DNA from: Myxococcales bacterium
GTDB lineage: Bacteria; Myxococcota_A; Polyangia; Polyangiales; Houyiibacteriaceae
Assembly: GCA_019637115.1 (NCBI GenBank)
Contig: JAHBWH010000027.1
Coordinates: 1-63,103 of the forward strand
DNA length: 63,103 bases
Direction of reading: 5' to 3'
Part shown: one piece after another, positions 1-63,103 of the stretch
Layout of the letters: every line of letters starts with the position of its first letter
Position numbering within the stretch: position 1 is the stretch's first letter
Position numbers and translations under genes: made by a program
The notes under the pieces: generated by a model
Seen by the model: only the letters and a program-made list of their open reading frames with translations
What the model was told of the DNA's origin: nothing
The model's database searches: none

Positions 1-2
1 CC

Positions 3-1205
3 TGGGTCGACACCCTCCCGCTCCGCTGCGCCCTCGATCGTGTGCGGGCGCGCGCCCACCTCGCCCGAGGCGAGGAGGACGCCGCGAAGCAGCTCATCGA
101 GCGCGTGTTGCAGGATGATCCGACGTCCACGGTGGGCTGGGAGCTCGCGATCGAGACCGCGCCCGAGGACGAGCGCGGCGAGCTCGCGAGGCGCGCCCGA
201 GAGGCGACTGGCGCCACGCACTTCGAGCAGAAAGCGCGGGAGATCTCGGGGCTGACCCCCGGCGCGCTCGCTCGCGAGGTGCTCGTGGCGCGCCCCGAAA
301 CGCTCGCCGACGTCTTCCGATCGGTCTTCGCTCGCGCGCGCGCGCTTCAGGCGGAGCAGCGCGCCTTCCTCGGCATGGGGATCGCGCGGATTCTCGCCGC
401 ACGTGAGGTGGAGATCGAGCTGGTGGAAGCGTTCCTCGAGATCTGGCTGGACGACCCCGAGGCCGAGCCGACGTGGATCGCGGAGGCCTTCTTGTTGGAG
501 GAATGGGCTGAGGCCCTCCGCGTGCTACGCGGGTTTCTCCCGCGGGCCTATTCGTCCGATCCGTCGTCTGTGTCGACCGAAGCGCTCCAGGATCTCGTGG
601 TGGTCGCCGCCGCCCACGAGTCGGATTTCGCGGATGTTCTCTTCGGCGAGGTGGCGTTGCCGCTGACACGCACCGAGCTCGCGAAGCTCCGGATGCGGAT
701 GCGGAGCGCCCCGGCGGACGTCGCGTTCCGCCGCGCGCGGCAACGGGCCGATGAGGCCCACGACGCGTTGCACCCCGAGCTCTGCTTGGACCAGCTGGAC
801 GACTTCGTGGACATCGAGGACGACCTGTTGATTGATGATGGGGACTGGGACGAGCTGGACGATGGGCTCGACGAAGAGGACGTCGACCAAGTGCTTGCGG
901 ACCTCCGAGGCGCGCCTGGCTCCCTTCGAAAGGATCTCGAGCGCGCACCTCCGGCAGTCGCCGATGGTTTGTTGAGGTCGATGCTCGCGCAACTGGAGGT
1001 GCCGAGCGAGTTGTTCGCCAACATCCCGCGCAAGGCGAAGATCGACTTTCTGTGCTCGGTGCTGGCGGGCGGACCGAACACCACCCTCGAGACGCTGCAG
1101 GCCGCCCTCGCCGTGCTCATCACCTCGGCCGCGGGCGGGGCCCGCGCTCCGCGGCCTCGCACGCAGCGGAAGAAGCCGAAGCCCAAGCGGAGGAAGAAGC
1201 GATGA
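3..1205 (+). CDS. TPR-like hypothetical protein (5' end outside window)
   Basis: The frame is open from the left edge, so the true start probably lies upstream; the first in-window start codon is GTG at 42. The N-terminal part (LARGEEDAAKQLIERVLQDDP) resembles a TPR helix pair. The middle is helical and leucine/alanine-rich, an acidic stretch around 820-890 is rich in Asp, and the last 20 residues are very basic (PKPKRRKK). The stop overlaps the next start by 4 bp (ATGA), so it is translationally coupled to the J-domain gene and belongs to the Hsp70 locus. A role as co-chaperone or client adaptor is inference from position only. The product family is not recognised. Confidence 0.7.
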   Translation, partial: WVDTLPLRCALDRVRARAHLARGEEDAAKQLIERVLQDDPTSTVGWELAIETAPEDERGELARRAREATGATHFEQKAREISGLTPGALAREVLVARPETLADVFRSVFARARALQAEQRAFLGMGIARILAAREVEIELVEAFLEIWLDDPEAEPTWIAEAFLLEEWAEALRVLRGFLPRAYSSDPSSVSTEALQDLVVVAAAHESDFADVLFGEVALPLTRTELAKLRMRMRSAPADVAFRRARQRADEAHDALHPELCLDQLDDFVDIEDDLLIDDGDWDELDDGLDEEDVDQVLADLRGAPGSLRKDLERAPPAVADGLLRSMLAQLEVPSELFANIPRKAKIDFLCSVLAGGPNTTLETLQAALAVLITSAAGGARAPRPRTQRKKPKPKRRKKR

Positions 1206-1546
1206 CCCAAACTCCGATGACCTGGGAGCGTGCCTTCGAGGTGCTCGAGCTCGCGCCGGACGCGAGCGCGAAGGACCTCAAGCGCGCGTACCGGCGAGCC
1301 GTCGCGGCGAACCCACCGGATCGCGCTCCGGAGGCCTTCGAGCAGATCCGCGCCGCGTTCGAGCTGCTGGACGATCCGACCGCCGCTTACCAGATGCTCC
1401 ATCGCCCCGACGCGGCGACGCCCCCGCTGCGTGTGCGTCGCCCCGCGGCCGTCGAGGTCGAGCGCGACCTGCCGCTCGCGGTGCTCCGCGTGCACGTGAG
1501 CGGGCTCGAGGTGGACGCGCTGCTCGGAGGACGCGATGACGGGTGA
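1202..1546 (+). CDS. Degenerate J-domain (DnaJ-like) protein
   Basis: A 114-residue protein whose first 65 residues align by eye with a J domain: WERAFEVLELAPDASAKDLKRAYRRA, then a loop, then FEQIRAAFELLDDP. J domains stimulate Hsp70 ATPase through an invariant HPD tripeptide. Here the loop reads ANPPDRAPEAF, so the His is replaced (NPPD). The ATG at 1202 is preferred over a longer upstream start because it overlaps the preceding stop. The ORF ends 11 bp inside the downstream GrpE-like gene. It probably serves the DnaK encoded at 3382, either as a non-activating J-like adaptor or through a changed contact; that is inference. Confidence 0.75.
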   Translation: MTQTPMTWERAFEVLELAPDASAKDLKRAYRRAVAANPPDRAPEAFEQIRAAFELLDDPTAAYQMLHRPDAATPPLRVRRPAAVEVERDLPLAVLRVHVSGLEVDALLGGRDDG

Positions 1547-2240
1547 GATCGGCGGGTCTGGTGGGCTCGCCCGGCCCGAAACGAGCCAGGAGGAGGATGG
1601 GCGTCCGTCCTGGGTCGCCGAGCTCCTCGTGGAGGTGCGCGGCGTCGGCGCGGACGGCGCACGGCCGGCGTGGGTCGACGAGCTGCTGACGGAGCTGCGG
1701 CGCGCCGGGCGAGCCGCGGTCGCGGCGCGCGCGGCGGCCGAGTCGTGCGAGCAGCGGCTCGAGTCGAGCGCGGTGGCACGCGCGGAGCCCACGTCGAGCG
1801 GCGCGGCGCACGAGGCGTCGACTGACGCGGCGCCCGAGCACGTCGGGAGGGCCGAGGGAGACGACCATGGCGTGGTGCGGCTCGTGGAGGCGCTCTTGCC
1901 GACGGTGGATGCGCTCGCGCGCATGTCCGTCGCGACCGCACCGAGTGAGCCGCGGGCCCTCTGGCAGCGGCTCGGCCGCGGGCGAGAGCTCGCCGAGCTG
2001 AAGGCGTTGCGGGACGGGATCACCGTCCTCGACGCGCAGCTGACGAGCGCGCTCGAGGCCTGTGGCGTCTCGCTCGACCGCGAAGTGGGGGGGCCGGTCG
2101 ACGGCGACCGACACCGGATCGTCGAGACGGTCGCCGTCGGGCCCGGAGAGCCGAGCGGCAGGGTCCGAGCGGTCGTCCGAGCGGGCGTGAGCTTCGGCGG
2201 ACGTCGGCTGCGCGAGGCCGACGTCATCGTCACGCGCTAA
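1536..2240 (+). CDS. GrpE-like nucleotide exchange factor
   Basis: A 234-residue protein. The C-terminal 70 residues follow the GrpE beta-domain pattern: GVSLDREVGGPVDGDRHRIV, then a short loop, then GRVRAVVRAGVSFGGRRLREADVIV. Before it lies a helical segment (WQRLGRGRELAELKALRDGI) in the position of the GrpE dimer helix. The N-terminal 110 residues are Ala/Glu-rich and low in complexity. GrpE releases ADP from DnaK. It overlaps the J-like gene by 11 bp. The divergence from canonical GrpE suggests a specialised Hsp70 system; a housekeeping set probably exists elsewhere (inference). Confidence 0.7.
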   Translation: MTGEIGGSGGLARPETSQEEDGRPSWVAELLVEVRGVGADGARPAWVDELLTELRRAGRAAVAARAAAESCEQRLESSAVARAEPTSSGAAHEASTDAAPEHVGRAEGDDHGVVRLVEALLPTVDALARMSVATAPSEPRALWQRLGRGRELAELKALRDGITVLDAQLTSALEACGVSLDREVGGPVDGDRHRIVETVAVGPGEPSGRVRAVVRAGVSFGGRRLREADVIVTR

Positions 2241-2367
2241 GTACAGCGAACCGGAAGTTCGTAACCAGGGAAAAGGGGCGCCCGTCCAGCAAGGCGCGAC
2301 GAGGGAGCGGGCTGCTCACCCGTGACTGACGAGCAACGCAGCTGGACTGGATGGATCTGCCGCAGCT

Positions 2368-2383
2368 TGTACTAATAAGTACA
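2368..2383. promoter_or_regulatory. Palindrome, candidate operator for the small-ORF/nucleotidyltransferase pair
   Basis: TGTAC-TAATAA-GTACA is a perfect 5-bp inverted repeat around an AT spacer, unusual in this GC-rich gap. It lies about 60 bp before the ATG at 2442. The sequence TAAGTACAG at 2376-2384 recurs at 2238-2246, across the grpE stop codon. An operator or transcription start for the pair is plausible; no regulator gene is evident in the pair itself. Confidence 0.35.
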
Positions 2384-2441
2384 GGACCACCTCGGTGTGC
2401 GCGGACGCCTCGGCGGCGCGGATGGTGCTACCTTGCCGAGT

Positions 2442-2693
2442 ATGCGCGACGACGACCTTCGCCGCTTCGCCTCGCGTCCTTGGAGCGAAGCGTCAACGCT
2501 CAAGGCGGAGTATTGGGCCGCGCGCAAGCGCGTTGAGGGCGCTGCAGTCGGACTCGAGGTCTCACGCGCCCTCTACGAGCAGATGCGCGCACGCCGCCCC
2601 GACTGGCCGTCGGTGCAAGAGCGGGAAGAGGACCTGCTGACGCACATCCGCGTCGCTGCGGAGTTGCGCCATGTCACGCTTCGAAATCGATGA
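2442..2693 (+). CDS. Small protein paired with nucleotidyltransferase
   Basis: An 83-residue protein starting at ATG 2442 (MRDDDLRRFASRPW). A longer frame reaches 2397 but has no better start. It contains an SRPWSEASTLKAEYW segment followed by a helical, arginine-rich region and ends LRHVTLRNR. I know such small proteins as frequent upstream partners of Pol-beta-fold nucleotidyltransferases in environmental bacteria; their function is unknown. It overlaps the nucleotidyltransferase start at 2671 by 23 bp, so the two are translationally linked. An antitoxin-like or substrate-presenting role is conjecture. Confidence 0.7.
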   Translation: MRDDDLRRFASRPWSEASTLKAEYWAARKRVEGAAVGLEVSRALYEQMRARRPDWPSVQEREEDLLTHIRVAAELRHVTLRNR

Positions 2694-3249
2694 CGTCCTG
2701 CGCGATCTCGCCTCCGCATGCGCAGAGCTCGGCCGGCGCTGGTACCTCTTCGGTGCACAAGCCGTCGCGGTGCACGGCCGTCCCCGGCTGACCGCGGATG
2801 TCGACGCGACGCTCGACGCAGATCCACAGGACGTCGACGAGGTCGTCGGCGCGCTCGTTCGGCACGGTTTCGAGGTCCGAGTCGAGGATCCTCGGTCCTT
2901 CGTCGAGCGGACGCGCGTCCTCCCGCTCGTCCACCACCGCTCGACGTTTCCGCTGGACCTCGTCTTTGCGGGGCCAGGGCTCGAGCAGGAGTTCCTGTCG
3001 AACGCGCGACTCCACGTGCTCAGCTCGGTGAGTGTCCCCGTGATCGCCGCGGAGGATCTCGTCGTCGCGAAGTTGCTTGCGGGCCGCCCCCGCGACATCG
3101 AGGATGTCCGCGGGATCCTGCTCGAACGCGGGACCTCGCTCGACCGCGCTCGCATCGACGACTTCTTGCGACTACTGGAGGAGGCGCTCGATCGTAGCGA
3201 CCTACGCTCGAGCCTCGCCGCGCTCATCGAGGCCCGCCCACGGCGCTGA
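2671..3249 (+). CDS. Nucleotidyltransferase-fold protein (AbiEii/MNT-like)
   Basis: A 192-residue protein. The core FGAQAVAVHGRPRLTADVDATL has the Pol-beta nucleotidyltransferase signature: a small-residue turn (G28-A29) and the metal-binding pair D43-x-D45. A later conserved segment, AAEDLVVAKLLAGRPRDIEDVRGIL (about 130-155), is typical of the AbiEii/DUF1814-like group. Such proteins transfer nucleotides to RNA or protein and occur in toxin-antitoxin and abortive-infection modules. The gene sits between grpE-like and dnaK-like genes in the same orientation, 132 bp before dnaK. Whether it belongs to the chaperone operon or is an insertion cannot be told from sequence alone. Confidence 0.8.
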   Translation: MSRFEIDDVLRDLASACAELGRRWYLFGAQAVAVHGRPRLTADVDATLDADPQDVDEVVGALVRHGFEVRVEDPRSFVERTRVLPLVHHRSTFPLDLVFAGPGLEQEFLSNARLHVLSSVSVPVIAAEDLVVAKLLAGRPRDIEDVRGILLERGTSLDRARIDDFLRLLEEALDRSDLRSSLAALIEARPRR

Positions 3250-3381
3250 GCTCGCCCGTCAGGGCGCGCGATTGGGAACGGAGCTCGAGATGACGGGTGC
3301 GGCGGGTCGTCTGGCCGCTTGGTTCTCGGCGGTGATTGAGAGGGCCTTGCGGCGACGTCGCAGCGCGGTACCGTCCGCCGC

Positions 3382-5151
<1,770 letters not shown>

Positions 5152-5207
5152 GGCGTCTGGCCGACTCTACCGCACGGCAAGGCGTCGTACGTTCTGGGCG
5201 AATGCGA

Positions 5208-5238
5208 AGCGCCGACGAGCTCGAGGCTCATCGGCGCT
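5208..5238 (+). terminator. Hairpin after dnaK-like gene
   Basis: A 13-nt arm AGCGCCGACGAGC and its complement, with one mismatch, around the loop TCGAG, followed by TTTCG. It lies about 57 bp after the dnaK-like stop, in the gap between convergent genes. The T tract is weak, so termination efficiency is uncertain. Confidence 0.5.
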
Positions 5239-5290
5239 TTCGAAGAAAGCTCGTCTTCGCAAGCCTATCGAGCGGGGGCCAGCTCACGGA

Positions 5291-5340
5291 GTGGAGTCGT
5301 TCGAGCGTGGATGAAGTCCACAGGAGCCGAACGACTCCAC
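5291..5340. repeat. Nested perfect inverted repeat (cruciform-like)
   Basis: The outer arms GTGGAGTCGTTCG (5291-5303) and CGAACGACTCCAC (5328-5340) are perfectly complementary. Inside them GTGGA (5307-5311) pairs with TCCAC (5317-5321). It lies 21 bp from the stop of the minus-strand Kazal gene. It may be the terminator of that gene or a structured RNA or protein site; no T-run follows on either strand. Confidence 0.6.
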
Positions 5341-5360
5341 GAGAGAGTTGGGGAGGTCCC

Positions 5361-6734
5361 TCAACGGGTCCGCAGCGGCTCGCAAGTGTAGGCGTTCACG
5401 CACTGCCAGCAGCCATCGACGATGATCGCCGTTCCGTCGACGCCACAGTCGGGCCGCAACGCGCGGCAGGTGAGTCGCTCGCGGGTGGCGCAGCGGCTCA
5501 CTTCGCACGCGGCGACGCAGTCGTCGCAGACCGGACAGGACCCGTGCGCGCATGGGTTGCACCACTCCTGGTTCGCACAGTCCCCGTCCGTCCGGCACGC
5601 CCGCGAGCCGGGCGCGCACTGCCCGTAGCAGACCGCGGGGCACGCCTCATCCCCGCTGCAAGGGGACAGACACTCGCTGTGGTCGCAATAACCGCCGCGG
5701 CCGCAATCGTCGTCCGCGAGGCAGTACGGGCGCTCGATGCGGCACTCTCCCTCGTGCGCGATCCGGACACCCGCGCAGTTCGCGTGGCAGACGCTGCTGT
5801 AGGTGCGACCATCCACGCCGCAGACCGGAGCCCAAATCTCTGGGCAGACGCAGCCTGGATCGATCGGGACGCAGTAGCTGACGCACGAGCCCTCGCAGGC
5901 GCCGCCCGGCTCGCAGCCCTCGCACGCCGTCGCGCAGCTGTACCCTGGGCCGCAGTCGCGGTCGCTGCGGCACTCGGGGGTGACGTGCCGTGGCTCGCAG
6001 GTGCCGGTGGGTGAGGGGGCGGGTGGCGCGCTGCATTCCCCCGCGTATGCGATGGCCACGCCGGCGCAGCGCGCGTTGCAGGGGTTGCCATAGGTCTCGC
6101 CGTCTACGCCGCAGACGGGATCCCACTCGCGCGTGCACGAGCACCAACTGGCTTCTCCCTCGCACGTTCCATAGCAGACGTCGGGGCAGGGTAGACCCGG
6201 CTCGCAACCAGGCGGCGCGAGGCAAACCTCCGCGGCGTTGCACCGAGCGCCGTCGCCGCAGTCGGCGTCGGAGTAGCACCCTCGGCGCGGGCGGTCGCCA
6301 TCGTCGACGGGCGTATCCCCATCGAACACGCAGAGCTCGTCGGCGCGGCAGTCCGCATCGGAGAGGCATCGCGTCGGCCCCGTCGTGCAGCGCCCGTAGC
6401 AAACCGCGATGCAGGCCTCCGCGCCATCCGGGCAGCCGCTCAGGCACTCCGAGTGGTCACACCACTGTCCCAAGCCACAATCGCTGCTCGCGAGGCAGAG
6501 GCGCTCGGACTCGCACTCGCCCTCGTGAGCGACCTCGACGCGTGCGCACGCCGCCACGCACTCGTTGCCGTAGGTCATCCCGTCCGCGCCACAGACGGGG
6601 GCGTAGATCAGGTTGCACACGCAGTCGGGATCCGGACCCGGGTCGGGGTCTGGATCGCCGTCACACCCCCGCGCGCCGACGAGGAGCGGGAGGGTCGCGA
6701 AGCAACAGAGAAGCCAAAGGTGTCGTGTACGCAT
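5361..6734 (-). CDS. Secreted multi-Kazal-domain cysteine-rich protein
   Basis: A 457-residue protein starting [20 protein letters not shown], a signal peptide; C24 may be a lipid anchor but the lipobox (ARGC) is not canonical. Three Kazal domains are visible at about 38-74, 198-234 and 295-331, each with the pattern C-x-C-x5-PVCG-DG-x-TY-x3-C-x2-C-x8-H/YxGEC. Kazal domains inhibit serine proteases; in bacteria they are often only adhesion or structural modules. Between them are further Cys-rich repeats ([15 protein letters not shown] and similar). A longer frame to 6905 lacks a signal peptide, so ATG 6734 is preferred. The protein is probably exported to the cell surface or medium; the target protease is unknown. 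Confidence 0.85.
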
Positions 6735-6954
6735 GTCGAGTCTCCCCGGAAGCTCGTGTGCCGATGTGCGCCTCGGAGAGGCCACATCCGATGGGTGGAG
6801 ACGCGGGTCGACATCCGTCACTCGATTCCTCGCCCGTCGCGTGCCCTCGGAGAGGGGGAGGTGCGCGATCCTCGCCGGTCGCCCCGGAGCGGAGGCCGCG
6901 GACACCCTCGCGACATTCGGCGCGCCATCCGCCGAGCCCCTTCGTCGGGCGAGC

Positions 6955-7779
6955 TCAGCGGCCGACGCGCGCCAGGAGCGGCTGCATCCAGCGTGGGACG
7001 TTCGACTCGGGGAAACGGCGCATCGGGTCGGCGACGCGGCCTTGCTCGCGCCACTCGAAGTGGAGGTGCGGTCCGCGCGAGAGGCCCGTGTTGCCCGAGC
7101 GGGCGACGACCTGGCCCGCGCGGACGACCTGGCCCGCGTGGACGTGGATCGCGTCGAGGTGCGCGTAGGCGCTGACCTCGCCGCCCGCGTGCAAGAGCAC
7201 GAGCAGGTTGCCGTAGCCGTCGACGGAGTTGTTGGCGTAGCCCACGAGGCCGTCGCCGAGCGCGCGCACGGGCGTGCCGATCTCGGCGCTCACGTCGACG
7301 CCGCGGTGCGCGTAGTCGCGTCGCCCACGGCGCTGGACGCCGCGGCCGAAGCGGCCGCCGTCGACGGGCCAGACGAGGTGCTCGGGGGGCGTGAGTCGGA
7401 GCGCCTCGACCGCCTCGAGCCACTCGGGACGCGGCTCGGCGCGGATGAGCTCGGCGGCGGCGCGGTGCGTGCCGAGCTCGAGCCGCTCGGCGAGCTTCGC
7501 CGCAGGCCCCGTCGGCTCGGGCGCGCGTCGCGGGCCGTTGCAGTACCGACGGCGGCCGTAGCGACCGCAGCGCCTCGCGTCGGGGAGCCAGCGGTCGACG
7601 CCGGGCAAGGTGTCACGACTTCGCACGCGGAGCTCGTTCGGCAGCTCGCTCGGCAGCGCGTCCGCGGACGCCGAGATCGCGCGGTCTTCGGGCTTCTCGG
7701 GCGTCCGCTCGAGCGGCCCCACCGTGGCCGAGGGCTCGCAACCGAGCACCAGGATCAAGCCGGTGAGGACGCGGCGCAC
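6955..7779 (-). CDS. M23-family peptidase lipoprotein
   Basis: A 274-residue protein. GTG at 7779 gives [14 protein letters not shown], a short lipoprotein signal with the lipobox VLGC (lipidated C14), so this start is chosen over the longer open frame. The M23/LytM zinc site is intact: H158-x3-D162 (HRGVD) and HLH at 238-240 (GPHLHFE). M23 enzymes cut peptidoglycan cross-links or act as amidase activators; here the protein would sit in the periplasm on a membrane anchor. The 120-residue linker before the domain is charged and without a recognised fold. It is transcribed towards the Kazal gene. Confidence 0.9.
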
Positions 7780-8028
7780 GGCGCGAGGGTAACGCCGTTC
7801 GCGCGCTCGCCGCCAGCTGTTGGTGGAAACTCGGCGCGGTGTCGTACTCGCGCGGAGGCGCGCCCACATGGGACCACGTCGCGCGATCGTCGTTCACGAA
7901 GAGTGGTTCGAGCGCATCGGCGCTCGAGCGACGACGAGCCGCGACGAGCCTCGAGGGAGCGCGCTCGCTCTCGGTCGAGAGCGAAGGTAGGCTCGGCGCC
8001 TCGCGGCGACGCGGAGGAGGAACGAGCG

Positions 8029-8529
8029 ATGGCGACGAAGAAGGCGAAGACTGGCGACGCGCCGGTGATCGACATGGGGATTGGCGCGAAGGATCGCGAG
8101 AAGATCGCGAACGGGCTCTCCCGAGTGCTGGCCGACTCGTACACCCTCTACCTGAAGACGCACAGCTTCCACTGGAACGTCGAGGGGCCGATGTTCAACA
8201 CGCTGCACGAGATGTTCATGGTGCAGTACACGGAGCTGTGGAACGCGCTCGACCTGATCGCCGAGCGTATCCGCTCGCTCGGGTACTACGCGCCTGGGAC
8301 GTACGCGGAGCTCGGGAAGCTCTCGTCGATCGAGGAGACCGAGGGCGTGCCCGAAGCGATGGCGATGGTGCGCCTGCTGGTGAAGGGGCACGAGTCGGTC
8401 GCCCGCACCGCGCGCGAAGCGTTCAAGCCAGCGGAGAAGGCGGGGGACCAGGCGACCGCGGATCTGCTCACGCAGCGGCTGCAGGTGCACGAGAAGACGG
8501 CGTGGATGCTGCGTAGTCTGCTGAAGTAG
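8029..8529 (+). CDS. dps: Dps family DNA-binding ferritin
   Basis: A 166-residue ferritin-like protein. The Dps ferroxidase signature is present: [23 protein letters not shown] and, at 75-79, DLIAE, giving candidate ligands H48, H60, D75 and E79. The N-terminal tail ([10 protein letters not shown]) is basic, as in DNA-binding Dps. Dps dodecamers oxidise ferrous iron with peroxide, store it and protect DNA. A purine-rich ribosome site (GGAGGAGG, 8013-8020) lies 8 bp before ATG 8029; the much longer open frame upstream is not coding. The gene is monocistronic, with a 199-bp gap to the following response regulator. Confidence 0.93.
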
Positions 8530-8728
8530 TCCACACGATCTACGGATCCGCGGGAAGCTGAAACCACCGTAAGGAACGCGCCACGTGGCGGGGTCGGGGT
8601 CCCCACACCCTCTCGTCCGGCGTCACCGCGAAAACGCGGCGTCCTGAGGTGTCCCCGAGCGTCGTCGCATGCTGAACTCCTCGTAAGGCACGGCGGACGC
8701 GGCGAGCGGCTGTTAGGATGCGCCCCGA

Positions 8729-9391
8729 ATGCGCATTCTCGTCGTCGAAGACGCTGCCAAGCTCGCGGCCTTCATCAGCCGCGTTCTGCGCGAAGAAGGC
8801 TACACGGTCGATCAGGTCGGCGAGGGGGAGCTCGCCCTCGAGCAGATCGCGAAGACGCGGTACGAGCTCGTGATCCTCGACTGGATGCTCCCCGGGATCG
8901 ACGGGCTCGCCGTCTGCCGCCAGCTGCGCTCGCAGGGCATCACCGTGCCGATCATGATGTTGACGGCCCGGGGCGAGACCGGCGAGCGCGTGATCGGCCT
9001 CGACGCCGGGGCCGACGACTTCCTCGCGAAGCCCTTCGAGGTCGAGGAGCTCCTCGCGCGGGTGCGCGCGCTGATGCGGCGGAGCACCGGCTACGGCACG
9101 CTGCGCTGCGGGGACCTCGAGATCGACCGGGTGAACCTCCGCGTGACCATCAACGGTGAGCCCGTCCACCTGACGCAGCGCGAGTACGCGCTGCTCTTGC
9201 ACCTCGCGCATCAGGCGGGCCGCACCGTGCGTCGCACCGAGCTGCTCGAGCAGGTCTTCGACCTGCGCATCGAGCCGGGCTCGAACGTCGTCGAGGTGCA
9301 CATCAGCCGTCTGCGCGAGAAGCTCGGCGAGCACGCCTCGATCATCGAGACGGTGCGCGGCGTCGGGTACAGGCTCCGAGGCAGCGTGTGA
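8729..9391 (+). CDS. OmpR/PhoB-family response regulator
   Basis: A 220-residue two-component response regulator. The receiver domain (1-118) has the acidic pair E7-D8, the phospho-acceptor D51 (VILDWMLPG) and a late Lys in FLAKPFEVEELLARV. A winged-helix output domain fills about 125-220 (YALLLHLAHQAGRTVRRTELLEQVF, then VVEVHISRLREKLG). It should bind DNA as a dimer after phosphorylation. Its stop overlaps the kinase start by 4 bp (GTGA), which makes the kinase its certain partner. The signal is not evident; the CusR/QseB-like arrangement suggests a periplasmic cue. Confidence 0.95.
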   Translation: MRILVVEDAAKLAAFISRVLREEGYTVDQVGEGELALEQIAKTRYELVILDWMLPGIDGLAVCRQLRSQGITVPIMMLTARGETGERVIGLDAGADDFLAKPFEVEELLARVRALMRRSTGYGTLRCGDLEIDRVNLRVTINGEPVHLTQREYALLLHLAHQAGRTVRRTELLEQVFDLRIEPGSNVVEVHISRLREKLGEHASIIETVRGVGYRLRGSV

Positions 9392-10767
9392 GCTTTCGGG
9401 CGCGCCTCATCGCCGCGGTGATGGGGACGAGCCTGCTCGTGCTCGGGCTCGCCTTCGCGAGCCTCTACGCGCTCGTGCAAGCGTCGGAGCTCCGACAGCT
9501 CGACGCGGCGCTCCTGCGCGAGGCCTTCCAAGAGGCGCGCGAGGCTGGGCAGCACGAGACGCCCGCGCTCGTCGTCCGGCAACGACCTGGCCCGGTCACG
9601 GACGACACGGGGCCGCTGACGCGCTTCGCCGCCATCGTGGATGACGACGGCGAGGTGCTCGACCGGACCAGCACGCTGCGCCATGGGGTGCCAGAGCCGT
9701 CGGAACCCGACGAGCTCGAGCTCGGTGAGCCCTTCGACGTCATCTACGAGGGACAACGCCTCCGCGCGGTGCGTGTCGCGATCCCGCGCACGGACGCCGA
9801 GCTCTTCCTCGCCACGCCGCGAACCTTCCTCGACGCGGACGCGACCTTCTTGATCCGCGCGATGCTGATCGTGCTCTTCGGGGCGCTCGCGTGCGGGTTG
9901 CTCGTGTCGAGCGCGGTCATGGGGCGGCTGACCCGTGACCACGAGGCGATCGCGCGCGCCGTGCAGGCGGTCGCGCGCGGCGACCTCGAGGCCCGCGCGG
10001 CGGTGCCGGGGGGCGGCGGCGAGACGGCGCAGCTCGCGCGCGACGTGAACCACATGATCGAGCGCATCGCGGAGTCGATCGCGGCGCATCAGCGCTTCAT
10101 CGCGCACGCCTCGCACGAGCTGCGCTCGCCGTTGACCTTGCTCAAGGGCGAGCTCGAGCTCGCGCTGCGGCGGGAGCGGGCCGCCGAGGAGTACCGCGAG
10201 GCCATCCGCGAGGCGCTCTCCTCCACGCAGGAGCTGACACGCCTCGCGGAGCATCTGCTCGCGTTGGCGCGGGTGGAAGAGGGCCGCGCGCTCGGTGAGC
10301 GTGTCGCGCTCCACGAGCTGGTCGACAAGGCCGTGGAGGCGGCCGAGCGGGAAGAGCTCGCGCGCGGGGTGACGCTCGAGGCCGAGCTGGCGCCCGCCGT
10401 CGTCGAGGGGGCGACGATGGATCTCGAGCGGGCCGCCAAGAACCTCCTGCACAACGCGCTGCGCTTCTCGCCCGAGGGCGGCGTGGTGAGGGTGCGGCTC
10501 GAGGTGGAGGGCGACGACGCCGTCCTCTCGGTCGAGGACGAGGGGCCCGGGATCCCAGAGGCGCACCTCGAGCACGTCTTCGAGCCCTTCTATCGGGGGC
10601 CGCAGGACGGCGCGCGGATGGAGGAGGGGTCCGGGCTCGGGCTCGCGTTCGTGCGCGAGGTGGCGCGCGCGCACGGCGGGCGGGCCTTCGCGGAGCGAGG
10701 CGCGCGCGGGGCTCGGGTCGGGATCGTCATGCCCGTCGATCGGTCCGAGCGGGCCGCCAGACCGTGA
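9388..10767 (+). CDS. Sensor histidine kinase, HAMP type
   Basis: A 459-residue membrane kinase starting at GTG 9388. One transmembrane segment lies near residues 7-29, a second near 150-172, with about 120 periplasmic residues between. A HAMP domain follows (about 172-225), then HisKA with H243 in ASHELRSPL, then HATPase_c with NLLHNALRFSP, DEGPGIP and GSGLGLAFV. It phosphorylates the OmpR-type regulator encoded just upstream. The sensor region has no recognised fold. A strong hairpin follows at 10822-10850, suggesting a two-gene operon. Confidence 0.95.
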   Translation: MSFRARLIAAVMGTSLLVLGLAFASLYALVQASELRQLDAALLREAFQEAREAGQHETPALVVRQRPGPVTDDTGPLTRFAAIVDDDGEVLDRTSTLRHGVPEPSEPDELELGEPFDVIYEGQRLRAVRVAIPRTDAELFLATPRTFLDADATFLIRAMLIVLFGALACGLLVSSAVMGRLTRDHEAIARAVQAVARGDLEARAAVPGGGGETAQLARDVNHMIERIAESIAAHQRFIAHASHELRSPLTLLKGELELALRRERAAEEYREAIREALSSTQELTRLAEHLLALARVEEGRALGERVALHELVDKAVEAAEREELARGVTLEAELAPAVVEGATMDLERAAKNLLHNALRFSPEGGVVRVRLEVEGDDAVLSVEDEGPGIPEAHLEHVFEPFYRGPQDGARMEEGSGLGLAFVREVARAHGGRAFAERGARGARVGIVMPVDRSERAARP

Positions 10768-10821
10768 GCTCGCGGAGCGGCGGAATGGGTCGCGACGCCA
10801 ACTCAGAGCGGCGCAATTAGC

Positions 10822-10850
10822 GAGGCCCGGCGAGGAGCTCGCCGGGCCTC
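10822..10850 (+). terminator. Perfect 12-bp hairpin after the two-component operon
   Basis: GAGGCCCGGCGA pairs perfectly with TCGCCGGGCCTC around the loop GGAGC. It lies 55 bp after the kinase stop. The following sequence (TGGGGTGC) is not T-rich, so intrinsic termination is likely but not certain. Confidence 0.65.
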
Positions 10851-10989
10851 TGGGGTGCATTGGGTGTTGTGCTGGGGTCGAGTCCGCGGCGCGTCTCCGC
10901 GCTTGCGGCTCCACCGAGGCCGAGGCCTCGGCGCCCCGCGCCAGGTCGGGTGAACGTGGCGCGAAGGGGTCGAGATGGGCGCTTTGTCC

Positions 10990-11009
10990 GTAACTCACGC
11001 AAGAGTTAC
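10990..11009. promoter_or_regulatory. Inverted repeat GTAACTC-N6-GAGTTAC
   Basis: A perfect 7-bp dyad with spacer ACGCAA in the 317-bp gap 10851-11167. Further dyads follow (CCGCGG arms near 11057-11080). The dyad lies about 160 bp before the GTG at 11168 and is a candidate transcription-factor site. I see no coding sequence in this gap. Confidence 0.4.
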
Positions 11010-11167
11010 TATGCGGCCCCGGCCACGGCAAGCACAAAAGCGTGGCCCCCGCGGTGGCATGCCCCCGCGGACCACGAACGCACTTCGATCTCTCCATGAA
11101 ATCCGCTATTTGAAGGCGATCGAAGACCGTCGACGACAGACCCGGCGGGCCGCGCTACGCTCCGAGG

Positions 11168-12022
11168 GTGGACGACACGCTTCGCCTGCTCGAGGTGGTG
11201 CGCCGGGAGCTCGGCGCCGATGATGCGCGCGTGGAGATCGGGGGTCGCGACCCTGGCGAGGACGTCGTGTGGTGCGCCGTCGAGGAGCGCCGGCTGGTCG
11301 TCATCTTCGACTCGCCGCCCGAGGCGCCGCTCGAGGAGCTCCGCGAGCGGCTGCGCGTCATCGTCCGCGCCTTCCCCACGACCCTCGAGCCGCGGGAGAA
11401 GCCTCGTCGCTCGATCGAGCCGCAGCGGGCGCTCGACGACGCGCTGGACATCCTGGCGCAGCAGGCCACGGCCACGCACGCGATCGTCATCGACGACTCG
11501 TCTCCCGTCATCTGGGGCAGCTCGGATCTCGAGCGGGGCCCCGAGGACATCGACGACGCGAAGCTCGCGGCGGAGGCGCTGACGCTCGCCTCCGCCGCCG
11601 GCATGGACCTCGCGGCGCACCTCGCGGGCGCGTCGAAGGAGCCGATGCCCGAAGAGCTGCAGCGCCTCATCCGGCAGCTCCACGTCGCGTCGGAGCACCA
11701 GGCGCGCGACATCGCGCGCTGGCGTGACGTGCTGAGGGTCTCCGCCGCGCTCGTCACGCTGCGCGACTCGATCGCGCGCGAGCCGACAGCGACGCGCTTC
11801 GCGCTCCACGACCCCGACCTCGCCATGCTCGCCCGCGGCTTCGGGAACATCTATTGGATGCTCCTCGTCTTCGACCGCGCGGGCTTCAGCGAGCTGCACG
11901 CCGAGGCGGCGATGATCCATGCGTCGCCGTGGATCGAGAAGCTCGTGACGGCGCTGCCGCCAGTCGATCCGAGCGGCGGTGGTGGTCGCGTGGCCACGCT
12001 GCGCCGGCTTCGCCCGGTCTGA
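11168..12022 (+). CDS. Hypothetical protein
   Basis: A 284-residue protein from GTG 11168. No family is recognised. The centre contains ATHAIVIDDSSPVIWGSSDLERGPED and the C-terminal part FGNIYWMLLVFDRAGFSELHAEAAMIHA, an alternation of short strands and helices reminiscent of Roadblock/LC7-type small-GTPase-associated folds, but the match is weak. There is no signal peptide or membrane segment, so it is probably cytoplasmic. It converges with the DAG-repeat lipoprotein gene, whose stop lies 99 bp away. Codon use is like that of its neighbours, which supports a real gene. Confidence 0.75.
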   Translation: MDDTLRLLEVVRRELGADDARVEIGGRDPGEDVVWCAVEERRLVVIFDSPPEAPLEELRERLRVIVRAFPTTLEPREKPRRSIEPQRALDDALDILAQQATATHAIVIDDSSPVIWGSSDLERGPEDIDDAKLAAEALTLASAAGMDLAAHLAGASKEPMPEELQRLIRQLHVASEHQARDIARWRDVLRVSAALVTLRDSIAREPTATRFALHDPDLAMLARGFGNIYWMLLVFDRAGFSELHAEAAMIHASPWIEKLVTALPPVDPSGGGGRVATLRRLRPV

Positions 12023-12121
12023 GCCGGGAGCTCGCGACCGCGCTGCCGGATGGATGGCTCGGCTCGCCGGGCGCCATGCGGATGGCCGCCAGCAGCGCGT
12101 TCGTGCTCTGCGGGTAGAAGG

Positions 12122-12673
12122 CTAAGGCTCGGGGCGTTTGCAGATGCAGATGCGATCGTTGGGTGACTGGTCGCATCGACGGCTCGCGCCCCGCTGGCAG
12201 AGGTTGCTCGAGGGCCCGTTGTCCCACGCCTCGAGGCACGTCGTGCCCGCGAGCGCACAGGCGGCGTCGCAGTTCGGGACGGCCCCGTCGAAGTTCACGT
12301 AGAACTCGCAGCGGTCACCGTCGCCTTCGCGGTCGCAGTCGAGGAAGCCCGGGGCCGCGCCGAAGAGCTCGGCGCAGGTCTCGACGGCGCCCGCGTCGAA
12401 GCCCGCGTCGAAGCCCGCGTCGAAGCCCGCGTCGAAGCCCGCGTCGAACCCGGCGTCGATTCCAGGGTCCACGGGCCCCGCATCGAATCCGCCGTCGCGC
12501 TCCGGCGGCACCCGCGTGTCACCCGCGTCGCCGCCATCGGCGATTGTCTGCCCACCATCCGCGAAGCGGCTCGACCCCGCGAGCCCCGTCGGGTCCACCG
12601 CGCACCCGAGCCACAAGAGCGAGACGACGCGCCACACGCGGACAGGATACCCGATATCGCCAGCGCGGCTCAT
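12122..12673 (-). CDS. Lipoprotein with DAG-repeat linker
   Basis: From ATG 12673 the product is 183 residues. It opens MSRAGDIGYPVRVWRVVSLLWLGC, with lipobox LWLGC; an alternative GTG at 12637 would give only a 12-residue signal. A linker of repeated FDAG units follows, encoded by six copies of a 12-bp repeat (12391-12462). The C-terminal domain is Cys-rich (ETCAELFG, FLDCDREGDGDRCEFY, CDAACALAGTTC, RRCDQ, ICICK), suggesting a small disulphide-bonded surface domain. Asp/Ala/Gly-rich linkers are common in secreted lipoproteins of Sandaracinus-like myxobacteria. The ligand or function is unknown. Confidence 0.8.
   Translation of the reverse strand: MSRAGDIGYPVRVWRVVSLLWLGCAVDPTGLAGSSRFADGGQTIADGGDAGDTRVPPERDGGFDAGPVDPGIDAGFDAGFDAGFDAGFDAGFDAGAVETCAELFGAAPGFLDCDREGDGDRCEFYVNFDGAVPNCDAACALAGTTCLEAWDNGPSSNLCQRGASRRCDQSPNDRICICKRPEP
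12391..12462 (-). repeat. 12-bp tandem repeat inside coding sequence
   Basis: Six near-identical copies of a 12-bp unit (GCGTCGAAGCCC on the plus strand) encode the FDAG linker of the lipoprotein. The unit keeps the reading frame, so copy number could vary without frameshift. Confidence 0.85.
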
Positions 12674-12813
12674 TCGAGATGGCTCCGCGTTCACGAGGCG
12701 CCCGTTGGGCGAGGTCAGGACACCAGCCAGGTGACGAAGACGGCGAGCGCGACGGCGCGCGCGTGCTTCGAAGCCGATGCGCAGCGGGATTGGGCGCGTG
12801 CTATTCTCAGCAT

Positions 12814-13056
12814 GTGAGCGATGCGGAGTTCGACAAGCGCGCTGAGGAGCGCCGCGGGCGGTTGACGGGGGGCGTCGCGCGCTCGTTCGACGAGCTCGAG
12901 AGGGCGTCCCTCGAGTTCTGGAGCCGCGCGTCCTACGCCTCGAAGCTTCAAGCCACGCACGACGCGATCGTGGAAGCATGGATAGTTCAGGGGCGGCATG
13001 GACCTCCACCCAGATTTGACGGATCTACTTGGGGCGTTCTCAAGCTCGGGTGTTGA
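12814..13056 (+). CDS. Small protein paired with second nucleotidyltransferase
   Basis: An 80-residue protein starting at GTG 12814 (MSDAEFDKRAEERRG); the ATG at 12812 is out of frame and stops at once. It has the helical core ARSFDELERASLEFWSRASYASKL and ends GPPPRFDGSTWGVLKLGC. It overlaps the nucleotidyltransferase start at 12998 by 59 bp. The layout copies that of the pair at 2442-3249, though the two small proteins share little obvious sequence. It is a likely translational partner; the role (antitoxin, adaptor) is unproven. Confidence 0.65.
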   Translation: MSDAEFDKRAEERRGRLTGGVARSFDELERASLEFWSRASYASKLQATHDAIVEAWIVQGRHGPPPRFDGSTWGVLKLGC

Positions 13057-13447
13057 GTATCTCGTCGTGGGGGGGTGGGCGGTTGCCGTGCACTCGGAGC
13101 CACGGTTCACGAAGGACCTCGACCTCCTGATTGGGCCGTCGCCGGAGAACCTGGAACGCGCCGCAGAGGCGCTGCAACGCTTCGGTGCGCCCATGTCGAT
13201 CGTCGAGCAGGCGCGCTCGCTCGGGCCGGACGAGTTCTTGTTTTTCGGCACGCCCCCCACGAGAGTCGATCTGCTTCGCGCGATCCCAGGGGTCGACTTC
13301 GCCGAGGCGTTCGGCCGCCGCGTCGACGTGGCCTGGGCGGGCACCGTCGTCCATGTGATCGGGAAGGCGGACCTCATCGCCGCGAAGCGCGCGGCTGGAC
13401 GCGAGAGGGATCTGCGCGATCTCCGAGCGCTCGAGCGAGAACGTTGA
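12998..13447 (+). CDS. Nucleotidyltransferase-fold protein (DUF6036-like)
   Basis: A 149-residue protein. YLVVGGWAVAVHSEPRFTKDLDLLIG carries the nucleotidyltransferase signature GG (25-26) and the metal pair D40-x-D42. A later VIGKADLIAAKRAAGRERDLRDLRAL matches the conserved K/R-D segment of this group. It is shorter than the copy at 2671. The start at ATG 12998 lies inside the small upstream gene. Both catalytic Asp residues are present, so activity is plausible. Known relatives occur as toxins (MenT/AbiEii-like) or as uncharacterised pairs; no direct evidence for toxicity is visible here. Confidence 0.8.
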   Translation: MDLHPDLTDLLGAFSSSGVEYLVVGGWAVAVHSEPRFTKDLDLLIGPSPENLERAAEALQRFGAPMSIVEQARSLGPDEFLFFGTPPTRVDLLRAIPGVDFAEAFGRRVDVAWAGTVVHVIGKADLIAAKRAAGRERDLRDLRALERER

Positions 13448-13536
13448 CGCGTCGCCAGTGACGCCCAAGCGTTACCGACCGCGCCAGGGCCCGAAGCCCT
13501 CGACGCCGGCGACGCCCGCACGCTACAACCGAGGCC

Positions 13537-15057
13537 GTGCCCGTCGGTCCGCATTTGCTCGGAACGGACGTCGCGCGCGAGCTCGGCTCGCTCGCGCTCA
13601 GCGTCGTGCCGACCGAGAACCCGATGCTCGGGCTGCGCGCCGCGCAGTGGCGCAACGCGCTGGTCCGCGTCGGGCTGAGCGTCCCCCTCTGGGCCGTGCA
13701 CGACCTCGGCATGCTCGCGTGTGTCGATCCCGAGTCGGTCCCCATCGGGCCGCGCGCTTCCGTCCCCCGCACCCAGCTCGCCGGCCCGCTCGGCGACGCG
13801 CTGCGCGCCTACGCCGAGACGCTCCGCGAGCTCGGCGAGTCCGAGGTCACCGAGAAGGCCCGCCAGTGGCGGCTCTCCGACGACCTCATCGCGGTGCTGC
13901 TGCTGCGCGTCCTCGGCCCCCTCTGGGAGCGCTTCCGCGGCGCGCACCTCGCGACCGGCAACCCCGCCATCCTGCCCCTCGACCCCGAGGTCTACCGCGA
14001 TCTCGATCCGCAGCTCCCCGAGCTCTTCGCGAGCGCCGACCGGAGCGACGACCTCGGGTTCCTCCAGCACGTCGCCCGCGAGCGGCTGCGCCTGGTCACC
14101 GCGGTCGAGCAGATCGACCTCGACACCCTCCGCCTGCTCGGCATGTTCGGCGCCGAGGCCAACGCCGCGGGCGCGCTTCAAATGCTCGATCTGCTGAACG
14201 TCTTCGAGTCTCCGGAGGCGAACGACGTCGTCAACTTCTCGCTCGACCTGCTGCCGAGCGTCCTCGAGACCAAGCGCGCGAGCGGCCAGCAGACCTTCAG
14301 CGTCGACGGCTACTCCGGCGTCGAGCGCCGCGGTACGCTCGACTCGCTCGTGCTCAGCGAGCTCGCCTTCGACCCCGACCTCTTCGACCGCCGCTTCGCC
14401 GAGAACGAGGTCTTCTACTACGCGCGAGAGAAGCAGCACGAAGAGGATCGGCGCCTGCACTACATCTGCGTCGACGCGAGCGCCTCGATGCGCGGACAGC
14501 GGAGCGTCTTCGCGCGCGGCCTCGCGCTCACGCTGATCAAGAAGCTCCTCCTCCAAGGCGAGGACGTCTACTTCCGCTTCTTCGACTCGCGCCTCTACGA
14601 CGTCCACCACGCGCGCCGCGGTCGCAGCGACACCGGGGGCATCAGCGTCCCCTACGTGCTCTGCTTCAAGGGCGAGCGCGGCCGCAACTACGCCAAGGTC
14701 TTCGGCATGCTCGCGAACGACCTGCAGCGCCTGCAGCGCCGCGAGCGCCGGCAGCCCATCGTCTATCTGCTGACGCACGCGCAATGCCACGTCCCGCTCG
14801 ACACCGTCGAGCGGCTCCGCAACATCGCGCGCCTCTACGGGGTCTTCATGCTGCCGAGCACGGGCGAGCTCGACCTCGAGTACCTCCACCGGCTCCACAC
14901 CGTCCAGGTCGTCGACGCCGCCGCGCTCGCGCAGCGCGACGCCCGCGCCGCGCGCGCCCTCGAGATCGTCGACGACGCGACGAAGGACGAGCGCCGCTCG
15001 CACGTCGCGCCAGCGCCCGAGCCTCGCGCCTCGATCCCGCCGGGCGAGCTCCGCTGA
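13537..15057 (+). CDS. VWA domain-containing protein (CoxE-like)
   Basis: A 506-residue cytoplasmic protein from GTG 13537. The first 300 residues are helical and unrecognised. From about 305 a von Willebrand factor A domain begins: HYICVDASASMRG has the metal-ion-dependent adhesion site DASAS (313-317), followed by GEDVYFRFFDSRLYDVH and PIVYLLTHAQCHVP. Proteins of this layout often work with MoxR-type AAA ATPases in assembling metal centres or complexes, but no MoxR gene is adjacent here. It ends 91 bp before the ornithine cyclodeaminase-family gene. Function beyond metal-dependent protein contact is unknown. Confidence 0.8.
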   Translation: MPVGPHLLGTDVARELGSLALSVVPTENPMLGLRAAQWRNALVRVGLSVPLWAVHDLGMLACVDPESVPIGPRASVPRTQLAGPLGDALRAYAETLRELGESEVTEKARQWRLSDDLIAVLLLRVLGPLWERFRGAHLATGNPAILPLDPEVYRDLDPQLPELFASADRSDDLGFLQHVARERLRLVTAVEQIDLDTLRLLGMFGAEANAAGALQMLDLLNVFESPEANDVVNFSLDLLPSVLETKRASGQQTFSVDGYSGVERRGTLDSLVLSELAFDPDLFDRRFAENEVFYYAREKQHEEDRRLHYICVDASASMRGQRSVFARGLALTLIKKLLLQGEDVYFRFFDSRLYDVHHARRGRSDTGGISVPYVLCFKGERGRNYAKVFGMLANDLQRLQRRERRQPIVYLLTHAQCHVPLDTVERLRNIARLYGVFMLPSTGELDLEYLHRLHTVQVVDAAALAQRDARAARALEIVDDATKDERRSHVAPAPEPRASIPPGELR

Positions 15058-15148
15058 GCCGAGAGCTCCGCGGAGGTCGGCGGTGACCGCCGCATCCTGT
15101 GGCGAGGTACTGGCGAGCGTCCCTCGAAGGAAGGTATGAAGCGCCCCG

Positions 15149-16114
15149 ATGCGCACCACCCTCATCCTCACCCGCCGCGACGTCGAGTCCCTCGCCGACA
15201 TGAAGGTCGCGGTCGACGCGGTCGAGTCCGCCTTCGCCGCCCACGCGCGCGGTGAGGCCAAGATGCCCGCGAAGGTCTACCTCGATCTGCCCGAGCACGA
15301 CGGCGACTTCCGCGCGATGCCCTCCACCGTCGGCGACGTCGCGGGCGTGAAGTGGGTGAACTCCCACCCGAAGAACCCAGAGCGCTTCGCGCTCCCGAGC
15401 GTGATGGGCGTCTACATCCTCTCGGATCCCGCGAGCGCCTATCCGCTCGCCGTCCTCGACGCGACGCTGCTCACCGCGCTGCGCACGGGGGCCTCCGCGG
15501 GGGTCGCCTCGAAGCACCTCTGCGCGGCGCCCCCGAAGACCGTCGGCTTCGTCGGCGCTGGGGTCCAAGCCCGCTTCCTCCACGCCGCACACGTCGCGGT
15601 CTTCGGCCCCACCTTCGAGTCCATCTTCGCCGACCGGAGCCCCGAGGTGGCCGAGGCGCTCGCGGCGGAGCTCGGTGGCCGCGCCGGCACCGTCGAAGAG
15701 GCCGCGGGCTGCGACGTGGTCTGCACCTCGACCCCCTCGCGCGCGCCGGTCGTCTCCCGCGCGTTCGTGCGGGACGGCGCCCACATCAACGCGATGGGCG
15801 CCGACGGGCCCGGCAAGCAGGAGCTCGACCCGCAGATCCTCTTGGACGCGTTCGTCGTCATCGACGAGCCCCACCAGGCCGAGCACTCGGGAGAGATCAA
15901 CGTGCCGATCCACGACGGGGCGTACGCCCTCGACCGCGTCGCGGGGACGCTCGGCGAGATCATCGTCGGGGCGCGGTCGGTCGACCGCGCCAAGCTCACC
16001 GTCTTCGACTCCACGGGCTTGGCCATCCAGGACGCCGCCCTCGCCGCGCGCCTCGTGCAGGCCGCTCACGCGCAGGGTGTCGGCACCGCGATCGATCTCG
16101 TCGGCGCGAGCTGA
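15149..16114 (+). CDS. Ornithine cyclodeaminase / mu-crystallin family protein
   Basis: A 321-residue NAD(P)-dependent enzyme. The N-terminal part has VKWVNSHPKNPERFALPSVMGVYIL and TALRTGASAGVASKHL, typical of the family; the Rossmann motif GFVGAGVQARFLHAA lies near residue 132. The family includes ornithine cyclodeaminase, archaeal-type alanine dehydrogenase, ketimine reductase and lysine cyclodeaminase, which cannot be separated by eye. Length is normal. It converges with the malic enzyme gene, with two hairpins between. A role in amino-acid or imine reduction is likely; the precise substrate is open. Confidence 0.88.
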   Translation: MRTTLILTRRDVESLADMKVAVDAVESAFAAHARGEAKMPAKVYLDLPEHDGDFRAMPSTVGDVAGVKWVNSHPKNPERFALPSVMGVYILSDPASAYPLAVLDATLLTALRTGASAGVASKHLCAAPPKTVGFVGAGVQARFLHAAHVAVFGPTFESIFADRSPEVAEALAAELGGRAGTVEEAAGCDVVCTSTPSRAPVVSRAFVRDGAHINAMGADGPGKQELDPQILLDAFVVIDEPHQAEHSGEINVPIHDGAYALDRVAGTLGEIIVGARSVDRAKLTVFDSTGLAIQDAALAARLVQAAHAQGVGTAIDLVGAS

Positions 16115-16161
16115 GCTCCGATGGCGCGGAGCTCCGATGAACGTGCGCCCCTGAGCCATCG

Positions 16162-16182
16162 CGGCGTGCCCGGAGCACGCCG
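16162..16182 (+). terminator. Hairpin between convergent genes (first)
   Basis: CGGCGTGC pairs perfectly with GCACGCCG around a 5-nt loop, 48 bp after the ornithine cyclodeaminase-family stop. There is no strong T-run, so the call rests on position and stem. Confidence 0.45.
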
Positions 16183-16226
16183 GCGCGACCGCTTCGGTCC
16201 CTGGACGTCGTCGGCGGGGGAGGCGC

Positions 16227-16248
16227 CGCGGGGCGTCTCGGCCCCGCG
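16227..16248 (-). terminator. Hairpin between convergent genes (second)
   Basis: CGCGGGGC pairs perfectly with GCCCCGCG around a 6-nt loop, 22 bp past the malic enzyme stop when read on the minus strand. There is no clear T-run. Confidence 0.4.
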
Positions 16249-16269
16249 AGTGAACGCGTAGCGTACGGC

Positions 16270-18045
16270 TCAGGTGCCGACGAAGGGGAGGTACTCGGGC
16301 TTCCAGAAGCGGGCCTCGACGTAGCGGAGCGCCTGGGTTTCGTCCGCCGGGAGGCCGTCCTTCTGCGCGACGCCGTCGGCGACGGCGGCGAGGAGGACCG
16401 CGGCAGCCACGCGGCGCGAGGTCTCTTGCAGGTCGTCGACCGGCGGGTAGATGCGGCCTTCGTCGAGGTAGCGCTCGCGGGTGTAGGTCGCGAGCGCGTA
16501 GGCCGCGGCGCGGACCATGCCGTCGGTGATCTTCCGAGCGTCCGAGAGGATCGCGCCCATGCCGAGGCCCGGGAAGATGAAGGCGTTGTTGCCCTGGCCG
16601 ATGGCGACGAGCTTGCCCTCCCAGCGTACGTCGCCGAAGGGCGAGCCGGTGGCGACGCGCGCCTTGCCGTCGGTCCAGGCGAGCACCTCGGCCGGGTGGG
16701 CCTCGCTGCTCGTCGTGGGGTTCGAGAGCGGGAAGACGATCGGGCGCGCGTGGTTCTGCGCGACCGCGCGCACGACGGCCTCGTCGAAGGCGCCGGGCTG
16801 GCCGGAGAGGCCGAGCAGCACGGTGGCGCCGCCGCTCACGACCGTCTCGAGGAGGTCGGGCGTGTCGCGCTCGATCTTCCAATCGGCGATGCGGCTCTTC
16901 GGCTGCGCGAAGGGCGCCTTGTACGACTCCATGTTGCGGCCCTCGAGCAGCAGGCCGCGGCTGTCGAGCACGAAGACCTTGGCGTGCGCCTCTTCGCGGC
17001 TGAGCCCCGCCTGCATCAGGCCGTCGACGATCGCCGCCGCGACGCCGACGCCGCCGGCGCCCGCGCCGTGGATGACGAAGGTGTGGTCCTGGATGCGCTC
17101 GGACTCGAGCGCGCACGCCTGGAGCACGCCCGCGAGCGCGACCGCGCCGGTGCCCTGGATGTCGTCGTTGAAGCTCGGGACGACGTCGCGGTAGCGCTCG
17201 AGCACGTCGAAGGCCGCGCCCTTGGCGAGGTCCTCCCACTGGATCACGGCCTTCGGCCAGCGGTGCTTGATCGACGTGACGAAGCGGTCGACGAAGTCGT
17301 CGTACTCGGCGCCGCGCAGGCGGCGCTGCCGCACGCCGAGGTAGCGGGGGTCGTTGATGAGGTCGATGCGATCGGTCCCGACGTCGAGCGCGACGGGCAT
17401 CGTGTGGAAGGGGCTGACGCCGCCAGCCACGGTGTAGAGCGCCAGCTTGCCGATCGGGATCGCGAGGCCGCCGTAGCCTTGGTCGCCGATGCCGAGGATC
17501 GCCGACGAGTCGGTCGCGACGATCATGCGGACGTCGCCCATCGGGTAGCTGCGCACCGTGCCCTCGGCGCGGTGGATGTTGATGGGCGAGAACGAGAGGC
17601 CGCGCGGGTTCTGGTAGATGTGGCTGTACTGCTGCACCGCCTTGCCGACCGTCGGCGTGTAGACGATCGGCAGCATCTCCTCGAGGTGCGCCTCGAGCAG
17701 GGCGTAGAAGAGCAGCTCTTGGCGCTCCTGGATCTCGCGCAGGAACTGGTACTTCGCCAGATCCGACGGCTGCGCGCGGAAGCCGTCGTAGACCCGCGCC
17801 GCCTGGTCGGCGAGCGTCTCGACCTGCGGTGGCAGCAGGCCGTCGAGCTCGAGGCTGATGCGCTCCTCCTGCGTGAACGCCGTGCCCTTGTTGGTCAGCA
17901 CGAGGCGCAGGAGCGCGATGCCGCGGAGGTTGACCTCCATATAACGGCGGCCGGACGGATCCTTCTTCAGGTCGAAGTAGGGCGTCACGGGGCGGCGCTC
18001 GGTCTTCTGTGTCTTGCGCGGCGTGGTGGTGCTCGTGTCGGTCAT
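16270..18045 (-). CDS. maeA: NAD-dependent malic enzyme
   Basis: A 591-residue enzyme that decarboxylates malate to pyruvate. It belongs to the long (animal/ScfA-like) class: EAHLEEMLPIVYTPTVGKAVQQYS holds the catalytic Tyr, VVPSFNDDIQGTGAVALAGVLQ the metal-binding Asp residues, and FVIHGAGAGGVGVAAAIVDGL the NAD-binding motif. Length is usual for the class. It lies last in a co-directional run behind the leucine genes, 158 bp after leuB, and could supply pyruvate for the citramalate and acetohydroxyacid steps encoded upstream. NAD versus NADP preference is inferred from class only. Confidence 0.94.
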   Translation of the reverse strand: MTDTSTTTPRKTQKTERRPVTPYFDLKKDPSGRRYMEVNLRGIALLRLVLTNKGTAFTQEERISLELDGLLPPQVETLADQAARVYDGFRAQPSDLAKYQFLREIQERQELLFYALLEAHLEEMLPIVYTPTVGKAVQQYSHIYQNPRGLSFSPINIHRAEGTVRSYPMGDVRMIVATDSSAILGIGDQGYGGLAIPIGKLALYTVAGGVSPFHTMPVALDVGTDRIDLINDPRYLGVRQRRLRGAEYDDFVDRFVTSIKHRWPKAVIQWEDLAKGAAFDVLERYRDVVPSFNDDIQGTGAVALAGVLQACALESERIQDHTFVIHGAGAGGVGVAAAIVDGLMQAGLSREEAHAKVFVLDSRGLLLEGRNMESYKAPFAQPKSRIADWKIERDTPDLLETVVSGGATVLLGLSGQPGAFDEAVVRAVAQNHARPIVFPLSNPTTSSEAHPAEVLAWTDGKARVATGSPFGDVRWEGKLVAIGQGNNAFIFPGLGMGAILSDARKITDGMVRAAAYALATYTRERYLDEGRIYPPVDDLQETSRRVAAAVLLAAVADGVAQKDGLPADETQALRYVEARFWKPEYLPFVGT

Positions 18046-18203
18046 GGTGTTCTCGATCTGGCTCGTGGCTCGCTCGCTCGAAGGTGGCGCGGTGCGGACC
18101 TGATGCGGACCTGGTGCGGACGTGGCGCGCGGACGTGGCGCGGGGTCGTGAGCTCTCGTGCGTGCCGGGGAGGTTGGGGGTGAGGGCGTGCCTCGATGGG
18201 GCC

Positions 18204-19259
18204 TCAGCCGAGGAGCGCCGCGACGATCGCGTCGCCCATCGCGGCGGTGCTCGCGTCGCCCCCGAGGTCGCGGGTGCGCGCCTTCGTGAGCGCCTGCTGC
18301 ACGGCCACCTCGAGCGCGTCGGCGGCCTCGGCTTGGTCGAGCGAGAGCCGCAGCATCATCGCGGCGCTGAGCACGGTCGCGACGGGGTTCGCCACGCCCT
18401 TGCCCGCGATGTCGGGCGCGCTGCCGTGGATCGGCTCGTAGAGCCCGGGCGCGCCGGGGTCGCCGAGCGAGGCCGAAGGCAGCAGACCGAGCGTGCCCGT
18501 CAGCACGGCGCCTTCGTCGCTGAGGATGTCGCCGAACATGTTGCCCGCGACGACGACGTCGAAGTCGGCGGGGCTCGTCACGAGGCGCATCGCCATCGAG
18601 TCGACGAGCTGGTGCTCGAGCTTCACGTCGGGGTGCCGCGCGCCGACCTCGGTCGCGACCGTGCGCCAGAGGCGCATCGAGGCGAGCACGTTGGCCTTGT
18701 CGATGCTCGTGACGTGCTTCTTGCGCTCAGCCGCGAGGCGGAAGGCCAGCTCCACCACCCGCTCCACCTCGGGGCGTGTGTAGACCATCGTGTCGAGGGC
18801 GCGCTCGCTGCCCTCTTCGCGCGGCTCGCCGAAGTAGATGCCGCCGGTCAGCTCCCGCACGAAGAGCAGGTCCACACCCTCGATGCGCTCGCGGCGCAGG
18901 GGCGAGGCGTCCTCGAGGCCCGGCCAGGCCTTCACGGGGCGGAGGTTCGCGTAGAGGCCGAGCGCCTTGCGGATCCGGAGCAGGCCCTGCTCCGGCCGCA
19001 CCTTGGCTTTGGGGTCGTCCCACTTCGGACCCCCGACGGCGCCGAGCAGGATCGCGTCCGCGCCGCGGCAGGCCGCCAGCGTCTCCTCGGGAAGCGGATC
19101 GCCGGTCGCGTCGATCGCCGCGCCGCCGATGAGGCGCTCGTCGAAGTCGAACGAGCGCCCGAAGCGCTTCGCGAGCGCGTCGAGGGCCTTCTTCGCTTCG
19201 GCGACGATCTCCACGCCGATGCCATCACCAGGGAGCAAGACGATCTTCTGAGCGCTCAT
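18204..19259 (-). CDS. leuB: 3-Isopropylmalate dehydrogenase
   Basis: A 351-residue enzyme that oxidatively decarboxylates 3-isopropylmalate in leucine synthesis; the same enzyme usually serves 3-methylmalate in the citramalate route. Signatures: VLLPGDGIGVEIV at the start, ELTGGIYFGEPR, TSIDKANVLASMRLWR and the metal site NMFGDILSDEGAVLTGTLGLLPSASLG. Length is usual. It follows cimA with a repeat-filled 301-bp gap, so it may have its own promoter or depend on read-through. Confidence 0.96.
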   Translation of the reverse strand: MSAQKIVLLPGDGIGVEIVAEAKKALDALAKRFGRSFDFDERLIGGAAIDATGDPLPEETLAACRGADAILLGAVGGPKWDDPKAKVRPEQGLLRIRKALGLYANLRPVKAWPGLEDASPLRRERIEGVDLLFVRELTGGIYFGEPREEGSERALDTMVYTRPEVERVVELAFRLAAERKKHVTSIDKANVLASMRLWRTVATEVGARHPDVKLEHQLVDSMAMRLVTSPADFDVVVAGNMFGDILSDEGAVLTGTLGLLPSASLGDPGAPGLYEPIHGSAPDIAGKGVANPVATVLSAAMMLRLSLDQAEAADALEVAVQQALTKARTRDLGGDASTAAMGDAIVAALLG

Positions 19260-19267
19260 GGGCTTGG

Positions 19268-19458
19268 GCTTTCTGTCGTCGGTCGTTCTGTCGTCGGGAT
19301 CGATCGTGCGAGGGTCGATCGTTCGGTCGTCGGGGGTCGAGCGTTCGAGGGTCAGTCGTTCGGTCGTCGGGGGTCGATCGTTCGAGGGTCAGTCGTTCGG
19401 TCGTTGGGGTCGATCGTTCGAGGTCGATCGTTCGAGGCTCGATCGTTCGGGGTTCGTA
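19268..19458. repeat. Degenerate GTCGATCGTTCG-type repeats between cimA and leuB
   Basis: The gap 19260-19560 carries many copies of short motifs such as GTCGATCGTTCGAGG and GTCAGTCGTTCGGTCGT, arranged in irregular tandem. GATCGTTCGA-like cores are partly self-complementary. No gene is visible in this gap. Confidence 0.75.
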
Positions 19459-19560
19459 TCAGAACGTGGGCGCCCGCGACGCGCGGAGCAACGAGGGCGT
19501 CGGCGTGGCCGAGGTCGAGGACGCCCGCGACGCGCGCGGTGCGCCGGCGGGAGCGAGGTC

Positions 19561-21231
<1,671 letters not shown>

Positions 21232-21260
21232 GATGCGCTCGTGGGGGAAGGCGGCGTCGC

Positions 21261-21848
21261 TCAGCCGCGGCTCGCCTCGAACGCCGCGATCGCGGGCTCG
21301 CGGGCGAGCAAATAGCCGAGCTCGTCGACGCCCTCGAGCAGCATGCGCTTGGCGAAGGGATCGACGGGGAAGGAGGAGGTCGTGCCGTCCGGCAAGGTGA
21401 TCGTCTGCGCGTCGAGGTCGACCTTCACCTCGACGCTCGGGTCGGCCTCGAGGCGCGCGCGGAGCGCCGCGTGGTGCGCCGGCTCGAGCTCGATCGGCAA
21501 GAGGCCGTTCTTGAGCGCGTTGCCCTTGAAGATGTCGGCGAAGCTGGTCGCGATGACGGCGCGCAGGCCGTAGTCGACGAGCGACCAGGGCGCGTGCTCG
21601 CGCGACGAGCCGCAGCCGAAGTTGTGGCCCGAGAGCAGGATCTGGGCGCCGGCGTAGCGCGAGTCGTTGAGCGGGAAGCTCGGCTTGGGGCTCCCGTCGG
21701 CCTCGTAGCGCCAGTCCGAGAAGAGCTTCTGCCCGAGGCCGACCTTGTCGGTGACCTTGAGGAAGCGCGCGGGGATGATCTGATCGGTGTCGACGTCGTC
21801 GACGACGACGGGGACGAGGCGCGCGGAGAAGGGTCGGAAGGGCTCCAT
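21261..21848 (-). CDS. leuD: Isopropylmalate isomerase small subunit
   Basis: A 195-residue subunit of isopropylmalate isomerase. Signatures: [34 protein letters not shown] and [26 protein letters not shown] 21848 lies 5 bp after the leuC stop, so the two subunits are coupled. With cimA downstream the enzyme probably also isomerises citramalate to 3-methylmalate, as known for LeuCD in citramalate-pathway organisms. Confidence 0.96.
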
Positions 21849-21853
21849 GAAAC

Positions 21854-23281
21854 TCACCTGCTCAAGAGGGTCCGAGGATCGGTGACCTTGCCGGTGACCG
21901 CGGCGGCGGCGGCGGTGTAGGGCGACGCGAGGAGCGTGCGCCCCCCCTTGCCCTGGCGGCCCTCGAAGTTGCGGTTGCTCGTGCTGACGGCGACCTGGCC
22001 GGGGCCGATCTCGTCTCCGTTCATCGCGATGCACATCGAGCAGCCCGGCTCGCGCCACTCGGCGCCCGCCTCGACGAAGACGCGGTCGAGGCCCTCGGCC
22101 TCCGCTTGCTTCTTCACCTCGTGGCTGCCCGGCACGACGAGCGCGCGCAGGCCGCTCGCGACCTTGCGGCCCTCGAAGATCTGCGCGGCGGCGCGGAGGT
22201 CCGAGATGCGCGAGTTGGTGCAGCTCCCGATGAAGACGACGTCGACCTCGCGCCCGAGCAGCGGCTTGCCAGCCTCGAGACCCATGTACGCGAGCGCCTT
22301 CTGCGTCGCCTCCTTGGCCTGGACGTCCGAGAGCGTCGCCGGATCCGGCACCGGCTCGTCGATGCCGACGCCCATGCCTGGGTTGGTGCCCCACGTCAGG
22401 CGCGGCACGAGCGACGCGGCGTCGATCGTGAGCTCGCGGTCGAAGCTCGCGTCGGCGTCGCTCACGAGCCCGCGCCAGCGGTCGACCGCCGCCGCGAAGT
22501 CCGCGCCCTTCGGCGCCCGCTCGCGGCCCTCGAGGTAGGCGAAGGTCTTGTCGTCGGCGGCGATCATGCCCGCCTTCGCGCCCGCCTCGATGCTCATGTT
22601 GCAGACCGTCATGCGGCCCTCCATGTCGAGCGCCTCGATGGCGGGGCCGGCGTACTCGAGCACGTGCCCCGTCGCCCCGCCGACGCCGATGCGCGCGATG
22701 AGCGCCAAGATCAGATCCTTCGCGCTGACGCCGGGCCCCGGCGCGCCCTCGAAGGTCACGCGGAAGGTCTTCGGGCGCGCGTGCAGCAGGCATTGCGTCG
22801 CCAGCACGTGCTCGACCTGCGAGGTGCCGATACCGAAGGCGAGCGCGCCGAAGGCGCCGTGGGTCGAGGTGTGGCTGTCGCCGCAGACGATCGTCATCCC
22901 GGGGTGCGTGAGCCCGAGCTCGGGGCCGACCACGTGGACGATGCCGTTGCGCGCGTCGCCGAGCGCGAAGAGCTCGATGCCGTGCGCCTCGCAGTTCGCG
23001 CGGAGCACCTCGAGCTGCGCGCGGTTCTGTTCGTCCACGAAGACGAAGCGACCGTCGCTGCTCTTCCGGGTCGGCGTGGAGTGGTCCATCGTCGCCTTCG
23101 TGCGCTCGGGGCGGCGCACCTTCAGGCCGCGCGCGGCGAGCCCGGTGAAGGCCTGCGGCGAGGTGACCTCGTGGACGAGGTGCAGGTCGATGTAGACGAC
23201 GGCCGGCGCGCCCGGCTCCTCGGCGACGAGGTGCGTCTCCCAGACTTTCTCGAAGAGGGTCTTGCCCTGGCTCAAACGCAT
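21854..23281 (-). CDS. leuC: Isopropylmalate isomerase large subunit
   Basis: A 475-residue aconitase-family subunit with a [4Fe-4S] cluster. It shows [17 protein letters not shown]-like start ([12 protein letters not shown]), the block [29 protein letters not shown], and the cluster cysteines in [15 protein letters not shown] and [10 protein letters not shown]. It starts at ATG 23281 only 2 bp after the leuA stop and ends 5 bp before leuD, making leuA-leuC-leuD one tight unit. Confidence 0.96.
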
Positions 23282-23283
23282 GG

Positions 23284-24939
23284 TCAGGCCGCTTTCTGCT
23301 GCGCGGCGCGCGCCGCGACGAGCCGGTTGAGCGCCGAGAGGTACGCCTTGGCGCTCGCGACGATGATGTCGGTGTCGGTGCCGTGACCGTGGTAGACGCG
23401 CTGCGAGGTGTCCTCGCGCTGCGGGTTGAGCTGGTCCTCGTCTTCGCCGCGGCTGCGCACGCGCACGCTCACCTCGCCGAGCGCGTCGATGCCCTCGGTG
23501 ACGGAGGTGACGGTGTACTCGAGCAGCTCGACGCCGTCGGGGTGCAGGCCGATCTCGGCTGCGACCTCGTCGATGGCCTTGAAGACGGCGTCGACGGGGC
23601 CGGTGCCCACGCAGGCGCGCACGTGGATGGCGTCCTCGGCGTCGTTCTCGCCGACCTTCGCGCCGCCGCTGCGCAGGCGCACGGTCGCGGTCGGCAGGCC
23701 CATCGAGCCGCACGCGACCTGCAGACCGTCGAGGCGGAGGTGCTCGACCGGGCGGTAGAGCTCGTCGCTCACGACCGCGATGAGGTCGGCGTCGGTGATG
23801 CGCTTCTTCTTGTCGGCGAGGGCCTTGAAGCGCGCGAAGGCCTTGTCGAGGTTGTCGCCCTCGACCGGGTAGCCGAGCTCGCCGAGCCGCGCGCCGAAGG
23901 CGTGGCGGCCCGAGTGCTTGCCGAGCACGAGGTGCGTGCGCGACGCGCCGACCGTCTCGGGGCGCATGATCTCGTACGTCTCTTCGTTCTTGAGCATCCC
24001 GTCCTGGTGGATGCCCGACTCGTGCGCGAAGGCGTTGGCGCCGACGATCGCCTTGTTCGGCTGCACGACCATGCCCGTCACCTTCGAGACGAGGCGCGAG
24101 GCGCGCGTGAGCTGCGTCGAGTCGATGCCGGTGCGCAGCCCGAGGAGCGCGCGCCGCGTCTGGATGGCCATCGCGATCTCTTCGAGGCTCGTGTTGCCCG
24201 CGCGCTCGCCGATGCCGTTGATGGCGACCTCGACCTGCCGCGCGCCGTTGAGCACGCCCGAGAGGCTGTTCGCGGTCGCGAGGCCGAGGTCGTCGTGGCA
24301 GTGGACGCTGATCACGCAGCGCTCGATGCCCGGGACGTTCTCCTTGATGAGCCGGATGCGCTCGCCGTACTCGTGCGGGAGCGTGTAGCCGACGGTGTCG
24401 GGGATGTTGAGGGTGGTCGCGCCGGCCTCGATCGCGGCGGCGAGCGCCTCGTAGAGGAACTCCATCTCCGTGCGGCCCGCGTCCTCGGGGCTGAACTCGA
24501 TGTCCTCGCAGAGGCTGCGCGCGTAGCCGACCATCTCGCGGATGCGCGCGACGACCTCTGCTTTGCTCATGCGCAGCTTGTGCTCGCGGTGGATGGGCGA
24601 GGTCGCGAGGAAGGTGTGGATGCGCGGCTTCTGGGCGGGCGCGATGGCCTCCCAGCATTTGTCGAGGTCACCCTTGGTGGCGCGCGCGAGGCCGCAGATG
24701 GTGGGCGGCTCGGACGAGGGGCGGCCGATGACCTGCTCGCGGCCCACCGTCTCGGCGATGGTCTTGACGGCGCGTAGGTCGTCGGGGCTCGCGGCAGGGA
24801 AGCCCGCTTCGATGATGTCGACGCCGAGGCGCGAGAGGGTCTTGGCGACCTCGAGCTTCTCCTTCGAGGTCATGGTGGCCCCCGGGGATTGCTCGCCGTC
24901 CCGGAGCGTGGTGTCGAAGATGCGTACGTAGTCGTTCAT
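23284..24939 (-). CDS. leuA: 2-Isopropylmalate synthase
   Basis: A 551-residue enzyme joining 2-oxoisovalerate and acetyl-CoA, the committed leucine step. It shows [54 protein letters not shown] and [18 protein letters not shown]. The C-terminal LeuA dimer domain (about 395-535) is present, so leucine feedback is expected from the family. There is a repeat-filled 319-bp gap upstream to ilvC. Confidence 0.96.
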
Positions 24940-24971
24940 GGGGGTGTCTCGGCGTGTCTCGGTCGCGTGGT

Positions 24972-25235
24972 GCCCTTGCCCTTGCCCTTGCCCTTGCCCT
25001 CGCCCTTGCGCTCGCCCTTGCCCTTGCCCTCGCCCTTGCCCTCGCCCTCGCCCTCGCCCTTGCGTGGTCGTTCGCGTGGGGGGGGCTCGACCTCGGGGCT
25101 TCTCGGTCTCGTTCGTGTGGGGAGGGGGTCGGGGGGGAGGGGGCTTCTCGGTCTCGGGGGGAGGGGGCTTCTCGGTCTCGTGGGGACCCTCTCGTTGGGC
25201 AGGGGCAGGGGCAAGGGCACGGGCAGGGGACTGCT
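24972..25235. repeat. CCCTTG array with complementary right arm (element A)
   Basis: The 319-bp gap between ilvC and leuA holds a CCCTTG/CCCTCG hexamer array (24972-25064), a middle section with GGCTTCTCGGTCTCG repeats, and a right arm of GGGGCA/AGGGCA units (25198-25230) that is complementary to the left arm. The 13-mer GCAGGGGACTGCT follows at 25223-25235. The same architecture recurs at 58492-58901. A long imperfect hairpin is possible on either strand. No coding sequence is seen. Confidence 0.8.
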
Positions 25236-25258
25236 CGGCCTCGGGCCTTTGGCCCTCT

Positions 25259-26272
25259 TCAGTCGCCCGGCTTGATCTCCACCGCGTCGACGAAGGTCAT
25301 CATCGCGCGCAGCTTGCTGCCGACCTGCTCGATCTGGTGCTCCTGCTCGGCGGCCCGGGTCCCGAGGAACTTCTTTCGGCCGGTCTCGTTCTCCGCGATC
25401 CAGGTCTTCGCGAACTCGCCGCTGCGGATCGACGCGAGCAGCCCCTCCATTGCCTTTTTCGCCTCGGGCCCGATGACCTGCGGGCCGGCGACGTAATCAC
25501 CCCACTCCGCGGTGTCGCTCACCGAGTAGCGCATGTAGTTCAGGCCGCCCCGGTACATCAGGTCCACGATGAGCTTCAGCTCGTGCATGCACTCGAAGTA
25601 CGCGACCTCCGGCTGATAGCCGGCGTTCACGAGCGTCTCGAAGCCCGCCTTCACGAGCGCCGACACGCCGCCGCAGAGGACCGCCTGCTCGCCGAAGAGG
25701 TCCGTCTCGGTCTCCTCGCCGAAGGTCGTCGTGAGCACGCCCGCGCGCGCGCTGCCGATGGCCGCCGCGTAGCTGAGCGCGAGCGCGTCGGCCTGACCGC
25801 TCGCGTCCTGGTGGATCGCGAGCAGGGCCGGGACGCCGCCGCCCTCCTGGTAGGTCTCGCGCACGCGGTGGCCCGGGCTCTTCGGCGCGATCATCGACAC
25901 GTCGACGAAGTCGGGCGGCGTGATGGTGCCGAAGTGGATGTTGAAGCCGTGGGCGAACATCAGCGTGTCGCCCTTCTTCAGCGTCGGCGCGATCGACTCC
26001 TCGTAGATCGCCTTCTGCGAGGTGTCGGGCGCGAGCACCATGATCACGTCGGCCTCTTCGCAGGCGTCGCGGACGCTCAGCACGCGCAGGCCCGCAGCCT
26101 CCGCCTTGCCCGCGCTCTTGCTGCCGGCGCGCAGGCCGATGCGCACGTCGACGCCGCTCTCCTTCAGGTTGAGCGCGTGCGCGTGCCCCTGCGAGCCGTA
26201 GCCGACGATGGCCACCTTCTTCTGGGTGATGAGCGCGAGGTCGGCGTCCTTCTCGTAGCGGATGATCGTCAT
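25259..26272 (-). CDS. ilvC: Ketol-acid reductoisomerase (class I)
   Basis: A 337-residue NADPH-dependent enzyme converting acetolactate or acetohydroxybutyrate to dihydroxy acids. It has [29 protein letters not shown] (Rossmann loop), [33 protein letters not shown] and the C-terminal [17 protein letters not shown]-type knot sequence. Length identifies class I. It lies between ilvN and leuA, but with long repeat gaps on both sides rather than tight spacing. Confidence 0.97.
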
Positions 26273-26428
26273 GGTCTCTCTCGTCGGTTTCGTTCGGGCC
26301 CGCGCGGCGGGCGTGAAGGTGTGTGCGTGAAGGTGACGGGTTCGGGCGGCGCGCGATCAGCGGCCGAGGCGGCCCTGGGGATGGTGACGCTGAGCACGGT
26401 GGCGCTGAGCGTGGTTGTTCTGAGCACG

Positions 26429-26525
26429 GTGGCCCTGGACGTGGTGGCCCTGGACGTGGTGGCCCTGGACGTGGTGGCCCTGGACGTGGTGGCCCTGGAC
26501 ACGGTGGCCCTGGACACGGTGGCGC
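26429..26525. repeat. 15-bp tandem repeat between ilvN and ilvC
   Basis: About six copies of GGCCCTGGACGTGGT, then degenerate copies with ACGGT, within the 281-bp gap 26273-26553. Earlier GGTGGCGCTGAGCACG units (26385-26430) look like older copies. No gene is supported here. Confidence 0.8.
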
Positions 26526-26553
26526 CGAGCACCGCGACGCTGGGCACGGGCCC

Positions 26554-27069
26554 TCAGGCGGCCTCGCCCCGCGATAGCTGCGGGCGCTCGGCGGCGCGCG
26601 TCATCGCGACGAGGCCGGTTTGCACCATCTCGAGGATGCCGAAGGGCGCGAGCACCGCGGCGAGCCGCTCGATCTCCTCGTGCGTGCCCGTCGCCTCGAC
26701 GACGACCGAGTCGGGGCCGAGGTCGACGGCGCGCGCGCCCACGGTCGAGAGGATCTGCAGCACCTGCGGCCGCACGTCGGGCCCTGCGCTCACCTTGATG
26801 AGCGCGAGGTTGCGCTCGACCCGCGGCGAGTCGGTGATGTCGTCGACGCGCAGGACGTTGACGAGGCGATAGAGGTTCGCCTCGATGCGGCGCGCCACCG
26901 AGGCGTCGGTCTCGCAGACGATCGTCATGCGCGAGATGCCCTCCTCGTGCGTGCGGCCGACGTTGAGCGAGTCGATGTTGTAGCTGCGCCGCCGGAAGAG
27001 CGACGCCACGCGGTCGAGCACGCCCGGCTGGTCTTCCACGTGCACCACGAAGGTTCGGGTCTGCTTCAT
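26554..27069 (-). CDS. ilvN: Acetolactate synthase small (regulatory) subunit
   Basis: A 171-residue ACT-domain protein. TFVVHVEDQPGVLDRVASLFRRRSYNIDSLNVG is the classical first ACT motif, and a second ACT-like half follows (LALIKVSAGPDVRPQVLQILS). It binds valine and controls the catalytic subunit IlvB. Length matches the IlvH/IlvN group of about 160-170 residues. The gene begins 11 bp after the ilvB stop, as expected for a paired subunit. Confidence 0.95.
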   Translation of the reverse strand: MKQTRTFVVHVEDQPGVLDRVASLFRRRSYNIDSLNVGRTHEEGISRMTIVCETDASVARRIEANLYRLVNVLRVDDITDSPRVERNLALIKVSAGPDVRPQVLQILSTVGARAVDLGPDSVVVEATGTHEEIERLAAVLAPFGILEMVQTGLVAMTRAAERPQLSRGEAA

Positions 27070-27080
27070 CTCGTCCTCGC

Positions 27081-28871
27081 TCAGTCCTCGCCCGTCTCGT
27101 AGATCGGGTTGTGCTTGCGCTCGGGGCGCCGGATCATGTCGTCGAGGTCCTTGCCGCTCGCGACCATGGGATAGACGCTGTCTTCCTGCTCGACGCGGAA
27201 GTCGATGACGACGGTCTCGGGTGAGGCCTGCGCCTCACGGACCGCGGCCTCGACCTCGGCGCGCGCCGTGACGCGCATCCCTCGGACGCCGTGCGCCTCG
27301 GCGAGCTTGACGAAGTCGGGGCTCTTCATCGGCGTCGCGACGTAGCGTCCGCCGTAGAAGAGCTCCTGCCACTGGCGCACCATGCCGAGGTAGCCGTTGT
27401 TGATGATCGCGACGTGGATCTTGATGCCCTCTTGGGCGATCGTGCTCAGCTCGCAGGCGGTCATCTGGAAGCCGCCGTCGCCGACGATGACCCAGACCTC
27501 GGTTGGATCCGCGCCGCCGATCGGGTGCGGTCCGAGCGCGAAGCGGGCGCCGATGGCGGCGGGGAGCGCGAAGCCCATCGTCCCGAGGCCGCCGCTCGTG
27601 AGCAGCTTTCGCGGGTGGTCGTGCTTGTAATACTGCGCCTCCCACATCTGGTGCTGGCCGACGTCGGTCACGACGAGCGCGCGGCCCTCCGTGAGGCGCC
27701 AGAGATCGTGGATGACGTGGGCGGCGTAAAGGCGGCCTTCGTCGGGGAGCGCCTGGATGTCGCGGACCGCGCTGTCACCCTTCATCTCGTCGATGCGCGC
27801 GAGCCACGCGGGACGGCGCTTCTCGTCGAGGGTCGGTACGAGCTGCGCGAGCACGTCGCGCACGTCGCCGACGAGCGCGACGTCGACCTTCACGATCTTG
27901 TCCACCTCGGCCGGGTCGAGCTCGACGTGGATCTTCTTGGCCTTCTGCGCGAAGGTCTTGGGGTTGCCAGTGATGCGGTCGTCGAAGCGCATCCCGAGCG
28001 CGAGGATCACGTCGGCCTCTTGGATGGCCTTGTTGACCCAGGCCTCGCCGTGCATGCCGGCCATGCCGAGGGCGAGCGGGTGCGTCGCCGGGAAACCGCC
28101 GAGCCCCAGCAGCGTCGAGGCGACGGGGACGTCGCGCTTGCCGACGAGCTCGAGGAGGAGGTCGGTCGCGCCGGCGCGGATGACGCCCTGTCCTGCGAGG
28201 ATGATCGGGCGCTCGGCCGAGTCGAGCAGGCGCTTGGCCTCCTCGAGCTCGCGGGCGAGCGGCGCGCGCTCGGGGCGATATCCGGGCAGCACGATCGGCG
28301 CGTCGCTCCACTCGAAGGCGCAGCTGCCCTGCTGTGCGTCCTTCGTGATGTCGACGACGACGGGGCCGGGGCGGCCGGAAGCGGCGATGTAGAAGGCCTC
28401 GCGGATGACGCGCGGGATGTCCTCGGCGCGACGGACGAGGAAGTTGTGCTTGGTGATCGGCAGCGTGACGCCGGTGATGTCGACCTCTTGGAAGGCGTCG
28501 CTGCCGATCAGCGCGCCAGGCACCTGCCCCGTGATGCAGACCATCGGCACGTTGTCGAGCATCGCGGTCGCGATGCCCGTGACGAGGTTCGTCGCGCCGG
28601 GGCCGGAGGTCGCGACGCAGACGCCGACCTTGCCGGACGCACGCGCGTAGCCGTCCGCCATGTGCGAGGCGCCCTGCTCGTGGCGGACGAGCACGTGGTG
28701 AATCATCGGGTAGCGCGCCATCGCGTCGTACGCAGGCATGATCGCGCCGCCGGGGTAGCCGAAGACGACATCGACACCGACTCGGACCAAGGATTCCCAG
28801 AGGATTTCGGCACCCGTGAGCACGGTGCCTGGCGCGTGCAGGGCGCCGGATCGGGGCAAGGGAGCGTTCAT
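27081..28871 (-). CDS. ilvB: Acetolactate synthase large (catalytic) subunit
   Basis: A 596-residue thiamine-diphosphate enzyme that makes acetolactate or acetohydroxybutyrate. Motifs: VFGYPGGAIMPAYDAM with the catalytic Glu in LVRHEQGASHMADGYARASG, GDGGFQMTACELST and NNGYLGMVRQWQ for ThDP-magnesium binding. ATG 28871 is chosen; the frame stays open to 29009 but that extension is low-complexity and lacks similarity. It heads the branched-chain amino-acid cluster. Confidence 0.96.
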   Translation of the reverse strand: MNAPLPRSGALHAPGTVLTGAEILWESLVRVGVDVVFGYPGGAIMPAYDAMARYPMIHHVLVRHEQGASHMADGYARASGKVGVCVATSGPGATNLVTGIATAMLDNVPMVCITGQVPGALIGSDAFQEVDITGVTLPITKHNFLVRRAEDIPRVIREAFYIAASGRPGPVVVDITKDAQQGSCAFEWSDAPIVLPGYRPERAPLARELEEAKRLLDSAERPIILAGQGVIRAGATDLLLELVGKRDVPVASTLLGLGGFPATHPLALGMAGMHGEAWVNKAIQEADVILALGMRFDDRITGNPKTFAQKAKKIHVELDPAEVDKIVKVDVALVGDVRDVLAQLVPTLDEKRRPAWLARIDEMKGDSAVRDIQALPDEGRLYAAHVIHDLWRLTEGRALVVTDVGQHQMWEAQYYKHDHPRKLLTSGGLGTMGFALPAAIGARFALGPHPIGGADPTEVWVIVGDGGFQMTACELSTIAQEGIKIHVAIINNGYLGMVRQWQELFYGGRYVATPMKSPDFVKLAEAHGVRGMRVTARAEVEAAVREAQASPETVVIDFRVEQEDSVYPMVASGKDLDDMIRRPERKHNPIYETGED

Positions 28872-29183
28872 CAGGGGTCTTCGGGGCTGGCAGCTGGGGG
28901 CTGCTTCAGGCGTGGGAAGGGCGCCGACGGCGAGGTCGACGGAAGGCCTTGGAGGCTGTGTAGCGAGAGGCGCGACGGCGGTCGGGGGCGCGCTGCGTCG
29001 CCCGGGCAAGGCTCGATGTCAATCGAAGCCAGGCGTGCCCTGACGGCTCGCATCCACGGGCTGGCTGCCGATCTCGACCGTCCGCATGACTGAGGGGAGG
29101 AGGCCCTCGAAGGGCTCTCGTCGCGGCGTCTCGGAGACCAAGCCCCGAAACGCGAGCGCCCCAGCGGGTCACGCTGGAGCGGC
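28872..29183. other. Gap upstream of ilvB
   Basis: This 312-bp stretch holds no convincing gene. On the minus strand it is the probable leader of the ilvB transcript. I looked for a branched-chain leader peptide or a T-box-like structure and found neither. Short dyads occur at 29113-29130 (AGGCCCTCGAAGGGCT) and 29161-29177. Confidence 0.4.
29161..29177 (-). terminator. Short hairpin after the 46-residue ORF
   Basis: CCAGCG and CGCTGG pair around a 5-nt loop, 6 bp past the stop of the small minus-strand ORF at 29184-29324. It is short and lacks a T-run. Confidence 0.3.
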
Positions 29184-29324
29184 TCAGAAGAGGTTCTCGG
29201 CGAAGCGATGGCCCAGGCGCTCGTCTCGGCAGCGGCGGAGCACCTCGGCCGCGCTCGGCAGCGGGGGCGCCATGCGGTCGGCGGCGGTCGGGGTCGGGGC
29301 GGCGGGCTTCTTGTTCGGGGTCAT
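29184..29324 (-). CDS. Small ORF, 46 residues
   Basis: ATG 29324 opens MTPNKKPAAPTPTAADRMAPP, and the peptide ends RRCRDERLGHRFAENLF. An AGGAGA ribosome site lies 5 bp upstream, which supports translation. The first half is Pro/Ala-rich and probably disordered; the second half could be an amphipathic helix. There is no known family. It precedes ilvB on the same strand by 312 bp but does not look like an attenuation leader (two Leu, no Ile or Val cluster). Confidence 0.5.
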   Translation of the reverse strand: MTPNKKPAAPTPTAADRMAPPLPSAAEVLRRCRDERLGHRFAENLF

Positions 29325-29384
29325 GGGGTTCTCCTGGTCTTGAAGGGTCTCGGGAAGCGCAGTTGGCTGGAGGTCATGGACGAA

Positions 29385-29416
29385 GCCCCCGCTCCGGGTG
29401 GCTTCGGTGCGGGGGC
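29385..29416 (-). terminator. Hairpin GCCCCCGC/GCGGGGGC
   Basis: Perfect 8-bp arms at 29385-29392 and 29409-29416 with a 16-nt loop, 31 bp past the stop of the 43-residue ORF on the minus strand, followed by TTCGTCC. A plausible terminator separating the two small ORFs. Confidence 0.45.
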
Positions 29417-29447
29417 CTGGCGGTCTTCTCTGCGTGCGATGCGTTCG

Positions 29448-29579
29448 TCAGAGCGTGCCGGTCCCCGCGCGTCCAATGAGAATTAGGACGCCTAGGGCGA
29501 GCACGACGACCTCCAGCGCGCGACCGACCGACCGCGGAGCGGCGTCGATGCGGGGGGCGAAGGTCGTGAGCGAGGTCAC
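29448..29579 (-). CDS. Small predicted single-pass membrane peptide
   Basis: GTG 29579 gives a 43-residue peptide with one strongly hydrophobic stretch, ALEVVVLALGVLILIG (21-36), preceded by a basic segment (RSVGR) and followed by a short GRAGTGTL tail. An AGGATT site lies 6 bp upstream and a TTGACG hexamer at 29609-29614 resembles a -35 box. Peptides of this shape act as toxins, membrane-complex accessories or regulators; nothing here decides between them. Confidence 0.5.
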   Translation of the reverse strand: MTSLTTFAPRIDAAPRSVGRALEVVVLALGVLILIGRAGTGTL

Positions 29580-29956
29580 GAGGTAATCCTGTGGGTGGCA
29601 ACGCATCGCGTCAAGAAAAAAATTTGATCGTCTGCCTGCTGTGGCCGCGATTCGTTAGACGCCACCGCTAGCGGCCGAACGTTTCGTTGTTCCTGTCGTG
29701 CTGCGAGACCCCTTCGCGAAAGTTTGGCCCCTAATTCGGCGCCGAGGACCGAACGGCGTACGACCGTGAGATCGGTCTCCGAGGGAACGGTGACGCCAGC
29801 TCGACGGCCCACGCCAGCGCGACGTTCACCCTGGGGAGTCCTGGGCGGAGCAGAGGCGGCGCCGGCAAACGCGGAGCCGTGCGCACGCCCACAGACCCGC
29901 GAGGCTACTGCAAGGCACGGTGTTGGAAGTGCAGCTTCTAACTTCATGAGGTGCCC
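29580..29956. other. Divergent promoter region with AT-rich block
   Basis: This 377-bp gap separates the minus-strand 43-residue ORF from the plus-strand CxxCH lipoprotein. It contains the only long A/T run nearby (CAAGAAAAAAATTTGATC, 29612-29629) and no gene. It probably carries both divergent promoters. Confidence 0.4.
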
Positions 29957-31280
<1,324 letters not shown>

Positions 31281-31282
31281 TC

Positions 31283-33781
31283 ATGAATGACCTCCTCGCG
31301 GCGCTGCCGCCGCACCTGCGCGAGCGCGCGGCCTTCGTCGGTGAGCGTCGCCCCACGAAGCCGCGCTTCGTCGTCTATTGGATGCGCGTCGCGATGCGCG
31401 GGCACGACAACCCCGCGCTCGACGCCGCTTGCGCGCTCGCGCGGGCGCTCTCGCTGCCGGTCGCGGTCTATCAGGGGCTCTCCGAGCGCTACCCCTACGC
31501 GTCCGATCGACACCACACCTTCATCCTCGAGGGCGCCGCCGACGTCGCGCGCGAGCTCGGCGCGCGCGGCATCACCTACCTCTTCCACCTCGAGCGCGGC
31601 GCGCGTCGCCCAGCGCTCCGCTCGCTCGCGAAGGCGGCGGGGCTCGTCGTCGCGGACGCGATGCCGACCCCTCCGCTCCGGCGGATGACGGCGGCGCTCG
31701 CCGCGAAGGTCGCGACGATCGAGGTCGACGCGAGCTGCGTCGTGCCGATGTCGCTCTCGAAAGAAGCGCCGAGCCGCGCCTTCGTCTTCGCCGAGCGCAC
31801 CGCGCGCGAGCGCCACGCGCGCCTCGCCGCGCTCGCGGAGGCGGGCTGGCCGAGCGCGGGCTGGCCGAGCGCGGGCGAAGACGGGAGCGAAGACGGCGCG
31901 CGGTTCGTCCCGGCGGTCGACTTCGAGCCGGTCGACGTCGCGAGCCTCGACGACGCGGCGCGCGCGGCGCTCGTCGCCGCTTGCGACGTCGATCACGGCG
32001 TCGGTCCCGTGCGCGAGACGCGCGGCGGCGGCGAGGCTGGGTACGCACGGTGGCGTCGTTTCGTCGAGGACGGGGGGCTCGCGGGGTACGCGGCGTGGCG
32101 CGACGACCCGCTCGCCGACGGCGTCTCGCGCATGAGCGCGTACCTGCACTACGGCATGGTCTCGCCCTTTCGGCTGGCCGCCGAGGCCGCGCGCGCCCGC
32201 GACGCGGGCGCAGCGGGCGCCGAGAAGTTCCTCGACGAGCTGCTCACGTGGCGCGAGCTCGCGTGGCACGCCGCGGCGCACCTCGAGGACCTGGAGTCGC
32301 TCGGCGCGCTGCCGAAGTGGGCCCGCGACACCCTACGCGAGCACGAGGGGGACCCGCGCGAGCCGCGCTCCTGGGAGACGCTCGCGCGCGCGCGGACGGG
32401 GGACGCGCTCTGGGACGCGGCGCAGCGGTCGCTGCTGCGCTCCGGTGAGCTGCACAACAACGTGCGCATGACCTGGGGCAAGGCGGTCCTCGGTTGGACG
32501 CGGACGCCCAAGGAGGCGCTCGGCGTGCTCGTCGACCTGAACCACCGCTACGCGCTCGACGGACGCGATCCCGCGTCCTACGGCGGGCTGCTCTGGTGCC
32601 TCGGGCTCTTCGACCGGCCCTTCGAGCCGCCGACGCCCGTGCTCGGCAAGGTGCGGGCGCGCCCGACCGAAGCGCACGCGGCGCGCCTGGACGTCGAGCG
32701 CTACGCGGCGCGGACGAGCCGACCTTCGCGCGCCGCGCCTCCCTCGGTCGCCATCGTCGGCGCGGGGATCGCGGGGCTGAGCTGCGCGCGGACGCTGAAC
32801 GATCACGGCTGGCCGGTGCAGGTCTTCGACAAAGGACGGCGCGCGCCGGGGGGGCGGTGCTCGTCGCGCTGGGATGGCGAGAGCGAGTACGCGCGTTGGG
32901 TCGTCGATCACGGCGCGTCGCTGCTCGTGCCCGACGGGCCGCGCTTCCGTCGCCACCTGCGGAGCTGGGCGCAGGACGGGCTCGTCGCCCCGTGGGAGGG
33001 GCGCTTCGTCCGCTTCGAGGACGGGCGCGCGCGACCGGAGCAGGGACACGAGCGCTGGGTGGCGACGCCGACGATGAGCACGCTCGCGGCGCACCTCGCG
33101 GACGACGCGGACGTGACGCTCGACGTGCGCGTCGACCGCGTGGCGCGCGACGGCGAGCGGTGGCGCCTCTCGGGCGTGCGCGGGTCGGGGCCGCCTGGCT
33201 CTGGCCGCGCGGGCGAGCCCATCGACCTCGGCGCGTTCGACGTCGTCGTGATCGCCACGCCCGCGCCGCAGGCGGCGCCGCTGCTCGCTGCGGCGCCCTC
33301 GCTCGCTCTGCGGGCCGAGCACGTCGCGATGGATCCGTGCCTCGTCGCAATGGTCGCGTTCGAGCGCAGCGTGGAGCCGGGCTGGGACGCCGCCTTCGAT
33401 TCGACGGGCGAGCTGCAGTGGATGAGCCGCGAGTCGAGCAAGCCCGAGCGGCCGACCCGAGCCGACGACCCCGACGCGCTCGACGCGTGGGTGCTCCAAG
33501 CAGGTCCCGAGCTGAGCGAGGCGCTCCTCGAGCTGCCGGCCGACGCCTTCGCCGACGAGCTCCTCGCGCGCTTCGAGGCGCGCGTCGGTCCCCTGCCACG
33601 CGCGACGTGGCGACAGGGGCACCGCTGGCGCTACGCGCAGGTCAGCGACCCCGTCGGCGAGCCCTGCCTCTTCGACGTCGGCGCGCGCCTCGGCGCGTGT
33701 GGCGATTGGTGCCTCGGCCCGCGCCTCGAGGATGCCTTCGAGAGCGGCGTCGCGATGGCGGGCCGGGTGCTCGCGCTCTGA
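31283..33781 (+). CDS. Class II photolyase-like / FAD oxidoreductase fusion
   Basis: An 832-residue protein. Residues 1-480 resemble class II cyclobutane-dimer photolyases: VVYWMRVAMRGHDNPALDAA at the start, MSAYLHYGMVSPFRLAAEA, FLDELLTWRELAWHAA, and ALWDAAQRSLLRSGELHNNVRMTWGK then LDGRDPASYGGLLWCLGLF for FAD binding. After a short linker, residues 488-832 are a second flavoprotein: VAIVGAGIAGLSCARTLNDHG (dinucleotide fold), FDKGRRAPGGRCSSR, and a C-terminal GDWCLGPRLEDAFESG, as in renalase-like amine oxidases. No frameshift or stop lies between. Photolyases repair UV dimers with blue light; the oxidoreductase might reduce flavin or act in a linked reaction (inference). Confidence 0.87.
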   Translation: MNDLLAALPPHLRERAAFVGERRPTKPRFVVYWMRVAMRGHDNPALDAACALARALSLPVAVYQGLSERYPYASDRHHTFILEGAADVARELGARGITYLFHLERGARRPALRSLAKAAGLVVADAMPTPPLRRMTAALAAKVATIEVDASCVVPMSLSKEAPSRAFVFAERTARERHARLAALAEAGWPSAGWPSAGEDGSEDGARFVPAVDFEPVDVASLDDAARAALVAACDVDHGVGPVRETRGGGEAGYARWRRFVEDGGLAGYAAWRDDPLADGVSRMSAYLHYGMVSPFRLAAEAARARDAGAAGAEKFLDELLTWRELAWHAAAHLEDLESLGALPKWARDTLREHEGDPREPRSWETLARARTGDALWDAAQRSLLRSGELHNNVRMTWGKAVLGWTRTPKEALGVLVDLNHRYALDGRDPASYGGLLWCLGLFDRPFEPPTPVLGKVRARPTEAHAARLDVERYAARTSRPSRAAPPSVAIVGAGIAGLSCARTLNDHGWPVQVFDKGRRAPGGRCSSRWDGESEYARWVVDHGASLLVPDGPRFRRHLRSWAQDGLVAPWEGRFVRFEDGRARPEQGHERWVATPTMSTLAAHLADDADVTLDVRVDRVARDGERWRLSGVRGSGPPGSGRAGEPIDLGAFDVVVIATPAPQAAPLLAAAPSLALRAEHVAMDPCLVAMVAFERSVEPGWDAAFDSTGELQWMSRESSKPERPTRADDPDALDAWVLQAGPELSEALLELPADAFADELLARFEARVGPLPRATWRQGHRWRYAQVSDPVGEPCLFDVGARLGACGDWCLGPRLEDAFESGVAMAGRVLAL

Positions 33782-33821
33782 TCCGAGGGCATGCGCTCGA
33801 TGCTGATCGGGCGCAGCGAGG

Positions 33822-34970
33822 TCACGCCCAGGTCACGGTGGGGAAGGGGGGACCCGGGCGCGCGAGCCCGTAGCCCTGCACGTACGACACGCCGAGATCG
33901 ACGAGCGTGTCTCGCTCGGACTCCGTCTCGATGCCCTCCGCGACGACCTCCATGTCGAGGCCGCGGGCCAAGAGCGTGAGCGACGAGACCACCTCGCGCC
34001 GCACCGAGTCGGTGTCGACCCCGCGCACGAGCGACATGTCGATCTTCACGATCTCGGGCCTGACGCGAGCGAAGTAGCTCAGCCCCGCGTAGCCTGCGCC
34101 CAAGTCGTCGACGGCCACGCGATAGCCCAGCTCTCGCAGCGATCGCAGGCGCTGCTCGACGTCCGGCACCGACTCGAGCGACGCGCGCTCGGTGAGCTCG
34201 AGGACCACGCGGCGCGCGTGGCGGGCGAGCGGCGACGAGAGCTCGTAGAGCTCGGGATCCGCGAGGTCGGCGGGGTGCAGGTTCACGAAGAGCTGCCCCG
34301 TGGCCGGGCTCTCGGCGAGCTGGGCGGCTGCGATGCTGCGCACGCGCCGGCCGAGCTGGTGGAGCCCGCCTAGGCTCTCGGCCACCTCGAGCAGCGCGAG
34401 CGGCGAGGGGAAGCTCGGCTCGGAGCTCCGCATCAACGCCTCGTGTCCGATCGCCTCGCGCGTGCGGACGGAGACGATCGGCTGGAACACGAGCCGCAGC
34501 CCCGCGAGCCCTGCGCGGAAGCGCTCTTCCAGCGCGACCCGGTCGATCCAGCCGGTACGGTCGCGGGTCAGTCTTCGCAAGCGGGCCGCCTCTCCGACGA
34601 CCGCGCGGAGCACGTCCGCTTCCACGGGCTTGGCGAGGTAGCGGAACGCGCCGAGCTCGACGGCGACCGCGGCGCTCTCGAGGTGAGGCGCGCCGGTCAC
34701 GAAGATCACGGGCAGGTCGAGATCGTGCTCTCGGATCGCCCGCACCATGTCGAGGCCCGACATCCCGGGCATCGAGAGATCCGAGAGGACCACGTCGTAG
34801 CTCTCCCTCGCGATCGCTTCGAGCGCGCTCGCCCCGTCGGCCGCCCGGTCTACCGTCGCGCCAGTCGCGCGCAACATTCGGCAAAACGCGCTCGCGACGA
34901 GGTCGTCGTCGTCTACGACCAACACGCGGCTCCGCTCGAGCGCGGTACCCAACGACATCCCCTTCGTCAT
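33822..34970 (-). CDS. Response regulator with EAL domain (c-di-GMP phosphodiesterase)
   Basis: A 382-residue protein. The receiver domain (about 14-130) has D64 in VLSDLSMPG and a Lys in RYLAKPVEADVL. The EAL domain (about 148-380) keeps the catalytic set: HEALMR for EAL, NLHPADL, LELTE, the DDLGAGYAGLSYF loop, VKIDMSL, VAEGIETE and the Gln in YVQGYGLARP. It should hydrolyse cyclic di-GMP under phosphorylation control. ATG 34970 is chosen; the upstream extension is not conserved. No kinase is adjacent. It converges with the photolyase fusion 40 bp away. Confidence 0.93.
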   Translation of the reverse strand: MTKGMSLGTALERSRVLVVDDDDLVASAFCRMLRATGATVDRAADGASALEAIARESYDVVLSDLSMPGMSGLDMVRAIREHDLDLPVIFVTGAPHLESAAVAVELGAFRYLAKPVEADVLRAVVGEAARLRRLTRDRTGWIDRVALEERFRAGLAGLRLVFQPIVSVRTREAIGHEALMRSSEPSFPSPLALLEVAESLGGLHQLGRRVRSIAAAQLAESPATGQLFVNLHPADLADPELYELSSPLARHARRVVLELTERASLESVPDVEQRLRSLRELGYRVAVDDLGAGYAGLSYFARVRPEIVKIDMSLVRGVDTDSVRREVVSSLTLLARGLDMEVVAEGIETESERDTLVDLGVSYVQGYGLARPGPPFPTVTWA

Positions 34971-35312
34971 CCGAGACCCCTTGCCCGCAAACGCCCAACC
35001 AAACGCCTGCGACCCTAATCCCGGACGATAGTCGTGTTTGGGAAGAGCGTCGATGCTGCGCGGGTGTTCTCCCTCGTTTGGGGGAGACCGCGCCAACCCG
35101 CCTTGGCACATCGGCCTGCGGCGGCTCCGAGGAGCGGGACATGGTCGGCGTCCTCCGAGGTCCGCCCTACGGACGTGCGCCGCGGTTTGATCCGGGCATT
35201 GACCGGCCGACCATCGACCGACGCCGCGACGCTTGCGCAGCCTCGGCCATCATCCCTCCTCGCGGATGAACATGGTTTTGTCGCGACGGCGGGCGACCAG
35301 CTCACGCGCAGG
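34971..35312. other. Gap between radC and REC-EAL genes
   Basis: This 342-bp gap contains no supported gene. It should contain the REC-EAL promoter. It also holds a 17-bp sequence, GCCTCGGCCATCATCCC (35240-35256), repeated at 35320-35336 inside the radC 3' end. It may be a remnant of a duplicated radC tail. Confidence 0.4.
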
Positions 35313-35996
35313 TCACGCGGCCTCGGCCATCATCCCGGCGTCGAGGAACGAGAAATATCCCTCCGCGCCGATGATCACGTGATCGAGGACCTCGACGCCG
35401 AGGATGTCGCCGGCCGCGCGGAGGCGGTGGGTGAGGGCGACGTCCTCGGGGCTCGGCTCGGGGACGCCCGAGGGGTGGTTGTGCACGAAGACCACCGCCG
35501 CGGCCGCGCGACGGACGAGCGTGCGGAAGACGGTCGCCGGCTCGACGGGGCACGCGACGAGGCTCCCGGTCGCGAGGAGCAACGTCGCCATCGGGCGGTG
35601 CTTGGCGTCGAGGGGGATCGCGAAGAAGTGCTCGACCTCGGCCCGCGCGAGCTTCGGCCGGAGCGCCGCGTCGACGTCGCGGCTCGACGCCAGCCGGCGG
35701 CCCTTGGCGAGCGGCCGGGTGAGCGCGCGACGGCCGAGCTCCACCGCGGCGAGCAGGCGCGCGGCCTTCCCTGGGCCGATGCCCGGCAACGAGGCCAGCT
35801 CGTGCGCGCTCGCGTGGAGGAGGGCGTCCGTGCTGCCGAGTCGGCTGAGCAGGCGGCGCGCGGTGAGGTGCACGTCGGCGGTCGTGTGCCCCGTGCCCAG
35901 CACCAGCGCGACGAGGTCGGCGTCGATGAGGCTGTCGGGGCCGTGGGTGAGGAGGCGCTCGCGGGGTCCGTCGGTCATGGGGAGGTCGCTTTGCAC
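35313..35996 (-). CDS. radC: RadC family JAB-domain protein
   Basis: A 227-residue protein. An N-terminal helix-hairpin-helix part (HELASLPGIGPGKAARLLAAVELGRR) precedes a JAB/MPN domain with the intact metal motif HNHPSG-x3-PSPED. It starts MQSDLPMTDGPRERLL, a usual spacing for RadC; an internal ATG at 35978 is the alternative. RadC proteins are widespread; the historic DNA-repair role is doubtful and a metalloprotease- or nuclease-like activity is possible. Confidence 0.92.
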   Translation of the reverse strand: MQSDLPMTDGPRERLLTHGPDSLIDADLVALVLGTGHTTADVHLTARRLLSRLGSTDALLHASAHELASLPGIGPGKAARLLAAVELGRRALTRPLAKGRRLASSRDVDAALRPKLARAEVEHFFAIPLDAKHRPMATLLLATGSLVACPVEPATVFRTLVRRAAAAVVFVHNHPSGVPEPSPEDVALTHRLRAAGDILGVEVLDHVIIGAEGYFSFLDAGMMAEAA

Positions 35997-36270
35997 GAGC
36001 TGGGCCGAGCCTTGGGTCGCGGATCGTCCGAGAATTCGTCAATGATCTCAGGGGTGATCTTTCGCTGCGGGAGGCCTCTGGCGGCGGATTGGCGGCGGAA
36101 GGGGTGGCGGCCGCCAGGTGAGGTGAAGCCGCGCGAGGACTCGTCGCGGGCTGCTCGACGATCGTTTCGTCGAACGTCGCGCGTCGTCTCATTCGGGCGT
36201 CGCTCCGGCGAAAACGACAGTGATATCGATGGATAAATCAGTGGCCCGAGTCTTGAAATGGTGCTCGGGC

Positions 36271-37713
36271 ATGAAACAGACCCTCGCCACCCTCGTCGCC
36301 GCTACGATGAGCTGCACGAGCGCCGCTCCAGGCGTGGCGCGCCAACCGCGCCCTCGGCGTTGCGAGGCCAGTGAAGCGGTCTCGTTCGACGACGTGAGCT
36401 TCGCGACGAGCCCCGGCGGCGCGCCGGAGGTCACGGTCGACTGGCTCTCCGAGAACCGCTGCAAGGTCCGCCTCATCGACGTCCGCGAGACGTCCGAGCT
36501 GCTCGAATCGGGCTCGATCGAGGGCGCCGAGCACGTGCCCATCGCCGCCCTCTCGCAGGAGGCGAGCGACTGGAATCCGCGCGAGCCCGTCGTCGTGCTC
36601 TGCCGCTCGGGCCGCCGGTCCGCGCGCGCCGTGGCCACGCTCGAGAGCCTCGGCTTCGATCGTGTCGCGTCCCTGACGGGCGGGCTGCTGAGCTGGCAGC
36701 TCGCGGACCAGCCGATGGTCGCGGTCCCCACGCGGCCCCCGCCGCCCATGGCGGCGCGCGTGGACGGCCCGATCTCGGTCGAGAGCCTCGAAGAGGCGCT
36801 CGCTGCGGCGCCCCCGCGACCGGTCCGGGCGGCGACGCTCCTGCTCCACGGCACCGAGTCCTGCGTCGATGGGCGTGAGGATCACGCGGTGCTCGGCACG
36901 CCGGGTGGCGACGCCGGCGAGCTCCTGCTCGCGCTCTCGACGATCGAGTCCCTCGTGAACGAGCAGCGCGCGGCCTCGGCCAGCGACCAGCCCTTCGTGC
37001 TCGAGGACGGCGCCATCGTCGCGCTCTTCGACGCCTACGTGCAGAGCTTCGGCCGCGTCTACTTCCACAGCGACGAGCACGCGATGCAGCACCTGCGCCG
37101 CGCGCTGCGCGACGATCCTCGCTTCCAAGGCGCGCCTCTCGGCGCCACCGCCAGCGATCTCGAGGCCTTTCTCCGCCGCCCGCCGGCGGCGCTGCGCGAG
37201 CCCCTCCTCGAGCATCTGCTCGAGCCCTCGCACGTCGGCTGCGGCCACCTGCGCCTCGTCCTGCAGAACCCCGAGCAATACGGCGTCCGCGCGGGGCTCT
37301 CGCGCGCGCTCGGCCGCGTCGTGCACCAGATGCTCTGGACGCGTCCCGAGCTGGTCGACTTCGTGGTGCTCCATGGAGATCACCAGGAAGAGGCCGTGGT
37401 CAACGTCGTGCTCGATGGCGCCGTGCACGCCTTCAGCAACGTCCCCGCGATCTCCCCTCGGCTCGGCGGGCACTCCGTGTTCTTGAACCACCCGCAGGTC
37501 GCCGCCTTCGTGCGCGAGCAGCACGCGCGCTTTCTCTTCCAGGAGGTGCCCGCGCTCCGCGCGCACGGCATCACGGAGGAGCGCTTCGAGGCCGCCCTCG
37601 CCGAGCGCGCCGGGCGCCAGCTCGACGCGACCCTCGGCCACCTGGCCCCGCGCCTGCCGGTCTTCGAGCTGCGCTTCGAGAACGGGCGCGCGAGGGTGTC
37701 GAGGACGCGATGA
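36271..37713 (+). CDS. Rhodanese-domain lipoprotein with unknown C-terminal domain
   Basis: A 480-residue protein from ATG 36271, which opens a lipoprotein-like signal (MKQTLATLVAATMSC); in-frame starts at 36220 and 36229 lack this. Residues 55-145 form a rhodanese domain: RLIDVRETSELLESGSIEGAEHVP and VVVLCRSGRRSARAV with catalytic C111. The remaining 310 residues are unrecognised, with conspicuous segments YFHSDEHAMQHLRRAL and HVGCGHLRLVLQNPEQYGV whose His/Cys residues might bind metal. The stop overlaps the next start (ATGA), so it is coupled to the predicted outer-membrane protein. A periplasmic sulphur or metal role is inference. Confidence 0.82.
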   Translation: MKQTLATLVAATMSCTSAAPGVARQPRPRRCEASEAVSFDDVSFATSPGGAPEVTVDWLSENRCKVRLIDVRETSELLESGSIEGAEHVPIAALSQEASDWNPREPVVVLCRSGRRSARAVATLESLGFDRVASLTGGLLSWQLADQPMVAVPTRPPPPMAARVDGPISVESLEEALAAAPPRPVRAATLLLHGTESCVDGREDHAVLGTPGGDAGELLLALSTIESLVNEQRAASASDQPFVLEDGAIVALFDAYVQSFGRVYFHSDEHAMQHLRRALRDDPRFQGAPLGATASDLEAFLRRPPAALREPLLEHLLEPSHVGCGHLRLVLQNPEQYGVRAGLSRALGRVVHQMLWTRPELVDFVVLHGDHQEEAVVNVVLDGAVHAFSNVPAISPRLGGHSVFLNHPQVAAFVREQHARFLFQEVPALRAHGITEERFEAALAERAGRQLDATLGHLAPRLPVFELRFENGRARVSRTR

Positions 37714-39074
37714 GGCCGCCCGCCCACGTCCGGACGCGCGCGCCGTTCGCGTGGGTCGCGGCGTGGGTCGCCGTCGCGTGGCTCGCGTTCCCCGCAGCGG
37801 CGCAGCGATCGGACATCGTTCGCGCCGGGGGTGAGCGCGACGCGATCGTCGGCCCCGCGACGCTCGCGGACGCGCGGGCGTCCGCGTCCGACGTGGGCGC
37901 GGGCGCCGGGGAGGCGGCGCGGCGCGTCGTGCCGACCGGCGTCTCCGGCGTCGAGCCCGTCCCCACGGTGCACGACCGGCCCGACGCGCCCGGCCCCTCG
38001 GACCGCATCGGGCCTTTCGAGATCGAAGGCCGACACGGCCGCCTCGGGATTGGTCTTGGCATCCACCTCCGCTCGACGGTGGATCACGACGCGCAGGGCA
38101 CGCGGAGCTCGCTCGATTTGCAGCGCATGCGCTTCTTCCTTCGCGGCGCGATGCTCGAGGAGCGCCTCCGCTTCAACATCCACCTGAACCTGACGCCGAA
38201 GTTCACGGAGCTCGTCGACGTGTCGATCGACGGCCGCCTCCACCCGGCGGTCGCCGTCCGAGTGGGCGCGCACAAGATCCCGTTCACGAGCTATTGGTGG
38301 CTCTCGTTCCCACAGTTCCAGCTCGTCGACTGGCCGACGACCATCGCGTATTTCGGCGGCGGCCGTCAGGTCGGCGTGACGGTCTTCGACCCTCGCGAGG
38401 GACCCGGCGTCCACTACGCGATCGGCGTCTACCAGGGGCAGAGCCTCAGGCCTCGCAACGGCGCGTTCTTCACCACCGTCTACGGCGACCGGCCCACCAA
38501 TCACCTCGACCTGCGGCGTTACGCGCCGCTCGCCGAGCCCCACCCCGAGATCGTCGGACGCCTCAGCTGGAGCACGGAGACGGTGTTGATCTCGGCGAGC
38601 GCGGCCTGGGATCTGCGCCCCGTCCACGGCGTCGACGAGACCTTGCGCTTCGCGATCGACGCGCGGGTGCAGCGCGGGCCGATGACACTCTGGGCGGCGG
38701 GGTACCTGAGCGCCTCGGAGCGACGCGACGGCAAGCTCGACCTCGCCCTCGGCGGATCGATGGTGGAGCTCGGGGTGTGGGCGCATCGGCGCCTCCTCCT
38801 CGCGGCGCGCCACGCGGTCGTGGTGCGCACGCAGGCCCTCCGCCGAGACGCGCGCGAGACGGCGGCCGAGCGGGTGCTCGCGGACCCGAGCCTCGCCGAC
38901 CAATACGCCAACGTGGGAGGCGTGCGCGTCGAGCACGAGAGCATGCTCGGCGTCACGGTGCCGCTCTACGGCGCGAGCCTCCGCTTCCAGTCCGACGTCT
39001 CGTGGCTACGCACGCGCGGCGACGTCGACACCGACGCGCTCCGGGTCCGCGGCCAGCTCCTCCTGGCGTTCTGA
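37710..39074 (+). CDS. Predicted outer-membrane beta-barrel (porin-like) protein
   Basis: A 454-residue protein. Signal peptide: MRPPAHVRTRAPFAWVAAWVAVAWLAFPAAA. After a 100-residue spacer come alternating amphipathic strands: RLGIGLGIHLRSTVDHD, LQRMRFFLRGAMLEERLRFNIHLN, AVAVRVGAHKIPF, ending in a terminal Phe (LRVRGQLLLAF), typical of barrel proteins. The pattern, including RVGAHKIPFT, resembles phosphate-selective porin O/P proteins. It is translationally coupled to the rhodanese lipoprotein gene, so the pair may move or bind a sulphur- or oxyanion-type solute; that is inference. Confidence 0.8.
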   Translation: MRPPAHVRTRAPFAWVAAWVAVAWLAFPAAAQRSDIVRAGGERDAIVGPATLADARASASDVGAGAGEAARRVVPTGVSGVEPVPTVHDRPDAPGPSDRIGPFEIEGRHGRLGIGLGIHLRSTVDHDAQGTRSSLDLQRMRFFLRGAMLEERLRFNIHLNLTPKFTELVDVSIDGRLHPAVAVRVGAHKIPFTSYWWLSFPQFQLVDWPTTIAYFGGGRQVGVTVFDPREGPGVHYAIGVYQGQSLRPRNGAFFTTVYGDRPTNHLDLRRYAPLAEPHPEIVGRLSWSTETVLISASAAWDLRPVHGVDETLRFAIDARVQRGPMTLWAAGYLSASERRDGKLDLALGGSMVELGVWAHRRLLLAARHAVVVRTQALRRDARETAAERVLADPSLADQYANVGGVRVEHESMLGVTVPLYGASLRFQSDVSWLRTRGDVDTDALRVRGQLLLAF

Positions 39075-39236
39075 GCTTTCGTCGACTTCGCAAAACCGCC
39101 TGCCGGGTTGCGCAGCGAGGGCCATGCCCGTTCGGGGACGTGGCCTCATCGGAAGCTGACCGGTGGGGCCATACCCCTTGCGCGGACCGTAGCCCCGGGA
39201 GGGAAGGAAGCGGACGTGGGCTGGGCCAAAAAGGCG

Positions 39237-39266
39237 AGCGCCCCGCGGTGGTCACCGCGAGGCGCT
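39237..39266 (-). terminator. Strong intrinsic terminator (minus strand)
   Basis: AGCGCC-C-CGCGGTG and CACCGCG-A-GGCGCT pair around GT. On the minus strand the stem is followed by CGCCTTTTTGG, giving a T-run, so it terminates a minus-strand transcript, probably that of the 69-residue gene at 39451-39660. It may also stop the porin transcript from the other side. Confidence 0.75.
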
Positions 39267-39350
39267 GAGTCATCATTCATTGCTGCGGCGAGACTACCCT
39301 CGACGCGTCATGAGTCGTCATTCATGGCCGCTTCCCTCGACGCGTCGCGG
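39267..39350. repeat. Imperfect direct duplication
   Basis: Two related units, each with GTC(A/G)TCATTCAT followed by CCCTCGACGCGTC, lie in tandem just after the terminator in the gap 39075-39450. The rest of that 376-bp gap shows no gene. Confidence 0.5.
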
Positions 39351-39450
39351 CACGTTGACGCGGTGCGGCTGCGTCCGTGCCTACGCACTCACCCCTCGGG
39401 TGCGTAGGAAGGTGCGCAGCGCGATGCCACGGTGTGGCATCCCCGCACGG

Positions 39451-39660
39451 TCAAGCGAGGCGACGACCCCAGCACTCGACCTCGATGTCGAGCCGCGCGT
39501 TCAGCACGTCGCCTCCGAGCGTGGTGACGTCGAAGCTCTCGTCGTCGGCCGCGCTCTGCGACCAATCCGACGGAAGCACGGCGTCCTCGGCGCAGAGCGA
39601 GTCGAGGCCGACGAAGATGTTTTGATCGTGGTCGTCGATGATGGCGTTGGCGTAGGGCAT
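39451..39660 (-). CDS. Small hypothetical protein, 69 residues
   Basis: From ATG 39660: MPYANAIIDDHDQNIFVGLD, then an acidic stretch (SAADDESFDVTTLGG) and DVLNARLDIEVECWGRRLA at the end. A GGGGAAAGAAG ribosome site lies 6-16 bp upstream, and a strong minus-strand terminator lies about 185 bp downstream, which supports an expressed monocistronic gene. It is acidic with one Trp and two Cys. No family is recognised. Confidence 0.55.
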   Translation of the reverse strand: MPYANAIIDDHDQNIFVGLDSLCAEDAVLPSDWSQSAADDESFDVTTLGGDVLNARLDIEVECWGRRLA

Positions 39661-39841
39661 GTCGTTCTTCTTTCCCCCCGTTGGAGTCGCCTCTTCAGGG
39701 AGCACGAGGCGGGCCAACGACGCCGCCTGACGCGACGCATCAGTGAGCCCGCACACGCATCACGTGCGTCGTCCCCAACGTGAGACGCAAAACCTGCGCG
39801 CCTCGACGTCCACGACGTCCACGTCCGTCGTTCACGTGCGC

Positions 39842-39958
39842 GTCCACGACGTCCACGTCCACGTCGTCCACGTCCACGTGGTCCACGTCCACGTCGTCCA
39901 CGTCGTCCGCGTCCACGTCCACGTCCACGTCCACGTCCACGTACGTCCACGTCCACGT
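39842..39958. repeat. GTCCAC(G) hexamer array
   Basis: A dense run of GTCCAC and GTCGTCCAC units within the 778-bp gap 39661-40438. On the minus strand one frame reads as Asp-Val repeats and others as Arg-Gly or Thr-Trp, which explains long spurious ORFs. I see no credible gene in this gap. Confidence 0.85.
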
Positions 39959-40117
39959 GCGCGTGCGCGTGCGCGTGCCCGACGTCGTCGAGCAGGTAGC
40001 GCTGATCGCCGTCCAGCGTCCGCGTGCGCGTGCCCGACCCGTGCCGTGCCCTCGCGTGCGGCAACTACGTTTCCAGGGGTCCGACGACGTAAGAGGTGGA
40101 CTCGGAGACTTGGAACG

Positions 40118-40345
40118 GAACCGTCCGTATCCGCGTCTGCGTCCGCCCGAGTCCGTGTCCGTGGCCGCGTCCGTGCCCGCGTCCGTGGCCGCGTCCGTGG
40201 CCGCGTTCGTGCCCGCGTCCGTGGCCGCGTCCGTGCCCGCGTCCGTGCCCGCATCCGAGTCCCCAAGTCCGAGTCCCCCAAGTCCGTGCCCGAGCCCGAG
40301 TCCGAGCCCGCGTCCGAGTCCGCGTCCGAGTCCCCCGAGTCCAAA
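40118..40345. repeat. GTCCGNG-type hexamer array upstream of the cco block
   Basis: Tandem GTCCGTGCCCGC, GTCCGTGGCCGC and GTCCGAGTCC units continue to about 90 bp before the TauE/SafE ATG. It shares the TCCGAGTCC core with the arrays at 31036-31203 and near 54900-54960. Confidence 0.85.
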
Positions 40346-40438
40346 AGCAGACCCCGAGGCCGACCGAGCACGACCTTTGCTACACCCCCCGCGACCGCCA
40401 ACCCCGCGGGCCCCACCCATGCCGATCGAGCCCCACGG

Positions 40439-41104
40439 ATGTTGATCACGAGCGCCATCGTCGCCGGGGGCGTGGCGGGTCTCGCGAGCCTGCCTCATTG
40501 CGCCGCGATGTGCGGCCCCGTCGCCGCCTTCGCGGGCCGAGACGGCCGCACGACCGGGCTCTACCTCAGCGGCCGGTTCGCGAGCTACGCCACCACCGGC
40601 GCGCTCGCCGGAGGGTTTGGTGGGCTCGCGGTCGGCTGGCTCGAGGCCCCCCTCGCGCAGGCCCTGCTCAGCTGGGTGCTCGGGCTCGGCCTCGCGCTGA
40701 CGGCGTGGCGGCTCTGGCGGCCGACCCGGGGCGGCCTCGTCCAGCTCCGGACGAAACCCTCGGCTCCCGCGGGCGGGCGCGCGTCTCTCCGCGCCACTGG
40801 CCTCGGGCTGCTCACGGGGGTGCTCCCCTGCGGCGCGCTCGCCGCGGCGCTCCTGCTCGCGGCCGGGAGCGGCGACGCCGCCTCCGGCGCCCTCACGATG
40901 CTCGCCTTCGCGCTCGCCAGCGCGCCCGCCCTCTTCGGCGCTGGCACCCTCGCCGCGTGGCTTCGGCGGTCGGGCCTCACGACGCGGCGCGTGCTCGCGG
41001 TGGCGCTCGCGCTCGGCGCCGTCGTCCTGATGCTCCGCCCGATCGACGCGCTCCGCGGTGAGCCCACCCAATGCCACGGCGCGCAGCAAGGATCGCGGTC
41101 ATGA
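40439..41104 (+). CDS. Sulfite exporter TauE/SafE family membrane protein
   Basis: A 221-residue membrane protein with about six hydrophobic helices. It opens MLITSAIVAGGVAGLASLPHCAAMCGPVAAF, the short form of the TauE/SafE (UreH-like) family that is often found beside cbb3 oxidase genes; the HC-x3-CG motif may bind copper. A second conserved segment is GLGLLTGVLPCGALAAALLLAAGSG. In such loci the protein is thought to help copper supply for oxidase maturation. ATG 40439 follows the repeat region. Its stop overlaps a mini-ORF start at 41101. Confidence 0.88.
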   Translation: MLITSAIVAGGVAGLASLPHCAAMCGPVAAFAGRDGRTTGLYLSGRFASYATTGALAGGFGGLAVGWLEAPLAQALLSWVLGLGLALTAWRLWRPTRGGLVQLRTKPSAPAGGRASLRATGLGLLTGVLPCGALAAALLLAAGSGDAASGALTMLAFALASAPALFGAGTLAAWLRRSGLTTRRVLAVALALGAVVLMLRPIDALRGEPTQCHGAQQGSRS

Positions 41105-41200
41105 GCGCCGCCACGCCACGGCGCACGAGAAGGGTTGTCGTCATGAGCGGCGAGCCCACCGAACGCCACCGCGCAGAGGAAGGATCGCGGTCATGAGCGC
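41088..41200 (+). repeat. Duplicated translational-coupling junction
   Basis: The TauE/SafE stop region is repeated. A 21-bp sequence ending TCATGAGCGC occurs at 41088-41108 and again at 41180-41200, and a degenerate third copy surrounds ATG 41143. Between them an ORF of 31 residues (41101-41196) is linked to both neighbours by ATGA overlaps. Its end, GEPTERHRAEEGSRS, resembles the TauE tail GEPTQCHGAQQGSRS, showing an internal duplication. Confidence 0.8.
41101..41196 (+). CDS. Mini-ORF between TauE/SafE and ccoI (31 residues)
   Basis: ATG 41101 overlaps the TauE stop and the stop TGA (41194-41196) overlaps the ccoI ATG. The peptide MSAATPRRTRRVVVMSGEP and so on is basic. It most likely arose by duplication of the gene junction and may simply carry ribosomes to ccoI; an independent function is doubtful. 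Confidence 0.35.
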   Translation: MSAATPRRTRRVVVMSGEPTERHRAEEGSRS

Positions 41201-43679
41201 GGCCCCCGAGCGTCACGAGTCCGAGATCACCGGCTCCGGGGCGCGCCCCCTCCCGTTGCCCGAGAAGGCGACCTGCCGCCATTGCGCGCTCCCGCTGCCG
41301 CTGGAGTCGAGCCCTTGGGTGCGCGACGGGTTCTGCTGCCCCGGCTGCAAGACGGTCCACGGGGTCCTGCGCTCTGGCGGCCTCGACGCCTACTACCGTC
41401 TGCGCGGCGGGGTCGGCGTGCCCGTCGGCGAGCTCGGCCGCTCCGAGCGCGCGTGGGTCGAGGAGGTGCGCGGCAAGAGCCACCTCGACCTCGACGTCCA
41501 GGGGATTCACTGTGCTGGCTGCGTCTGGGTGCTCGAGGAGCTCTTCCAGCGCCACGGCCGCGGCAACATCGAGCTCGACCCCACCCTCGGTCGGGCCGCG
41601 ATGCTCGTGACCGAGGACTTCGACCTGGACGGCTTCGTCGACGACGTCGAGGCGCTGGGCTACCGGCTCGGGCCCGCGAGCGACGAGGACGTCGGGTCGC
41701 CCGCGAGCGACGCGCTCCTCGTGCGCACGGGGATCTGCCTGGCGCTCGCGGGCAACGGGATGCTCTTCGCCGCCGCGAGCTACTTCGGCCTCGACGTCTC
41801 GGACGGCGCCATCTACCGCCTGCTCACGCGGCTCGCCTTCGGGGCCGCGACCCTCGCGGTGCTCGTCGGCGGGAGCGTCTTCGTCAAGGCGGCGTGGCAG
41901 GGCCTCCGGCGCGGCGTCGTTCACCTCGACGTGCCGATCGCGCTCGGCGTCGTCCTCAGCTACGGCGGCGCGACGTGGAGCTTCGTCCGCGACGGCGAGG
42001 CCCGCTATGCGGACACCGTCACGATCTTCATCGCGCTCATGCTGCTCGGCCGCTGGCTCCAAGAGCGCCTGCTCGAGCGGAACCGGCGCCAGCTCCTGGC
42101 CGATCACGGCGCCGAAGCGCTGCGCACGCGCAAGGTGCGCCGGCCCGAGGGCGAGGGGGCCGACGCGAAGGGCGACGTCGTCGCGTTGGTGCCCGCCGTC
42201 GAGGTGCGCGAGGGCGACGTGCTGCAGCTCGGCGCCGGCGACCTCGTGCCCGTCGAGGCGACGCTCCTCCCGGCGCTCGGCGAGGGCGCGGATGACGAGG
42301 GCGCGTCGTTCTCGCTCGACTGGATCGACGGGGAGAGCGAGCCGCGCGAGGTGCGGGTGGGAGAGACCATCCCCGCCGGCGCGTTCTACGTCGGCTTGAC
42401 GGCGCGGCGTGTCCGCGCGTCCGAGAGCTTCGAGACGAGCGCGGTGCGTCGGCTCCTGCAGAAGACCCGCGCCGTCTCCGGTGATCCAGGCCATTGGTGG
42501 CAGCGGGTGGCGCGGTGGTACGTGCTCGGCGTGCTGGTCGTCGCCGCGGGCGCGTTCGCGACGTGGTGGGCGCTCGAGGACGCCGCGCGCGCGGTGGAGG
42601 TCGCGACGGCGGTGCTCGTCGTGACCTGTCCGTGTGCGTTCGGCATCGCGACGCCGCTCGCCTACGAGCTCGCGCACGGCAGGCTCCGGCGGCGCGGCCT
42701 CTTCGTGCGCACTCGCGGCTTCCTCGACCGCGCGCGCGACGTCACGCGCGTCGTCTTCGACAAGACCGGGACGCTCACGACCGGCCGGCTGCGCCTCGTC
42801 GACGAGGCGCCGCTCGACGCGCTCACGCCGGACGAGCTCGGCGTGCTCGCGAGCCTCGCGGCGGCGAGCATGCACCCCAAGAGCCAAGCGGTCGCGCGCG
42901 CGCTCGAGGCGCGCGCCATCATCGGGAGCGCCCTCGACGTCTGCGAGGTCGCCGGGCGCGGCGTGAGCGTCTCTCTCCTTGGCGTGGAGCACCGGCTGGG
43001 CGCGCCCTCGTGGGCCGCCGAGGGCGCGCGCGTGGACGGCGCCGATCTCGTCTACGCGATCGGCGGCCGCGCCCGCGCCGCGCTCCGCACCGAAGAGCGG
43101 CTGCGTCCGGACGCCGCCGCTGAGCTCGCGGCGCTGGCGGACGCGGGCTACGAGACCTGGATCCTCAGCGGTGACGATCCGCGGCGCGTCGCCGCCCTCG
43201 CCGCCGAGGTCGGGGTCCCGGCGGAGCGCGCGCTCGGCGGCCGCGATCCCGACGCGAAGGCCGCGTTCGTCGCCGCGCACGACCCCGACCACACGCTGAT
43301 GATCGGCGACGGCCTCAACGACAGCCTCGCCGCCACCACGGCGCTCTGCGCCGGGACCCCCGCCATCGACCGGCCCTTCCTGGCCTCGCGCTCGGACTTC
43401 TACTTCACGACGCCTGGCCTCGGGCCAATCCTCGACGCGCTCGCGACGGCCGCCGAGCTCGGCCGCACGGTGCGAGCGCTCCTCGCCTTCGCGGTGGCCT
43501 ACAACGTCGTCGCCGTCACCATCGCATGGCTCGGCTTCATGCAGCCGTGGCTGGCGGCCATCCTCATGCCGGCCTCTTCCATCGCGAGCCTGGCGTACGC
43601 GCTGATGGTGCTCGGGCCACGCACGACCGCGCGCCGCGCGCTCCTGCGCCGAAGCCCCGCGCTCGCCCCCGCCCGCTAG
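41193..43679 (+). CDS. ccoI: Copper-transporting P1B ATPase for cbb3 assembly (CcoI/FixI)
   Basis: An 828-residue P-type ATPase. The N-terminal region has the FixI-type cysteine cluster (C28-x2-C31 and FCCPGC at 48-52) and a heavy-metal-associated CxxC (GIHCAGC, 107-110). Eight helices are expected; the ion motif CPC is at 479-481, the phosphorylated Asp in DKTGT is D523, and MHPKSQAVA and MIGDGLNDSLA follow. CcoI exports copper needed for the CcoN active site. ATG 41193 is chosen for the ATGA coupling. The next gene, ccoS, follows after a 16-bp repeat array. Confidence 0.93.
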   Translation: MSAAPERHESEITGSGARPLPLPEKATCRHCALPLPLESSPWVRDGFCCPGCKTVHGVLRSGGLDAYYRLRGGVGVPVGELGRSERAWVEEVRGKSHLDLDVQGIHCAGCVWVLEELFQRHGRGNIELDPTLGRAAMLVTEDFDLDGFVDDVEALGYRLGPASDEDVGSPASDALLVRTGICLALAGNGMLFAAASYFGLDVSDGAIYRLLTRLAFGAATLAVLVGGSVFVKAAWQGLRRGVVHLDVPIALGVVLSYGGATWSFVRDGEARYADTVTIFIALMLLGRWLQERLLERNRRQLLADHGAEALRTRKVRRPEGEGADAKGDVVALVPAVEVREGDVLQLGAGDLVPVEATLLPALGEGADDEGASFSLDWIDGESEPREVRVGETIPAGAFYVGLTARRVRASESFETSAVRRLLQKTRAVSGDPGHWWQRVARWYVLGVLVVAAGAFATWWALEDAARAVEVATAVLVVTCPCAFGIATPLAYELAHGRLRRRGLFVRTRGFLDRARDVTRVVFDKTGTLTTGRLRLVDEAPLDALTPDELGVLASLAAASMHPKSQAVARALEARAIIGSALDVCEVAGRGVSVSLLGVEHRLGAPSWAAEGARVDGADLVYAIGGRARAALRTEERLRPDAAAELAALADAGYETWILSGDDPRRVAALAAEVGVPAERALGGRDPDAKAAFVAAHDPDHTLMIGDGLNDSLAATTALCAGTPAIDRPFLASRSDFYFTTPGLGPILDALATAAELGRTVRALLAFAVAYNVVAVTIAWLGFMQPWLAAILMPASSIASLAYALMVLGPRTTARRALLRRSPALAPAR

Positions 43680-43718
43680 CGAGCCTCCGCGCAGCCCGAG
43701 CTCGGCCCGCCGCTTGGC

Positions 43719-43856
43719 GCTCTGCCCAGCATGCGCTCTGCCCAGCATGCGCTCTGCCCAGCATGCGCTCTGCCCAGCATGCGCTCCGCCCAGCATCTGC
43801 CGAGCATGCGCTCTGTGCAGCATGCGCTCTGCCCAGCATGCGCTCTGTGCAGCAAC
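43719..43856. repeat. 16-bp tandem repeat between ccoI and ccoS
   Basis: About eight copies of ATGCGCTCTGCCCAGC, with variants CTGTGCAGC and CCGCCCAGC, fill the 280-bp gap 43680-43959. As 16 is not a multiple of 3, all frames are cycled. Open frames through it are spurious. Confidence 0.92.
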
Positions 43857-43959
43857 AGGAGCTCCGCACGTGGGACAGGAGCGAACGCTTTCGCGGTTTG
43901 GCCACCGCTTGGCGCAGCGCGTGGAAATGGCGCGGCGCGTGCATCAGGGGCGCGTCGAC

Positions 43960-44226
43960 ATGGACATCCTCCTCTTGCTCGTCTTCCTCAGCGCGGGGCT
44001 CGCGACCGCGGCGGTCCTCTTTTTCGTATGGACCGTGCGCGCGCGGACGTTCGACCAGGCGGACCGGCTCGCGTTGCTCCCGCTCCGAGACGACGCAGGC
44101 GTTGCGCTCCCTGCCGAGGGACGCGCAGCCGCTGCGCAGACCCGCCGGACGTCCCCTGCGAGGGAACGCGCGACACACACGCTTTCGTTCGACGAGGCGC
44201 CGGAATCCGCCGCGGAGCGCGATTGA
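43960..44226 (+). CDS. ccoS: cbb3 oxidase assembly protein CcoS
   Basis: An 88-residue protein from ATG 43960. MDILLLLVFLSAGLATAAVLFFVWTVRARTFDQADRLALLPLRDD matches CcoS: one N-terminal membrane helix then the conserved FDQxDRxALLPLxDD segment. CcoS is needed for cofactor insertion into the oxidase. The tail after residue 50 is longer than usual and low in complexity. Frames opening further upstream run through the 16-bp repeats and are rejected. It is 117 bp before ccoNO. Confidence 0.85.
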   Translation: MDILLLLVFLSAGLATAAVLFFVWTVRARTFDQADRLALLPLRDDAGVALPAEGRAAAAQTRRTSPARERATHTLSFDEAPESAAERD

Positions 44227-44343
44227 TCGAGCGCTGGCACGGAGCGTGAAAAGCGCCGACCGGGTCCACGAGCTGGGCCGTCCCAGGCGCCGGACGCGAG
44301 AAGTGCGAGGCAGCCTCCCCCAAGGTCGTATCGAGGTCCTTTC

Positions 44344-46746
44344 ATGAAGACCGAACGCATCGTCTACGACGACAAGGTCGTCCGCTGGTTCATCTGGGCA
44401 TCCGTGCTCTTCGGAGTGGTCGGGTTGCTCGTCGGCATCATCGTCGCCCTGCAGCTCGCCTTCTGGCCGGCGAACGTGCACGAGTACCTGAGCTTCGGCC
44501 GCCTCCGGCCGCTGCACACGAACGCGATCATCTTCGCGTTCGTCGGCAACATGCTCTTCGCGGGCGTCTACTACTCGACGCAGCGCCTGACGAAGGCGCG
44601 CACGAACGACACGCTCTCGAAGATCCACTTCTGGGGTTGGCAGGCGATCATCGCCGCCGCCGCCATCACGCTCCCGCTCGGCATCTCGCAGGCGAAGGAG
44701 TACGCGGAGCTCGAGTGGCCCATCGACCTCGCGGTCGCGGTCATCTGGCTCGTCTTCGCCGCGAACTTCTTCCTCACGCTGAAGAACCGTCGCGAGAAGC
44801 ACCTCTACGTCGCGCTCTGGTTCTACATCGCGACGATCATCACCATCACGATCCTCTACGTCGTGAACAACCTCGCCATCCCGGTCTTGTCGGCGGGTGT
44901 GAAGAGCTACTCGATCTTCGGCGGCGCCCAGGACGCGCTCGTGCAGTGGTGGTACGGCCACAACGCCGTCGCCTTCTTCCTCACGACGCCGATCCTCGGC
45001 ATCATGTACTACTTCCTGCCGAAGGCGGCGGAGCGCCCGGTCTTCTCGTACCGGCTCTCGATCATCCACTTCTGGTCGCTCGTCTTCATCTACATCTGGG
45101 CGGGGCCGCACCACCTGCTGAACACCGCGCTCCCGGACTGGGCGCAGACGCTCGGCATGGTCTTCAGCCTGATGCTCTGGGCGCCGAGCTGGGGCGGCAT
45201 GCTCAACGGCTTGCTCACGCTCCGCGGCGCTTGGGACCGCGTGCGTCGTGATCCCGTGCTCAAGTTCTACGCGGTCGGCGTGACGGCGTACGGCATGGCG
45301 ACCTTCGAGGGCCCGCTCCTCTCCATCAAGGCCGTCTCGGGTCTCGCCCACTACACGGACTGGATCATCGCGCACGTCCACGCGGGCGCGCTCGGCTGGA
45401 ACGGCTTCATGGCCGCCGGCATGTTCTATTGGCTCATCCCGCGCATCTACGGGCGCGAGCTCCACAGCCGCGCCGCCGCAAACTTCCACTTCTGGATCGG
45501 CACGCTCGGCATCGTCCTCTACGTCGCGTCGATGTGGACCGCGGGCGTGACGCAGGGCCTGATGTGGCGCGCGGAGAACGAGGGCGGCGGCCTGATGTAC
45601 CCGTCCTTCGTCGAGACCTTCTTGGCGCTGATGCCGATGTACTGGATGCGCCTCGTCGGTGGCCTCCTCTACCTCGTCGGCTTCCTCGTCATGGCGTGGA
45701 ACCTCGTCGCCACGGCGCGCGCGGGCAAGCCCGTCGAGGTCGAGGTCGAGGTCACGGTCGAGGAGAAGCACGGCGAAGAGGTGCCCTGGCGGAAGATCGT
45801 CTTCGGCGCGCCCGTCCTCGTCTCCGCGCTCGTCATGGCGCTCCTCGGCACCGTCGCGGTGCTCGAGGAGGTCGCGAGCGTGGTCGCGGTCGGCCTCGCC
45901 GTCTCCATCGCGTTCTTCTTCATCCTCTTCTCGCAGATCACGAAGCACACGGGGAAGCCCGCGTGGCACGCCCTGCTCGAGGGCCGCGCGCTGCTCTTCT
46001 CGGCGCTCACCTTCGTGGCGGTCCTCATCGGCGGCGTCGCCGAGATCGTGCCGAGCCTCATCACGGTGCCCGAGCAGATCGCCGCCACGCGCAACGTGCC
46101 CTACAGCGCGCTCGAGCTCGAGGGCCGCGACGTCTACATCGCGGAGGGTTGCTACACCTGCCACTCGCAGATGATTCGTCCCTTCACCTGGGAGGCGGAC
46201 CGCTACGGCGCGCCCTCCACGATGGACGACTCCATCTTCGACCACCCCTTCCAGTGGGGGTCGCGGCGGATCGGCCCCGACCTCGCGCGGGTCGGCGGCA
46301 AGTACAACCACACCTGGCACTACACGCACATGCTCGACCCTCGCGAGATCTCGCCGGGCTCGAACATGCCGCCCTACACGCACCTCGCACGGAACGTCAT
46401 CCGCTTCGAGGACAGCGCCGACAAGCTGCGCGCGATGCGGAGCGTCGGCGTGCCCTACCGCCCCGAGCAGATCCAGAGCGCCGAGCGCGACGCCCGCGCC
46501 CAGCACGACGAGATCGTCGGCTTCCTGGCAGAGAACGCGCAGGTTCGACTCTGCACCGAGGGGCTCGAGCTCGTGCCCTACGACGCGCCGGCCGAGCGAC
46601 GCAGCGCGTCGAACGCCTGCGACATCAACCCGAACAGCCAGCTCGTCGCGCTCATCGCGTACCTGCAGCGGCTCGGCAACATCCCGGCCCCTCCGCCCGA
46701 GCCGTCGAGCGGTGAGGTCGCCCTTCGCGCGGAGGACGTCCGATGA
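44344..46746 (+). CDS. ccoNO: Fused cbb3 oxidase subunits CcoN-CcoO
   Basis: An 800-residue fusion. The first 480 residues are CcoN, the haem-copper catalytic subunit with about 12 helices: RPLHTNAIIFAFVGNMLF holds a haem b ligand, and QWWYGHNAVAFFLT and IWAGPHHLLNTALPDW the copper site. From about 555 the CcoO part begins: one helix then VPYSALELEGRDVYIAEGCYTCHSQMIRP with the haem c site C603-x2-C606-H607 and WGSRRIGPDLARVGGKYN. Fused CcoNO is known from some bacteria and keeps a membrane anchor for CcoO. The enzyme reduces oxygen with high affinity and pumps protons. It overlaps ccoQ by 4 bp. Confidence 0.95.
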   Translation: MKTERIVYDDKVVRWFIWASVLFGVVGLLVGIIVALQLAFWPANVHEYLSFGRLRPLHTNAIIFAFVGNMLFAGVYYSTQRLTKARTNDTLSKIHFWGWQAIIAAAAITLPLGISQAKEYAELEWPIDLAVAVIWLVFAANFFLTLKNRREKHLYVALWFYIATIITITILYVVNNLAIPVLSAGVKSYSIFGGAQDALVQWWYGHNAVAFFLTTPILGIMYYFLPKAAERPVFSYRLSIIHFWSLVFIYIWAGPHHLLNTALPDWAQTLGMVFSLMLWAPSWGGMLNGLLTLRGAWDRVRRDPVLKFYAVGVTAYGMATFEGPLLSIKAVSGLAHYTDWIIAHVHAGALGWNGFMAAGMFYWLIPRIYGRELHSRAAANFHFWIGTLGIVLYVASMWTAGVTQGLMWRAENEGGGLMYPSFVETFLALMPMYWMRLVGGLLYLVGFLVMAWNLVATARAGKPVEVEVEVTVEEKHGEEVPWRKIVFGAPVLVSALVMALLGTVAVLEEVASVVAVGLAVSIAFFFILFSQITKHTGKPAWHALLEGRALLFSALTFVAVLIGGVAEIVPSLITVPEQIAATRNVPYSALELEGRDVYIAEGCYTCHSQMIRPFTWEADRYGAPSTMDDSIFDHPFQWGSRRIGPDLARVGGKYNHTWHYTHMLDPREISPGSNMPPYTHLARNVIRFEDSADKLRAMRSVGVPYRPEQIQSAERDARAQHDEIVGFLAENAQVRLCTEGLELVPYDAPAERRSASNACDINPNSQLVALIAYLQRLGNIPAPPPEPSSGEVALRAEDVR

Positions 46747-47000
46747 TCGGTTGGCTCGTCAAAGAGTTCTTCGGCCAGAGCCCGATGCTGGCGCTGCCGA
46801 AGATCGCGCTCATCATCTTCTTGGTCGTCTTCGTCGCGATCACCATCCGCACGCTCCTCATGAAGCGGAGCGACGTGGAGCGGCAAGCGCGGCTCCCGCT
46901 CGAGGATGACGACGGCGTGATCCGTCGCGACTCGACCCGCGAGCAGCGCGCCGGCGATGGAAGCGCCATGGCACCCCCGAAGGAGGCCTCTCATGCCTGA
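46743..47000 (+). CDS. ccoQ: cbb3 oxidase small subunit CcoQ
   Basis: An 85-residue protein with one membrane helix (ALPKIALIIFLVVFVAITIRTLL, about 17-39) and a charged tail LPLEDDD, the usual CcoQ ending. Position between ccoNO and ccoP, with ATGA overlap upstream and 8-bp overlap downstream, supports the call. The tail after residue 57 is longer than in typical CcoQ. Confidence 0.88.
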   Translation: MIGWLVKEFFGQSPMLALPKIALIIFLVVFVAITIRTLLMKRSDVERQARLPLEDDDGVIRRDSTREQRAGDGSAMAPPKEASHA

Positions 47001-47787
47001 AGTCCGGCCCGAATCCGCGCGCGACGAAGCGGCGTCCGACACGAAGAATCCGAGCACCGCCGAGCCGGCCGTGGGTCGCGTGGACGCGATCCAAGGAGAG
47101 ATCCTCCACGTCTACGACGGCATCGAGGAGGCGGACAACGAGCTGCCCAATTGGTGGCTCTGGACCTTCTACGGCGCGATCGTCTTCTCGGTCTTCTACT
47201 GGTTCGCGTACCACGAGTTCGAGTCCGCCGCGTTGCCACCGCAACAATACGCGCAGGCGATGCAGGCGCGTGCGGCGGGGGGCGAGATCACCGAGGACCT
47301 CTTGGTCGCGCTCGTCGCCGATCGCGACACCGTCTCGGCGGGCGCGTCGCTCTACCAGACCAACTGCGCCGTCTGCCACGCCGATCGCGGCGAGGGCAAC
47401 ATCGGCCCCAACCTCACGGACGCGTTCTGGGTGCACGGCGGCTCGGCGCTCGACATCCACCAGGTGATCTCCGAGGGCGCGCTGCAGAACGGCATGCCCG
47501 CGTGGGGCGGAACGCTCGGGCCCGAGAAGGTCCGCCAGCTCACCGCGTTCGTCCTCTCGATCCGAGACACCAACGTCTCCGGAAAGGAGCCGCAAGGCGA
47601 GCGTTGGGTGCCCGGCGCACGCCGCGCGGACGAGGGCGGCGACGACGAGAGCGGCGACGACGCCGCGGGTGACGGCACTGGCGCCGGTGACGTCGACGAC
47701 GGCGAAAATCCCGACACGCTCGACGCAGACGAGCCGGGCCCCGAGGCGGCGGTCGCGGACCACGAGGAGGACGCCCGCGGCGGGTGA
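46993..47787 (+). CDS. ccoP: cbb3 oxidase cytochrome c subunit CcoP (mono-haem form)
   Basis: A 264-residue protein from ATG 46993, with AGGAGG 6 bp upstream. The CcoP N-terminal signature is clear: VYDGIEEADNELPNWWLWTFYGAIVFSVFYWFAYH (one membrane helix). One haem c motif is present, C125-x2-C128-H129 (NCAVCHADRGEGNIGPNLTD), with likely Met ligand in NGMPAWGG. Classical CcoP has two haems; here only one CxxCH exists. The last 70 residues are very acidic and repetitive (DDESGDDAAGDG and on). It delivers electrons to CcoO. Confidence 0.93.
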   Translation: MPEVRPESARDEAASDTKNPSTAEPAVGRVDAIQGEILHVYDGIEEADNELPNWWLWTFYGAIVFSVFYWFAYHEFESAALPPQQYAQAMQARAAGGEITEDLLVALVADRDTVSAGASLYQTNCAVCHADRGEGNIGPNLTDAFWVHGGSALDIHQVISEGALQNGMPAWGGTLGPEKVRQLTAFVLSIRDTNVSGKEPQGERWVPGARRADEGGDDESGDDAAGDGTGAGDVDDGENPDTLDADEPGPEAAVADHEEDARGG

Positions 47788-47853
47788 CAGAGCACGGCCC
47801 TCGTCTTCCTCTTCCCCTTCGACGAGGGCCAGCCGAACCGGGTGGGTTCGACC

Positions 47854-47881
47854 GACGGGCGGAGCTTCGGCTCCGCCCGTC
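47854..47881 (+). terminator. 12-bp stem with UUCG loop after ccoP
   Basis: GACGGGCGGAGC pairs perfectly with GCTCCGCCCGTC around TTCG, a very stable tetraloop, 66 bp after the ccoP stop, followed by TCTATT. It is the first member of the 33-bp array. Confidence 0.7.
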
Positions 47882-48018
47882 TCTATTCAAGGTGAAGCTT
47901 CGGCTCCGCCCATCTCTATTCAAGGTGAAGCTTCGGCTCCGCCCGTCTCTATTCAAGGTGGAGCTTCGGCTCCGCCCGTCTCTATTCAAGGTGGAGCTTC
48001 GGCTCCGCCCGTCGTCGC
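47863..48018. repeat. 33-bp tandem array of UUCG hairpins
   Basis: Units begin at 47863, 47896, 47929, 47962 and 47995 (last partial). Each holds AGCTTCGGCTCCGCCC and TCTATTCAAGGTG, so each can form a GGAGC-TTCG-GCTCC-type stem. The array lies in the 721-bp gap 47788-48508 between ccoP and ccoG. Confidence 0.93.
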
Positions 48019-48508
48019 GATCCGGGGGGTGGAGCTTCCCAACGGCCACCCGGAGCTTCGGGGGTCGCTGCGCAGCGATCGCACACACGGCGCATGGCCT
48101 GCGCAGCCGACCCTCGTCATCCTCGACCCGACGCTGCGAATGGGAGCGCGCCGACTGCGTCGAGGGACGCAAAGGTCGCGGAGCGCTCGCGTCGCGGGTC
48201 GTGCCGGCACCAGCCCAAAGGGTCGATGGCATTAGGGCGCAGCGTACCGTGAGCACGGATGAAGACGAGAACACGGAAACCCAGAACCCGTTAGGTGTAG
48301 GACAATGTCGCATATAAGCTCACCTATCCCTGCCCAGTGACCGCCGCCGCAACGAGTTCCGCACGGCCTCGGCCCCGGGGCGAACGCCCGGCACTCGCTT
48401 TGCATCACCCCGGGCACCTGCCTGAGCAAACCCCGGTGGTTCACACGAGCGCCGGTCCGATCCGCGCAAACACTGCGCCCTCCCCCCTTGGTACTGCGAG
48501 GTTTTGCG
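48019..48508. other. Rest of the ccoP-ccoG gap
   Basis: No gene is supported in this stretch. It should contain the ccoG promoter. An AT-poor region with TATAAG near 48312-48317 is the only candidate -10-like element. No perfect FNR-type dyad (TTGAT-N4-ATCAA) is seen. Confidence 0.35.
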
Positions 48509-50017
48509 ATGTCCCGCTCTCTCCCCGTCCTTCAGAACGAGCCCGCGAGCTCGCTGAACAAGGACGGGTCGCGGAACTTCGTTCACCCGGCCGACGTGTC
48601 GGGGCGCTTCACGCGCATCCGGAACGTCGTCTTCGTGGTGCTCCTCCTCATCTACCTCGCGCTCCCGTTCGTTCAGATCGGCGGGCGCCCCGCGGTCTTC
48701 CTCGACATCGCCAGCCGACGCTTCTTCCTCTTCGGCGGGAGCTTCAACGCCCAGGACTTCTGGCTCGTCTTCTTCCTGCTGACCGGCCTCGCCTTCGCGC
48801 TCATCGTCGTGACCACCCTGTGGGGGCGCGTGTGGTGCGGCTACGCCTGCCCGCAGACGGTCTTCCTCGAGGGCGTCTACCGCCGCGTCGAGCGGCTCGT
48901 CGAGGGGCCTCGCAACGCGCGCATCAAGCGGAACCAGGGGCCGTGGAACCTGGACAAGACCTGGAGGAAGCTGACCAAGCACGGCATCTTCATCCTGCTC
49001 AGCCTCTTCTTCTCCCACTTCGTTCTGAGCTACTTCGTCTCGCTGCCCTCGCTGCTCCAGATGGTGCAGGACTCACCCGCCGAACATCCCCAAGCGTTCG
49101 GCTGGATGGCCGCGATGACGCTCGTCCTCTATGGCAATTTCGCGTGGTTCCGCGAACAGCTCTGCCTGATCATCTGCCCCTACGGCCGCTTGCAGTCCAC
49201 GCTCACCGATCGCCGCACGCTGGTGATCGGCTACGACACCCTCCGAGGGGAGCCGCGCGGCAAGAAGGGCAAAGCGCGAGAGCGCGGTCCCGAGGTCGCG
49301 CTGCGGATCGCGGGGCCTGGGGACCTCGCCGCTCCTGGGGACGTCGGGGAGCCCGCCACGACGCCACCCGCGGAGCGCACGGTCGGTGATTGCATCGACT
49401 GCGGGCGCTGTGTGCACGTCTGTCCGACGGGCATCGACATCCGCAACGGCCTCCAGCTCGAGTGCATCGGCTGCGCGGCCTGTGTGGACGCGTGCGACGA
49501 GGTGATGCGCAAGGTCGGCCGCCCCGAGGGGCTCGTCCGCTACGACTCTCAGACGCGCTTCGACGACCCGACCACGCCCCGCCGCGTGCTGCGCCCCCGC
49601 CTCGCCATCTACGCGGCGATTCTCATGCTCTGGGCGGTCGGGCTCGTGATCGCGCTGCGATCGCACACCTCGTACGCGGCGAACCTGCTCCGGCCTCAAG
49701 GCGGGACACCTTTCATCGTCGACGACGGCTTCGTCCGCAACACCGTGCAGGTGCACCTCGTCAACAAGGGCGACCGCGAGACACGGTACCTCGTCTCGGC
49801 GGTGGAGGACGCGGCCGTCCCCTTCGAGTACGTGCTCCCGATGCCGGAGGTCACCCTCGGTGGCGGCGGAGATCGCCACGTCCCTGTCCTCGTTCGGCTA
49901 CCCTCCGCTGAGATGCGTCGAGGCTTGCAGGTGCGCATCCGCGTGCAGCCGGCGGACGCCCCCGACGAAGCGCGGGAGCTCCAGGCTCCCTTCCTCGGCC
50001 CCACCCCCTCTCTCTGA
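48509..50017 (+). CDS. ccoG: cbb3 oxidase accessory protein CcoG (ferredoxin-like)
   Basis: A 502-residue membrane protein of the CcoG/RdxA/FixG family. Membrane helices lie near 38-58, 82-105, 155-180, 195-212 and 370-388. WGRVWCGYACPQTVF and LCLIICPYGRLQS are family signatures. Two [4Fe-4S] sites follow: C295-x2-C298-x2-C301-x3-C (DCIDCGRCVHVCP) and CIGCAACVDAC. The C-terminal periplasmic domain has an immunoglobulin-like fold in the family. CcoG reduces copper during oxidase maturation. A longer start at 48488 is possible but less likely. Confidence 0.93.
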   Translation: MSRSLPVLQNEPASSLNKDGSRNFVHPADVSGRFTRIRNVVFVVLLLIYLALPFVQIGGRPAVFLDIASRRFFLFGGSFNAQDFWLVFFLLTGLAFALIVVTTLWGRVWCGYACPQTVFLEGVYRRVERLVEGPRNARIKRNQGPWNLDKTWRKLTKHGIFILLSLFFSHFVLSYFVSLPSLLQMVQDSPAEHPQAFGWMAAMTLVLYGNFAWFREQLCLIICPYGRLQSTLTDRRTLVIGYDTLRGEPRGKKGKARERGPEVALRIAGPGDLAAPGDVGEPATTPPAERTVGDCIDCGRCVHVCPTGIDIRNGLQLECIGCAACVDACDEVMRKVGRPEGLVRYDSQTRFDDPTTPRRVLRPRLAIYAAILMLWAVGLVIALRSHTSYAANLLRPQGGTPFIVDDGFVRNTVQVHLVNKGDRETRYLVSAVEDAAVPFEYVLPMPEVTLGGGGDRHVPVLVRLPSAEMRRGLQVRIRVQPADAPDEARELQAPFLGPTPSL

Positions 50018-50042
50018 CCTCTCCCTCTTCGGAGTCTTCTTC

Positions 50043-50993
50043 ATGACCGCCACCCCCACCAACGGAACCATCGTCGTCGCGACCGACCTGCAGACCTCGG
50101 GCGACGAGGCGACACAGCTCGCGGCTGCCTGGGCTCGTCGTGTCGGGGGCCGACTGCATCTCGTGCACGTCATCGGGGAGGATCTCGCGCCGCCGGAAGC
50201 GGTCGACCCCGCGGTCGCGCCCGCGGTGAAGGCGATGACCGAGCGCCTGCACGCGCGCTTCGAAGAGGCGCGCGCGCGGCTCGCCGAGCAGAGCGTGCAA
50301 TGCGCGGGCAGCGTCGAGACCAAGTCGACGCTGGCGACCGGCCGCCCGTGGGAGTCACTCATCGAGGTCGCGAAGAACGAGGACGCGGGGATGATCGTCG
50401 TCGGGCCGCACGTGCGGGCGACCAAGCTCCTCGGTCGCGCGCGTGATCGCATCCTCGGCTCGACCGCGCGCCGGGTGGTGCGCCACGCGGGGCGGCCGGT
50501 CCTCGTCGCGACCGGCGAGACCGACGCGACCGAGAAAGCGCTCGTCGCCGGGCCGATCACGATCCTCGTCGGCGTCGACCTGCAGGCGGGCGGTCGCGCG
50601 GCGGTCGCCGTCGCGCAAGCGCTCGCGGCCCGCGGACAGGTCCGCATCGTTCTTGCCCACGTGCTCCAGGACCCGTTCGCGCCCGACGACTTCCCCGTCG
50701 ACTGGAAGCGCGTCCGGGTCGCGTGGGAAGAGAACCTCCGCGCGAAGCTCGAGGCCGAGCACGGTGACCTCCGCGCCGAGCTCGTCATGCTCTCTGGAAT
50801 GCCGAGCTTCGCGATCGCCGAGGCCGCGGAGTCCCTCGGCGCTCACCTCGTGGTCGTCGGCGCCCACGCTGGCGGCCCCCTCTCGCGCGTGCTGCTCGGC
50901 AGCACGGCGGAGCGCCTGGTCGAAATTTCGCCGGTCCCCGTGCTCGTCGTGCCCCCCGGCGACGAGGCGGAGCCCGATGGGGGATCGTCATGA
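50043..50993 (+). CDS. Tandem universal stress protein (UspA) domains
   Basis: A 316-residue protein with two Usp domains. The first (about 8-155) runs TIVVATDLQTSGDEATQLAAAWARR to MIVVGPHVRATKLLGRARDRILGSTARRVVRHAGRPVLV; the second (about 170-305) runs ITILVGVDLQAGGRAAVAVAQAL to LVVVGAHAGGPLSRVLLGSTAERLVEISPVPVLVV, both with the nucleotide-binding G-x2-G-x9-GS/T motif. It lies 25 bp after ccoG and overlaps the next gene by 4 bp, so it belongs to the respiratory operon, as Usp proteins often do in hypoxia-linked regulons. Confidence 0.92.
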   Translation: MTATPTNGTIVVATDLQTSGDEATQLAAAWARRVGGRLHLVHVIGEDLAPPEAVDPAVAPAVKAMTERLHARFEEARARLAEQSVQCAGSVETKSTLATGRPWESLIEVAKNEDAGMIVVGPHVRATKLLGRARDRILGSTARRVVRHAGRPVLVATGETDATEKALVAGPITILVGVDLQAGGRAAVAVAQALAARGQVRIVLAHVLQDPFAPDDFPVDWKRVRVAWEENLRAKLEAEHGDLRAELVMLSGMPSFAIAEAAESLGAHLVVVGAHAGGPLSRVLLGSTAERLVEISPVPVLVVPPGDEAEPDGGSS

Positions 50994-51409
50994 CCGTCCT
51001 ACCGCACGAAGCGCCCGAGGCTCATAGCCTCGAACAGATGCCCATCACGGTGCAGCGGAAGCTCGTCGAGTCGGGCGTCGCGCTCGATCAGGCGAGCTGG
51101 CAGCGGCTCCCGCGGGTCGCGCGGCAGCGCCTCGTGGACGTCCGGGTCGACACGGCCGTCGAGCGACGCACGTTCCGGCACCTCGTCGAGTGGCTCGCCG
51201 AGACCTTCCTGCAGGCGCCCGTCGCGTCCTCCGAGAAGGTCAGCGCGACGACGTTCCCGTGGCGGGATCCGACACCGCCGGCGGGCGTCGAGGTCTGCGC
51301 CGACGAGTGGGGATCCCTCGGGATCGACGCCCGCTACGCGCTCGTTCTTTGTCGTGACCCGCGCGATCGAGCGCGTATCCTCAGCGCGCACCGCGCGATC
51401 GAGCGGTGA
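50990..51409 (+). CDS. Probable nitrate-reductase-associated protein
   Basis: A 139-residue cytoplasmic protein coupled by ATGA to the Usp gene. The sequence EQMPITVQRKLVESGVALDQASWQRLPRVARQRLVDVRVDT resembles the conserved small nitrate-reductase-associated family (Nitr_red_assoc), whose role is unknown; the similarity is by memory and not exact. No nitrate reductase is in the window. The link to a cbb3 and oxygen-sensing block would fit a micro-aerobic or nitrate regulon. Its stop lies 55 bp before the preferred start of the next gene. Confidence 0.55.
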   Translation: MTVLPHEAPEAHSLEQMPITVQRKLVESGVALDQASWQRLPRVARQRLVDVRVDTAVERRTFRHLVEWLAETFLQAPVASSEKVSATTFPWRDPTPPAGVEVCADEWGSLGIDARYALVLCRDPRDRARILSAHRAIER

Positions 51410-51464
51410 TGAGCGGGCGCTCCTCGAGGGGCTCGCCGCTCGAGCGACCAGAGGAGTCCGCGCC

Positions 51465-52616
51465 TTGACCATCTTCGACATGTACCTCGAGCTCGCCCAC
51501 GACATCGGCTTCGGCCCCGCCGACGAAGCTCGCCTCACCGCGGCGCGGCCGCTCGTCCTCCCGCACCTGGCAGGGCTCGTGGACCGCTTCTACGAGGTGC
51601 TGACCGCCAACGCCGAGCAGCGCGCGGTCTTCGAGGGCGACGCGCAGATCGCGAGGCAGAAGGTCCACCTGGAGAGCTGGCTCGAGGGGCTCTTCGGCGG
51701 GGTCTACGACGAAGCGTACTTCGAGCGGCGAGCGCGCATCGGCCGCGCTCACGTCCGCATCCGGCTCCCGCAGCGCTACATGGTCTCGATGATGAACGTG
51801 CTGCGCATGGGCCTGCACGACATCCTGCGGCGCGGGGCGACGGCGGCCGGGTTCGGGCTCGACGCGCGCGAGGCGACCCAGACCTCGATCGACAAGCTGC
51901 TCGACATCGAGCTCGCCGTGATGCTCGAGACGTTCAAGGAGGACTACGACCAGCGCGCGCGCGCGCGAGAGCGGCTCGCGAGCCTCGGCCAGCTCGCCGC
52001 CAGCATCGGCCACGAGCTCCGCAACCCGCTCGCCGTCATCGACAGCTCGACGCACCTCCTGGCCCGTCGCCTCGGCGACGATCCTCGGATGACGAAACAC
52101 CTCGAGCGCATCCGTGAGCAGGTCGCGCGCTCGAACCACATCATCACCGACCTGCTCGAGCTCGCGCGAGATCGCGCGCCGGTGCGTGAAGACGTCACCC
52201 TCGGTGTGCTCGCTCAGCGCGGCCTCGAGGGGCTCTCCTCGAGCCGCTGCACCTTCGAGGTGCGCGTCGACCCCGCGGAGGCGCGCGTCTGCGTGGACGC
52301 GAGCCAGGTCCAGCAGGTCCTCTTCAACATCGCGCACAACGCGCTGCAGGCCGCCGCGGGTCGCGTCGAGGTCGACGTCTCCTCGGTCGACGACGAGCTC
52401 CAGCTCACCATCGACGACGACGGACCGGGGCTGTCCATCGAGGTGCGTGCGAACCTCTTCGAGCCGCTCTTCACGACACGGACGAACGGCATCGGGCTCG
52501 GGCTCTGGCTCTCCAAGCGCATCGTCGACAAGCACGGCGGCACGATCGAGGCGACCCACGGGCCGCTCGGCGGCGCTCGCTTCGTCGTGAAAATTCCGCC
52601 GCTTCGTCCACGCTGA
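51465..52616 (+). CDS. Protoglobin-sensor histidine kinase
   Basis: A 383-residue kinase. The best start is TTG 51465, with GAGGAG (51451-51456) 8 bp upstream; an earlier in-frame GTG (51354) overlaps the previous gene and an ATG at 51480 lacks a site. Residues 10-165 form a globin-coupled-sensor (protoglobin) fold: LVDRFYEVLTANAEQRAVF, WLEGLFGG-x-YDEAYFERRARIGRAHVRIRLPQRYM, with proximal haem His H96. HisKA follows with H183 (IGHELRNPL), then NIAHNALQAAAG, DDDGPGL and GIGLGLWLSKRIV. It is probably a cytoplasmic O2, CO or NO sensor. Confidence 0.88.
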   Translation: MTIFDMYLELAHDIGFGPADEARLTAARPLVLPHLAGLVDRFYEVLTANAEQRAVFEGDAQIARQKVHLESWLEGLFGGVYDEAYFERRARIGRAHVRIRLPQRYMVSMMNVLRMGLHDILRRGATAAGFGLDAREATQTSIDKLLDIELAVMLETFKEDYDQRARARERLASLGQLAASIGHELRNPLAVIDSSTHLLARRLGDDPRMTKHLERIREQVARSNHIITDLLELARDRAPVREDVTLGVLAQRGLEGLSSSRCTFEVRVDPAEARVCVDASQVQQVLFNIAHNALQAAAGRVEVDVSSVDDELQLTIDDDGPGLSIEVRANLFEPLFTTRTNGIGLGLWLSKRIVDKHGGTIEATHGPLGGARFVVKIPPLRPR

Positions 52617-52978
52617 GGGGCGGCTCGCCGGACGTCCGAGGCCCGTCGTCGCGAGGTCAGGAGGACCGCGCGAAACGCAGCCGAAACACCGCACGCGAGC
52701 GCGAGAATCGGCCGGTAACTCCAAGCAACCCAAGGATCAATTCGCACCGCGCGTGTGCTCGTCGCGGACTGTATGCAGCGTTCGTACGGCGTTCGTGCCC
52801 GTCGCGAAAAAAATCCACCCGAGGCCCTCAGCGAACGCGGACACCCGCAGAACCCGCGAGCGCGCGAGCGATTCGAGATCCTCCGGGCCCGGCATGAAGC
52901 GTTCCACGCAAGACCTCTCCCAGGCCGCGTGCACGGGAGCGTTGAACCGACCGCGCGCTTCGATACACTAGGGTGGCC
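52617..52978. other. Gap between protoglobin kinase and response regulator
   Basis: This 362-bp gap has no credible gene. It contains an A-run (CGAAAAAAATCC near 52805) that may mark a promoter for the response regulator. A direct repeat-like CGTTCGTACGGCGTTCGT lies at 52780-52797. Confidence 0.35.
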
Positions 52979-53332
52979 ATGCGGGTCCTCATCGTCGACG
53001 ACAACGTGGAGCTTGCGGAGAACGTCGCCGAGCTGCTGGCCGACGAGGGGCACCAGGTCTTCGTCGCGAGCTCGGGCCCGTCCGCGATCGCCTTGATGAT
53101 GAACGATCCGGTCTGCATGGACGCGGCCCTCCTCGACGTCCGCATGGACGGCATGGACGGCGTGGAGCTGCTCGCGGAGCTCAAGACACGCTGCCCCAAG
53201 ATGCTCTTCGTGATGATGACCGCGTTCAGCCGCGACGACCGCCTGGCGCAGGCACGCGAGCTCGGGGCGGTCGACATCCTCGCCAAGCCGTTCGCGCCGA
53301 ACGTGCTCTTCGAGGCGCTGCAGGCCGCCTGA
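52979..53332 (+). CDS. Single-domain response regulator
   Basis: A 117-residue receiver with no output domain. Acidic pocket D7-D8, phospho-acceptor D53 (AALLDVRMDGMDG) and late Lys in DILAKPFAPNVL are intact. ATG 52979 has AGGG 8 bp upstream; a GTG at 52973 is less likely. Such proteins act as phosphate shuttles or interact with another protein. It sits between the protoglobin kinase and the REC-PAS kinase, suggesting a phosphorelay. Confidence 0.92.
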   Translation: MRVLIVDDNVELAENVAELLADEGHQVFVASSGPSAIALMMNDPVCMDAALLDVRMDGMDGVELLAELKTRCPKMLFVMMTAFSRDDRLAQARELGAVDILAKPFAPNVLFEALQAA

Positions 53333-53407
53333 TCGTCGGAGTCGGCGTCGCATGTGAGGGCCCGATCGCTCGAGGACACGAGCGTCGCACGGAGTCGACG
53401 GAGCCAG

Positions 53408-54880
53408 ATGGAGACCAGGTCGCGCGTATTGCTCGTGGAGGACAACCCCGCGCTCGCGGAGAACGTGACCGAGATCCTGGAAGAGCTCGACGTCGACGTG
53501 CGCTGGGCGTCCGACGGGCGCGGCGCCATCGAACGGGCCAAGGAGGGGTTCACCGTCGCCCTGGTCGACGTCGGCCTGCCGGGGGAGAGCGGCGTCGACC
53601 TGATGCCTCGGCTTCGCGCGCTCTCGAGCGACGCGGAGATCATCCTGGTCACGGGGCACGGCACGCTCGAGAGCGCGATCGCGGCCGTCCGCCACGGCGC
53701 GTTCGCCTACCTGCTCAAGCCCGTCGATCCGGAGGCGCTGCTCGGCGCCGTCGAGCGCGCGCTCTCTCAGGTGACCCTGAGGCGGGAGCGCACCTCGCTC
53801 TCGCGCGCGCTCGGCGAGAGTGAGGCGCTCTATCGCGGCGTCGTCGAGAACGTCGACGCGCTCATCGTCAGCGTCGATCCCGAGGGCCGGGTGACGTTCG
53901 CGAACGCCTACGCGCTCGGGGTCATCGGTGAGACGCTCGATGAGGCGAGGGGGCGGCCCTTCGCCCAGGTCTTCGGGGATCCGAGCGACACCGAGCAGAC
54001 CGAGGCGGTCGACCGGGTGATCTGCGCGGGGATCTTCCGCGAGCGGCAGTGTGTGCTGCGACCCGCGAAGGGTGAGAAGCGGGTCGTCCGCTGGACCTTC
54101 ACCTCGGTCGGAGACGGTCAGGATCGCGCGCGTGTCGCCATCGGCATCGACGTCACGGAGACGCTCGAGCTGCGCCGGCGGACGGCGGAGTCCGAAGCGC
54201 TCGTCGCGGTCGGGACGCTCACGGCGGGCCTGGCGCACGAGATCCGTAACCCCTTGAACGCGGCGGCGCTACAGCTCCAGGTGCTGCAACGCCGCGCGGC
54301 GAAGGTCGCGGACGAGGCGCTGCGCGAGAAGATCCTCGAGCCCGTGCAGCTCGTCAGCGTGGAGCTCGGGCGGCTCACGACGATGCTCAACGACTTCCTC
54401 GGCCTCGCGCGCCCGCAGGCGATCGAGCGCGAGCGCTTCTCCATTCACGGCCTCGCCTCCGAGGTGCTGCGCGTCGAGGGGCCGGTCTGCGAGACGCACG
54501 AGCTGCACCTCGACGTCGAGGGAGATCCCGAGCTGGCGGTCATCGGCGACCGCGACCGCCTGCGGCAGGTGCTCGTGAACCTGATCGTCAACGCGCGCGA
54601 GGCGATGCTCGGCTCCGACACGCCAGGCGAGCGGATCACGATCGCGTTCGCGCCCGACGACGCCGACGAAGGGCGGGTCGAGGTCTGCGTCCAGGACTCG
54701 GGCCCTGGCCTCCCGGACGACCTCGACCCCTTCGAGCCCTTCATCACCACGAAGGCGGCAGGCACCGGCCTAGGGCTCTCGATCGTCCGCAAGATCGTGC
54801 GCATGCACGGCAGCGAGATCGTCCTGCAGAACGCGCCGGGCGGCGGCGCTCTGGCGCGCTTCTCGTTGCCGCGCGGCTGA
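53408..54880 (+). CDS. REC-PAS histidine kinase
   Basis: A 490-residue cytoplasmic protein. The receiver domain is N-terminal (6-122) with D54 (ALVDVGLPG) and K in AYLLKPVDPEALL. A PAS domain follows (about 142-262: LYRGVVENVDALIVSVDPEGRVTFANAYAL). Then HisKA with H277 (GLAHEIRNPLNAAALQ) and HATPase_c (NLIVNAREAM, DSGPGLP, GTGLGLSIV), NtrB/AtoS-like. Being REC-first, it can receive phosphate and signal onward. ATG 53408 is preferred over GTG 53354. It ends the sensory block, followed by a hairpin whose loop is the stop codon. Confidence 0.93.
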   Translation: METRSRVLLVEDNPALAENVTEILEELDVDVRWASDGRGAIERAKEGFTVALVDVGLPGESGVDLMPRLRALSSDAEIILVTGHGTLESAIAAVRHGAFAYLLKPVDPEALLGAVERALSQVTLRRERTSLSRALGESEALYRGVVENVDALIVSVDPEGRVTFANAYALGVIGETLDEARGRPFAQVFGDPSDTEQTEAVDRVICAGIFRERQCVLRPAKGEKRVVRWTFTSVGDGQDRARVAIGIDVTETLELRRRTAESEALVAVGTLTAGLAHEIRNPLNAAALQLQVLQRRAAKVADEALREKILEPVQLVSVELGRLTTMLNDFLGLARPQAIERERFSIHGLASEVLRVEGPVCETHELHLDVEGDPELAVIGDRDRLRQVLVNLIVNAREAMLGSDTPGERITIAFAPDDADEGRVEVCVQDSGPGLPDDLDPFEPFITTKAAGTGLGLSIVRKIVRMHGSEIVLQNAPGGGALARFSLPRG

Positions 54881-54888
54881 GCCGCGCG
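54870..54888 (+). terminator. Hairpin spanning the stop codon of the REC-PAS kinase
   Basis: CGCGCGGC and GCCGCGCG pair perfectly with the stop TGA as the 3-nt loop. The stem is strong but there is no T-run, so it is a possible terminator or translation-end structure. Confidence 0.4.
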
Positions 54889-54954
54889 TCTGTCCGCGCG
54901 TCTGTCCGCGTCCGCGTCCGTGTCCGCTTCCGAGTCGCAGTCCGGGTCCGAGTC

Positions 54955-55085
54955 CGCGTCGGCGGTCCGCGTCGGCGGTCGGTGTCCGCGGTCGGTGTCC
55001 ACGGTCGGTGTCCGCGGTCGGTGTCCGCGGTCGGTGTCCGCGGTCGGTGTCCGCGGTCGGTGTCCGCGGTCCGTGTCCGCGTCCG
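54955..55085. repeat. 13-bp tandem repeat between two converging genes
   Basis: About eight copies of GTGTCCGCGGTCG in the 256-bp gap 54881-55136, preceded by GTCCGNG-type sequence (54893-54955). The 13-bp period cycles all frames, so the same peptide (GRCPRSVSAVGVR) appears in three frames. Confidence 0.92.
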
Positions 55086-55136
55086 CTTCCTGGGCGGCTT
55101 CTGGGCGGGGCGCCTCTCGGTGCGCGAGCGGGGGGC

Positions 55137-57236
55137 TCAGAAGAGCGCGGCGAGGGCGGCGGGATCGTCGTCCGGGCTCGAGCTCGTCGCGCTCGTGGGC
55201 AGCATCAAGACCGCACGGCCGGGGCCGACGATCACGTTCGAGAGGCGCAGATCGCCGTGGACCAGCCCAGCGGCGTGCAGGCGGCGCAGGGCGGCCTCGA
55301 GCTCCGCCTGCACGCGCTCGCGGCGCGCGTCGTCGAGCAGCGCGCGCGAGAGCGGCTCTCCCTCCGGCTGCTCGAGCACCGCGCGCTCGTTCTCGACGTC
55401 GACGTCGAAGATCGCCTGCAGGTGGGGGCCGTCGGCCTGCCCGAGGTGCTGGAGCCACGCGGCGCGCGCCGCGTCGCAGCCCTCGACGCGCACGCGGCGC
55501 TCGAGGAGGGTGTCGTGGGCCAGCCAGGCGCCCGCCTCGAGCGGCTCGAGGAGCGTGAAGCGCTCGAGCGCGGGCGGTGGCGCGCTCGGCGCGGCGCTCT
55601 GCCGCGGGGGGGTGGGCGGTCGCTGCTCTTCCTTCACCAGGCGCTCGAGCGCGTTCTCGTCCGGATCGGTCCAGTCGAGCGCGTCGAGCGCGAGGCGGAC
55701 CTCCTCGACCGACCCCGGCCGCGCGTCGATCGCCTTGTCGAGCAGGCGCGTCACGAGCGGATCGAAGTGGCCCAGCTCGGGCCGCCGCGCGGCGACGCGT
55801 GGGATCGGCGACTCGAGGTGCTGCGTGACGAAGTCGGGTCCGGGGTAGGGCAGGGTGCCCGTGAGCATCCGGTGCAGGATGCAGCCAAAGGCGTAGAGGT
55901 CGGTCGCGGCATGCGGCTGCGCCGAGCCCGTGATCTGCTCGGGCGCCATGTACGCGAGCGTGCCCAGCAGCGCGCCCGTGAGCGTCGCCCCGAGGTCCTG
56001 CAGGTGGGCCACGCCGAAGTCGCCAATCTTGACGTCGCCGGCTGCGCCGAAGAAGACGTTGGCGGGCTTGAGGTCGCGGTGGATCACCCCCCGCCGGTGC
56101 ACGGCTTCGAGCCCGGCGAGCAGGCTCTTCGCGACGTGGCGGGCAATGGCCAGCGGCAGGGGCCGATCGCCCTCGAGCCGCTCCTCGAGCGTCCCGCCGG
56201 CCATGTACTCCATGACGAGGAAGGGCCCGTCGGGGTTGAACTCGTAGACCGCGACGACGTTGGGGTGCTCGATGCCCGCCGCCACGCGCGCCTCGCGCGC
56301 GAAGCGAGCGTAGGCGTCGCGACCTTGGCTGCCGGTGCCGACGCCGAGGATCTTCACCGCGACCTCGCGGTCGTAGAAGCCGTCGTGGGTGAGCACCACC
56401 CGGCCCGTCGCGCCGCTGCCGAGCGGCCGCAGCACGCGGTAGCGACCTGCGAGGAGCTGCGACGCGTCGTGCACCCCGCCGCCTTCGAGCGCGTAGGCGG
56501 CCAGGCCGCGCTCGTCGCCATACGTGACGCGCAGGAAGTCGGGCACGGCGCGCGGCAAGGCTGGGTCGAGCGCGCGGAGGCGATCGAGGCACGCGACGGC
56601 GGCCTCGTGCATCTCGAGCGCCGCGAAGCAGGCGATGAGGATGCCGAGCGCGGAGCGTCGCTGCTCGGGGTCGCGCTCCGCGATCTGGAGCGCGCGCGCG
56701 GCGTGCTCGAAGCGGCCGAAGTGGGCGAGGATGCGGCCGAGCCGTAGGGCGGCCTCGCCGTCGTGGGGGTCCTCTCGCACCCGGCGCTCGTAGAGGATGC
56801 CGGCCTCGCGGTAGCGGCCGGCGCTCTCGTGACAGCGCGCGGCCTCGCCCAGCTCGCCGGCGCGCTCGTAGAGCTCCGCGGCCGTGGCGACGTCGCCCGC
56901 CGCAGCGTGCAGCCGCGCCGCGTCGACCACGCGGCCCTTGCGCTCTGCGGCCCCCGCCGCTTCGACGGCCTGGTCTGGGTGGTCGGGCAGGACCCCGAGC
57001 AGGCGGGTGAGCGCGCCGCGGTCGTTCGCCTCGAGGGCGTGCCGATAAGCGTGGGCGTAGCGGCCGGCCTGCTCGGCGGCGCGGATGGCCGCGGGCCAGT
57101 CCCAGACCGCCGCGAAGAGATCGCTCGCGCGCGCGGGGTCGCCCGCCTGCAGGCAGAGGTTCGCCGCCTCGGCGTAGCGGCCCGCGCGGCGGAGGGCGTC
57201 GACGCGCGCGTCGAGCTCTCGCGACTCGTCGCTCAT
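55137..57236 (-). CDS. TPR Ser/Thr kinase with C-terminal pseudokinase-like region
   Basis: A 699-residue cytoplasmic protein. Residues 1-235 are TPR-like helices (RRAGRYAEAANLCLQAGD, ESAGRYREAGILYERRV). A protein kinase domain lies at 265-535: GSGATGRV (273-280), ATP-binding K295, HRDLKPAN (386-393), DFG (406-408) and APE (431-433), all intact. From about 570 a second kinase-like region ends LHAAGLVHGDLRLSNVIVGPGRAVLMLP: HGDLR replaces HRDLK and no DFG follows, so it is probably inactive. No membrane segment is visible. It is the last of a minus-strand trio after dnaJ and another kinase. Confidence 0.9.
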   Translation of the reverse strand: MSDESRELDARVDALRRAGRYAEAANLCLQAGDPARASDLFAAVWDWPAAIRAAEQAGRYAHAYRHALEANDRGALTRLLGVLPDHPDQAVEAAGAAERKGRVVDAARLHAAAGDVATAAELYERAGELGEAARCHESAGRYREAGILYERRVREDPHDGEAALRLGRILAHFGRFEHAARALQIAERDPEQRRSALGILIACFAALEMHEAAVACLDRLRALDPALPRAVPDFLRVTYGDERGLAAYALEGGGVHDASQLLAGRYRVLRPLGSGATGRVVLTHDGFYDREVAVKILGVGTGSQGRDAYARFAREARVAAGIEHPNVVAVYEFNPDGPFLVMEYMAGGTLEERLEGDRPLPLAIARHVAKSLLAGLEAVHRRGVIHRDLKPANVFFGAAGDVKIGDFGVAHLQDLGATLTGALLGTLAYMAPEQITGSAQPHAATDLYAFGCILHRMLTGTLPYPGPDFVTQHLESPIPRVAARRPELGHFDPLVTRLLDKAIDARPGSVEEVRLALDALDWTDPDENALERLVKEEQRPPTPPRQSAAPSAPPPALERFTLLEPLEAGAWLAHDTLLERRVRVEGCDAARAAWLQHLGQADGPHLQAIFDVDVENERAVLEQPEGEPLSRALLDDARRERVQAELEAALRRLHAAGLVHGDLRLSNVIVGPGRAVLMLPTSATSSSPDDDPAALAALF

Positions 57237-57351
57237 CGCGCGAAGCGTATCAGCTTTCCTTGGCGGCCGTCCCGCGAGGCACTGCGCGAGCTCTCGACGT
57301 CGGCGCCCCGTGTCGACGGCGTCGCCTGCTCTCTCGGCCAGGCCAGCCGTG

Positions 57352-58419
57352 TCAGCTCATCGTCTTCGCGAGCTCTTCGATCAGCTCGCGGGCCTTCGGC
57401 GTCAGCTCTTTGGGGACGTCGACCTGCACGACGCAGACGAGATCCCCTCGGCCCGCACCGTCGAGGCGGGGCACGCCGGCCCCCCGGATGACCAGCGTCT
57501 CGCCCGGCTGCACGCCAGCGGGGACCTTCAGCGAGGTCGGCTCTTCGCCGGTCTTCAGGCTCGGCACTTCGACCTTCGCGCCGAGCGCCGCTTGCGGGAA
57601 GGAGAGGTGGACGGCGTGGACCAGGTCGAGGCCGTCGCGCTCGAAGCGCTCGTCGGGCCGGACGGTGACCTCGACGTAGAGGTGACCTGCCGGGCCGCCA
57701 CGACGGCCGGCCTGGCCTTGGCCGGCAAGGCGGAGGGATTGCCCGTGGTCGATGCCGGCGGGGATGTTGACCCGGACGCGGCGGTCCTTGGTCACCTCGC
57801 CGCGCCCCTCGCACGCGGGGCAGGGGGCCTCGATCATCATCCCCTTGCCGCCGCACGCCGGACAATGGCTCTGGAGGATGAACGCGCCGCGGCGGGCCGC
57901 GACCTGGCCGCTGCCGTTGCAGGTGGCGCAGCGTTTCAGCGCGCCGTCGGCCGCGCCCGTCCCCTGGCAGGGCTCGCAAGGGCTCGGGTGGCGGAGGGAG
58001 AGCTCGCGCTCGGTGCCGAAGACGGCCTCCTCCATGCTGAGCTCGAGGCGGGCGCGGACGTCGGCGCCGCGCGCGGGCGCGTCGGCGCGGCCGTTGCGTC
58101 GCCCGAAGCCGCCCCCCATGCCGCCGAAGAAGTCGCCGAAGATGTCCTGGAACGACGAGAAGATGTCGCCGAGGTCTTCGAAGCCGACGTTGCCGCCAGC
58201 GAGACCCTCGTGCCCGTACCGGTCGTAGAGCTCGCGTTTCTGCGGGTCTTGGAGCACCTGATAGGCCTCCGAGACTTCCTTGAAGCGCTCCTCCGCGGAC
58301 GGGTCGTCCGGGTTGCGGTCCGGGTGGAACTGGCTCGCGCGCTTCCGATAGGCTCGCTTCAGCTCGGCAGCGTCAGCGTCACGGGAGACGTCGAGGACTT
58401 CGTAGTAGTCACGCTTCAT
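57352..58419 (-). CDS. dnaJ: Chaperone DnaJ
   Basis: A 355-residue class A J-protein. The J domain (1-66: [36 protein letters not shown]) keeps HPD. A Gly/Phe-rich linker follows, then four zinc repeats: [24 protein letters not shown] and CPACEGRG. The C-terminal substrate domains follow. ATG 58419 is chosen; a frame reaches 58464 without conserved residues. It works with DnaK and GrpE. It is not next to a DnaK gene but lies between two Ser/Thr kinase genes in the same direction, 115 bp from the TPR kinase start. Confidence 0.96.
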
Positions 58420-58491
58420 ACCGCGAGTCGGGGCGCACCATAAGGTGGTTGGGCGAAGGATCAAGGTCAGAGTCGTCGTCCCGTCGTCCCC

Positions 58492-58901
58492 TGCCCTTGC
58501 CCTTGCCCTGCCCTTGCCCTTGCCCTTGCCCTTGCCCTTGCCCTTGCCTTTGCCCTTGCCCTTGCGTGGCTAGCAAGCCGGTGCCCCAGCCACGACCGCG
58601 GTCGGGCTATGTGCGCGCTGCGATCCCGTGCCCGCGCGCGGTGCGGGCACGGTGCGGGCAGGGCACGGTGCGGGCAGGGCACGGTGCGGGCAGGGCACGG
58701 TGCGGGCAGGGCACGGTGCACGGTGCCGGGCAGGGGCACGGTGCCGGGCAGTGCGGGCCGGGCACGGTGCGGGCAGCCGTGGCCGACACTCTGCCCTCAG
58801 GGGTACGGGCCAGGGGGCAGTCGCCTGGAGCCTCGTCATCCCCCGCAGGCCCCCTTGGTGGGGGGCAGGGGCAGGGGCAAGGGCAGGGGCAGGGGACTGC
58901 T
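58492..58901. repeat. CCCTTG array with complementary right arm (element B)
   Basis: The 491-bp gap 58420-58910 holds a CCCTTG hexamer array (58492-58565) ending CCCTTGCGTGG, a 16-bp array GGCACGGTGCGGGCAG (58640-58765), and a right arm of GGGGCA/AGGGCA units (58863-58890) capped by GCAGGGGACTGCT (58889-58901). The left arm end, right arm and 13-mer match element A at 24972-25235. No gene is seen. Confidence 0.85.
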
Positions 58902-58910
58902 GGACTGCTT

Positions 58911-60548
58911 TCAGTACGGGTTGTCGCGGTAGTTGCTCGGCGTGACGCCGAACTCCGGCTCGGACATCGACGACGACGAGCCCCCCATCGCGGAGACCAT
59001 CGGCGTGGGCGGGACGAACCGGCGGATGCGTGTCAGCGAGGCCTCCACCTCGAGCGTCGCCCCGTCGATCGTCTGCGTCACCGACGCCGAGTTGTGGTCC
59101 TCCAGCTCGAAGCGGAAGGTCACCTCTCGACCCGGCTCGGCGGCGGTCCCGACCCAGACGACGCTCGCGGGCGTGCTGCCGTAGCTGCGGTCACCCACGA
59201 AGACCTCCGCGCCGGGCGGGTCCGAGCGGATCGTCACCTCGACGCGGTGCATCGGCTGCGCCGGCTCCATCGTCGCCGGCGCCTCGTTCACCTCGTCGGG
59301 CGGGTCCGCTTCGGTCGTCGCCGTCGCGCTCGTCCCGACGCCGTTCGCACCGTTCGCCTGCGCTTGGGCCTGCCCGGTGTCCTGCGTGACCGGCTGTGGC
59401 GCGTCGTCGCGGAGCAACGCGAACGCCGCGCCGCCCGCCCCGAGGAGCAGGACGGCGGCGATGAGCATCGCCTTGCCCTTGCCCTTCGGCTCGTCGACCG
59501 CGATCTCGGGGATGCCGATGTCCGGCACCGCGGAGACGCCTGAGTGGGGCGTCCCCGTGATCTGGATCCCACCGCTCGGCGTGCCGGGCATGTTGCGCAC
59601 GCCCGAGAGGTCGTACTCACCCGAGACGCTGATCGACGTGCTCGAGTTGAAGCCCACGCCGACGGCGTTGCCCGCCTGCTTCAGGGCCAGGATGAAGTCG
59701 TTCATCGACCCGTAGCGTTCGTCGGGGTTCTTCGCGAGCGACTTGCGGATCACCGCCTGCAGCTCCTCGGGGATCCCCACCCCGTCGGCCCGGACCATGG
59801 GCGGCACCTCGGTCTTGAGGTGCGCCATCAGGGTCTGCACTTGGGTCGTGCCCTCGAAGGGCACCTTCCCGGTCAGCATCAAGAAGAGGATGACGCCGAG
59901 CGAGTAGACGTCGGTCCGCGCGTCGATGGCGCCGCCCTGGATCTGCTCGGGCGACATGTACTTCGGAGAGCCCATGAAGAGCCCCTGCTGGGTGAGCTCT
60001 TGGTTCTCCTTGACGTTCTTCACCAGGCCGAAGTCGAGCACCTTCACGAAGTCCACCTCGTCGGCGTGCTTCGTGATGATGACGTTCGCGGGCTTCAGGT
60101 CGCGGTGGATGACGCCGAGGCCATGCGCCTCGCGGACCGATCGGGCGATCTGGATGCCGATGTGGATCGCGCGCTCCGGGGCGAGCGGGCCCGTCTGCTT
60201 GAGCATCGCAGAGAGCGTGTGGCCCTCGACGAACTCCATGACGATGAAGAAGATGTCGTCGTTCGTCTTGCCGTAGTCGAAGACGGTGACGGTGTTCGGG
60301 TGCGAGAGCTTCGCGGAGGTCGCGGCCTCGAGGAAGAAGCGCGCCTGGAACTCCGGGTCCTCTTCGTTCTGGGCGGTGCGCGGGTCGAGGACCTTCAGCG
60401 CGACCGTGCGGCCGAGGGGAGCCTGCTGCGCCTTGTAGACGCGGCCCATCCCTCCACGCGCGACGAGCTCGAGGACCTTGAAGCGGTCGTTGATGACCCT
60501 ACCAACGAGCGGATCCTCTTTCAGCTCTGCTGAAACCTCTGACATCAT
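58911..60548 (-). CDS. Membrane Ser/Thr protein kinase with PEGA domain
   Basis: A 545-residue PknB-type kinase. The kinase domain (23-290) has RGGMGRVYKA (31-40), K52, HRDLKPAN (148-155), DFG (172-174) and SPE (199-201), all active-type. A linker with Ser/Gly/Thr precedes one membrane helix near 358-378 (GKAMLIAAVLLLGAGGAAFALL). The outer part holds a PEGA domain (about 430-510: VEVTIRSDPPGAEVFVGDRSYGSTPASV), a common surface-binding module. ATG 60548 or 60545 are equally possible starts after a GGGGGT site. It is divergent from atpD. Confidence 0.92.
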   Translation of the reverse strand: MMSEVSAELKEDPLVGRVINDRFKVLELVARGGMGRVYKAQQAPLGRTVALKVLDPRTAQNEEDPEFQARFFLEAATSAKLSHPNTVTVFDYGKTNDDIFFIVMEFVEGHTLSAMLKQTGPLAPERAIHIGIQIARSVREAHGLGVIHRDLKPANVIITKHADEVDFVKVLDFGLVKNVKENQELTQQGLFMGSPKYMSPEQIQGGAIDARTDVYSLGVILFLMLTGKVPFEGTTQVQTLMAHLKTEVPPMVRADGVGIPEELQAVIRKSLAKNPDERYGSMNDFILALKQAGNAVGVGFNSSTSISVSGEYDLSGVRNMPGTPSGGIQITGTPHSGVSAVPDIGIPEIAVDEPKGKGKAMLIAAVLLLGAGGAAFALLRDDAPQPVTQDTGQAQAQANGANGVGTSATATTEADPPDEVNEAPATMEPAQPMHRVEVTIRSDPPGAEVFVGDRSYGSTPASVVWVGTAAEPGREVTFRFELEDHNSASVTQTIDGATLEVEASLTRIRRFVPPTPMVSAMGGSSSSMSEPEFGVTPSNYRDNPY

Positions 60549-62385
<1,837 letters not shown>

Positions 62386-62386
<1 letters not shown>

Positions 62387-62808
62387 TGGCGACCTCGCTC
62401 ACGCTCGAGGTCACGACCCCGCGTGGTCGTGCGCTGCAGGTCGAGGCCGAATCGGTCCAGGCGCCCAGCGTCGCCGGCGAGGTCGGCGTGCTCCCCAACC
62501 ACCTCCCGCTGCTCGCGGCGCTCCGCTGCGGTCTGCTGAAGTACCGGGTCGGCGGCAAGGCGCAGGTCGCGGCGGTCGGGCCGGGCTTCCTCGAGGCGGC
62601 GCCGGACCGGGTGAACGTGCTCAGCGATCTCTTCACCACCCCCGAGAAGGTGGACGTGGAGGAGACGAAGCGCGAGCTCGAGGACGCCGTGAAGGCGCTC
62701 ACGGCCTTCGGTGACCGCCACGAGGGGACGGAGTACGAGGAGCTGCAGCGCGACATCGATTGGGCGCAGGCCAAGCTCGACGCGGCCGCCGAGGCCGCGA
62801 AGCTCTGA
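62386..62808 (+). CDS. atpC: F1F0 ATP synthase epsilon subunit
   Basis: A 140-residue subunit. The N-terminal beta-sandwich (LTLEVTTPRGRALQVEAESVQAPSVAGEVGVLPNHLPLLAALRCGLLKY) and the C-terminal two-helix tail ([49 protein letters not shown]) are typical. It links rotation to the beta subunits and can inhibit hydrolysis. TGATG coupling with atpD. A strong hairpin follows. Confidence 0.96.
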
Positions 62809-62839
62809 CGCTCGAACCCGTCACGCACACTTCGGCGCG

Positions 62840-62867
62840 CAGCCCCATCGAAGCCTCGATGGGGCTG
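62840..62867 (+). terminator. Perfect 12-bp hairpin after atpC
   Basis: CAGCCCCATCGA pairs with TCGATGGGGCTG around AGCC, 31 bp after the atpC stop, followed by CAGCGTTTCC. It ends the atpDC dicistron. Confidence 0.75.
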
Positions 62868-63103
62868 CAGCGTTTCCGGGCGCAAATCGGGTCGGATTTG
62901 GATTCGGATTTGGACTCGGGCTCACCGGGCGCGCTTCGTTCTCCCTGGTCACTCGCGAATCCGGGGGCGAAGACCCGTCGTCCGCGCCTCGTGGGACCGG
63001 GAGCAACGCAAGTCCCACGATCGCGAACGGCACCGGGAGACCCGAAGGCCCATCGAACGGATAGGCGGGGGAGGACACGCCTCGCACACCGTCAAGGCCG
63101 ATG
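62868..63103. other. Right-end non-coding or partial region
   Basis: After the atpC terminator lies a GGATTTGGATTCGGATTTGGACTC hexamer-phased stretch near 62890-62920. A minus-strand frame runs through to the right edge but lacks recognisable domains; a partial gene cannot be excluded. Confidence 0.3.

Follow-up and report, generated by a model that had tools for sequence, protein, structure and literature searches.

A probable MenAT1-type toxin–antitoxin module inserted between grpE and dnaK in a Myxococcales bacterium

Introduction

HEPN-MNT pairs (type VII toxin–antitoxin systems) are recognized by their gene order and by an R-x4-6-H motif. In the AbiE systems (type IV), the antitoxin AbiEi (COG5340) has a winged-helix domain. 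MenAT1 is formed by the toxin MenT1 (Rv0078A) and the antitoxin MenA1 (Rv0078B), with a small gene lacking a DNA-binding domain upstream of a nucleotidyltransferase of about 190 amino acids. The mutations D41A, K137A and D152A abolish the toxicity of MenT1, while a T39A mutant is still toxic, as described in PMC10435456. According to PMC11375011, T39 is the site of an autophosphorylation induced by MenA1, and MenAT1 has no transcriptional autoregulation.

We describe here a pair of genes with the same layout as MenAT1, found in a Myxococcales bacterium (contig JAHBWH010000027.1). The whole stretch of DNA that we have analyzed, 63,103 nt, is called the window. NT is used as an abbreviation for the nucleotidyltransferase ORF at 2671–3249, and the small ORF at 2442–2693 is called the partner. 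This pair is probably a toxin–antitoxin module of the MenAT1 type, with an antitoxin of an unnamed four-helix family, which has moved into the junction between grpE and dnaK.

Results

Organization of the locus

An earlier note on this DNA described a small ORF and a nucleotidyltransferase with an internal overlap, located between grpE-like and dnaK-like genes. This arrangement is indeed present, and the overlap between both ORFs is 23 nt. The features of the locus are:

3–1205: protein with weak TPR matches, first gene of the chaperone cluster
1202–1546: DnaJ-domain protein, second gene of the chaperone cluster
1536–2240, plus strand: GrpE-like gene (PF01025, E 1e-8), TAA stop codon at 2238–2240
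2241–2372, plus strand: copy of a mobile repeat, 132 bp, a MITE-like inverted-repeat element
2368–2383, no strand assigned: palindrome TGTACTAATAAGTACA, formed by the element right end TGTAC, TAA, TAA and a left-end-like remnant GTACA
2429–2434, plus strand: -10-like box TACCTT, located 13 nt upstream of the partner ATG
2442–2693, plus strand: partner, 83 amino acids, predicted antitoxin with four helices (ATG at 2442, stop at 2693)
2671–3249, plus strand: NT, 192 amino acids, predicted MenT1-type toxin (T41, D43, D45, D96, K134, D145)
3369–3374, plus strand: -10-like box TACCGT, located 13 nt upstream of the start of the dnaK-like gene
3382–5151, plus strand: DnaK-like gene (Hsp70; PF00012, E 1.4e-115)

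The genes with TPR, DnaJ and GrpE matches are tightly packed, the end of each one overlapping the start of the next. The gap between the GrpE-like and Hsp70 genes is 1,141 bp and contains both ORFs of the pair. As a functional unit, the pair extends over approximately 2429–3249; the start given in the earlier note, 2368, lies on the right end of the mobile element. Downstream of dnaK there is a cysteine-rich ORF on the minus strand (5361–6905), Kazal-like by eye.

The nucleotidyltransferase

NT belongs to the AbiEii/DUF1814 superfamily. It is above the Pfam cut-offs for DUF6036 (PF19502, 32.5 bits against 23.6) and AbiEii (PF08843, 23.2 against 22.5). MenT1 (8an4) is its best solved relative in profile searches (E 3.1e-15 for a profile of 10 sequences, 1.2e-18 for one of 58) and is also at the top of a Foldseek search (E 2.9e-10), with an identity of about 26%. 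The AlphaFold2 model of NT has a pLDDT of 96, and VIA-align superimposes it on MenT1 with Z 19.6 and an rmsd of 2.8 Å over 179 residues. The next family is ANT(2'')-Ia (Z 13.8), and LnuA has Z 11.9.

The catalytic residues are conserved. D43, D45, D96, K134 and D145 are invariant in all 58 aligned NT sequences, and position 41 is T in 38 of them and S in the other 20. T41, D43, K134 and D145 align with T39, D41, K137 and D152 of MenT1; this correspondence was counted by hand on the profile alignment, in which the chain numbering is one lower. The conservation of T/S at position 41 is in itself no argument for toxicity, because the T39A mutant of MenT1 remains toxic.

The partner protein and its promoter signature

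The window partner has no match in Pfam, NCBIfam, PADLOC or PDB, and NT does not match the PADLOC defence library either. When 58 partner members were compared with Pfam, only scattered weak matches were found, in one or two members each, the best one with E 0.0012 (DUF7739). The AlphaFold2 model has four helices (pLDDT 94, pTM 0.60); a Foldseek search with this model gives no PDB match, which is no proof of a new fold. Three residues are nearly invariant among the 58 members: R61 (54), D64 (57) and H68 (55), all in the last helix of the model. Among the titles and abstract openings listed in literature searches, none mentions this family.

No similarity to any known antitoxin is detectable in profile, Pfam or Foldseek comparisons. 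The partner has 83 amino acids and four predicted helices, as against 68 amino acids and two resolved helices in MenA1 (PMC10435456). There is neither a PDB sequence match nor a Foldseek match between them, and MenA1 is a short two-helix chain which offers little to match. The partner is not an antitoxin of the AbiEi/COG5340 type: Its model is all-helical and none of the 58 members has such a Pfam match.

In 59 of 76 loci, a TANNNT box begins 11–20 nt upstream of the start of the partner, and for 53 of these boxes the distance is precisely 12 or 13 nt. Every other 10-nt bin of the 200 nt upstream contains this motif in only 0–5 of the 76 loci. This position of the box suggests that the partner has its own promoter and a leaderless translation.

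Association of the two genes

A contig scan gave 136 relatives of NT, and the best 80 were used as related loci. They are distributed over Acidobacteriota, Myxococcota, Rokuibacteriota and Gemmatimonadota, together with one bin that carries the label Cyanobacteria. As in MenAT-type pairs, NT has a cognate small gene: A match to the partner profile lies directly upstream in 79 of these 80 loci, including a weak one (L130, E 0.0008). In the exception, L063, the match is 54 bp from the start of the contig. Both genes overlap in 74 of the 78 loci in which both starts could be assigned, 65 of them by 20–29 nt; our script chose the NT start nearest to the expected overlap, so that these lengths lean in that direction.

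A survey of 309 genomes of the class, in which 17 partner and 10 NT candidates were scored per genome, yielded at least 67 partner matches and at least 89 NT matches. The 49 best of the 89 NT matches all have a partner match on the same strand at 400 bp or less, which covers at least 69 of the 84 model positions. Pairing is obligate among the best matches. Weaker NT matches are mostly without partner; in ten which we have inspected, either a different small ORF lies upstream or no ORF can be recognized.

Two other types of small ORF should be noted. NT genes of a sister clade (L223, L225–L232) have different small ORFs directly upstream, coding for 73–88 amino acids, which are perhaps further antitoxin families. 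A comparison with PDB gave nothing credible for them, and we do not claim homology with the partner (hhalign 5.5%). The window itself contains a second, different pair of a small ORF and a nucleotidyltransferase on the plus strand: an ORF from a GTG at 12814 to a stop at 13056, overlapping an NT-like ORF of 149 amino acids (12998–13447), with a TATTCT 12 nt before the GTG.

Orphan antitoxins are to be expected, orphan toxins are not. All 13 places where a partner is without NT match were inspected, together with the four of lower rank in which the NT match is partial. A full partner beside a fragmented or absent NT is found in eight places (G089, G107, G034, G218, G066, G093, G206 and G306). 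They become ten if we include G292 and G074, which have half an NT and a partner whose match begins at position 7 or 10. The rest are two places at a contig edge, one shortened partner and four with decay in both genes. An intact NT beside a broken partner was not found among the places inspected in the 309 genomes. This asymmetry points to NT as the toxin and the partner as the antitoxin, and is only suggestive because the length of NT is 2.3 times that of the partner, and random damage alone would give eight of eight with a probability of about 0.06 (0.03 for ten of ten), and because several of these places come from draft assemblies.

Insertion in the chaperone operon

A GrpE search in 317 genomes of the class (9 candidates scored per genome) gave at least 10 others with this type of GrpE. 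DnaJ-, GrpE- and DnaK-like genes are consecutive in nine of ten related operons (L031, L145–L152), with a GrpE–DnaK interval of only -13 to +27 bp. Their DnaK has 54–67% identity with that of the window over the aligned parts. L153, the tenth operon, differs in its DnaK alignment and was left out of the interval measurement. The comparison of this interval among relatives had been proposed in the earlier note: Neither gene of the pair is detected (E up to 0.01) in any of the nine measured operons. Since grpE and dnaK are in contact in these relatives, the pair is an insertion into the chaperone operon. The suggestion that a module similar to toxin–antitoxin systems had been inserted here is thus borne out, NT being a relative of MenT1. 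All ten operons compared come from outside the family of the window; in the single congeneric genome (89% complete), neither this GrpE nor the first gene of the cluster has a match.

Base composition also differs: The GC3 of the pair genes is 0.76 and 0.82, below the value of 0.90 found in grpE and dnaK. In a phylogenetic tree, the window NT is apart from the NTs of its own family (40–45% identity), and its nearest relative is acidobacterial (53%), a placement which is weakly supported. A horizontal transfer of NT is likely, judging from these sequences. The -10-like box TACCGT could give dnaK its own promoter and keep it expressed.

A mobile repeat beside the pair

The palindrome and the repeated 9-mer are located exactly where the earlier note had placed them: TGTACTAATAAGTACA at 2368–2383 and TAAGTACAG at 2238–2246 and 2376–2384, with no further copies in the window. 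Dinucleotide shuffling of the entire GC-rich window (n = 100) gives no copies, a control which flatters these motifs; some repeated 9-mer arises in 24% of Markov resamples of 2200–2450. In fact, palindrome and 9-mer are not due to chance: They are the ends of a mobile element.

We have searched the genome of this bacterium with 2241–3381, scoring 40 of 609 candidates. The 45 matches obtained are the sequence itself, 39 on its first 130 bp and five of a tandem repeat. Those 39 correspond to at least 38 other genomic places, one of them matched twice, and long matches among these other copies are 84–92% identical. As for the tandem repeat, a segment of 40 bp which starts at the NT stop (3248–3287) is identical to a stretch of a 33 bp repeat found in another contig (L252, 1327–1487), with 4.9 copies, in frame, within a long ORF which looks AddB/RecB-like by eye.

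The anatomy of the element was inspected in 36 of the 38 other places and in the window copy (n = 37). It is mostly 154 bp long (modal full length), with inverted ends GTACAGC..CCGGAAGTTCGT and ACGAACTTCCGGGGAGCTGTAC. Our script placed both ends in 27 of the 37 copies; the left end is absent in five and the right end in another five. Identical 3 bp flanks are found in 20 of these 27 copies, all of them TNA: 14 TCA, 4 TGA, 1 TTA and the TAA of the window. Terminal inverted repeats, many copies and target duplications are the features of a MITE. The terminal repeats, the length of 154 bp and the 3 bp TNA duplications are shared with IS1031-like MITEs of the IS5 family, to which TNA target duplications are presumably tied. 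We have recognized no autonomous parent element. The region 2150–2500 has no Rfam match (E up to 1), and 2238–2384 folds little better than shuffled sequences (z -1.44, 19 of 200 equally good).

The right end, with up to two mismatches, is found 36 times in this genome. It is absent from the congener, and one of 16 other relatives searched has a single occurrence. The element is a lineage-specific expansion, and it probably arrived after the pair.

The window copy (2241–2372) is shortened inside its right terminal repeat. Its target duplication, TAA, is the grpE stop codon (2238–2240) and is repeated at 2373–2375, followed by the second TAAGTACAG, which resembles a remnant of a left end. Two other copies (L238 and L242) have a comparable end-to-end junction. 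The right end, the duplicated TAA and the left-end-like remnant abut at this point and together make up TGTAC-TAATAA-GTACA, which is therefore a junction between ends of the element. A role of this palindrome as an operator belonging to the module must be discarded: It has a single occurrence in the genome, also when one mismatch is tolerated, and TGTAC-N4..8-GTACA is absent from the 200 nt upstream of all 76 related pairs.

Discussion

The closest known system is MenAT1. The toxin fold is the same and the catalytic T/S, D, K and D positions are kept; the low identity of the toxins, the different phyla and a partner without detectable similarity to MenA1 are the main differences. NT is also similar to AbiEii and DUF6036 in its Pfam matches, and the partner differs from the COG5340/AbiEi type named for MenA3 and MenA4 in PMC10435456. 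HEPN-MNT systems share with our pair the overlapping genes for a helical protein and a nucleotidyltransferase, as well as an R-x6-H motif in the small protein; NT is larger and MenT-like, and no HEPN match was detected for the partner with Pfam or hhalign.

From the homology with MenT1, we infer that NT would be toxic and that the partner would neutralize it. NT would be a toxin of MenT1 fold which most likely adds nucleotides to the acceptor ends of tRNA, so that translation would stop. The partner would be the first product, translated from a leaderless mRNA which starts at a promoter of its own, and the translation of NT would be coupled to it through the overlap of both ORFs. As an antitoxin, the partner is expected to bind NT and block its active site, and it might induce autophosphorylation at T41, as MenA1 does at T39 of MenT1. 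The location of the pair in a chaperone operon looks incidental.

The roles of both proteins might be inverted, as in HEPN-MNT systems: The partner would be an RNase toxin acting through R-x6-H (R61 and H68) and NT a modifying antitoxin. The near invariance of R61, D64 and H68 in the last helix speaks for this reading and could point to an enzyme, but the 58 members have no HEPN family among their Pfam matches, the fold has no PDB match and hhalign gives a probability of only 0.7% against 12 HepT-like relatives. NT is moreover of the MenT1 type, and it decays while the partner is kept, the opposite of what this arrangement would produce, which leaves it quite doubtful. The more specific form, in which a catalytic RNase (R-x6-H, with conserved K21, W25 and D64) is restrained through nucleotidylation by a MenT-fold NT with swapped roles, in Acidobacteriota, Myxococcota and other phyla, is to be considered very doubtful. 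It is also unlikely that NT is a modifying enzyme without toxicity and the partner its obligate small subunit; the substrate nucleotidylated by such an enzyme might be an aminoglycoside or another small molecule. Its structural likeness to ANT(2'')-Ia and LnuA would fit an enzyme of this kind; MenT1, however, is clearly closer and has the same two-gene layout, and it would be unusual for a subunit to be kept repeatedly where NT has been lost.

A functional link between Hsp70 and the module, with a chaperone-assisted pair tied to the neighbouring grpE and dnaK, had been raised in the earlier note and now seems most improbable. It could appeal to the position of the pair and to three places in two relatives (L046, L047 and L048) where a distant homologue of NT and an Hsp70 gene are no more than about 5 kb apart. 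However, the pair is missing from all nine measurable related operons, it carries its own -10-like box, and 78 of the 80 related loci have no Hsp70 match in flanks of up to 8 kb per side, often less. The two matches, L068 and a weak one in L126, are 5–6 kb away, and we have discarded an association of this NT subfamily with Hsp70. As a separate observation, the homologues in L046–L048 are on the opposite strand to Hsp70, and by a rough estimate their proximity is above chance.

If the reading of the pair as a MenAT1-type module is right, MenT toxins would have a multi-phylum branch with an antitoxin family which is unnamed in the libraries searched. It would provide 58 aligned pairs in which T/S41 of the toxin is always kept, and it could then be tested whether the autophosphorylation induced by MenA1 and MenA3 is a general rule which extends to unrelated antitoxins. 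This locus also illustrates that the ends of a mobile repeat can masquerade as a regulatory palindrome.

Follow-up and report, generated by a model that had tools for sequence, protein, structure and literature searches.

The substrates of characterized renalase are the 1,2- and 1,6-isomers of NAD(P)H, which it oxidizes, whereas normal 1,4-NAD(P)H is not a substrate; the isomers arise through nonspecific reduction of NAD(P)+, photochemical reduction included (PMC7660482, which cites Hoag et al. 2015 for the bacterial enzyme). In Pseudomonas, a LitR/phrB cluster was previously found to be light inducible (PMC9758184), and RudS is treated in PMC11417400. For class II photolyases, the roles of individual residues of MmCPDII have been set out (PMC6126647, PMC5885780), and Asp428 and Arg441 are strictly conserved among the class II enzymes (PMC6126647). 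No open PMC paper was found to contain both “photolyase” and “renalase,” and a description of a fusion of the two was not found there. Judged on these open papers, the fusion reported here is provisionally regarded as undescribed, and the same provisional judgment applies to the subfamily of class II-type photolyases to which its N-terminal half belongs.

The window, a stretch of 63,103 nucleotides from a Myxococcales bacterium (contig JAHBWH010000027.1), carries at 31283 to 33781 (+) an open reading frame of 832 codons, found to be uninterrupted on inspection. The sequence-only reading had proposed that this frame unites a class II photolyase with a renalase-like flavoprotein, and profile searches, PDB matches, and Foldseek bore this out. 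In the photolyase half (residues 1 to 478; 31283 to 32716, +), residues 28 to 477 matched the NCBIfam profile phr2 (TIGR00591) with an E value of 3.9e-87 and 293.5 bits, which does not reach the curated cutoff of 550 bits. The sub-cutoff score indicates membership of the same superfamily as a divergent subfamily. Class II photolyases in the PDB (8oet, 2xry) matched this half at E ~1e-47, while class I entries reached only 4e-10. By sequence, the N-terminal half is therefore classed as a class II CPD photolyase-type domain (residues ~28 to 478) of a distinct subfamily.

The renalase half (residues 489 to 832; 32747 to 33778, +) was identified from its conserved residues and its matches to bacterial renalases. 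With the full protein as the query, residues 489 to 830 matched 3kkj (E ~4e-44) and 4zcc (E 5e-42); with this half as the sole query, the values were 1.7e-44 and ~2e-42, respectively. The AlphaFold2 (AF2) model of the whole protein had a pLDDT of 93.4 and a pTM of 0.93. When it was searched with Foldseek, renalase 4zcc was recovered with a target-normalized TM score of 0.92 to 0.93 (rmsd, 2.0 to 2.2 Å) and the class II photolyases 3umv and 4cdn with 0.84 to 0.85. The C-terminal half is thus assigned, on homology, as a bacterial renalase. The second domain had earlier been read as an FAD/NAD-binding oxidoreductase, which holds in the specific sense of a renalase (the 2-/6-dihydro-NAD(P) oxidase family) and not in that of a generic NAD(P)H oxidoreductase.

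A chance or assembly artifact was excluded because 80 full-length or near-full-length homologues, each in a single frame, were found in independent genomes. These came from a scan of GTDB species genomes, from which the 80 best loci were kept; all matched across both halves, with a few clipped at contig ends, so that at least 80 such fusions exist. The hosts were Planctomycetota (many of them Pirellulaceae), Myxococcota, Gemmatimonadota, Desulfobacterota (Desulfobacterales), and metagenome-assembled genomes labeled Alphaproteobacteria. The fusion was present in ~25/283 genomes of the Myxococcota sample and 11/195 of the Planctomycetota sample. No match to the fusion pattern was obtained in viral contigs, and plasmids yielded single domains only. 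Two fusion genes close to those of planctomycetes (L018 and L026) stand under the titles of Candidatus Kuenenia stuttgartiensis and Klebsiella pneumoniae MAGs, which look wrong. Among the matches listed, a solo class II paralogue co-occurred with the fusion in at least 15/25 Myxococcota and at least 7/11 Planctomycetota genomes, and some Myxococcota hosts had no other class II match. The genome of the window itself also carries an ordinary solo class II photolyase (G000:C13:25944-27410).

Residue conservation in the photolyase half was counted over 94 fusions, using MmCPDII numbering after PMC6126647 and PMC5885780. Equivalents of R256, E301, W305, Q364, M379, W381, N403, W421, and D428 were present in 94/94 fusions and those of W360, W388, R429, and R441 in 91/94 each. 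The tryptophan electron chain, whose conservation had been named as a point to check, is present in the window protein as W377, W398, and W405 (32411 to 32497, +; W360, W381, and W388 of MmCPDII), with conservation of 91/94, 94/94, and 91/94, respectively. The CPD contacts R164, R256, N257, E301, W305, M379, and W421 were each kept in most fusions, R164 as Arg in 87/94 and N257 as Asn in 88/94. Of the lesion-contact residues, likewise named as a point to check, the window copy has most but carries Ala at the R164 position, where the alignment is less certain, and Asp at N257; its sister genus (L002) has Glu at the R164 position. In the bubble-intruding region, the window protein keeps the equivalents of D428, R429, and R441, and W431 is replaced by Phe, as in 82/94 fusions. 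Flavin-site, CPD-contact, and Trp-chain residues are thus conserved family-wide at the sequence level. On these family counts, set against the window substitutions at R164 and N257, the family looks repair competent and the window copy looks atypical, with one or two contacts lost.

Sixteen positions typical of the fused proteins set the subfamily apart from other class II enzymes, including the motif HNNxRMTWGK, which in the window protein reads HNNVRMTWGK (residues 391 to 400; 32453 to 32482, +) and lies amid the Trp chain. The motif HNNVRMTWGK was found in the fusions and in one unfused protein (L110:3818-5563, genome G058; a 582-amino-acid frame, 51% identical) and was absent from the other solo class II enzymes sampled. 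No renalase was found within the 10-kb locus of this unfused member. The idea that the fused-specific residues form the interface with the renalase half was rejected: 14/16 of them are also present in the unfused protein, so they mark a photolyase subfamily instead.

In the renalase half, the window protein retains G493, G495, G498, R525, G807, and D808, which belong to the GxGxxG, GGR, and C-terminal GD motifs; the GxGxxG FAD-binding motif occupies residues 493 to 498 (32759 to 32776, +). In the fusion alignment, GxGxxG, R525, P660, Q663, W782, G807, and D808 were kept. The window protein has S546, Q739, and L744 at positions that are Gln, His, and Trp in most renalases, fused or solo. Pairwise identities of the two halves correlated across fusions (r = 0.78), with a median of 40% for the renalase half versus 53% for the photolyase half, indicating that the renalase half evolves faster. 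With its unusual residues 546, 739, and 744 in this fast-evolving half, the renalase activity of the window protein could be altered.

The halves are joined by an interdomain linker of 14 amino acids (residues 475 to 488; 32705 to 32746, +). Its length was 14 in 83/94 fusions, 13 in 10/94, and 27 in a single protein, which comes from the sister genus of the window's bacterium; a number of other loops varied widely. The pTM was likewise 0.93 in an AF2 model of another fusion, from a planctomycete, that shares 45% identity with the window protein. Because the linker is near constant and both models reach this value, the halves are probably packed rigidly in a fixed arrangement. The fixed linker and the predicted packing suggest a closer coupling than co-expression alone would require.

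A quickly built photolyase-domain tree, with MmCPDII as the root, placed the fused domains in one clade (SH-aLRT, 100), which included the unfused L110. The tree of renalase sequences showed a weak interleaving of the fused with the solo ones, with nine changes. Several independent fusions were considered on account of this interleaving and set aside, since a single fused clade was compatible with the data (AU test, P = 0.516). The trees are most simply, though not conclusively, explained by one fusion long ago that later spread and whose halves rarely came apart again.

The sequence-only reading had also held that linked genes of the two types occur in bacteria. This was correct for renalase with class I phrB or with DPRP/FeS-type photolyase genes, but no adjacent pair of a separate class II photolyase and a separate renalase was found among the matches listed for 478 genomes (283 Myxococcota and 195 Planctomycetota, few candidates scored per genome). 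In ~10/40 Pseudomonadota genomes, a photolyase-family gene lay ~5 kb or less from a solo renalase, far above the ~0.24 expected by chance from the 93 photolyase-family genes in these genomes (63 PF03441 and 30 PF04244 matches). Nine of these cases came from the locus survey and the tenth from genome G857; 6/10, being Pseudomonas-type loci, do not count as independent cases. In the Pseudomonas-type loci, genes for renalase, RudS, LitR (MerR plus B12-binding), class I phrB, SnoaL, and SDR follow consecutively on one strand, and renalase 3kkj groups among these loci in the renalase tree. The cluster begins with the Pseudomonas renalase gene, as at L181:4819-10665 and comparable loci. Given this RudS-LitR-phrB context, the arrangement suggests a light-related role for bacterial renalase. 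In three other loci (L165, L207, and L214), a DPRP/FeS-type photolyase gene directly adjoins a solo renalase, and in L210 (G857:C11) a short PF03441 match in a ~295-amino-acid frame lies just upstream of one, possibly as a truncated or cryptochrome-like partner. Renalase is thus linked to class I photolyases in the Pseudomonas-type cluster, to DPRP/FeS-type photolyases by adjacency, and to a class II-type photolyase by fusion.

Around the fusion genes themselves, the neighbors that recurred among 94 loci, whose flanks were often short, were DPRP (15), SDR (13), class I-like photolyase (9), and DUF2805 (7); neither LitR nor RudS was found in these loci. Squalene/HpnE genes stood beside the fusion in 8/94 loci, all from Rhodopirellula and its kin. 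In these Rhodopirellula, Rubripirellula, and Stieleria loci (L034, L046, L053, L057, L070, L073, L080, and L082), the fusion gene is preceded on its own strand by a pair of genes of the squalene/phytoene synthase type and one for an HpnE-like amine oxidase, which almost abut or overlap it, and the fusion may be tied there to the synthesis of carotenoids or squalene. The flanking genes in the window included no light-related genes, and a promoter and terminator scan at the locus found nothing. A convergent response regulator-EAL gene (33822 to 35111, −) ends ~40 bases past the fusion gene, with no terminator-like site between the two.

We give about an even chance to the proposal that the fusion is a flavoprotein with two FAD sites and two functions in photodamage repair, acting on both DNA dimers and misreduced NAD(P)H isomers. 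The N-terminal half would cleave cyclobutane pyrimidine dimers by means of FADH− and blue or near-UV light, and the C-terminal half, by analogy with the renalase family, would oxidize 2- and 6-dihydro-NAD(P)H isomers to NAD(P)+, passing the electrons to O2. Because such isomers also arise photochemically, the two halves would handle two classes of light damage arising under the same conditions. In a tighter and speculative form, the renalase half would clear misreduced nicotinamide generated by the photolyase's own excited flavin. More tentatively, and with a rather low probability, the rigidly docked renalase may directly exchange electrons or a nicotinamide product with the flavin of the photolyase, either as a new means of photolyase activation or for removal of misreduced NAD(P)H that this flavin makes when excited. 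A built-in reductase that draws on NAD(P)H and supplies electrons to the FAD of the photolyase, so that this flavin stays as FADH−, would account for the 13- to 14-amino-acid linker in 93/94 fusions, for the FAD-type proteins in both halves, and for the fixed packing implied by a pTM of 0.93 in two members only 45% identical. The bifunctional reading is nevertheless favored over it because renalase uses the isomers and not 1,4-NAD(P)H. The intact Trp photoreduction chain, the solo renalases that accompany other photolyase classes (with two genes in between in the Pseudomonas-type clusters), and the unfused member that lacks a renalase in its locus likewise make a reductase unlikely. Of the two roles offered in the sequence-only reading, upkeep of the photolyase flavin by NAD(P)H is therefore weak, and action of the renalase on a product of light chemistry is the better fit.

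It is also improbable that the halves work independently and that fusion merely secures the co-expression of two light-stress enzymes without functional contact. Operons provide such co-regulation elsewhere, and the frequent solo class II paralogues in fusion-bearing genomes fit this explanation, but the linker is nearly constant in length although other loops vary, the predicted interdomain confidence is high, and a single clade has been retained across phyla with separation rare. Least probable of all is a protein that has left DNA repair for a cryptochrome-like role as a light-controlled redox enzyme or sensor. The distinctive subfamily residues (the HNN...T motif, K315, R460, and H465), Phe for W431 in most fusions, the missing R164 and N257 equivalents of the window copy, and the many hosts with a normal class II enzyme could all be read in this way. 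Against it, the family holds most of its CPD-contact residues without variation, the matches listed for some hosts include no further class II enzyme, and D428 (94/94) and R441 (91/94), which are strictly conserved in class II enzymes (PMC6126647), are kept.

The fusion bears on what bacterial renalase does physiologically and on why it occurs in light-inducible photolyase clusters. Its covalent and geometrically constrained form, kept across several phyla, spells out the functional link and allows it to be tested within one protein, and the fusion also marks out a subfamily of class II-type photolyases. Compared with the class II CPD photolyases (MmCPDII, 2xry and 2xrz; rice, 3umv), it agrees in fold, in FAD site, in Trp chain, and in most CPD contacts but differs in having HNNxRMTWGK where the known enzymes have (H/Q)NYxRM(L)WGK, in the subfamily residues Phe for W431, K315, H421, R460, and H465, and in its C-terminal renalase. 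With the Pseudomonas renalases (3kkj, 4zcc, 4zcd, and 5krq) it shares the fold, ~34% identity, the FAD-binding motif, and the conserved W/K-P-R and HRW motifs. Those enzymes are solo and clustered with RudS, LitR, and class I phrB, whereas here the renalase is fused to a class II-type photolyase, and the window protein departs from the usual Gln, His, and Trp of renalases with Ser, Gln, and Leu. The light-inducible LitR/PhrB cluster of Pseudomonas (PMC9758184), like the L181-type loci, likewise pairs renalase with photolyase genes; there the photolyase is of class I and the genes are separate, whereas the fusion loci combine a class II-type photolyase and renalase in one frame, with neither LitR nor RudS found beside it.
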